NCBI GenBank assembly: GCA_947629175.1
Contig: CANRCT010000033.1
Span: forward strand, 1-33,984
DNA: 33,984 nucleotides
Direction of reading: 5' to 3'
From: an uncultured Muribaculaceae bacterium
Lineage (GTDB): Bacteria; Bacteroidota; Bacteroidia; Bacteroidales; Muribaculaceae
Part shown: piece after piece, positions 1-33,984 of the stretch
How positions within the stretch are numbered: the first letter of the stretch is position 1
Layout: the number at the start of each line of letters is the position of its first letter
Program-made: the position numbers and the translations under genes
Notes under the pieces: model-generated
What the model was told of the DNA's origin: nothing
The model's input: only the letters and a program-made list of their open reading frames with translations
Databases searched by the model: none

Positions 1-11
1 CCTGATGCTGT

Positions 12-41
12 CCGGGGTCTCCGCTACGCTCCGAACCCCGG
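12..41. repeat. Inverted repeat in gene-free left end
   Basis: The heptamer CCGGGGT at 12-18 is the reverse complement of ACCCCGG at 35-41, with a 16-nt loop. Part of the loop (CGCTACGCTCCG, 23-34) is also complementary, with one mismatch, to CGGAGCGAAGCG at 89-100, so two competing folds are possible. No T-run follows, so it does not look like an intrinsic terminator. It may belong to a degraded intergenic repeat element. Its function is unknown. Confidence 0.4.
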
Positions 42-104
42 TTACCAGTACTCCGCCCGCTCCGCGGCTCCGATGGCGGCAACCCATCCGGAGCGAAGCG
101 CGAA

Positions 105-260
105 TGCACCGAGGTGGAAACAGCGGCTGCACCGAGGTGGGAACAGTGGCTGCACCGGAGTTACAGCCCTACAGCATGGATGATGGCTCCTCCGGGAGGA
201 CGATGGCGGTAAACCGGACCTGGCGGGACAGCGGCTGCACCGGGGTACAGCCCTACAACC
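105..260. repeat. Short degenerate direct repeats
   Basis: Two adjacent 23-nt units, 105-127 and 128-150, differ at only two positions. They are followed by two related units beginning with TGCACCGG at 151 and 236, both of which continue into CAGCCCTACA. A phrase of the form GAGCGAA(G/T)CGCGAAT occurs at 91-105 and again at 267-280, flanking the block. I see no convincing protein in any frame; a 92-residue open frame over this stretch has low-complexity composition. The block resembles the remains of an intergenic repeat family or a decayed element. It is too short and irregular for a CRISPR array. Confidence 0.5.
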
Positions 261-290
261 TGAGGGAGCGAATCGCGAATTAAACATAAT

Positions 291-390
291 AGACCGAGCG
301 AGAAGGGAAGCAGGGGAAGAATCCGGAAGAAGGAGAAGAGGGAGGAGGAGAGCTAGGATAGTGAAGGGAAGAATGTGAAGAAGTCGGGAG
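291..390 (+). other. Purine-rich tract in gene-free DNA
   Basis: By direct count, 85 of the 100 bases at 291-390 are purines on the + strand, including an uninterrupted run of 28 purines at 325-352. The rest of 1-617 does not share this skew. A small hairpin follows (GAGGTCG at 400-406 with CGACCTC at 416-422). No credible ORF, tRNA or known RNA was recognised between 291 and 604. The tract could be a decayed gene, a structural or regulatory element, or untranslated RNA. The skew itself is certain, but its meaning is not. Confidence 0.5.
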
Positions 391-604
391 TAGGCTGGAG
401 AGGTCGGAGACCTCGCGACCTCGGTTAACCCCGCCATGGCGCGCGGAGCGATGCCTTGGTGGGGAGAACGGACGGGCATAGGCGGCATCTTCGGAGAAGA
501 GCCGCAGGGACAGGCATGGTTGGCTATTACGATATTTATCCGGGTCGGGAGGTGAAAAGATGAAAAATGGGAGGGGAGAAGGCGGTGGAGAGGAGGGAAA
601 ATTG

Positions 605-612
605 TAATTTTG
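605..612 (+). promoter_or_regulatory. Candidate -7 box TAATTTTG close to start codon
   Basis: TAATTTTG matches the Bacteroidota -7 consensus TAnnTTTG. It ends only five bases before the ATG at 618, so a transcript from it would be leaderless or nearly so. No good TTG (-33) element is seen about 20 nt upstream, which lowers confidence. Confidence 0.4.
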
Positions 613-617
613 CGGAC

Positions 618-1148
618 ATGTCGAAAACCGCACTGAAAAAGGCGCTCGCCGGAATGGACGCGGCGCAGCTGACCGAACTGATAACCGATCTCTACGAGGC
701 GCGCAGCGAAGCCAAGGAGTATCTCGATTTCTATATCAACCCCGACATCGACAAGAAGATGGCCAAGGCGAAGTCGCTGATCGCCAAAGAGGTCGGCCGG
801 ACGTCGCGCGGACGGGCACGCCCGCGGTCTACGCGCGTGCGCCGGTTTATAAAGGATATCGAATCGCTCAATCCCGGGGCCGAGCACGTGGCGGAGGCGA
901 TGACCTACACCATCGAGCAGTTCTGCCTGACAGGGAGCGTCAACTGGGTGAAGGAGAGCACTCAGCGGAGCGTAGGGCGTCTGGTGGCCGATACCGTGAG
1001 GCTCGCCGAGCGCGGCGGAGTGCTGTCGCTCTTCCTGCCGCGGATAGAAAAGGCGATCGATGGCATGGACAACAGCCATTTCCACAGCCGCGATTTCAGG
1101 AACGTACTGAAAGATAGCCTGAGCGCCGCTCTCGACTCACTGGCATGA
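618..1148 (+). CDS. DUF6155-like protein of unknown function
   Basis: A 176-residue soluble protein with no signal peptide or membrane segment. The N-terminus (MSKTALKKAL followed by QLTELITDLYEA and then KEYLDFYINP) resembles the DUF6155 family as I remember it, where a short helical start precedes an 'F-NP' motif. The middle is basic and Arg-rich (GRTSRGRARPRSTRVRR, about residues 74-90). The rest is predicted to be helical. The ATG at 618 is preferred over the in-frame ATG at 567 because the extra 17 residues are Arg/Glu-rich and family-like sequence starts at MSK. The gene stands alone: gene-free DNA lies upstream and valS, with its own promoter, downstream. No function can be assigned; the family call is from memory. 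Confidence 0.7.
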   Translation: MSKTALKKALAGMDAAQLTELITDLYEARSEAKEYLDFYINPDIDKKMAKAKSLIAKEVGRTSRGRARPRSTRVRRFIKDIESLNPGAEHVAEAMTYTIEQFCLTGSVNWVKESTQRSVGRLVADTVRLAERGGVLSLFLPRIEKAIDGMDNSHFHSRDFRNVLKDSLSAALDSLA

Positions 1149-1199
1149 CCCCTTCCGTAAGAGGCATGGCGCTGATTGTGCGGCGTAAATTGCGAAAGA

Positions 1200-1231
1200 T
1201 TTGCGCGGAGGGGGAATTATGCGTAATTTTG
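1200..1231 (+). promoter_or_regulatory. Promoter of valS-hisS (Bacteroidota type)
   Basis: TTTG at 1200-1203 and TAATTTTG at 1224-1231, separated by 20 nt, match the -33/-7 elements used by the Bacteroidota primary sigma factor. Transcription would begin around 1236-1240, giving an untranslated leader of about 40 nt before the ATG at 1279. Confidence 0.75.
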
Positions 1232-1278
1232 CACCTCTGTTAAGAAACTGAACAAACAAAACGAACCATACGCACAAG

Positions 1279-3900
1279 ATGAACGAGCTTGCCACCAAGT
1301 ACAACCCTTCGGAGGTTGAGGACAAATGGTATGACTACTGGATGCGTCATGACCTCTTCAAGAGCACTCCCGACGCGCGCGAACCTTACACGATAGTAAT
1401 CCCGCCGCCCAACGTCACCGGTGTGCTCCACATGGGCCACATGCTCAACAACACCATACAGGACATACTGGTGCGCCGCGCCCGCATGACGGGCAAGAAC
1501 GCCCTCTGGGTGCCCGGCACCGACCATGCCTCGATAGCCACCGAGGCCAAGGTGGTAGCCAAGCTTGCCGAGAAAGGGATCCAGAAGAGCGATCTTACCC
1601 GCGAGGAGTTCCTGAAGCACGCATGGGACTGGACTCACCAGTACGGCGGCATCATCCTGCAGCAGCTGCGCAAGCTCGGCGCCTCGTGCGACTGGAGCCG
1701 GACAGCCTTCACCATGGATGAACTGCGCTCGAAGAGCGTCACCAAGGTGTTTGTCGACCTTTACCGCCGCGGACTGATCTACCGCGGCAAGAGGATGGTC
1801 AACTGGGATCCGAAGGCCAAGACCGCTCTGAGCGACATCGAAGTGATCTACAAAGAGGAGCACAGCAAGCTCTACTATCTGCGCTACTACATAGCAGGCG
1901 AGGACGGCTACGCCATAGTGGCCACGACGCGCCCCGAGACGATCATGGGCGACACGGCGATGTGCATCAACCCCAACGACCCGAAAAACGCCCATCTGAA
2001 AGGGAAGCGTGTGATCGTGCCGCTGGTGGGCCGCGAGATACCGGTGATCGAGGACGAATACGTCGACATGGATTTCGGCACCGGATGCCTCAAGGTCACC
2101 CCGGCCCACGATGTCAACGACTATATGCTCGGCCAGAAGCACAATCTGGAAACGATCGACATATTCAACGACGACGCCACCATCAGCGAAGCCGCCGGCA
2201 TGTACGTCGGCATGGACCGCTTCGCCGTGCGCGAGCAGATAGCCAAGGATCTCGCCGAAGCCGGCCTGATCGAGAAGGTAGAGAACTACGAGAACAAGGT
2301 GGGCTACTCGGAGCGCAACGCCGACACCGTGGCCGAGCCGCGTCTGAGCAACCAGTGGTTCCTGCGCATGGAGGAGCTGGCGCGTCCGGCCGTAGGCGCC
2401 GTCGACAGCGACACGATACGCTTCATCCCCGAAAAATTCAAGAATACGTTCGACCACTGGATGGCCGAGATCCACGACTGGTGCATATCGCGCCAGCTCT
2501 GGTGGGGCCACCGCATACCGGCGTGGTATCTGCCCGACGGCACGTTTGTTGTGGCGATGGATGCCGACGAGGCGCTTGAACTGGCCCGCAAGAGCGATCC
2601 GTCGCTGACCGCCGCCGACCTGCGTCAGGAGGAGGACGGCCTCGACACATGGTTCTCCTCATGGCTCTGGCCGATCACGCTCTTCAACGGCATCCTTGAT
2701 CCCGACAACGAGGAGATGCGCTACTACTACCCCACAACCGATCTGGTGACAGGCCCCGACATCATCTTTTTCTGGGTGGCCCGCATGATCATGGCCGGTT
2801 ACGGATTTGCCGGCAAAGAACCGTTCCGCAACGTCTATTTCACCGGTATAGTCCGCGACGAGATAGGCCGAAAGATGTCGAAGCAGCTCGGCAACTCTCC
2901 CGACGCCCTGAAGCTGATAGCCGACTACGGCGCCGACGGCGTCAGAGTGGGCATCATGCTCTGTGCGCCCGCCGGCAACGACATACTCTTCGACACGAAA
3001 CTCTGCGAGACAGGCCGAAACTTCTGCAACAAGATGTGGAACGCCTTCCGTCTGGTCAAAGGCTGGGAAGTCAGCCCCGAAGCCGCGCAGCCCGAGGCCG
3101 CACGCTTCGCCGTGGCATGGATGAAGGAGCGTCTGGCACAGTCGACCGAGGAGATCGCCGACCTCTTCAGCAAGTTCCGCATCTCGGAGGCCCTGCGCGA
3201 GGCCTACCGCCTCTTCTGGGACGACTTCTCGTCGTGGTATCTCGAAATGGTCAAGCCCGCCTACGGCTCGCCATCGGATCTGACCACCTACAATGAGACC
3301 CTCGGCATATTCGACGCCCTGCTGCGTCTGCTCCACCCCTTCATGCCGTTTATCACGGAGGAACTGTGGCAGCATCTGACCGAACGCCGCGACGGCGAGT
3401 CGATCATGTACGCCCAGATCGAACCGGTCGCCGACCGTCATCCCCGCGAGGCGGAACTGATGGAGACCGTCAAGGCCGCAGTCAACGGCCTGCGCAACGT
3501 CCGCGCCGAGAAGAATATCCCCAACAAAGAGCAGCTGATCGTCAACGTGATCGGCTCATGGGACAAGGCAGTCGACGCACCGGTGATGAAACTCGCCAAC
3601 GCATCGGCCGTCAACCACAACGCAGCGAAGGATCCCGCCGCCGCCACCTTCATGGTCGGACTTACGGAAGTCAACGTGCCGCTGCTCGACTCTATCGACG
3701 TGGAGGCCGAAACAGCCAAACTCGAAAAAGACCTTAAATACTATCAGGGCTTCAAGCAGAGCGTGGAGAAGAAACTCGGCAACGAGCGCTTCGTCAGCAA
3801 CGCACCTGCAGCCGTCGTCGAGGGAGAGCGCAAGAAACTTGCCGACGCCGAAGCCAAGATAGCCACCATCACCGGCGCACTTGAAGCGCTGAAAAAGTAA
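1279..3900 (+). CDS. valS: Valyl-tRNA synthetase
   Basis: Cytoplasmic class I aminoacyl-tRNA synthetase that charges tRNA-Val; 873 residues, normal for the family. The HIGH-type ATP motif is HMGH at residues 51-54, within [16 protein letters not shown]. The KMSKS-type loop is KMSKQ at 532-536, with Gln in place of the final Ser. Between them lie the editing (CP1) domain and the signature [16 protein letters not shown]. The anticodon-binding helical domain follows (for example [14 protein letters not shown]). The final 65 or so residues form the Val-specific coiled-coil arm ([16 protein letters not shown]...). Only 5 nt separate its stop from hisS, so the two are almost certainly cotranscribed from the promoter at 1200-1231. 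Confidence 0.98.
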
Positions 3901-3905
3901 AAATT

Positions 3906-5282
3906 ATGGCACAGAAACCATCGATACCCAAGGGCACGCGCGACTTCGGTCACGAAGAGATGGCCCGCCGCAACTACATATTCGACACGATCAGGAGCGT
4001 ATTCCGTCTCTACGGATTCAGCCAGATCGAGACTCCGGCCATGGAGAACCTGTCTACACTGATGGGCAAATATGGCGAAGAGGGCGACAAGCTGCTCTTC
4101 AAGATACTCAACTCCGGCGACTGGCTGCGTGGCGCCGACCGTGCCATGATCGACGCCGGCGACTACGTGCACCTGACTTCGAAAGTGAGCGAAAAGGGGT
4201 TGAGGTATGACCTGACGGTGCCGTTCGCACGCTTCGTGGTGCAGCACCGCGACGAGCTGACACTGCCGTTCAAGCGCTTCCAGATCCAGCCGGTGTGGCG
4301 CGCCGACCGTCCGCAGAAAGGGCGTTACAGAGAGTTTTACCAGTGCGACGCCGACATAGTGGGCAGCGATTCGCTCGTCAACGAGATCGAACTGCTGCAG
4401 CTCGTCGACGAAGTGTTCGCACGCCTGGGCATACGCATAACCATCAAGCTCAACAACCGCAAGGTGCTCGCCGGCATAGCCGAGATGATCGGAGCCCCCA
4501 AAAAGCTGACCGACATCACCGTGGCTATCGACAAGATCGACAAGATCGGCCTCGACAAGGTGAAGGATGAACTGGCCGAGCGCGGTCTGCCTGCAGAGGC
4601 AATAGCCCGGCTCGAACCGGTGCTCGGCATCAGCGGCGACACGGCCGCAAGGCTCGCGGCGCTGAAGGATATCCTCGCAGGCAACGAGACCGGACTGCTC
4701 GGAGTGGCCGAGCTGCAGACCGTCATCGACGGCGCCGCGCGCCTGGGCATGCGCGCCGAAGTGGAGCTTGACGCATCGCTCGCCCGCGGTCTCAACTACT
4801 ATACCGGCACCATCATCGAAGTGAAGGCACGCGACGTGGAGATAGGCTCCATCACCGGCGGAGGACGCTACGACAACCTGACCGGAGTCTTCGGACTGCC
4901 CGGCCTCTCAGGTGTGGGCATCTCGTTCGGCGCCGACCGTATCTACGACGTGCTCAATCAGCTCGACCTCTATCCCGCTGAAGCCACTGCTGCTACCGAC
5001 GTGATGTTCGCCAACTTCGGCGAAGCCGAGTCGATGGCGGCCATGGCCATGATGAAGGAGCTGCGCAAGGCAGGCATCAAGTCGGAAATCTATCCCGACG
5101 CTGCCAAAATGAAAAAGCAGATGGGCTACGCCGACTCCCGCGGCATACCGTTTGTGGCAATCGTGGGCGAGAACGAGATGGCCGAGGGCAAAATGATGCT
5201 CAAGGACATGCGCGATGGTTCTCAGGCGCTCCTCATACCGGCCGAAGCCATAACCATTATCAGCAAAAAACAACTTTTTTAA
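3906..5282 (+). CDS. hisS: Histidyl-tRNA synthetase
   Basis: Class II aminoacyl-tRNA synthetase that charges tRNA-His; 458 residues. Motif 2 and its loop are visible as [17 protein letters not shown] (132-148). The histidine-binding motif is [10 protein letters not shown], near residues 292-301. Motif 3 begins [10 protein letters not shown], followed by [16 protein letters not shown]. The last 95 or so residues are the anticodon-binding domain. An insertion around residues 68-95 ([20 protein letters not shown]) makes it somewhat longer than the E. coli enzyme. It lies 5 nt after valS. Its 3' end holds a weak A/T-only inverted repeat (CTTTTTT, AAAT, AAAAAAG) but no clear GC-stem terminator before the next promoter. 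Confidence 0.97.
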
Positions 5283-5293
5283 ATAAAAAAGGA

Positions 5294-5322
5294 TTGCAAA
5301 AGATAAATTTTATATATCTTTG
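5294..5322 (+). promoter_or_regulatory. Promoter of the aromatic amino acid operon
   Basis: TTG at 5294-5296 and TATCTTTG at 5315-5322, 18 nt apart, fit the Bacteroidota -33/-7 pattern TTG...TAnnTTTG. Initiation would fall near 5327-5330, about 18 nt before the leader peptide ATG at 5347. It separates the aromatic operon from hisS. Confidence 0.75.
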
Positions 5323-5346
5323 CATCATCAAACAACAATCCGAAAG

Positions 5347-5421
5347 ATGAACCACCGTTTTTACGCATACTTTTTTTATTACTTTTATTCTGGCCGAATA
5401 GAAGGGATTCAGCATGCGTGA
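5347..5421 (+). CDS. Phe/Tyr-rich attenuation leader peptide
   Basis: A 24-codon ORF beginning ATG at 5347 and ending TGA at 5419-5421. Codons 5-14 read FYAYFFYYFY, so nine of ten consecutive codons are Phe or Tyr (four Phe and five Tyr). After this run come SGRIEG and a short tail. The ORF starts about 20 nt after the predicted transcription start, and an intrinsic terminator follows 50 nt after its stop. Codons 20-22 contain the sequence GGGATTC (5404-5410), which is complementary to the 5' side of that terminator. These are the features of a ribosome-stalling leader that senses charged tRNA-Phe and tRNA-Tyr. The downstream operon makes exactly those two amino acids. Composition and position are direct observations; the regulatory role is inferred. 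Confidence 0.88.
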   Translation: MNHRFYAYFFYYFYSGRIEGIQHA

Positions 5422-5477
5422 AGAGATCAGGACATCGACTACACGACGATTGATAAAGACTACGATAACAGAATCCC
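5404..5477 (+). promoter_or_regulatory. Antiterminator pairing of the attenuator
   Basis: GGGATTC at 5404-5410 is the exact reverse complement of GAATCCC at 5471-5477, giving a 7-bp helix that excludes the terminator stem. The left arm begins 15 nt after the last Tyr codon of the leader run. A ribosome stalled on the Phe/Tyr codons would leave it free, whereas one that reaches the stop codon at 5419 would cover it. A small alternative pairing, GAAT (5396-5399) with ATTC (5407-5410), could act as a competing upstream hairpin. Confidence 0.75.
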
Positions 5478-5506
5478 GACAGCCAAAAGCTTTCGGGATT
5501 TTTTTT
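5472..5506 (+). terminator. Attenuator: intrinsic terminator before pheA
   Basis: AATCCCGA (5472-5479) pairs with TCGGGATT (5493-5500). An inner AGC/GCT pairing (5481-5483 with 5489-5491) closes a CAAAA loop, and six further Ts follow at 5501-5506. It lies 22 nt before the pheA start codon and about 140 nt after the promoter, so it can only act as a conditional terminator for the operon. Confidence 0.9.
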
Positions 5507-5527
5507 GACAGAACCAGTAAACGAAAT

Positions 5528-6388
5528 ATGGATACCCAACGCAAGAAAAGAGTGACGATACAGGGCGTGGCCGGATGCTATCACGACGCTGCCGCCCGCG
5601 GGTATTTCGGCGACGAACAGATCGACACGCTGCCGTGCGACTCGTTTGTCGAAATGTTCGACGCCCTCGCGGCCGATGCCTCACTCATAGGCATCCTGGC
5701 CATCGAGAACACCATAGCCGGCGCCCTCCTGCAGAACCACGAGCTGCTCCGCAAAAGCGACATGTGCATCGTCGGCGAATACAAGATGAGGATATCCCAC
5801 GTGCTCGCAGCACTGCCCGGACAGACCATTGACGAGCTCACTGAGGTCAACTCCCATCCGATGGCCCTGATGCAGTGCGAGCAATATCTCCGCCGTCACC
5901 CGAATCTGAAGATGATAGAGAAATTCGACACCGCAGGAAGCGCCCGGGAGATAGCCGAAAACAACCTTACGGGCCATGCGGCCGTTTGCGGCGAATACGC
6001 CGCCGGGCTTTACGGCCTCAACGTGCTCGAACGCTCCATCGAGACCAACAAACGCAACTTCACCCGTTTCCTCATCATCGCCGATCCGCTTTTAGGTCAG
6101 GAACTGCTCCGGGGGAAAGGCGAGCCCGACAAGGCCTCGATAGCCTTCACTCTCCCCCACACCCACGGCGCGCTGTCGAAGGTACTGACCATATTCTCGT
6201 TCTACGACATGAACCTGTCGAAAATACAGTCCATGCCGATCATCGGCCGCGAATGGGAATACCGCTTCTACGTCGACCTGACTTTCGAAAGCCGACTCCG
6301 CTTCCGCCAGGCCATCGAGGCAGTGCGCCCGCTCATCAACGATCTGAAGATACTCGGAGAATACAACGAATGCAAAAACCAACTCTGA
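5528..6388 (+). CDS. pheA: Prephenate dehydratase
   Basis: Converts prephenate to phenylpyruvate, the committed step to phenylalanine; 286 residues, monofunctional (no chorismate mutase domain). The catalytic domain spans about residues 8-190 and ends in the conserved TRF motif, T179-R180-F181. An ACT domain follows, with the GAL element at 214-216. The usual Phe-binding motif ESRP is replaced by QSMP (234-237), so feedback inhibition by Phe may be altered. The ATG at 5528 is chosen because an in-frame ATG at 5414 would lie upstream of the terminator and overlap the leader ORF. First gene of a four-gene operon, with 5 nt to the aminotransferase. Expression is expected to be controlled by the attenuator. 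Confidence 0.95.
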   Translation: MDTQRKKRVTIQGVAGCYHDAAARGYFGDEQIDTLPCDSFVEMFDALAADASLIGILAIENTIAGALLQNHELLRKSDMCIVGEYKMRISHVLAALPGQTIDELTEVNSHPMALMQCEQYLRRHPNLKMIEKFDTAGSAREIAENNLTGHAAVCGEYAAGLYGLNVLERSIETNKRNFTRFLIIADPLLGQELLRGKGEPDKASIAFTLPHTHGALSKVLTIFSFYDMNLSKIQSMPIIGREWEYRFYVDLTFESRLRFRQAIEAVRPLINDLKILGEYNECKNQL

Positions 6389-6393
6389 CCGTC

Positions 6394-7572
6394 ATGACAA
6401 AAGAGATAAAGCCCGCCACAAGAGTTAGCGAGGTCAAAGAGTACTATTTTTCCAAGAAACTGCGCGAAGTGGCCAGGCTGAACGCCGAGGGGCGCGACAT
6501 AATCTCCCTCGGCATCGGAGGCCCTGACCGGATGCCGGCCGACGAAGTGATCGACACCCTCTGCGCAGAGGCCCGCAAGGAGGGCAACCACAGCTATCAG
6601 TCCTATACCGGACTGCCGGCGCTGCGCAAGGCCTATGCCGACTTCTACCGGCGGTGGTATGGAGTCACGCTTAATCCCGACTATGAGATACTGCCTCTCA
6701 TAGGCAGCAAGGAGGGAATACTCCACATATCGCTCGCACTGCTCAACCCCGGCGACGGCGTGCTCGTGCCGAATCCCGGCTACCCCACTTACACCTCCGT
6801 CAGCCGTCTGGCCCAGGCCGAAACTTTCCACTACGACCTCACCGAAAAAAACGGCTGGTATCCCGACTTCGACCAGCTCGAAAAGATGCCTCTCGACCGC
6901 ATAAAGCTTATGTGGGTCAACTATCCCCATATGCCGACCGGCACCCCGGCCACAATGGAACTGTTCGAGCGTCTGGTCGACTTCGGACGCAGCCACGGCA
7001 TAGTCATAGCCCACGACAACCCCTATAGCTTCATCCTCAACGACAAGCCTATGAGCCTGCTGCAGGTGGAAGGAGCCAAGGATGTGGCCATAGAGCTCAA
7101 CTCCATGAGCAAGAGCCACAACATGGCCGGATGGCGAATGGGCATGCTTGCATCCAACCCGACCATGATCGAATGGATACTGAAAGTGAAGTCGAATATC
7201 GACAGCGGCCAGTTCCGCCCGATGATGCTCGCAGCCGCCAGAGGGCTCGAAGCCGATGCGTCATGGTACAGGAGCGTAAACGAAACATACGCGCGACGCC
7301 GCGTAATCGCCGAAGAGATCATGACCGCGCTCGGATGCACGTTCGACCCCTCCCAGCGAGGCCTCTTCCTCTGGGGCCGGATAGCCGACAGCGAGAGCGG
7401 AAGCGAAGCCGTGGCCGACCGCGCTCTTTACGAAGCCCGTGTATTCGTCACCCCCGGATTCATATTCGGCAGCAACGGCGACCGCTACATACGCATATCG
7501 CTCTGCGCCACCGAAGAGAAAATGCGCGAGGCCCTCGACAGAATAAGAGAATCACAGATAAACAACAAATAA
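6394..7572 (+). CDS. Class I/II aminotransferase, probably aromatic
   Basis: PLP-dependent fold-type I aminotransferase; 392 residues. The Schiff-base lysine is K240 in NSMSKSHNMAGWRMG, and the substrate carboxylate-binding Arg is R367 in RYIRIS. The sequence resembles the group that includes aspartate and LL-diaminopimelate aminotransferases (SLGIGGPD near the N-terminus, NPGYPTY in the middle). Lying between prephenate dehydratase and DAHP synthase/chorismate mutase, it most likely transaminates phenylpyruvate and 4-hydroxyphenylpyruvate, the last step to Phe and Tyr. This role is inferred from context; a broader aspartate or branched-chain specificity cannot be excluded. An in-frame ATG at 6370, overlapping pheA, is a possible alternative start. 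Confidence 0.93.
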   Translation: MTKEIKPATRVSEVKEYYFSKKLREVARLNAEGRDIISLGIGGPDRMPADEVIDTLCAEARKEGNHSYQSYTGLPALRKAYADFYRRWYGVTLNPDYEILPLIGSKEGILHISLALLNPGDGVLVPNPGYPTYTSVSRLAQAETFHYDLTEKNGWYPDFDQLEKMPLDRIKLMWVNYPHMPTGTPATMELFERLVDFGRSHGIVIAHDNPYSFILNDKPMSLLQVEGAKDVAIELNSMSKSHNMAGWRMGMLASNPTMIEWILKVKSNIDSGQFRPMMLAAARGLEADASWYRSVNETYARRRVIAEEIMTALGCTFDPSQRGLFLWGRIADSESGSEAVADRALYEARVFVTPGFIFGSNGDRYIRISLCATEEKMREALDRIRESQINNK

Positions 7573-7603
7573 TTTCAATAACACCAACGTCAGTAACAAA
7601 ACA

Positions 7604-8686
7604 ATGGAAGATCTTCAACCCATCACTTTCGAGGGCGTCGACCCGGAGCGTCCGCTCGTCATAGCAGGCCCATGCAGCGCCGAAACCGAAGAGCAGGTGC
7701 TCTGCACCGCCAACGAACTTGCAGCCAACGGCATCAGAATATTCCGCGCAGGGATATGGAAACCCCGCACTAAACCGGGCGGATTTGAAGGCGTAGGCGC
7801 CCCCGGCCTCGAATGGCTGAAAAAAGTCAAGGAGACCACCGGCATGTACACCGCCACAGAAGTGGCCACACGTCAGCATGTCAACGACGCTCTTGCCGCC
7901 GGAGTCGATATACTCTGGATCGGAGCCCGCACATCGGCCAATCCTTTCGCCATGCAGGAGATCGCCGACACTCTGCAGGAATCGGGCCGCACCGACGTGA
8001 CCGTTCTTGTAAAGAACCCCGTCAATCCCGACATCGAGCTATGGATAGGTGCCATGCAGCGCATCTACAATGCAGGCATACGCCGGCTGGGAGCCATCCA
8101 CCGCGGATTCAGCACCTATGGTAAACATCTTTACCGCAACATGCCCCAGTGGCACATTCCTACCGAACTGCGTCTGCGCTTCCCCTCGCTTCCTATCATC
8201 ATCGATCCGTCGCACATCGGAGGCAAGCGCGAGCTGATCGCCCCGCTGTCGCAGCAGGCACTCGACATGGGCTTCAACGGACTGATGATTGAGAGCCACT
8301 GCGATCCCGATAAGGCTTGGAGCGACGCCTCGCAGCAGGTGACTCCCGAGATACTCAACTTCATCCTCAACACCCTCGTGGTGCGCGATTCGCGCCAGTC
8401 AACCGAAAACCTGACCCTTCTGCGCCAGCAGATCGACCAGATCGACAACGACCTGCTTGAGACTCTCTCGAAACGAATGAGAGTGTCGCGTGAGATCGGA
8501 CAATACAAGAAGGAGCACCGCATGCCAGTAGTCCAGGCCAACCGCTACAACGACGTCATCCGCACCCGTGTGAAACTCGGTCAGGAAATGGGCATGGACG
8601 AGAACTTCATGCGCACCATCCTTCTCGCCATCCACGACGAGTCGGTGCGCCAGCAGATTGAGGTGTTGAACGACCGCGCCCGCTGA
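7604..8686 (+). CDS. Bifunctional DAHP synthase / chorismate mutase
   Basis: 360 residues in two domains. Residues 1 to about 260 are a type I DAHP synthase of the KDO8P-synthase-like group: GPCSAETEEQV near residue 23, then KPRTKPGGFEGVG, IHRGFSTYGKHLYRN and IDPSHIGGKR. It condenses PEP with erythrose 4-phosphate, the entry step of the shikimate pathway. From about residue 268 a type II (AroQ) chorismate mutase domain follows: LRQQIDQIDNDLLETLSKRM, then IGQYKKE. This converts chorismate to prephenate, the substrate of both pheA and tyrA in the same operon. Fusion may let aromatic products bound at the mutase domain inhibit the synthase, as known for related fusions. The gap from the aminotransferase is 31 nt. 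Confidence 0.95.
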   Translation: MEDLQPITFEGVDPERPLVIAGPCSAETEEQVLCTANELAANGIRIFRAGIWKPRTKPGGFEGVGAPGLEWLKKVKETTGMYTATEVATRQHVNDALAAGVDILWIGARTSANPFAMQEIADTLQESGRTDVTVLVKNPVNPDIELWIGAMQRIYNAGIRRLGAIHRGFSTYGKHLYRNMPQWHIPTELRLRFPSLPIIIDPSHIGGKRELIAPLSQQALDMGFNGLMIESHCDPDKAWSDASQQVTPEILNFILNTLVVRDSRQSTENLTLLRQQIDQIDNDLLETLSKRMRVSREIGQYKKEHRMPVVQANRYNDVIRTRVKLGQEMGMDENFMRTILLAIHDESVRQQIEVLNDRAR

Positions 8687-8692
8687 GCCGCC

Positions 8693-9466
8693 ATGAGAAT
8701 ACTCATAATGGGAGCAGGCAAGATGGGATCGTTTTTCAGCGACCTGCTCTCGTTCACTCATGATGTGGCCGTCTACGATCCCGATCCGAAGCGGCTCCGC
8801 TTCACCTACAATGCCCAGCGTTTCCAGGATCTCGGCGAGGTCGACGACTTTCATCCCGAGATGGTGATCAACGCCGCTACGGTAAAATACACCCTCGACG
8901 CTTTCAGGGCCGTGCTGCCCCATCTCGATCCGACCTGCATACTGTCCGACATCTCTTCGGTGAAGACCGGTCTGCCGGAGTTTTATGCGACGTGCGGTCA
9001 TCCGTTCGTCTCCACTCACCCGATGTTCGGCCCCACGTTCGCATCACTGAGCAATCTCGCCAATGAGAACGCTATCATAATCAGCGAAGGCGACCACCTC
9101 GGCCGTGTATTCTTCAAGGATCTCTACGGGCAGCTCGGGCTGCATATCGAGGAATACACATTCGAGGAACATGACCGGACGATAGCCTACTCGCTCTCGA
9201 TACCGTTTGCATCCACTCTCGTATTCGCATCGGTAATGAAACACCAGTCGGCGCCCGGCACAACATTCAAGCGCCATATGGCCATAGCCCGCGGACTGAT
9301 GTCGGAGGACGACTATCTGTTGAGTGAGATCCTGTTCAATCCCAACACTCCGTCGCAGCTTGAGCAAATCGTAGAGCGGCTGGCCACTCTGAAAGATATC
9401 GTGGAACGCCACGATTCCGACGCGATGAAAGCCTATCTCGAACAGGCTCGTCAGAATCTCAAATAA
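8693..9466 (+). CDS. tyrA: Prephenate dehydrogenase
   Basis: NAD(P)-dependent oxidative decarboxylation of prephenate to 4-hydroxyphenylpyruvate, for tyrosine; 257 residues. The Rossmann dinucleotide motif is GAGKMG at residues 7-12. The catalytic-region motif HPMFGP lies at about residue 107. A helical dimerisation domain forms the C-terminal half. There is no ACT or chorismate mutase domain, so the protein is close to the minimal form of the family. Last gene of the aromatic operon: 6 nt after the previous stop and directly before a strong terminator. Confidence 0.95.
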   Translation: MRILIMGAGKMGSFFSDLLSFTHDVAVYDPDPKRLRFTYNAQRFQDLGEVDDFHPEMVINAATVKYTLDAFRAVLPHLDPTCILSDISSVKTGLPEFYATCGHPFVSTHPMFGPTFASLSNLANENAIIISEGDHLGRVFFKDLYGQLGLHIEEYTFEEHDRTIAYSLSIPFASTLVFASVMKHQSAPGTTFKRHMAIARGLMSEDDYLLSEILFNPNTPSQLEQIVERLATLKDIVERHDSDAMKAYLEQARQNLK

Positions 9467-9467
9467 A

Positions 9468-9482
9468 GATCCGTTAAGGATC
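9468..9482 (+). other. Small hairpin just after tyrA stop
   Basis: GATCC (9468-9472), loop GTTAA, GGATC (9478-9482). No T-run follows. It may stabilise the mRNA 3' end or simply be incidental next to the stronger terminator downstream. Confidence 0.4.
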
Positions 9483-9496
9483 ATGGACTGTACTAC

Positions 9497-9547
9497 GCGG
9501 GCAGTGGATCGTTTTTTTGAAAAAGATCGTTCCACTGCCCGCTTTTT
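9497..9547 (+). terminator. Intrinsic terminator of the aromatic operon
   Basis: A perfect 11-bp GC-rich stem, GCGGGCAGTGG (9497-9507) with CCACTGCCCGC (9532-9542), is followed immediately by TTTTT. The 24-nt loop holds a T7 run and an A5 run, so the inner part can also pair. It lies 30 nt after the tyrA stop and ends the operon. Confidence 0.9.
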
Positions 9548-9681
9548 CATCAAAATGCGCAGACAACGACCATAATTCAAGAAAAGTTTTGTTAAATTAC
9601 TCTAAAACCCATCATACGATGTAACATTTTCCCTACTTTTACCGTCAATTATTAAGAATACCATACTGAACATAGTTTGCA

Positions 9682-10767
9682 ATGAAAAATCTGACATCAG
9701 TCTCGGGACTTATAGCTTCTGTAATATTAAGCGCAGGCCTTACTTCCTGTGGCAGCTCATCCGACAGCGGTCACAGCGATACCGACAGCGTAGCAACAGT
9801 GCTTCCCTCCAAAATAGCCGAGGTAAAGACCGTGAAGTTGGCTCCGAAAATGTTCAGCCACGAAACGATGAGCAACGGCAAAGTCAGCGCACATGATTTC
9901 GCCGACCTCAATTTCAGCGCCTCCGACGCCATTATCGACAGGATTCTGGTCAAGAACGGACAGCATGTCAAAAAGGGGCAGCCCATAGCCTCGCTCGACA
10001 AGTTCAAGCTTGAAAACACACTCAAGCAGAACCTCAACGACCTTGAGAAAGCGCGTCTGGAACTTGCCGACGTATTGATTGGACAGGGATATGACCCTGA
10101 GAAACCGGGCGAAGTGCCGGCCGAAGTGATGAAACTCGCACGTCTCCGCAGCGGACTCGACCAGGCCGAGACTGTGTTGCAGCAGACCCGGCGCGACATA
10201 GATAACGCTACGCTGACCGCACCGTTCGACGGCGTCGTGGCCAATCTTTTCCAGAAAGTCCACAACCGCCCCGACAATTCCAAGCCATTCTGCCGTATTG
10301 TCGCCTCCGGAGGCATGGACGTGGAGTTCAAGATCCTTGAGAGCGAACTGTCGGTGATACGTCCGGGGGACAAAGTGACCGTAACTTCATTCTCCACCGG
10401 CGAGACATCCGACGGCACTGTCAGCGAAATCAATCCTGTGGTCAACGAGGACGGACTGGTGACGGTGCGCGCGTCTGTCAGCGGCTCCGGCCTGTTTGAC
10501 GGCATGAACGTGAAGGTAAGCGTGAAGCGCGATCTCGAGAACGCCTTAGTAGTGCCGAAGACCGCGGTCGTGCTCCGAACGGGCAAACAGGTAGTGTTCA
10601 CCCACGAAAACGGCAAGGCTATGTGGAACTACGTGACCACCGGCCTTGAGAACATGAGCGAATATATAATCACCGACGGTCTGACCGAAGGGATGGAGGT
10701 AATCTACGACGGCAACGTCAACCTGGCCCATGAGTCGCCCGTGACGGTAGTCAATGACGACAAGTAA
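9682..10767 (+). CDS. RND efflux periplasmic adaptor lipoprotein
   Basis: Membrane-fusion (HlyD/AcrA-type) subunit that would bridge an inner-membrane RND transporter and a TolC-like channel; 361 residues. The signal peptide ends in a lipobox LTSC with Cys23, so it is probably anchored as a lipoprotein. The first lipoyl half is IDRILVKNGQHVKKGQPIASLD. A coiled-coil hairpin covers about residues 113-175, followed by the second half (ATLTAPFDGVVANLF) and beta-barrel and membrane-proximal domains. It is the first gene of an eight-gene run ending at 23204. The 134 nt upstream (9548-9681) must hold the promoter; TACTTTTA at 9634-9641 is a weak -7 candidate without a clear -33 box, so I do not mark it separately. 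Confidence 0.92.
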   Translation: MKNLTSVSGLIASVILSAGLTSCGSSSDSGHSDTDSVATVLPSKIAEVKTVKLAPKMFSHETMSNGKVSAHDFADLNFSASDAIIDRILVKNGQHVKKGQPIASLDKFKLENTLKQNLNDLEKARLELADVLIGQGYDPEKPGEVPAEVMKLARLRSGLDQAETVLQQTRRDIDNATLTAPFDGVVANLFQKVHNRPDNSKPFCRIVASGGMDVEFKILESELSVIRPGDKVTVTSFSTGETSDGTVSEINPVVNEDGLVTVRASVSGSGLFDGMNVKVSVKRDLENALVVPKTAVVLRTGKQVVFTHENGKAMWNYVTTGLENMSEYIITDGLTEGMEVIYDGNVNLAHESPVTVVNDDK

Positions 10768-10790
10768 ACCAATTACAGGAACTGGAAGAA

Positions 10791-11960
10791 ATGAAACTTC
10801 ATTATCTGTTGACAAGCGCCATACTCCCAGCAACGCTCTGGTCATGCACCGGCTCGAAAAGCGACACCGGCACGATCCATAACATCGAGATCGAGCGGTA
10901 TTTCGACGAACCGCCCTTTGACAACATTACCGGCAAGATAAAGATCAAGGAAAAGTTCACACCGGAATTCACCGACAGCTCAATGTACAACGCTCCGACG
11001 CTCTGTGCCGTGGCCGACGGCAAGGCTTACCTGATGGAGTTTGACTACAATGTTCCGAAAACCTATCTCAGCACATTCTCATGGCCCGACGGAAAACTTC
11101 TCGGAACGTTCACCCGTTACGGAGCCGGACCGGAAGAGTATCAATACAGTTTCGAGACATTTTTCACTCCGACCGACGGCCTCTGGACCGTCCACGACAG
11201 CAATTTCGGGCGATACAACATCATGCAGTATGATAATGACGGCCGGTTTGTCAGAAAAACCGTCAACGACACTATCGACATATTGGTACACACTCCGACC
11301 GGCGGATGGCTCGCATTTAATCCGCATTATTCACTTGAAGGAGGTTTCCACAACGTGAAGCAGAGGATTATCCGGGAATATGACGCCGATTGGAACTTAT
11401 TGGCCCAGACTGAACTTAATGACAAGCGTATGAAGCTCCCCGGGGGCGGATTACCCGGTCAGTTCATCAGTTCCATGGGCAATAATTATGTCACAGACCG
11501 CGACACGATCTGGCACTACGACTGCGACAGTCATAAGCTTGTGCCCTCCATCGCTGTAAATATGGGTAAATACGGCTATGACTGGGGAGCAGTCACATCA
11601 TGGGATGAAGCAAACCGCCTGGAAGAATCCCACGTGCATACGGTTTATCCTGTATTCAACAACCGATATGCTTTCGTCGATTACTATAAGCCGGGGAAAG
11701 ACAGTTCCACAAACCGCTACGATATATATGATCTCCGTGATGGATCACTCGTCTACCGGTGGGAACGACCTCGTGAAGAGGATCCCATGCGGCGCATGGG
11801 CCTTCCTTTCGAAATCGACGGGCATACCGTGACGGGCTGGCCGATAGACTATCAGGATTCGGAGGATTTCTATGTGATGATCCCGGCTGAAAGCATAGCC
11901 GAAGCGACCGGCAATGACGAGGTAAACCCGATAATAATGAAAATTTCAATTGACAACTGA
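10791..11960 (+). CDS. Six-bladed beta-propeller lipoprotein A
   Basis: 389 residues with a lipoprotein signal peptide (MKLHYLLTSAILPATLWSC, Cys19). The mature part resembles the Bacteroidota BF3164/TolB-like six-bladed propeller proteins, with repeated strand-turn units such as GLWTVHDSNFGRYNIMQYDNDGR. It has the family-like G-x-G-P motif in RYGAGPEEYQY (about residues 109-119). It lies 23 nt after the adaptor gene and 8 nt before a close paralogue. The residues after Cys19 (TGSKSD) are not a strong acidic surface-export signal, so a periplasmic location is more likely. No enzymatic motif was recognised. A structural, ligand-binding or sensing accessory role in the pump complex is inferred from gene order only. 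Confidence 0.85.
   Translation: MKLHYLLTSAILPATLWSCTGSKSDTGTIHNIEIERYFDEPPFDNITGKIKIKEKFTPEFTDSSMYNAPTLCAVADGKAYLMEFDYNVPKTYLSTFSWPDGKLLGTFTRYGAGPEEYQYSFETFFTPTDGLWTVHDSNFGRYNIMQYDNDGRFVRKTVNDTIDILVHTPTGGWLAFNPHYSLEGGFHNVKQRIIREYDADWNLLAQTELNDKRMKLPGGGLPGQFISSMGNNYVTDRDTIWHYDCDSHKLVPSIAVNMGKYGYDWGAVTSWDEANRLEESHVHTVYPVFNNRYAFVDYYKPGKDSSTNRYDIYDLRDGSLVYRWERPREEDPMRRMGLPFEIDGHTVTGWPIDYQDSEDFYVMIPAESIAEATGNDEVNPIIMKISIDN
10842..10912 (+). repeat. 5' block shared with paralogue B
   Basis: This 71-nt block differs at only two positions from 12047-12117 in the next gene, starting at the lipobox codons. It marks a recent tandem duplication or gene conversion. Confidence 0.9.
11850..11887 (+). repeat. 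3' block shared with paralogue B
   Basis: A 38-nt stretch identical to 13049-13086, in the last blade of the duplicated propeller genes. Confidence 0.9.
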
Positions 11961-11968
11961 TACCGTAT

Positions 11969-13159
11969 ATGGCATATTTCCTTCCCGCTACAGTCATAAA
12001 ACGACAACACATGTTCACCGCAGCAGTGCTCGCCGCTGCACTATGGTCATGCACGGGCTCGAAAAGCGACACCGGCACGATCCATAACATCGAGATCGAA
12101 CGGTATTTCGACGAACCCGCCTGTGACAACATCACTCACAAAATCAAAATCAAGGAGAAGTTCACGCCGGAATTCACCGACAGCTCGATGTACAACGCTC
12201 CCAGAGTGTGCGCCGTGGCCGACGGCAAAGCATACCTGATGGAATTCAGCTACATGCATCCGGAGTCATTTTTAAGTACGTTCTCCTGGCCCGACGGAAA
12301 ACTTCTCGGATCATTCACCCGCTACGGAGCCGGCCCGGAAGAGTATCAATATAGCTACGAGACATTTTTCACCCCGGCCGACGGGCTCTGGACCGTCCAT
12401 GACAGCAACGTCGGACGCTACAACATCATGCAGTATGATAATGAGGGACGTCTCGTCAGGAAAACCGTCAACGATACCATCAACATCATTGCTCCTACTC
12501 CGTCCGGCGGATGGTTAGCTTTCAACCCCTCGTATTCGATGGAAGGCGAATTTCACAAGATAGCCGAAAAAATCATCAGAGAGTATGACTCCGACTGGAA
12601 GCTGCTGGCAGAGACCCAGCTCCACGACAAGCGCATGATGATGAGGGGCGGCGGCTTCATGGATATCATAATGAACTGCATGGGCAACAATTACGTAAAT
12701 GACCGCGACACCATCTGGCGTTATGACTGCGATACCCACAGACTGGCCCCCGCAATAGCAATGCATATCGGCAAATACGGATATGACTGGAGTACTGTCA
12801 ACACCATGGAGGAGAGAGACCGCGTGGAGGAGACACATCTGACACCGCTTTATCCGATATTCAACAACCGCTATGCCTTTCTTTCATACTATAAGCCGGG
12901 CGACGAGATCAACCGCTATGACATCTATGATCTTCGCGACGGCTCGCTCGTCTACAGAATGGAACGGCCGAGAAGTGAAGACGTGATGCTCCGCATGGGG
13001 CTCCCGTTGGAGATCGACGGACAGACCGTGATGGGCTGGCCCATACTGTATCAGGATTCGGAGGATTTCTATGTGATGATCCCGGCCGAAAGCATAGCCG
13101 AGGCGACCGGCAACGACGAAGTCAACCCGGTTATACTCAAAATATCAATTGACGACTGA
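11969..13159 (+). CDS. Six-bladed beta-propeller lipoprotein B
   Basis: 396 residues; a close paralogue of the preceding gene. Over roughly the first 145 mature residues I count about 18 differences, and both ends contain near-identical DNA blocks (12047-12117 and 13049-13086). The lipobox is LWSC with Cys28. The ATG at 11969 gives a charged n-region (IKRQH) before the hydrophobic stretch; the internal ATG at 12011 would leave no positive charge, so I prefer 11969. The same RYGAGPEEYQY motif occurs near residue 120. The C-terminal phrase GNDEVNPVI is shared with propeller A and, with one change, propeller D. It ends 16 nt before the first RND transporter. Molecular function is unknown. Confidence 0.85.
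   Translation: MAYFLPATVIKRQHMFTAAVLAAALWSCTGSKSDTGTIHNIEIERYFDEPACDNITHKIKIKEKFTPEFTDSSMYNAPRVCAVADGKAYLMEFSYMHPESFLSTFSWPDGKLLGSFTRYGAGPEEYQYSYETFFTPADGLWTVHDSNVGRYNIMQYDNEGRLVRKTVNDTINIIAPTPSGGWLAFNPSYSMEGEFHKIAEKIIREYDSDWKLLAETQLHDKRMMMRGGGFMDIIMNCMGNNYVNDRDTIWRYDCDTHRLAPAIAMHIGKYGYDWSTVNTMEERDRVEETHLTPLYPIFNNRYAFLSYYKPGDEINRYDIYDLRDGSLVYRMERPRSEDVMLRMGLPLEIDGQTVMGWPILYQDSEDFYVMIPAESIAEATGNDEVNPVILKISIDD
12047..12117 (+). repeat. 5' block shared with paralogue A
   Basis: Copy of 10842-10912 with two substitutions. Confidence 0.9.
13049..13086 (+). repeat. 3' block shared with paralogue A
   Basis: Identical over 38 nt to 11850-11887. Confidence 0.9.
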
Positions 13160-13175
13160 CATCTGACAACTGTAT

Positions 13176-16100
13176 ATGGTCCATTTCCTTCTCAAGCGCC
13201 CCATCGCGGTAATAATGGCTTTCCTGGCCTGCGTGATAGTGGGTCTCGTCACATACTTCTCGCTGCCAGTGAGCCTTCTGCCCGGCATCGCGATACCGCA
13301 TATCACCGTGCAGATACAGGGTGACGACACCGGCGCCCGCGAACTTGAGAACAACGTGACCGCCACCGTGCGCCGCCAGCTGCTACAGGTTGGGGGACTC
13401 AACGAGATCAAGAGCCTGACCCGCGACGGAATGGCCATAATACAGCTCGAATTTGACTATGGCGTAAATACCGATCTCGCCTTCATCGAAGTCAACGAGA
13501 AGATCGACGCAGCGATGAACACACTGCCGCGCGACACACGCCGCCCCAAGGCCATCAAGGCTTCGGCCACCGACATACCGGTGCTCTATCTCAACATGAC
13601 CCTGCGGAGCGACCGCCCGTATGGGCCCACGGACGAGACGCGGTTCCTGCAGATGTGCGATCTGGCCGACAATGTCGTACGGCGCCGCATCGAGCAACTG
13701 CCCGAGATAGCTATGGCCGACGTCACCGGCATCCCGGGACAGTATCTGCGCATCGTGCCCGACGAGACGAAGATGCAGCTCGCCGGAGTGACGCCCGATG
13801 ACATCGAGAGCGCACTGATAGCCAACAACGTGGAGCCCGGCACCATGACCGTGCGCGACGGCTATTATGAATACAACGTGCATATCTCCAACCAGCTGCG
13901 CACAGTAGCCGACGTTGAGGACATATATATCAGCAAAAACGGCCGCATGCAGCGGCTGCGCGATCTGTGCAGTGTGGAGGTGACGCCCGACGGAGAGAAC
14001 GGTTTCTCCTACTTCGGAGGCAAGCGTGCGGTCACCCTCGCCATCATCAAGCAGAGCGAGGAGAACATGGACGAGATGAAGGAGTCGCTGTCGCAGACGG
14101 CCGACTACTTCTCGAAACTCTACCCCGACATCGAATTCTCACAGAGCCGCAACCAGACCGAGCTTCTCGACTATACCATCTCCAACCTGGTGCAGAACCT
14201 CATACTGGGCTTCATACTGGTGTTTATGGTGACGGCATTCTTCATGGGCGACATGCGCGCATCGATCATCATCGGCGCCAGCATCGTAGTGGCGATCATC
14301 ATTACGTTCCTGCTTTTCTACCTTTTCCACGTGTCGCTCAACATCATCTCTCTGTCGGGTCTGATACTGGCAGTGGGCATGATGATCGACAACTCCGTGA
14401 TCGTCACCGAAAACATAACGCAATACCGCCAGAAAGGACGCTCGCTGATGCGTGCATGCGATCTCGGCACCACCGAGATGATCACGCCGATGCTCAGCTC
14501 GTCGCTGACCACCGTGGCCGTGTTCGTGCCGCTGGTATTCATGAGCGGCATAGCGGGAGCGATCTTCGCCGACCAGGCGTTCTCCATCACCGCCGGACTT
14601 GCCGTCAGCTACATCGTCGGCATAATGCTCCTTCCGGTGATCTATATGCTCGTCTACCGCCGCAAGGCCTCGCGCAGAAGCGGGCATGCCGTAGCAATGC
14701 GCTCGGTGCACGAAGGCAAGACCGCTAGGCGCGTCAACGACTGGCTCGACAAATGGTATACCCGCATCATCGACTGGTGCTTCAGCCATGTAGCTATATG
14801 TGTTACGGCTATATGCCTGGTATTACCCATGTGTGCGGCGCTGTTTTGTGTACTTCCTGTCGAGCGTATGCCAAAGATCGACCAGAACGAGCTGATAGCC
14901 CGCATAGAGTGGAACGAAAACATCAATATCGACGAGAATGCAGCGCGCGTCAACCGTCTGCTCGACCGGATAGGTCTCGACAATGACGTAGACATGCATT
15001 CGGCCTATATCGGAGTGCAGGACTATCTGCTCGACGCCGGTTCGGAGCTCACGCCGTCGGAGAGCGAAGTATATCTGCGCACTCTTCGCCCGGCGCTCGT
15101 GGCTCCGCTTCAGGCCCGCATCGACTCAATCATCAAGGCCTCATATCCGAAAGCCATGGTGACATTCAGTCCGCCGGAAAACATATTCGAGAAGATATTC
15201 TCATCCGACGAACCGACGCTTCAGGCCCGCATATTCCCAGCCGACCGCGCGAGAGCCACGGAGACCGAAAGCCTGCTTGAGCTCGACGGCGAGATATCGA
15301 CCGCGACCGGCATACCCTCCTCGGGTATCGCGCTCCACAACCGCATCAGCCTCGTGATCGACCGGGAGAAACTACAGCTCTACAACGTGGACTACGCGAA
15401 AGTCGAGGGAGTGCTTCGCACAGCTTTCAAGGGCAACACCGTGACCACTCTGCGCTCCTACCAGCAGTATCTGCCGATCGGCATCACCACTCCCGAGAGG
15501 AGCGTCGACGAGATACTCGCTACCACCATCGTGGAATCACAGCCCGACAAGGATGGCCACAAAGCCGAGATACCGCTCTCATATCTTGTGAAGTCGCACC
15601 GCGACCGCGAGCTGAAGGAGATCAACGCCGGCAAAAACGGCGAATACGTGCCTCTCAACTATTATGACATTCCGGCACCGGAAAAGACCATCGAAGAGAT
15701 ACGCGCCACGGTCAACCGCTCCGACATGTGGGAGACGGAATTTTCAGGCAGTTTCTTCTCCAACGCCAAGATGATGCGCGAGATGATGGTGATACTGGCG
15801 ATCTCCATACTGCTGATGTACTTTATCCTCTGCGCGCAATTCGAGAGCTTCGTGCAGCCGCTGATTGTGCTTCTTGAGATTCCTCTCGACGTGGCTTTCG
15901 CGCTGCTGACGCTATGGATATTCGGCCACTCGCTCAACCTGATGAGCGCCATCGGCATCATTGTCACCTGCGGTATCGTGGTCAACGACTCGATATTGAA
16001 ACTCGACGCCATCAACGAGCTGCGCAAAGCCGGCATGCCTCTGACCGAGGCGATCCATACGGCCGGACTGCGGCGTCTGCGCCCGATCATCATGACATCG

Positions 16101-16289
16101 CTGACGACGATCTTCGCCATGGTGCCCACCCTGTTCACTCACGACATGGGTTCCGAGCTCCAGCAACCTCTGGCTATAGCGATGATAGGATCGATGGTCG
16201 TAGGCACTCTGATCAGTATCTTCCTGATACCTCTCGTCTACTGGCTTATCTACCGTAAAAACGACAATAAAGCTCATCATGCAGCATAA
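13176..16289 (+). CDS. RND-family efflux transporter, first
   Basis: Inner-membrane proton-driven RND permease; 1037 residues, about the size of AcrB. The N-terminus (HFLLKRPIAVIMAF) is a typical first membrane helix. The two halves each carry a large periplasmic domain, with membrane clusters at about 335-490 and 865-1030. The TM4 signature is LAVGMMIDNSVIVTENI: D405 is present, but the second acidic relay residue is N406. In TM10, GIVVNDSILKL has N937-D938 where AcrB has Lys940-Asn941. The proton relay therefore differs from the Asp-Asp/Lys arrangement. It likely pairs with the adaptor at 9682 and the channel at 17319. The stop overlaps the start of the next propeller gene by 11 nt. The substrate cannot be told from sequence. 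Confidence 0.94.
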   Translation: MVHFLLKRPIAVIMAFLACVIVGLVTYFSLPVSLLPGIAIPHITVQIQGDDTGARELENNVTATVRRQLLQVGGLNEIKSLTRDGMAIIQLEFDYGVNTDLAFIEVNEKIDAAMNTLPRDTRRPKAIKASATDIPVLYLNMTLRSDRPYGPTDETRFLQMCDLADNVVRRRIEQLPEIAMADVTGIPGQYLRIVPDETKMQLAGVTPDDIESALIANNVEPGTMTVRDGYYEYNVHISNQLRTVADVEDIYISKNGRMQRLRDLCSVEVTPDGENGFSYFGGKRAVTLAIIKQSEENMDEMKESLSQTADYFSKLYPDIEFSQSRNQTELLDYTISNLVQNLILGFILVFMVTAFFMGDMRASIIIGASIVVAIIITFLLFYLFHVSLNIISLSGLILAVGMMIDNSVIVTENITQYRQKGRSLMRACDLGTTEMITPMLSSSLTTVAVFVPLVFMSGIAGAIFADQAFSITAGLAVSYIVGIMLLPVIYMLVYRRKASRRSGHAVAMRSVHEGKTARRVNDWLDKWYTRIIDWCFSHVAICVTAICLVLPMCAALFCVLPVERMPKIDQNELIARIEWNENINIDENAARVNRLLDRIGLDNDVDMHSAYIGVQDYLLDAGSELTPSESEVYLRTLRPALVAPLQARIDSIIKASYPKAMVTFSPPENIFEKIFSSDEPTLQARIFPADRARATETESLLELDGEISTATGIPSSGIALHNRISLVIDREKLQLYNVDYAKVEGVLRTAFKGNTVTTLRSYQQYLPIGITTPERSVDEILATTIVESQPDKDGHKAEIPLSYLVKSHRDRELKEINAGKNGEYVPLNYYDIPAPEKTIEEIRATVNRSDMWETEFSGSFFSNAKMMREMMVILAISILLMYFILCAQFESFVQPLIVLLEIPLDVAFALLTLWIFGHSLNLMSAIGIIVTCGIVVNDSILKLDAINELRKAGMPLTEAIHTAGLRRLRPIIMTSLTTIFAMVPTLFTHDMGSELQQPLAIAMIGSMVVGTLISIFLIPLVYWLIYRKNDNKAHHAA

Positions 16290-17322
16290 ATCCATCATAA
16301 CGGCGATCGCCGCCCTCGGGGTGCTCTGTGCATGCGGCGAAAAGCGACCCGCCATAGAATTCGAGAAGCCGGCGGAAGTCTATTTCACCGACAGCATACT
16401 CGTATATCCGGACGGATCCCTATCGATCGACTCCATCACCGGCGAGCAGCTTGACACCGACATAATCGGCCTTGTCAACATGAAAGCTGCCGACGGACTG
16501 ATAGCGGTCAGCACGAGCACCGAGCCGAAGATCAGCCTTTTAAGCGACGACGGCGGTATCATCTGCTCTTACGGACGCACCGGACAGGGCCCCGACGACT
16601 TTCTCAACACCGAAATAGCCGCACCCCACATCAGTGAGTCGGGCGACACATGCGCGTGGGTCAACGACATATCCGCATGCGTCATCAAGCGGCTCAACTT
16701 CTCCGCAAGCCGCCGGCGCGGAGCGGCGAAGGTCGACAGCGTGATTCCTACCGAATTCGGCGCCATCAACGCTTTTGTGGCCGGCGACCGTCTGGTGTTC
16801 GAGACGCTCGACAACGACGCCTACAAACTCTACACGCGTTCGCTGACGGACAGCTCCGACACCCTGCATAAAAGTCAGCTATACGTGCGCCCGACCGATG
16901 CATTCTACATATACCTGAGCAACGGAGCCGTCACCCCCGACGGCCGCTACCTGTTCCTGCCCATGGCATACATCAATCAGGCCAACATACTCGACCTGAC
17001 CACCGGCGAAAGAAAAGCCGTGTCGCTGGGCAACGTACTCCCCTACGACCGGTCATATAATTTCCAGGAACGGAGTCCGAAGATCTACGCTTACGGCGCC
17101 TCCGCCTCCGGCACCGACCGTCTCTATGCCATCTATTACGGCACCGACGCCGAGAGCGAGGCCGAGGCGACATCGACCGCCATCCACGAAATAACCGCCG
17201 ACGGGCATATCGCCCGCATCATATATCTGCCCGAAGCGCTTGTCAACATAGCTTTTGACAGCTCCACAGGCACCCTCTACGGCTACGATATCGACGACCA
17301 CATCTACAGATACAGATTATGA
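16279..17322 (+). CDS. Beta-propeller lipoprotein C
   Basis: 347 residues, the shortest of the four propeller lipoproteins. The signal peptide MQHKSIITAIAALGVLCAC gives lipobox LCAC with Cys19; Cys17 is a less likely alternative. It contains YGRTGQGPDDF (about residues 98-108), the counterpart of the G-x-G-P motif in A, B and D. The spaced phrases PDGRYLFLP, ITADGHI and STGTLYGYDIDDHIYRY are typical of propeller blades. It lacks the NPVI C-terminal phrase of A, B and D and is clearly more divergent. It overlaps the RND gene by 11 nt and the TolC-like gene by 4 nt (ATGA), so it is translationally coupled to both. It is best described as a BF3164/TolB-like propeller of unknown function. Confidence 0.82.
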   Translation: MQHKSIITAIAALGVLCACGEKRPAIEFEKPAEVYFTDSILVYPDGSLSIDSITGEQLDTDIIGLVNMKAADGLIAVSTSTEPKISLLSDDGGIICSYGRTGQGPDDFLNTEIAAPHISESGDTCAWVNDISACVIKRLNFSASRRRGAAKVDSVIPTEFGAINAFVAGDRLVFETLDNDAYKLYTRSLTDSSDTLHKSQLYVRPTDAFYIYLSNGAVTPDGRYLFLPMAYINQANILDLTTGERKAVSLGNVLPYDRSYNFQERSPKIYAYGASASGTDRLYAIYYGTDAESEAEATSTAIHEITADGHIARIIYLPEALVNIAFDSSTGTLYGYDIDDHIYRYRL

Positions 17323-18800
17323 AACGCTTCCACATATTCCTGCTTGCAGCTCTGGCAGCCTCCGGCGTCAGCGCTCAGCGTCACGTGACCCTCGACCTCC
17401 AGAGCACCATCGAGATCGCCTCGGACAGTTCGCTGCAGGCGTTCCGCAGCCAGAACCTCTACATGTCGGGATACTGGGAATACGTATCTTTCAAAGCCGG
17501 ACGCCTCCCGAGCCTATCGCTCACCCTGACGCCCGCCAGCTACAACCAGTCGGTCACCCGTGAGTTTGACAACACCGATCAGGTGTACCGCTACTACTCG
17601 CTGAAATCATATTCAGCGGCAGGTGGTCTGAACATCGTGCAGAACTTCGACCCTCTCGGAGGCACGTTCTACATAGAGAGCTCGCTCAACTACGTGCGCA
17701 ACTTCGGGCACACTAAATACACCCAATACTCCTCCGTGCCTGTCCGCATCGGTTATCGCCAGGATCTGATCGGTTTCAACCAGTTCAGATGGGAACGCCG
17801 CATCGAGCCTATCAAATACGAAAAAGTGAAGAAAGAATTTCTTTACAATATGGAGACGGTTTCGGAAAACGCCGTCAGTTATTTCTTCAATCTCGCCCTC
17901 GCACAGGCCGAATACCGCCTGGCCAAAGACAATCTGGCCTCTGCCGACACAATCTATACCATCGGCGAACGCCGCTTCAAGATAGCCTCGATATCGCAGG
18001 CCGATCTGCTGACGCTGAAACTCGACAAGGTCAACGCCCAGAACAATCTGGAAAATACGCGCATAGCCCTGAAACGGGCCATGTTCTCACTGGCATCGTT
18101 CCTCGGCATGGACAAGAATACGGAGATCACGGTCGAGCTCCCGTCGGTGCCGTCGGCGAGAGAGATATCGGCCGACCAGGCCCTGCTGCACGCCAAGGCC
18201 AACAATCCCACTCTGCTCTCGCGCCGTCAGAGTATACTCGAGGCGCAGCGCGACGTGAGCCGCACCCGCATGGAACAGCGGTTCAACGCCAACATCAATG
18301 CCAGTGTGGGCTTCAACCAGTTTGCCGACAATTTCTCGGGCGCCTACCGCAATCCGATGCGTCAGGACATAGTGTCGCTCTCGATAAGCATACCGCTGAT
18401 CGACTGGGGCGTAAGAAAAGGACGGCTCAACATGGCCAAGAACAATCTCAATATTCTCGAGATCCAGGCACGCGAGGATGAGCTGTCGATGGAGGAGGAC
18501 GTCATAATGACCGTCAGCGACTTCAATATCCAGCGTCAGCTCGTCAGCTCCGCCATCGAAGCGCTCGACCTCGCCGAGACAGCCTATGCACAGACCCGTC
18601 AGCGATTCATAATAGGCAAAGCCGACCTCAACACCCTCACACTCTCGCAGAACCGCCAGCAGGACGCCAACAAAAACTATATCAGCTCGCTGCAGAACTA
18701 CTGGCTCAGCTACTACAAGCTGCGCAAACTGACGCTCTTCGACTTCGAGACCGGAATGCCCCTCTCCAACAAGTTTGACATCCAGCACCATATTCACTGA
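17319..18800 (+). CDS. TolC-family outer membrane channel
   Basis: 493 residues with a classical signal peptide (MKRFHIFLLAALAASGVSAQ), not a lipoprotein. The mature protein shows the duplicated long-helix layout of outer membrane efflux proteins. One helical part spans about residues 175-260 (ALAQAEYRLAKDNLASADTIYTIGERR); the second repeats the theme at about 390-465 (ALDLAETAYAQTRQRFIIGKADLNTLTLSQN). GKADLNTL matches the family's 'G..sl.dll' element. Strand-rich segments between them would form the barrel. It is expected to be the exit duct for the RND pump encoded around it. The start codon overlaps the stop of propeller C (ATGA). Confidence 0.93.
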   Translation: MKRFHIFLLAALAASGVSAQRHVTLDLQSTIEIASDSSLQAFRSQNLYMSGYWEYVSFKAGRLPSLSLTLTPASYNQSVTREFDNTDQVYRYYSLKSYSAAGGLNIVQNFDPLGGTFYIESSLNYVRNFGHTKYTQYSSVPVRIGYRQDLIGFNQFRWERRIEPIKYEKVKKEFLYNMETVSENAVSYFFNLALAQAEYRLAKDNLASADTIYTIGERRFKIASISQADLLTLKLDKVNAQNNLENTRIALKRAMFSLASFLGMDKNTEITVELPSVPSAREISADQALLHAKANNPTLLSRRQSILEAQRDVSRTRMEQRFNANINASVGFNQFADNFSGAYRNPMRQDIVSLSISIPLIDWGVRKGRLNMAKNNLNILEIQAREDELSMEEDVIMTVSDFNIQRQLVSSAIEALDLAETAYAQTRQRFIIGKADLNTLTLSQNRQQDANKNYISSLQNYWLSYYKLRKLTLFDFETGMPLSNKFDIQHHIH

Positions 18801-18817
18801 TCAGCAGCCCTCTTCAT

Positions 18818-19975
18818 ATGACAGTCATGAAACGCCATACTCTCGTCATCGCTGCGGCTGCCGCAGTCGCCGCACTGACGGCATCATGTTCCGACAGAGT
18901 CAAGACAGCCGATATCCCGGTCATCGACATCGCTGCACATATCGGCGATGACGAATGCGACAATATCAGCGGCCGCATTAAGATCGTCAATCTGTTCAGG
19001 CCCGAATTCACCGATTCCACGATGCTCACCTACCCCGACATCGCATGCAAGACGGACGACCGGATATATCTTTACAACTACCGGACGATGTTTGAATTCG
19101 AATACCCGTCGGGACGTCCTGTAAGAGTCATCGACCATCGCGGCAACGGCCCGGGGGAATACACTGATATTTTCGGCGTCATTTTCGACCCTGACAGCAG
19201 CCAGTGGACTGTCATCGACAATGAGAACCGGCTTATAACCTATAACGCCGACGGCTCTCACCTGCGCACCGTCACCAATGACTCCATAGACTATATATTC
19301 CGGAGCGGCAACGGCAATATCATTGCGGCAAAAAATATGTTTGACAGAGCCACAATGAGTATCAACCGCGACAAGGTATATTATGAATATACCCCTGATA
19401 TGAAACTTGTCGGCAACTATGCGCTCAAAACCAAGAGATGGAGATACCTTGGCGCGACATATATCGACGAAGTCTTGCCGGCCGACGGACAGATTTATAT
19501 AAATGACGGCGATACCATCTGCCGGATCGACCAGGCTGCGGGGACGCTCAGCCCAGTCATAGCCATCAATTACGGCGACTACGGCACCGACTGGAGCGAA
19601 CTGTCGACCGGTGAAGAGGTTGATGCCGCCAAAGCGAGATATTTCTATCCGTTCCTTCCGCAATTCAATTCACGTTACCTCTTCGCTGTATACGGCACGG
19701 AGGCCAATCACCAGATCATTGACAGATACTACGACGTTTATTCCATAACCGACGGCAAACTGCTTTTCCGCCAGAAAGCGACTCAGGAAAGCCGTAAGAA
19801 TGGCTTTGCTAACGGTGTCAGGCTTCAGATCGACGGTCAGGAGGTAGCCGGCTGGCCCCGGAAGCTTGTGGAGGACGATCATTTCTTCATACTGATATCT
19901 GCCGACGAGATGGCCGCAATCGCGGGGACCGACGAGGTCAACCCCGTCATAGCCGAAGTTGAAATCACCGACTGA
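18818..19975 (+). CDS. Six-bladed beta-propeller lipoprotein D
   Basis: 385 residues. The lipobox is LTASC with Cys24 if translation starts at 18818; an ATG at 18827 (MKRHTLVIAAAAA...) gives an equally good signal peptide three residues shorter. It is homologous to propellers A and B across the whole length: ECDNISGRIKIVNLFRPEFTD matches their DNIT-KIKIKEKFTPEFTD region, HRGNGPGEYTD carries the G-x-G-P motif, and GTDEVNPVI closes the last blade. DNA similarity is low, so this is an older duplication than A/B. It sits 17 nt after the TolC-like gene and 16 nt before the second RND gene. The function is inferred only as an envelope accessory protein of the pump. Confidence 0.85.
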   Translation: MTVMKRHTLVIAAAAAVAALTASCSDRVKTADIPVIDIAAHIGDDECDNISGRIKIVNLFRPEFTDSTMLTYPDIACKTDDRIYLYNYRTMFEFEYPSGRPVRVIDHRGNGPGEYTDIFGVIFDPDSSQWTVIDNENRLITYNADGSHLRTVTNDSIDYIFRSGNGNIIAAKNMFDRATMSINRDKVYYEYTPDMKLVGNYALKTKRWRYLGATYIDEVLPADGQIYINDGDTICRIDQAAGTLSPVIAINYGDYGTDWSELSTGEEVDAAKARYFYPFLPQFNSRYLFAVYGTEANHQIIDRYYDVYSITDGKLLFRQKATQESRKNGFANGVRLQIDGQEVAGWPRKLVEDDHFFILISADEMAAIAGTDEVNPVIAEVEITD

Positions 19976-19991
19976 TACCCCGGACAACGAC

Positions 19992-22900
19992 ATGAAACAG
20001 CGACTCTCATCATTCACCGTAATCGTCACGTTCATCGCTCTGGCCATAGTGGGAGCGGCGCTCGTGCCGCTTCTGCCCGTCAAACTGTCGCCGTCGCGCT
20101 CGCTCCCGAGCCTTACGGTGAGTTTCACCATGCCGGGCAACTCGGCCCGTGTGATCGAAAGCGGAGTTACGAGCAAGCTCGAATCGATGCTTGCGCGAGT
20201 GCAGGGAGTCAAGGAGATCACGTCGACATCCTCCAACGGCAGCGGCTACATCACCATAGGCCTCGACCGCCATGCCGACATCGAGGCCACGCGCTTCGAA
20301 GTCTCGACCATCATACGCCAGGCATGGTCGCAGCTGCCTGAAGGGGTCAACTATCCGCAGATATCGACACGTCAGGCCGACAACAAGGCTTCCCGACCAT
20401 TCATCAGCTATACTCTGAATGCCCCCGCTTCGCCCTACGAGATACAGAACTACGCCGAGGAGAACATAAAGCCGGTGCTCGGACAGCTGCGCGGCGTCTA
20501 TAAGGTGGAACTTTCGGGAGCGCGTCCGATGGAATGGAACGTAAAGTACGACAGCGATCAGCTCCACTCCCTCGGCCTCACACCATCGGATCTGAGCGAG
20601 GCGATACAGCAGACCTCGCGGTCGCAGTTTCTCGGCATCGCGCGCTCGGGCGACCAGTGGCTGCGGGTAAGTTCCGTAAGCTCGCTCGACGACGACCATG
20701 CTTTCGATCCGTCGCAGATATTCGTCACCACTCCGGGAGGAACGACCATACCTCTGTCGCGCCTCGTCACGGTAGAGCGCCGCGAAGCCGAGGCCCAGAG
20801 CTATTACCGCATCAACGGACTCAACTCCATATACCTTAATATCACGGCCGACGATGACGCCAACCAGCTGAAACTCGCCGAGAAAATCAAAGGCCTGATG
20901 CAGGAGATGAAACTGAAGATGCCAAAAGGATATCAGGTGATAATGGGCTACGACGCCACCGAAAGCATCAATGAAGAACTCGACAAAATTTATTTCCGCT
21001 CTGGATTGACTTTCCTCATACTGCTGGCGTTCGTAGGACTCATCACCCTCAATCTGCGCTACATGCTCATCATCACCATATCGCTGATGATCAACCTCGC
21101 GGTGGCGGTGATATTCTACTATCTGACAGGCATCGAGATACAGCTCTACTCACTCGCAGGCATCACGATATCACTCAACCTGATAATCGACAACATCATA
21201 GTGATGACCGACCACATCACCCACAAGCATAATCTCAATGCGTTCACATCGGTGATGGCGGCCACGCTGACTACTGTCGGCGCACTTGGCATCGTTTTCT
21301 TCCTCGACGAGAGCATCCGCCTCAACCTTCAGGACTTCGTGGCGGTGGTCATCATAAACCTCGCCGTATCGCTCTTCGTGGCCCTTTTCCTCGTTCCGGC
21401 GCTGATCGAGCGGATCGGATTGCAGATCCGTCACCGCAAAAACCGTCGCGGCAAGCGCTGGGCAGTCAGATTCTCACGGATCTACAGCGCGATCATACGT
21501 TTCTGCCAGCGGTGGCGCTGGGCCATGATCGTGGTGCTGATACTCGGTTTCGGACTGCCGGTGTTCATGCTTCCCGAATCGGTGGGTATAGACCGGTGGA
21601 ATCCCAAGGCCGAGGAGAATCTCAACCGCTGGCAGAAGCTTTACAACTCTACTCTCGGCAGCAAGACATACAAAGAGAAGGTGAAGCCGGTTGTCGACGT
21701 GGCTCTCGGAGGCTCACTGCGGCTATTCGTGCAGGATGTGTATGCGGGCAGCTACTTCAACCGCGGAGAGTCTGAGCCGTCGCTTCAGGTCTACGCCACT
21801 CTGCCCAACGGATCCACTCTCGAACAGATGAACGAGCTGATCACCAAGATGGAGAGCTACCTGACAGGGTTCAGCGAGATACGCCAGTTCCAGACCTCGA
21901 TCACCTCACCATACCGCGCATCGATCTATATAGTATTCACCAAGGAAGCACAGAAGACCTATTTCCCCTATCAGCTCAAGAGCGACATCATACGCAAGGC
22001 GCAGACTCTCGGAGGCGGCTCGTGGAGCATCTACGGACTGGAGGATCAGGGATTCAACAACGACGTGCGCGAGAGCGCCGGCAGCTACCGAGTGAAGATG
22101 CTCGGCTACAATTACGACGAGCTTGAGCAGTGGGCCGACTCGCTCAAATCGCTCCTGCTGAGCCACCGCCGCATCAAGGAGGTGACCGTCGCATCGGAAT
22201 TTTCCTACTGGAAAGACGATTACAGTGAATTTGCCATCGAAGTCGACAAAGAGCGCCTCGCCAAAGAGGGATTCTCCATATACCAGCTGTATGGAGCTCT
22301 CACGCCGATATTCGGACGCAAAATCAACTCCGGTGCCATCAACGGCGAGCGCGGCAAGGAACAGATATACCTCAACTCCGCCCAAGGCACGCTCTACGAC
22401 GTGTGGGGGCTGATGAACATGCCCATACCTATCGGCGACCGTACACTGAAACTTGCCGACTTCGCCACAGTCAGCCACCGGGCCGCTCCCAAATCAATAG
22501 CCAAAGAGAACCAGCAATACCGCCTATGCCTGCAATACGAATATATCGGATCAAGCACCCAGGGCAAGAAGCTCCTCGAAAACGATCTTGAAAAGCTGTC
22601 GCGGAAACTGCCGCTCGGATATTCGGCAAAGACAGAAGGCTGGGATTATTACTGGAACCGCGACAAGAATGCATCCTACTGGCTGCTGCTCCTCGTCATA
22701 GCGATAATATTCTTCACCACGGCAATTCTTTTCAACTCGCTCGTGCAGCCTCTGGCCATCATCTTCACCATACCGATATCTTTTATCGGCGTGTTCCTGA
22801 CGTTCTACCTGACAAAAGTCAACTTCGACCAAGGTGGTTTCGCATCGTTCATACTGCTCTGCGGCATCACCGTCAACGCGTCGATCTACATTCTCAACGA

Positions 22901-23204
22901 GTACAACACCCTGCGCGAACGCCACCCCCGACGCTCTCCTCTCCGTCTCTATCTGACGGCATGGAACACAAAGATACTGCCTATATTCCTGACCGTGGTC
23001 TCGACCATACTCGGCTTCATACCCTTCATGATCGGCGACGGCAAGGAATCCTTCTGGTTCCCGCTCGCCATGGGCACGATCGGTGGCCTCGTCATGTCGA
23101 TTCTGGCAATATTCTTCTATCTGCCCATCTTCTGCCTCCGGCGCCCGAAAATAATCCGGGGTTCACGTCGCCGCCGCAGCATTTTCCGGAGGAAGCACGC
23201 CTGA
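19992..23204 (+). CDS. RND-family efflux transporter, second, divergent
   Basis: 1070 residues; AcrB-like topology, with a first helix at about 8-28 and membrane clusters at about 340-490 and 890-1050. The TM4 region reads ITISLNLIIDNIIVMTDHI: D400 is kept, the second relay acid is N401, and the usual VEN is replaced by MTDH. TM10 reads GITVNASIYILNEY, lacking the lysine of AcrB. The C-terminal tail is very basic (RRPKIIRGSRRRRSIFRRKHA contains twelve Arg/Lys). The ATG at 19992 is chosen because an in-frame ATG at 19959 lies inside the previous gene and the residues before MKQRLSSF do not look family-like. There is no second adaptor or channel gene, so it may share those of the first RND or form a mixed trimer with it. 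Confidence 0.92.
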   Translation: MKQRLSSFTVIVTFIALAIVGAALVPLLPVKLSPSRSLPSLTVSFTMPGNSARVIESGVTSKLESMLARVQGVKEITSTSSNGSGYITIGLDRHADIEATRFEVSTIIRQAWSQLPEGVNYPQISTRQADNKASRPFISYTLNAPASPYEIQNYAEENIKPVLGQLRGVYKVELSGARPMEWNVKYDSDQLHSLGLTPSDLSEAIQQTSRSQFLGIARSGDQWLRVSSVSSLDDDHAFDPSQIFVTTPGGTTIPLSRLVTVERREAEAQSYYRINGLNSIYLNITADDDANQLKLAEKIKGLMQEMKLKMPKGYQVIMGYDATESINEELDKIYFRSGLTFLILLAFVGLITLNLRYMLIITISLMINLAVAVIFYYLTGIEIQLYSLAGITISLNLIIDNIIVMTDHITHKHNLNAFTSVMAATLTTVGALGIVFFLDESIRLNLQDFVAVVIINLAVSLFVALFLVPALIERIGLQIRHRKNRRGKRWAVRFSRIYSAIIRFCQRWRWAMIVVLILGFGLPVFMLPESVGIDRWNPKAEENLNRWQKLYNSTLGSKTYKEKVKPVVDVALGGSLRLFVQDVYAGSYFNRGESEPSLQVYATLPNGSTLEQMNELITKMESYLTGFSEIRQFQTSITSPYRASIYIVFTKEAQKTYFPYQLKSDIIRKAQTLGGGSWSIYGLEDQGFNNDVRESAGSYRVKMLGYNYDELEQWADSLKSLLLSHRRIKEVTVASEFSYWKDDYSEFAIEVDKERLAKEGFSIYQLYGALTPIFGRKINSGAINGERGKEQIYLNSAQGTLYDVWGLMNMPIPIGDRTLKLADFATVSHRAAPKSIAKENQQYRLCLQYEYIGSSTQGKKLLENDLEKLSRKLPLGYSAKTEGWDYYWNRDKNASYWLLLLVIAIIFFTTAILFNSLVQPLAIIFTIPISFIGVFLTFYLTKVNFDQGGFASFILLCGITVNASIYILNEYNTLRERHPRRSPLRLYLTAWNTKILPIFLTVVSTILGFIPFMIGDGKESFWFPLAMGTIGGLVMSILAIFFYLPIFCLRRPKIIRGSRRRRSIFRRKHA

Positions 23205-23239
23205 ACTCCTGTTAAGTCGGGTTAAGACGGCTGCAGATG

Positions 23240-23270
23240 TTGGAAGTGTGGGAAAAAGTACGTAATTTTG
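23240..23270 (+). promoter_or_regulatory. Promoter for the TPR/PD40 gene
   Basis: TTG at 23240-23242, a 20-nt spacer, and TAATTTTG at 23263-23270 match the Bacteroidota consensus very well. The -7 box ends four bases before the ATG at 23275, so the mRNA is either leaderless at that ATG or has a short leader to the in-frame GTG at 23299. Confidence 0.75.
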
Positions 23271-23274
23271 CGTT

Positions 23275-24681
23275 ATGACAGCGAACTATTTTCCGACAGT
23301 GAAAAAGATTGTTATAACGATGATATTGGCTGCGGTAGCCACAGGTCTCCGTGCACAGACAGCCGCCGAGGCCCAGAGCCTTTTCGCCCGTGGCGAATAT
23401 GCCGAGGCGCTCCCCGCTCTTCTTGAAGAGGCCAAGGCAAAACCGCGCAATGCCGCCGCACAGCACATGGCCGGCATCGCCCTGCTCCGCACCGGGCGTC
23501 CCGCTGAAGCTCGCCGTTTTCTCGCCAAGGGCACCAATGACTCCAAGATCGGACTTGCCGAGATAGCGTTTCTGGAATATGACTTCGACGGAGCCGACGA
23601 CCATCTCGACGCCTATGAGAAAGGTCTGAAACGCGGACGCCGCAACGCCGCCGAGCCTTCCGCCGAGGCCGAAGCGCTGCGTGAGCGGATTGAGCGCGGA
23701 CGCAACATGATGGAACGCGTGGAGCAGCTTACGGTGATCGACAGCATCGCCGTGGGCCGCGACGACTTCTTCCGCATATACAGGCTGTCAAAAGCTGCCG
23801 GCCGACTTGTCGGCGCAGAGGCGCTCTTTGCCGGTTCCGGAGCTGTGGAAGGGCTCCCCGCCTACATCACCGAGAACGGAGACATGGCCATATGGTCGGC
23901 TCCCGACGACAATGAGAACTATACCCTTCGTCAGACCACCCGTCTTGATGACGGATCATGGGACGATGCCCGCTCTCTCGGAGACGCCCTCGGCGAGGGT
24001 GGCGATGCGGCCTATCCGTTCCTCATGAGCGACGGGGTGACGCTTTACTTTGCCAACGACGGCGAAAACTCGCTCGGCGGCTACGACATTTTCATGACCC
24101 GTAACAACGGGGAGGAATATCTTCAGCCGCAGAATATCGGCATGCCGTATAATTCCCCTTACGACGACTACATGCTCGCCATCGACGAGGAGTCGGGCAC
24201 GGGCTGGTGGGCCACTGACCGCAACCGTCTGGGCGACTCTCTTACCGTCTACCGGTTTATCCCGGCCGAGATGCGTGTTAACTATCCCTCCGATACCACT
24301 GGCCTTGCCTCTCTGGCCATGATACGCGATTTCCGCTCCACCCAACAGCCCGGCGCCGACTACAGCGAGCTGCTTGCCCGACCATCAGGCAGCGGAGCCG
24401 ACAATGACGCTGCGGCTTTCACCATAGCCATCGGATCGAGGATATATCATAATCTGAATGATTTCACCACCGGACGCGGACGCACTCTGATGACACAGAT
24501 CATCGGATCGCGCCGCAAGCTCGAATCGGCCCTCGAAGATCTCAGACGTATGCGCGCCCGCTACGGAAGAGGCGACAAGGGACTCGCGCAGCAGATCATT
24601 CATGCCGAAGCCGAGGCCGCTTCGCTCCGCCAGGAGATACGCCGCCTGACCGACGAACTGGCCATGACAGAAAGCAACTGA
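23275..24681 (+). CDS. Secreted TPR plus PD40 beta-propeller protein
   Basis: 468 residues. An N-terminal signal peptide ends near GLRAQ. TPR-like helices follow (about residues 30-110; [41 protein letters not shown]). Then come PD40/WD40-like blades, with [16 protein letters not shown] and the diagnostic GYDIFMTR near residues 240-285. A charged, coiled-coil C-terminus covers about 400-468. Proteins combining TPR and PD40 often carry an OmpA domain (as in PorE of the type IX secretion apparatus), but none is present here. The start is uncertain: GTG at 23299 gives a cleaner signal peptide ([19 protein letters not shown] after the initiator), whereas ATG 23275 adds eight residues. It is followed after 43 nt by floA. 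The role is probably envelope-associated but not known. Confidence 0.8.
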
Positions 24682-24724
24682 ACGCAATCATTACATTTCT
24701 AACCCATTAAATAAAACAACTGCA

Positions 24725-25693
24725 ATGGAAATCTCGATAATCATACTTGGCGTGGTATTGCTGGCGCTGCTTTGCGTCTTCTTCTACTACGTGCCGTTCT
24801 TCCTGTGGATCTCGGCCCGCGTCAGCGGCGTGAGGATCTCGCTGCTCCAGCTCGTGCTGATGCGCATACGTAAAGTGCCGGCATCGGTGATAGTCAGAGC
24901 AATGATCGAGGCCCACAAGGCCGGTCTGACCGGAGTGACCCGCGACGACCTCGAAGCCCATTACCTCGCAGGCGGCAACGTAGAGAAAGTGGTCCACGCC
25001 CTCGTATCGGCCTCGAAAGCGAACATTGACCTCGGATTCAAGATGGCCACGGCCATCGATCTCGCCGGCCGCGACGTGTTTCAGGCCGTGCAGATGAGCG
25101 TCAATCCCAAGGTGATCGACACGCCGCCCGTGACCGCCGTGGCCAAGGACGGCATTCAGCTCATAGCCAAGGCCCGAGTGACCGTGCGCGCTAACATACG
25201 TCAGCTCGTGGGCGGCGCCGGCGAAGACACCGTGCTCGCCCGCGTAGGCGAAGGCATCGTGTCGAGCATCGGATCCTCCGAGAGCCACAAGCAGGTGCTC
25301 GAGAACCCCGACAGCATATCTAAACTCGTGCTGCGCAAAGGACTTGACAGCGGCACGGCGTTCGAGATACTCTCGATCGACATTGCCGACATCGACATAG
25401 GCAAGAACATCGGAGCCGCCCTGCAGATCGACCAGGCCCAGGCAGATAAAAACATCGCCCAGGCCAAGGCCGAGGAGCGACGCGCCATGGCCATAGCCCT
25501 CGAACAGGAGATGAAAGCCAAGGCCCAGGAGGCACGAGCCAAAGTGATAGAGGCAGAGGCTGAACTTCCCAAAGCGATGGCCGCAGCATTCGCCAGCGGC
25601 AATCTCGGCATAATGGACTATTACCGGATGAAAAACGTCCAGGCCGACACCCTGATGCGCGAGAACATCGCAGGGCCGGCCGACGACAAATAA
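24725..25693 (+). CDS. floA: Flotillin-like protein FloA
   Basis: 322 residues, the normal size for the UPF0365/FloA family. An N-terminal hydrophobic hairpin segment (residues 3-31) attaches it to the inner face of the membrane. The SPFH-type core follows ([24 protein letters not shown], then [24 protein letters not shown]). The C-terminal third is an Ala/Glu-rich coiled coil ([20 protein letters not shown] and onward) used for oligomerisation. FloA organises ordered membrane microdomains in bacteria. An NfeD-type partner gene, common beside floA, is absent here; the neighbours are the TPR/PD40 protein (43 nt upstream) and cstA (26 nt downstream). Confidence 0.95.
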
Positions 25694-25719
25694 GCCTCGG
25701 GGAGGAGACATAACAGATC

Positions 25720-27171
25720 ATGACTTCGTTTCTTATAGCCCTTGCGGTGCTTGTCGGAGGCTATTTCATATATGGCGCTCTGGTCGACCGCATCATAGGC
25801 ACCGACCCGTCGCGCAAGATGCCTGCATATGAGATGCGCGACGATGTGGACTATCTGCCGATGCCCACATGGAAAGTGTTCCTCATACAGTTTCTCAACA
25901 TAGCCGGCCTCGGCCCTATTTTCGGCGCAATAATGGGCGTGATGTTCGGCCCTGCGGCATTCCTGTGGATCGTGCTCGGCACCATTTTTGCCGGAGCCGT
26001 CCACGATTTTCTCTCCGGAGTGATCTCCATACGCATGGGCGGGGCCTCGCTCCCCGAGATCGTCGGCCATGAGCTGGGTACGGGAGTGAAACAGGTGATG
26101 CGCGGCTTCTCGGTGTTACTGCTCGTGCTGGTTGGAGCCGTGTTCGTGCTCACTCCCGCCGACATACTTGCCGGCCTGACCCCCGACGCGCTCGACCGCA
26201 CCATATGGATAGCCGTCATACTCGGCTATTACATGCTCGCCACCCTGCTGCCGATCGACAAACTGATAGGCAATCTCTATCCTCTCTTCGGAGTGGCCCT
26301 GCTCTTTATGGCGGTAGGCCTGCTCGGATATCTGCTCTTCGGGGATACTGGCTTACCGATGGATTTCAGCGCAGGGTTTGCCAACCAGAGCGCCGATCCG
26401 GTGCATCATCCGATATTCCCGATGATGTTTGTCAGTATAGCGTGCGGCGCCATATCCGGATTCCACGCCACGCAGTCGCCCATGATGGCCCGATGTCTCA
26501 AAAACGAGAAGCTCGCGCGTCCGATATTCTACGGCGCCATGGTGACCGAAGGCATCGTGGCTCTTATCTGGGCTGCCGCGGCCATAGCGTTTGCCGGCGG
26601 CTATCAGCAGCTGTCGTCCTACATGGCCGCGCACGGCAACAGCGCAGGAGCCCTCGTCAGCGAGATCTCGTTCACATGGCTCGGCACCGCCGGAGGCATC
26701 CTGGCCATCCTCGGCGTGGTGGCCGCCCCGATAAGCACCGGCGACACAGCTCTGCGCAGCGCCCGTCTGATCGTGGCCGACTTCATGCACATGAAGCAGC
26801 ACACCATCTGGCGCCGTCTGCTGATATCCGTGCCGCTCTTTGCTGCCGTCTTCGCCCTGATGATGATAGATTTCAACGTGTTGTGGCGCTACTTCGCATG
26901 GAGCAACCAGACGCTGGCTGTCTTCACGCTGTGGGCTGTGACCGTATATATGGCCCGCCATGGCAAAGCCTATATCGTCAGTCTGCTGCCGGCGATGTTC
27001 ATGACGGCCGTAAGCGTGAGCTATCTGCTTTTCGCACGCCGTCCGGAAGGCTTCGGACTGGATCTGACAGTGGCGGTAGGCGCCGGCATAGCTGTGGCCA
27101 CACTGTTTGCCGCAATGTTTGCAAGATATGTCCGCGGACTCAGCCGTAAAACAAATTTTGCCACCAAATGA
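25720..27171 (+). CDS. cstA: Carbon starvation protein CstA-family transporter
   Basis: Polytopic inner-membrane protein; 483 residues, the short form of the family (E. coli CstA is about 700). Many membrane helices run from MTSFLIALAVLVGGYFIYGALVDRI to the last segment near residues 450-475. Family-like motifs are FLNIAGLGPIFGAIMG (about residues 57-72), FAGAVHDFLSGVISIRMGG (about 91-109) and SGFHATQSPMMARCLKNE (about 247-264). CstA proteins take up peptides and, in some species, pyruvate; which applies here cannot be decided. The stop codon overlaps the next gene (ATGATGA), indicating translational coupling with the histidinol-phosphatase-like gene. Confidence 0.93.
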   Translation: MTSFLIALAVLVGGYFIYGALVDRIIGTDPSRKMPAYEMRDDVDYLPMPTWKVFLIQFLNIAGLGPIFGAIMGVMFGPAAFLWIVLGTIFAGAVHDFLSGVISIRMGGASLPEIVGHELGTGVKQVMRGFSVLLLVLVGAVFVLTPADILAGLTPDALDRTIWIAVILGYYMLATLLPIDKLIGNLYPLFGVALLFMAVGLLGYLLFGDTGLPMDFSAGFANQSADPVHHPIFPMMFVSIACGAISGFHATQSPMMARCLKNEKLARPIFYGAMVTEGIVALIWAAAAIAFAGGYQQLSSYMAAHGNSAGALVSEISFTWLGTAGGILAILGVVAAPISTGDTALRSARLIVADFMHMKQHTIWRRLLISVPLFAAVFALMMIDFNVLWRYFAWSNQTLAVFTLWAVTVYMARHGKAYIVSLLPAMFMTAVSVSYLLFARRPEGFGLDLTVAVGAGIAVATLFAAMFARYVRGLSRKTNFATK

Positions 27172-27986
27172 TGACCAACCGAGAAATAACCGACATAGCT
27201 GCACAGACCGACGCTTACTGCCTTCACTCCCACACGCAGTTCTGCGACGGCCGCGCCACTATGGAGGAGATGGCCGAAGCAGCCTGCAATGCGGGAATGA
27301 AACATTATGGTTTCTCGCCCCACTCCCCTATCATAGTAGAATCGAGCTGCAACATGAGCCGCGACTCCGTAGACTACTACCTCATGGAGTGCCAGCGGCT
27401 CAAGGAGCTTTATGCCGGAAGAATGAATATCTATGCCGGCATGGAGATCGACTATCTCGGCCCGCAGTGGGGACCAGCTTCCGATTTCTTCAAGGCGCTG
27501 CCGCTCGACTACTCCATCGGCTCTATCCATTTCGTGCCGACACGTGATGGAGAATATGTGGATATCGACGGCCGCTTCGAAAATTTCAGATGGAAGATGC
27601 ACGACTATTTCGGCGATGACATACGATGGGTTGTGGAACAGTATTTCAGCCAGACTCACGCCATGATCGATGCCGGGGGATTCAACATCATCGGGCATTT
27701 CGACAAAGTGGGCCACAATGCATCACATTTCCGGGCAGGCATCGAGGATGAGCCATGGTATGCCGCTCTTGTCGACGGGGTGATCGACCATATCGCGAGC
27801 GCAGGCATTATTGCTGAAGTCAACACCAAGGCCCTCGCGGAGCATCATCGCACTTTTCCCGGCGAGCGCCTCTGGAAAAAAGTCAAGGAAGCGGGAATAC
27901 CGCTGATAGTCAACAGCGACGCCCACTTCCCCGATCTCATCAACGCCGGACGCGCTGAAACCATCAGCCGGCTCCGCGACATCTGA
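27168..27986 (+). CDS. PHP-family histidinol-phosphatase
   Basis: 272 residues, a single PHP-domain metallohydrolase. The first metal motif is H20-S-H22 in CLHSHTQFCDG. Further candidate ligands are H46 and H49 in YGFSPHSP, E91 in GMEIDYLG, H in GSIHFV and FNIIGHFD, and the D-A-H in VNSDAHFP near residue 250. This set is the usual trinuclear PHP site. The best match is the HisK/HisJ-type histidinol-phosphatase, which removes phosphate from L-histidinol phosphate in histidine synthesis. No other his genes are nearby, so another phosphoester substrate is possible. ATG 27171 is an alternative start three bases later. The start overlaps the cstA stop. Confidence 0.88.
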   Translation: MMTNREITDIAAQTDAYCLHSHTQFCDGRATMEEMAEAACNAGMKHYGFSPHSPIIVESSCNMSRDSVDYYLMECQRLKELYAGRMNIYAGMEIDYLGPQWGPASDFFKALPLDYSIGSIHFVPTRDGEYVDIDGRFENFRWKMHDYFGDDIRWVVEQYFSQTHAMIDAGGFNIIGHFDKVGHNASHFRAGIEDEPWYAALVDGVIDHIASAGIIAEVNTKALAEHHRTFPGERLWKKVKEAGIPLIVNSDAHFPDLINAGRAETISRLRDI

Positions 27987-28008
27987 CAATATCTCAATTA
28001 TCCATCAC

Positions 28009-28764
28009 ATGAAATTCATAGGCATCATACCGGCACGCTACGCTTCAACGCGTTTCCCTGGCAAACCGCTGGCCATACTTGGCGGCAAGACAATGATAGA
28101 AAGGGTCTATACACAGGCCCGGCTTGAACTCGACGAGGTAGTGGTGGCCACCGACGACGACCGCATAGCCGGTGCGGTGGAAGCCTTCGGAGGAGTGGCC
28201 GTAATGACCTCGCCGGCCCACCGCAGCGGCACCGACCGCTGCTGCGAGGCCTTTGACTCGGTAGGCTCCGACGCCGACGTGGTGATCAACATCCAGGGCG
28301 ACGAACCTTTTATCGATCCCCGACAGATAGCGCAGCTTAAGGGCTGCTTCAACGACCGCTCCACCGATATAGCCACGCTTGTCCGTCGCTTCGATCCAAA
28401 GCGAGGGTTCGACGCACTCTTTGATCCGAACACACCCAAAGTAGTGATGGATGACGTCGGACATGCCCTTTATTTCAGCCGGTCGGTCATACCGTATGTG
28501 CGCGGCCACGAATGGAAGGAATGGCTTGACAACGCTGTGTTCCACACCCATGTAGGCATTTACGCCTACCGCACAAAGGTGCTTCACGAGATAGTCAGCC
28601 TTCCGCAGTCGCCTCTCGAACTGGCAGAGTCGCTCGAACAGCTGCGCTGGCTCCAGGCCGGCTACCGGATCACCACAGCCGTCACCGACTGCGAGACCAT
28701 AGGCATAGACACCCCTGACGACCTGCGTCACGCCGAGGAATTGCTCACAAACCTAAAAAAATGA
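28009..28764 (+). CDS. kdsB: CMP-KDO synthetase
   Basis: 3-deoxy-manno-octulosonate cytidylyltransferase, which activates KDO as CMP-KDO for lipopolysaccharide core synthesis; 251 residues, as expected. The nucleotide-binding signature IPARYASTRFPGKPL is at residues 7-21. Further family motifs are VVATDDDRI, SGTDRCCEA, NIQGDEPFI (the metal/CTP-binding region) and YFSRSVIPY. The end ESLEQLRWLQAGYRI is typical. The stop overlaps the next start (ATGA), coupling it to the M16-like gene. Confidence 0.97.
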   Translation: MKFIGIIPARYASTRFPGKPLAILGGKTMIERVYTQARLELDEVVVATDDDRIAGAVEAFGGVAVMTSPAHRSGTDRCCEAFDSVGSDADVVINIQGDEPFIDPRQIAQLKGCFNDRSTDIATLVRRFDPKRGFDALFDPNTPKVVMDDVGHALYFSRSVIPYVRGHEWKEWLDNAVFHTHVGIYAYRTKVLHEIVSLPQSPLELAESLEQLRWLQAGYRITTAVTDCETIGIDTPDDLRHAEELLTNLKK

Positions 28765-30062
28765 TCAGATCCACGCCACCCGACCGGTCAAAGGCCCCTG
28801 AGATACATCAGCCGACCGATATCCGGCTTCCGAAGCTGCATGACCTGACGCTCGACAATGGCATCAGGGTGTCGGTGCTGAACCAGCCCGACATGGAGAT
28901 ACACCGTATGACGGTCTTTACCGAAGGAGGACTGGCTGAAGCCGGAAATCCGGCAATAGCGCTCCTCGACTCCCAGCTGCTCCTTGAAGGGACTATGGCT
29001 ACCGACGGCCAATCGCTTGCCAATCTGCTCGATTTCAACGGAGCGTGGACCAACAGCCGCTGCGGCAACCACCATCGCAGCTTCGCCATCTACAATCTTC
29101 CTTCCAGACGATCGAAACTGCTCCCGACGATAATCGAAATCCTTACCCAGCCGGCATTTCCGGCCGATCGCCTGGCCAAATGGCGCGAACGCCTCATCGC
29201 AAGCACGGCCATCGAACAGAAAACCGTAGGCTATCAGGCCTCACTGCTTTCCAACCGGCTGACCATAGGATCGGGGCATCCTTTGTCACAGCCTGCCGAT
29301 CCCGGACATATCGCTGCAGTAGAGCGCGATGACATACTGAACTTCCACAAAAAAAATCTTCATCCCCGCCACATGCGGATTTTCATTACCGGCAGTGTCA
29401 GCACTCAGCTTGAAGAAGAGGTCAACAGATACTTCGGGAGCATACCGGTGCCTGATGGAGAGGAACCTTCGGCAATCATACAGCCTTTTGATATCAATAC
29501 CGGAGCAAGAGGATTCAAGGCTGTCGACGGAGCGCTGCAGAGTGCCGTATGCGCCACTTTGGGCGGTGTAGGACGCACTCATCCCGATTATGCCGCTCTG
29601 AGACTGACCGTAAACTCACTGGGAGGATATTTCGGCAGCCGGCTGTCGACAAATATCCGCGAGAGACTCGGCCTGACCTACGGCATCAACGCCTCTCTTC
29701 TCGGATATGCCGAGGGGAGCCTCATACGCATATCCACCGAGTGCGACAATGCCAGCCGTGATCTTGTAGTAGAAGAGATCGGAGCCGAGATGCGCCGCCT
29801 GGCGTCGGATCCTCCGGGCAGTGACGAGATGGAGCGTATATGCATGACCGAGTACTCATCGCTCCTCGACATAATGGAGACGCCGTTCACTGTAAGCGAT
29901 TTCTATCAGTCGCTTCATGTCAACGGAGTCACTGCCGACTATTTCTACCAGCGTCTTGAAGCCGCCCGCACGATGACTTCCGAGCGGATAGCTGAAATAG
30001 CCGGCAAATATCTCCGGCCGGAGCTGATGACGGTAGCCGTCGCCGGGCCGGAAAATCAATGA
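28761..30062 (+). CDS. M16 peptidase homologue lacking the zinc motif
   Basis: 433 residues, with the two-domain M16B arrangement. The N-terminal half opens with LDNGIRVSVLNQPDMEIHRM, and the second half holds HPDYAALRLTVNSLGGYFGSRLSTNIRERLGLTYGI, the classic C-terminal signature. Where active members have HxxEH (usually within AHFLEHMLFKGT), this protein has ALLDSQLLLEGT at residues 67-78, so all three catalytic residues are absent. It is therefore probably a non-catalytic subunit, like the partner chains of heterodimeric M16 enzymes, but no active M16 gene is present in the window. There is no signal peptide, which suggests a cytoplasmic location. It is cotranslated with kdsB (4-nt overlap) and lies 19 nt before mtaB. 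Confidence 0.88.
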   Translation: MIRSTPPDRSKAPEIHQPTDIRLPKLHDLTLDNGIRVSVLNQPDMEIHRMTVFTEGGLAEAGNPAIALLDSQLLLEGTMATDGQSLANLLDFNGAWTNSRCGNHHRSFAIYNLPSRRSKLLPTIIEILTQPAFPADRLAKWRERLIASTAIEQKTVGYQASLLSNRLTIGSGHPLSQPADPGHIAAVERDDILNFHKKNLHPRHMRIFITGSVSTQLEEEVNRYFGSIPVPDGEEPSAIIQPFDINTGARGFKAVDGALQSAVCATLGGVGRTHPDYAALRLTVNSLGGYFGSRLSTNIRERLGLTYGINASLLGYAEGSLIRISTECDNASRDLVVEEIGAEMRRLASDPPGSDEMERICMTEYSSLLDIMETPFTVSDFYQSLHVNGVTADYFYQRLEAARTMTSERIAEIAGKYLRPELMTVAVAGPENQ

Positions 30063-30081
30063 AACCACTCCTGATAAACAG

Positions 30082-31374
30082 ATGGCTCTTACTTACCTGA
30101 CTCATACTTTCGGCTGCAAACTCAATTTTTCCGAGACGGCGACAATAGCCCGCATGCTCGAAGAGCGCGGATTCACACGGGCCGCAAAGGGCGAACATCC
30201 CGACATTGTCGTGGTCAATACATGCAGCGTCACCGGTGAAGCCGACAAAAAGTGCCGCCAGACCATCAGAGCGATATCCAGGCGCCATCCCCATGCAGCC
30301 ATTGCCGTCACCGGCTGCTACGTGCAGCTCCATCCCGAGGAAGCATCGTCGCTGCCCGGAGTCGTAGTGACGGCCGGCATCGACCGCAAACTCCAGATAG
30401 CAGGGTATGTCGACCAGTGGCTTAACACACATACTCCGGTAGTCGACATCAACAAAGCATCCCTGATCAGGGATTTCGCCCCTTCATGCTCACGCGGCGA
30501 CCGCACGCGCTGGTTTCTTAAAGTGCAGGACGGATGCGACTACTGGTGTACCTATTGCACCATACCCAAGGCCCGCGGCAGAAGCCGGTCGGCAACAATA
30601 AGTCAGCTCGTAAGCCAGGCGGAGGAAGTGGCATCCGAAGGCGGACGCGAGATCGTCATAACGGGAGTGAACATCGGTGATTTCGGAAAACTGACGGGAG
30701 AGACCTTTCTTGACCTATGCAGGGCACTTGACCGTGTCGAAGGGATTGAGCGCTACCGCATATCGTCGATCGAACCGGATCTGCTGACTGACGCGATCAT
30801 AGATTTCGCAGCCACTTCACAACGCTTCATGCCCCACTTCCATCTGCCGCTGCAGTCGGGGGCGGACAGCGTGCTGCGCCTGATGCGACGACACTATGAC
30901 ACAGCCCTCTTTGCCTCGCGCGTAGAGAGAATACTCAAAGTGATGCCCGACGCTTTTATCGGAGTGGATCTCATCACCGGCGCCATGGGCGAGACACGGG
31001 AGCTGTTCGACGAATCGCGCCGGTTCGTCGAGAGTCTTCCTGTCAGCCGCCTCCACGTATTCCCCTACTCCGAGAGGGCCGGCACCCGCGCTCTCGAAAT
31101 CACCCCGCGGATAGATCCGGCCGTGCGCCATGAGCGCTGCCGTGAGATGATAGCTGTATCCGATGCCAAGCTTGCGCAGTTCCAGAGCCGTCATGAGGGG
31201 ACCGTTCGTAAAGTACTCGTGGAACACTCCGTTGACTCCAATGGCCGCATGCACGGCTTCACCGACAACTATATAAAGGTGGAGATGCCGGCTGATCCGC
31301 GTCTGTTCAACACCATTGTCGACGTAAGGCTCTCGGCGGGAGGCGACGACTTCATGAAGGGCGTCGCCGTATGA
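30082..31374 (+). CDS. mtaB: tRNA t6A37 methylthiotransferase MtaB
   Basis: Radical SAM enzyme that adds a methylthio group to N6-threonylcarbamoyladenosine at position 37 of tRNAs reading ANN codons; 430 residues. The N-terminal UPF0004 domain supplies C12 (GCKLN), C48 (NTCSVTG) and C79 (TGCYV) for the auxiliary Fe-S cluster. The radical SAM motif CxxxCxxC is C152-C156-C159 in CDYWCTYC. The C-terminal TRAM domain includes the conserved-type phrase GFTDNYIKVEMP. NTCSVTGEADKKCRQ favours MtaB over MiaB or RimO. It sits in a run of closely spaced genes between the M16 homologue and an acyltransferase (20-nt gap). Confidence 0.95.
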   Translation: MALTYLTHTFGCKLNFSETATIARMLEERGFTRAAKGEHPDIVVVNTCSVTGEADKKCRQTIRAISRRHPHAAIAVTGCYVQLHPEEASSLPGVVVTAGIDRKLQIAGYVDQWLNTHTPVVDINKASLIRDFAPSCSRGDRTRWFLKVQDGCDYWCTYCTIPKARGRSRSATISQLVSQAEEVASEGGREIVITGVNIGDFGKLTGETFLDLCRALDRVEGIERYRISSIEPDLLTDAIIDFAATSQRFMPHFHLPLQSGADSVLRLMRRHYDTALFASRVERILKVMPDAFIGVDLITGAMGETRELFDESRRFVESLPVSRLHVFPYSERAGTRALEITPRIDPAVRHERCREMIAVSDAKLAQFQSRHEGTVRKVLVEHSVDSNGRMHGFTDNYIKVEMPADPRLFNTIVDVRLSAGGDDFMKGVAV

Positions 31375-31394
31375 TATGATGAAATAAAAGAGAT

Positions 31395-32339
31395 ATGACT
31401 ACCCGACTCGAAAATATTATTCACGCTCCTCTCGGCTGGATGCTCCGCGGTTTGGCGCTGCTCCCCTTCGGAGCTCTCTACGCGCTGTCGTCGGCCACGT
31501 TTGCCGTGCTGTATCACGTAGCCCGCTACAGGCGCAGGGTGGTGGCCGACAATCTTGCGAAATGTTTCCCTCATCTTACGGATTCCGAGCGGTCGGCGAT
31601 AGAGCGACAGTTTTACCGCAATCTTTCCGATTATTTCTTCGAAACGATCAAACTGCTCCATGTGAGCGATGAAGAGATGCGCCGGCGCATCGTGTTCGAA
31701 GATATGGAAGTGCTCGACTCGCTGTTTGATCAGGGGAAATCGGTAGTGGCCTACTTCTCCCACTGCTTCAACTGGGAGTGGGCGCCGGCCATCACTCTAT
31801 GGAGCCGATATGCCGGACGCGACGACGTCAGATTCTGTCAGGTATACCGTCCGCTTAAAAACCGCTGGACCGACCGGTTCATGCTGCGGCTGCGCTCTCG
31901 CTTCGGCTCTCTGTCGCTGCCGAAGCGCACTGTGCTCAGAGATCTGCTGCGCATGCGCAACGAAGGCATCATGAGCGTCACCGGCTTCATGAGCGACCAG
32001 AAGCCAAGCCATGGCGATCCGACGCTTCCGCTTATGTTCCTCCGTCGACCTACCGCCATGATCACCGGCACGGAGACGCTCGCACGCAAACTGAAGACCG
32101 GAGTGATATATTTCGATCTCAGCCACATCAGCCGCGGGCATTACCGCCTGAAGCTCCGTCCGATTGCCGAAGATGCGTCGCTGACAACCCCGATGGAGAT
32201 AACGCGCCGGTATGCCGAGCTCCTGCAGCAGTCGATCGACCGCGATCCGGCCGACTGGCTCTGGACCCACAAGAGATGGAAAAAACCGGTGGAATTGCCT
32301 GTTGAAGAGATTTCCAGTCATGAACAACCAGCAAGATAA
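31395..32339 (+). CDS. LpxL/HtrB-type lipid A acyltransferase
   Basis: Lysophospholipid acyltransferase family; 314 residues. One hydrophobic segment lies near residues 18-40, fitting an inner-membrane-anchored protein. The catalytic HX4(D/E) motif is H123-CFNW-E128 in YFSHCFNWEWAP. Further family features are VVADNLAKCFP, FMSDQKPS and the end DPADWLWTHKRWKK. Members add a late acyl chain to lipid A, consistent with kdsB upstream; the exact acyl chain and position cannot be deduced. The last 20 nt overlap the following glycosyltransferase gene, so the two are coupled. Confidence 0.92.
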   Translation: MTTRLENIIHAPLGWMLRGLALLPFGALYALSSATFAVLYHVARYRRRVVADNLAKCFPHLTDSERSAIERQFYRNLSDYFFETIKLLHVSDEEMRRRIVFEDMEVLDSLFDQGKSVVAYFSHCFNWEWAPAITLWSRYAGRDDVRFCQVYRPLKNRWTDRFMLRLRSRFGSLSLPKRTVLRDLLRMRNEGIMSVTGFMSDQKPSHGDPTLPLMFLRRPTAMITGTETLARKLKTGVIYFDLSHISRGHYRLKLRPIAEDASLTTPMEITRRYAELLQQSIDRDPADWLWTHKRWKKPVELPVEEISSHEQPAR

Positions 32340-33351
32340 AGCATCGACAGCCGTAGTGATCCTCAACTGGAACGGCAGCGCTCTGCTGAGACGTTTCCTC
32401 CCGTCGGTTATCGCCAACACACCCCGATCCGTAGCCCGGGTCATAGTGGCCGACAACGGCTCGACCGATGAATCGCTCTCGCTGCTTGAATGCGACTTTC
32501 CCGAAGTCGAGGTGATGAAAATGAACCGCAACTACGGGTTCGCCGAAGGCTACAACAGAGCCATCGCAGCAATTGAAGCCAAATATATCGTTCTGCTCAA
32601 TTCCGACGTATCCACTCCTGCCGGATGGCTGCAGCCGCTCATAGAATTCATGGAATCTCATCCCGATGCCGGCGCCTGTCAGCCCAAGATCCTGTCGGCC
32701 GACGATCCGGCGAAGTTTGAATACGCAGGGGCCGCGGGTGGCTTCCTCGACCGCAACGGCTACCCTTACTGTCGCGGTAGGGTCTTCTCGACAATAGAAT
32801 CCGACAACGGCCAGTACGACGACACAGCCCCGGTGATGTGGGCTTCGGGCGCCGCTCTGATGGTACGCCGTGAAGTATATCTTTCAACCGGAGGCCTCGA
32901 TCCGGCTTTTTTCGCCCACATGGAGGAGATTGATCTCTGCTGGCGCATGAGGCTTGCCGGATGGAAAGTCTATGCTGTGGGGAGTACCGCAGTATATCAT
33001 CTCGGCGGAGGGAGTCTGCCCGCTTCTGATCCCCGCAAGACATACCTCAATTTCCGCAACAATCTGCTGATGCTCCACCGCAATCTGCCCGACCGGGTAC
33101 GTGGACGGAGGCTGTTTGTCCGCCGTATTCTCGACACCGCAGCCTGGATGAAGTCCATAGCGACCATGCATTGGGGCGACGCGTGCGCCATATTGCGCGC
33201 GCATCGCGACTACAGGAAAATGAGGGGAAATCTCACGATGATCAACACCGACGGCCCCGACCTTCTCCGCACAGTGCCTGAAGGCAGAAAAAATGTGCTT
33301 GTCGCATATTATCTGCGAGGCAAGCACACTTTCAGAAGTATTCAATACTAA
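32320..33351 (+). CDS. Glycosyltransferase family 2
   Basis: 343 residues, GT-A fold. The N-terminus STAVVILNWNGS begins the first strand. The nucleotide-binding Asp is D45 in VADNGSTD, and the NSD version of the DxD metal motif is at 94-96 in LLNSDVSTP. MEEIDLCWRMRLAGWKVY carries the acceptor-side ED-type motif seen in rhamnosyl- and related glycosyltransferases. It probably extends a cell-surface glycan (O-antigen, lipid A-linked or exopolysaccharide); donor and acceptor are unknown. The ATG at 32320 is chosen because an in-frame ATG at 32212 would add 36 residues encoded inside the acyltransferase gene and not resembling the family. The start overlaps the upstream gene by 20 nt. It converges on the minus-strand lipoprotein gene 59 nt away. 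Confidence 0.93.
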   Translation: MNNQQDKASTAVVILNWNGSALLRRFLPSVIANTPRSVARVIVADNGSTDESLSLLECDFPEVEVMKMNRNYGFAEGYNRAIAAIEAKYIVLLNSDVSTPAGWLQPLIEFMESHPDAGACQPKILSADDPAKFEYAGAAGGFLDRNGYPYCRGRVFSTIESDNGQYDDTAPVMWASGAALMVRREVYLSTGGLDPAFFAHMEEIDLCWRMRLAGWKVYAVGSTAVYHLGGGSLPASDPRKTYLNFRNNLLMLHRNLPDRVRGRRLFVRRILDTAAWMKSIATMHWGDACAILRAHRDYRKMRGNLTMINTDGPDLLRTVPEGRKNVLVAYYLRGKHTFRSIQY

Positions 33352-33410
33352 ACAGGAACAAACTCATCGGGAGTTTCATTTCCTCCCATGGAAGCCACGG
33401 CCGTGCCGCC

Positions 33411-33905
33411 CTACTCAGCGGCAGCCGCCACAGGACTATATGCGGTAGAGTCGTTCTGCATGGCAGCCTGATGGGCATCGTATTCGCCGAGAGTCTGTCG
33501 GAAAGTCTCCACTATATCCGAAGGATTTATAGATTGCCCGAGCGAACCGCTTTCGGCCGACATCTTCTGCCATAATGCTGTGGCTTCTCCGGCGTTCTTA
33601 TCCATAGCTGCATCGTAGCAGTCGACAGCCCTTCGCATCGACCGTTCGGTTGCGGCCTGATCACCGGTTGTAGCACCGACAAAAGCCAGAGTGATATAGC
33701 TGAGTGTAAGTTCGCCAAGAGTCTTGACTGAACATTCGGGAAGCCTTTCATAGAGATTGTCGCAAAGATTTGTCACCTTTTCGAAATCCTGACTGCTGAT
33801 AGCGTCGGTAATTTCCTGACACTCCTTCTCTTGGTCTCTTGCGCATGCGACTCCCAAAAATACGAGCCCGGCTACTGCCATGAATGCCAATATGCGTTTT
33901 ATCAT
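33411..33905 (-). CDS. Small putative lipoprotein of unknown function
   Basis: 164 residues. The first 20 residues are a signal peptide (MIKRILAFMAVAGLVFLGVA) followed by Cys21. The lipobox GVAC has Gly where Leu is usual at -3, so lipidation is likely but not certain. The mature protein is short, acidic and apparently all-helical (KECQEITDAISSQDFEKVTNL, then MRRAVDCYDAAMDKNAGEAT), with a spacing that faintly recalls a single TPR-like repeat. No domain was recognised. It is on the minus strand, opposite to every other confident gene here. It may be cotranscribed with a gene that begins beyond the right edge, since no promoter box is visible in the 79 bases upstream. Confidence 0.75.
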   Translation of the reverse strand: MIKRILAFMAVAGLVFLGVACARDQEKECQEITDAISSQDFEKVTNLCDNLYERLPECSVKTLGELTLSYITLAFVGATTGDQAATERSMRRAVDCYDAAMDKNAGEATALWQKMSAESGSLGQSINPSDIVETFRQTLGEYDAHQAAMQNDSTAYSPVAAAAE

Positions 33906-33917
33906 AATTAGGGATAT

Positions 33918-33984
33918 TCAGTTAATAGCGTCATATTCTGGGTCGAGACAGCCCGATGCCTGGGTTAAAGGCGCCGAGGGCGAA
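33918..33984 (-). CDS. Possible 3' end of an upstream gene (partial)
   Basis: Reading leftwards from the window edge on the minus strand, one frame stays open to a TGA at 33918-33920 and would encode the C-terminus ...LTQASGCLDPEYDAIN. It would end 12 nt before the lipoprotein gene, as in an operon. A second frame is open to a TGA at 33931-33933 (...NPGIGLSRPRI), so the choice of frame, and whether either is coding, is unsure. Confidence 0.25.
   Translation of the reverse strand, partial: SPSAPLTQASGCLDPEYDAIN

Follow-up and report, generated by a model that had tools for sequence, protein, structure and literature searches.

The 5' region of the pheA operon of an uncultured Muribaculaceae bacterium very probably encodes a classical ribosome-mediated transcription attenuator which, judging from its sequence, would sense both Phe-tRNA and Tyr-tRNA. 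The region lies in a 33,984-nucleotide stretch of DNA (hereafter, the window), and its elements are listed in Table 1. A first-pass annotation of the window had proposed that a 24-codon ORF with nine Phe/Tyr codons in a run of ten, a GGGATTC motif within it that is complementary to a downstream GAATCCC, and an intrinsic terminator requiring the same bases together form a leader-peptide attenuator. Direct reading confirmed the ORF and its codon run, the two heptamers proved to be exact reverse complements, and the terminator (5471-5506) indeed shares one strand (R3) with the antiterminator. When the 2.94 Mb genome was searched for a run of seven consecutive Phe/Tyr codons, one match was obtained, i.e., the leader itself; the reversed pattern, serving as a control, also gave one match.

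Table 1. Features of the leader region and the flanking genes (window coordinates).
Feature	Position	Strand	Remarks
hisS	3906-5282		upstream of the leader; follows valS in the upstream valS-hisS transcript
Promoter-like boxes	TTG 5294-5296 and TATCTTTG 5315-5322	+	fit the Bacteroidota TTG/TAnnTTTG type
Leader peptide ORF, 24 codons, MNHRFYAYFFYYFYSGRIEGIQHA	5347-5421 (ATG 5347, TGA 5419-5421)	+	read directly; coding constraint in relatives
Possible pause hairpin	5358-5368 with 5414-5424	+	helix in the minimum-energy fold
Control codons, FYAYFFYYFY	5359-5388	+	nine Phe/Tyr in ten; read directly
Antiterminator 5' strand (R2), GGGATTC	5404-5410	+	within the leader ORF
Shared strand (R3), GAATCCC	5471-5477	+	partner of R2 or of the terminator 3' arm (R4)
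Intrinsic terminator	hairpin 5471-5501, eight T 5499-5506	+	-15.5 kcal/mol
pheA, prephenate dehydratase (PDT)	5528-6388	+	
Class I/II aminotransferase	6391-7572	+	start approximate
DAHP synthase fused to chorismate mutase	7604-8686	+	
tyrA, prephenate dehydrogenase	8693-9466	+	

The content claimed for the operon (pheA, the aminotransferase, DAHP synthase/chorismate mutase and tyrA) held as well, all four genes being placed within 5528-9466. An RND/HlyD-type periplasmic adaptor is encoded ~215 nt past tyrA (9682-10767), followed by long ORFs on the same strand as the adaptor. Bacteroidota promoters follow the consensus TTG/TAnnTTTG, and for the promoter of this type that had been postulated upstream of the leader, promoter-like TTG and TATCTTTG boxes were confirmed; of 86 loci, 62 have a TAnnTTTG box in the 110 nt that precede their first leader, compared with 5.9 expected from mononucleotide shuffles. 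A simple promoter and terminator scan of positions 4500-6500 included neither the leader promoter nor the leader terminator among its sites, possibly because it seeks sigma-70 boxes and short-loop stems. The sites it did report, two terminator-like and three promoter-like, were all on the opposite strand, and the terminators were not above shuffles.

In the model that we infer from these elements, transcription would begin at ~5329 and a ribosome would translate the leader. When Phe and Tyr are ample, this ribosome would pass the Phe/Tyr codons and reach the stop codon at 5419, covering R2, upon which R3 would pair with R4, the terminator (5471-5501 and the T tract) would form, and the polymerase would halt at 5506, before pheA. 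If charged tRNA for either amino acid runs low, the ribosome would stall within 5359-5388 with its leading edge just short of R2, leaving R2 to pair with R3 as soon as the latter emerges. No terminator would then form, and the polymerase would enter pheA-aminotransferase-DAHP synthase/chorismate mutase-tyrA, making expression of the operon responsive to the supply of both amino acids.

Fold computations were in line with part of this scheme. The leader region folds 4.0 sd below its dinucleotide shuffles, with 0 of 200 shuffles as good. R2 starts 18 nt past the start of the last Tyr codon (15 nt by the rule of the spacing survey described below) and falls within the footprint of a ribosome at the stop codon. 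With the ribosome stalled (last Tyr codon in the A site) and the 3' arm of the terminator not yet made, the computed probability of R2:R3 pairing was 0.99-1.0. For a ribosome that has reached the stop codon, the computation keeps R2 from pairing by design, and the terminator is formed. Two results count against the scheme. R2 also pairs with R3 in a partial transcript carrying no ribosome at all, and at equilibrium the terminator wins in the full transcript, both without a ribosome and with a stalled one (R2:R3 probability 0.0), indicating that switching must be kinetic, decided during transcription, as in known attenuators. Taken singly, the antiterminator of the window is weak: its R2:R3 pairing comprises 7 bp (-12.5 kcal/mol), and 6.5% of shuffled R2 sequences equalled it (p 0.065). 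It is the relatives that make the predicted pairing convincing.

A comparison of relatives had been proposed as a check of the attenuator, and across them the F/Y-rich ORF and the terminator are conserved, as is the R2:R3 pairing, and both helices covary. We sampled 139 pheA loci at the level of genus, family, order, class and phylum, searching 400 nt upstream of each for a module, defined as a short ORF holding six or more F/Y codons in ten and a terminator after the ORF (found by a fold-based search that requires a T tract); three loci (L067, L011 and L016) were dropped for having too short an upstream sequence. Leader and terminator were found before pheA in the own genome (1/1), in 16 of 27 loci of the same genus or family, in 44 of 48 from other families of the order, in 25 of 40 elsewhere in the class and, outside it, in 1 of 20 from the rest of the phylum (L172). 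With 20 dinucleotide shuffles per region, the corresponding expectations (own, genus/family, order, class, phylum) were 0.0, 0.0, 0.0, 0.05 and 0.0 for leader and terminator, and 0.0, 0.15, 0.9, 0.75 and 0.25 for a leader alone; leader-like ORFs on the reverse strand occurred in 0, 0, 2, 1 and 2 loci, respectively. A set of named genomes gave a similar picture: of 80 loci, 77 had enough upstream sequence (L241, L256 and L258 were dropped), 67 of these carried a leader, and 65 a leader with a terminator, including Bacteroides fragilis S82 (L240), B. nordii (L254), Parabacteroides distasonis (L190), Tannerella and Barnesiella (L184). The named set overlaps the unnamed loci: in L184/L073, L251/L061, L199/L278 and L225/L317, the two contigs are of the same length and probably come from one genome. 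Taken together, these counts indicate that the putative Phe/Tyr attenuator is common across the class Bacteroidia.

The expected conservation stood for most loci of the order, but not for part of the window's own genus. Among the same genus and family, 19 of 27 loci had a leader, three of which (L115, L116 and L117) had terminators that the search rule did not find, and eight had no leader at the threshold. One of these eight, L030, has a leader that falls under the 6-in-10 threshold and was hence uncounted. In L020, L021, L024, L025, L026, L113 and L114, where hisS lies upstream, no leader was found, suggesting that the attenuator was lost or replaced there; L026 retains the promoter-like box and the hairpin, with the leader absent. 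Fifteen of the 40 class loci lacked the module. The leader was absent from eight class loci that hold an aminotransferase and tyrA (L123, L124, L128, L129, L134, L135, L141 and L146), and in these no DAHP synthase was detected near pheA, L141 being covered for 3.1 kb only. Five other class loci (L121, L131, L152, L153 and L159) have a DAHP synthase yet no leader, such that any link between DAHP synthase and leader is loose. Class pheA loci with neither a leader nor a detected linked gene were L085, L120, L217, L282, L284, L298 and L299, and in L106 the sole linked-gene match was a distant aminotransferase.

Attenuation of this kind depends on translation of the leader, and Bacteroidota are said to initiate translation largely without Shine-Dalgarno pairing. 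The leaders conform to this, as the first-pass annotation had anticipated: a Shine-Dalgarno-like tetramer lies upstream of 2 of 97 leaders and is absent from the other 95, while 94 of the 97 start with ATG, in an A-rich context. When 33 pairs of closely related leaders were compared, the single-base changes in the codons of the F/Y core were 16 synonymous, 8 between Phe and Tyr and 3 to another residue; at a further 12 core codons the difference spanned two or three bases, and in 10 of these a residue other than Phe or Tyr was involved. Of the single-base changes beyond the core, 40 were synonymous and 61 nonsynonymous. F/Y codons occupied 1400 of 1809 core positions in frame, compared with 488 and 447 in the other two frames. 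Given that the leaders were picked by their F/Y content, the codon-change and frame counts are biased, and they support translation rather than measure it. With this in mind, the leader ORF looks translated, its codons appearing to be under coding constraint.

To return to the pairing, R2:R3 was assessed in 79 of 95 modules, 16 same-genus/family modules being omitted as near-copies. Duplexes between a locus's own R2 and R3 averaged -15.1 kcal/mol, compared with -9.6 kcal/mol for R3 with the R2 of other loci (Wilcoxon p 3e-14), and in 69 of the 79 modules the pairing was better than with shuffled R2 at p<=0.05. Covariation was scored in a plain MAFFT alignment of 55 of 57 stretches, L066 and L068 having been removed for hairpins unlike the others; the alignment excluded class loci, skipped L003, L006, L007 and L009 as near-copies, and represented tandem loci by their upstream module. 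In these 55 sequences the terminator helix was 95.8% paired, with 62 double-change cells as opposed to 18.1 in shuffles, and it exceeded all 500 shuffles on all five measures. The antiterminator helix was 78.0% paired, with 34 double-change cells as opposed to 14.7, and exceeded 500 of 500 shuffles on three of the five measures (pairing, double-change cells and covariation score). On the remaining two it did not rise above shuffles: 6 pairs showed a double change, a count reached by 75 of 500 shuffles, and there were 17 further pair types, a count reached by 93 of 500. Sliding the antiterminator by 1-3 columns lowered the pairing, the double-change cells and the score, and some slides equalled the other two counts. 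Both helices covary, the antiterminator less clearly.

The spacing between control codons and antiterminator points the same way. The footprint of a ribosome extends ~13 nt ahead of its stall codon. Work on Salmonella places the ribosome front 12-15 nt from the P site (PMC3641672). When R2 was sought freely from leader start to terminator in 96 modules, R2 was found to begin a median of 14 nt (quartiles 12-16) past the first base of the last F/Y codon, i.e., where the front of a ribosome stalled at that codon would be. A stalled ribosome would leave R2 accessible, and one at the stop would cover it, in 59 of 96 modules, compared with 21.4 expected from random placement; the other 37 missed at least one of the two limits. 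The upstream ORF of L081, whose hairpin lies inside the leader, was omitted from both the pairing and the spacing tests.

The composition of the leaders tends to follow that of the operons. Where an aminotransferase, DAHP synthase or tyrA lies downstream of pheA, Tyr was present in the core of all 111 leaders, compared with 1 of 8 leaders of stand-alone pheA genes (no linked gene detected in at least 3 kb), the remaining 7 having none (Fisher p 1.4e-10, counting relatives as independent). In the first sample alone, leaders without Tyr numbered 0 of 82 for linked operons and 3 of 4 for stand-alone genes, and in the named set, whose genomes are partly shared, 0 of 66 and 1 of 1. On the tree, these data reduce to four independent contrasts, all four of which agree with the trend under a Tyr-poor rule (sign test p 0.125); under a zero-Tyr rule, three agree and one shows no difference (p 0.25). 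A wider sample supplied four further leaders of stand-alone pheA, all in clades already represented, leaving the sign test at four pairs; its 40 loci were chosen by hand, in part for a seemingly distant DAHP synthase, from 183 of 392 genomes with a pheA match. L099 and L154 have leaders that are linked yet Tyr-poor. Two stand-alone loci have leaders below the 6-in-10 threshold, uncounted in these statistics: that of L285 is Phe only, and that of L283, Phe-rich with one Tyr, counts against the strict rule. The trend fits, and does not prove, a leader that would read both amino acids where the operon makes both.

Ten of the 88 order and class loci were found to carry two F/Y leaders, each with its own terminator (L065, L071, L075, L076, L083, L092, L099, L103, L144 and L148; the second leader of L083, which overlaps its own terminator, was assigned visually). 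No tandem modules occurred in the 27 same-genus/family loci. Six more were seen in the wider sample (L286, L296, L307, L308, L309 and L311), bringing the total to 16 loci, although 6 of 40 is no frequency, since those loci were hand-picked. Six of the first ten loci have two modules that each beat shuffled R2 in the R2:R3 test (L071, L075, L076, L092, L103 and L144); at least one module does not in L065, L099 and L148, and L083 was tested for its first module only. On a quick tree of 157 rows, the tandem state changed 13 times, 11 of them forced by well-supported branches, suggesting that it was gained or lost many times, scattered over the tree. Attenuators placed in series and reading one signal would be expected to sharpen the response.

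We weighed the attenuator against three other readings of the same elements. The hairpin might be nothing more than the 3' terminator of the valS-hisS transcript, the F/Y ORF being fortuitous; hisS does end at 5282, 64 nt ahead of the leader ORF, and pheA sits close behind hisS in some genomes of the same genus. We consider this very unlikely, given that the module is kept in many loci with no hisS upstream within the stretch fetched, that hisS and the leader are separated by a conserved promoter-like box, and that R2 covaries with the terminator arm. The coding constraint on the leader codons would also suit an ORF encoding a functional small hydrophobic peptide, with the hairpin acting as a constitutive terminator that keeps short and long transcripts in constant proportion. 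Such a peptide, however, would hardly tolerate the interchange of Phe and Tyr (8 of 27 single-base changes) or the wide divergence of the leaders between families outside the F/Y run, nor would it call for a ribosome-sized gap between the last F/Y codon and R2 or for Tyr codons that tend to follow operon content, and we regard it as extremely improbable.

A further reading retains ribosome-dependent control but has it act on pheA translation or on Rho access, the hairpin being a by-product. In several loci the terminator ends at most 10 nt from the pheA start (as projected from that of the window), such that the choice of hairpin could also affect initiation. Against this stands a long T tract that hardly varies across the aligned modules, though its presence is not independent evidence, as the T tract belongs to the search rule; we give this reading very little credence. 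As far as sequence decides, then, conservation, covariation, coding constraint and the relation of Tyr to operon content support the leader-peptide attenuator that the first-pass annotation had put forward.

On a broader scale, we lean slightly towards an aromatic attenuator that was already present in an ancestor of Bacteroidia, was retuned by codon change alone, and was repeatedly doubled in series for a steeper response. If so, Tyr codons would be kept in operons that combine pheA with tyrA and DAHP synthase and lost where pheA stands alone, and serial modules would multiply two read-through probabilities, giving a steeper response than a single attenuator. These findings would support control by coupled transcription and translation in a phylum with little Shine-Dalgarno use, where a ribosome must load on the leader before the polymerase clears the terminator, roughly 150 nt further. 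The leader may thereby offer a compact, testable reporter of transcription-translation coupling in gut Bacteroidales. Control of Phe and Tyr synthesis would become predictable from sequence in many genera, and the natural pairs (single and tandem, Phe-only and Phe plus Tyr) allow one to ask how attenuators shift in specificity and steepness. As a separate observation, His-rich short ORFs lie on the hisG strand in the Bacteroidales loci L262 (two), L267, L268, L270, L271, L274 and L277; at the same threshold none was found in the hisG locus of the window's own genome (L276).

None of the Rfam 15 covariance models, the enteric Phe leader included, matched the window or 11 related loci at gathering; at E<=10, positions 5280-5540 drew only six unrelated families, all below gathering, and no T-box riboswitch match was obtained in the window, in 5280-5540 or in the 11 related loci. 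Likewise, a search of mostly open papers, most of them judged by their listing, found no Phe/Tyr leader before pheA in Bacteroidales. Work by Lopatovskaya et al. (2010) reportedly treats attenuation across bacteria and may cover Bacteroidetes. A passage of PMC2965389 states that, before the Firmicutes case presented there, no leader-peptide system was known outside Proteobacteria and Actinobacteria, ermC aside. Another study describes strong clues for leader-peptide attenuation before amino-acid operons in Flavobacterium psychrophilum, together with a structured 5' element before pheA that is conserved in other Flavobacteriaceae genera and has no Rfam match (PMC9723704). This element probably belongs to the same family as the Bacteroidia leader; the section of that paper on 5' cis-regulatory RNAs gives no leader sequence, Phe/Tyr reading or Bacteroidales. 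Short ORFs with Phe and Tyr codons were also proposed as regulators of shikimate genes, following a search of five genomes (PMC6429828); its passages name the alphaproteobacterium HIMB5, Clostridium novyi and B. cicadellinicola and also mention Arcobacter sp. L, without assigning the uORFs to any one of them. The novelty implied by the first-pass annotation therefore holds in part: a mixed Phe/Tyr leader before a combined operon is real, but in view of these two precedents it is less new than suggested. Leader-peptide-like sORFs are described in B. thetaiotaomicron as well, in passages that do not name pheA (PMC7366714).

The pheA motif of Actinobacteria and the Leu/phe leader of Lactococcus lactis (RF01743; both in PMC2864571), which are candidate or established cis-regulatory RNAs, are tied to phenylalanine by name, occur in other phyla, and have no Rfam match here. 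The same source lists the Bacteroid-trp motif (RF01692), a candidate cis-regulatory RNA in Bacteroidetes whose link to trp we take from its name; it was absent from the matches obtained for the window at gathering and for 5280-5540 at E<=10. For the tandem state, a parallel exists in Salmonella mgtCBR, where two leader ORFs and two attenuators in series sense ATP and proline (PMC3641672). As described there, the mgtCBR stem-loops are unlike intrinsic terminators, whereas the tandem modules seen here are both F/Y-rich, each with an intrinsic terminator.

The mechanism itself is classical and already known. In the enteric pheA attenuator, the control codons of the E. coli pheL leader are Phe only. 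Like the leader described here, enteric pheL is a short ORF with a run of control codons, followed by mutually exclusive antiterminator and terminator structures and by pheA; here, in contrast, Phe and Tyr codons are mixed, and the operon also holds DAHP synthase and tyrA. What is added is how widely the module occurs in the class, evidence from covariation and spacing, a relation between Tyr codons and operon content, and the repeated tandem state, of which the tandem modules, in 16 loci with at least 11 gains or losses, are the less expected part. The enteric ilv and thr leaders are multivalent, one leader reading several amino acids of a branched pathway, and the same multi-amino-acid logic would apply here, with different amino acids.
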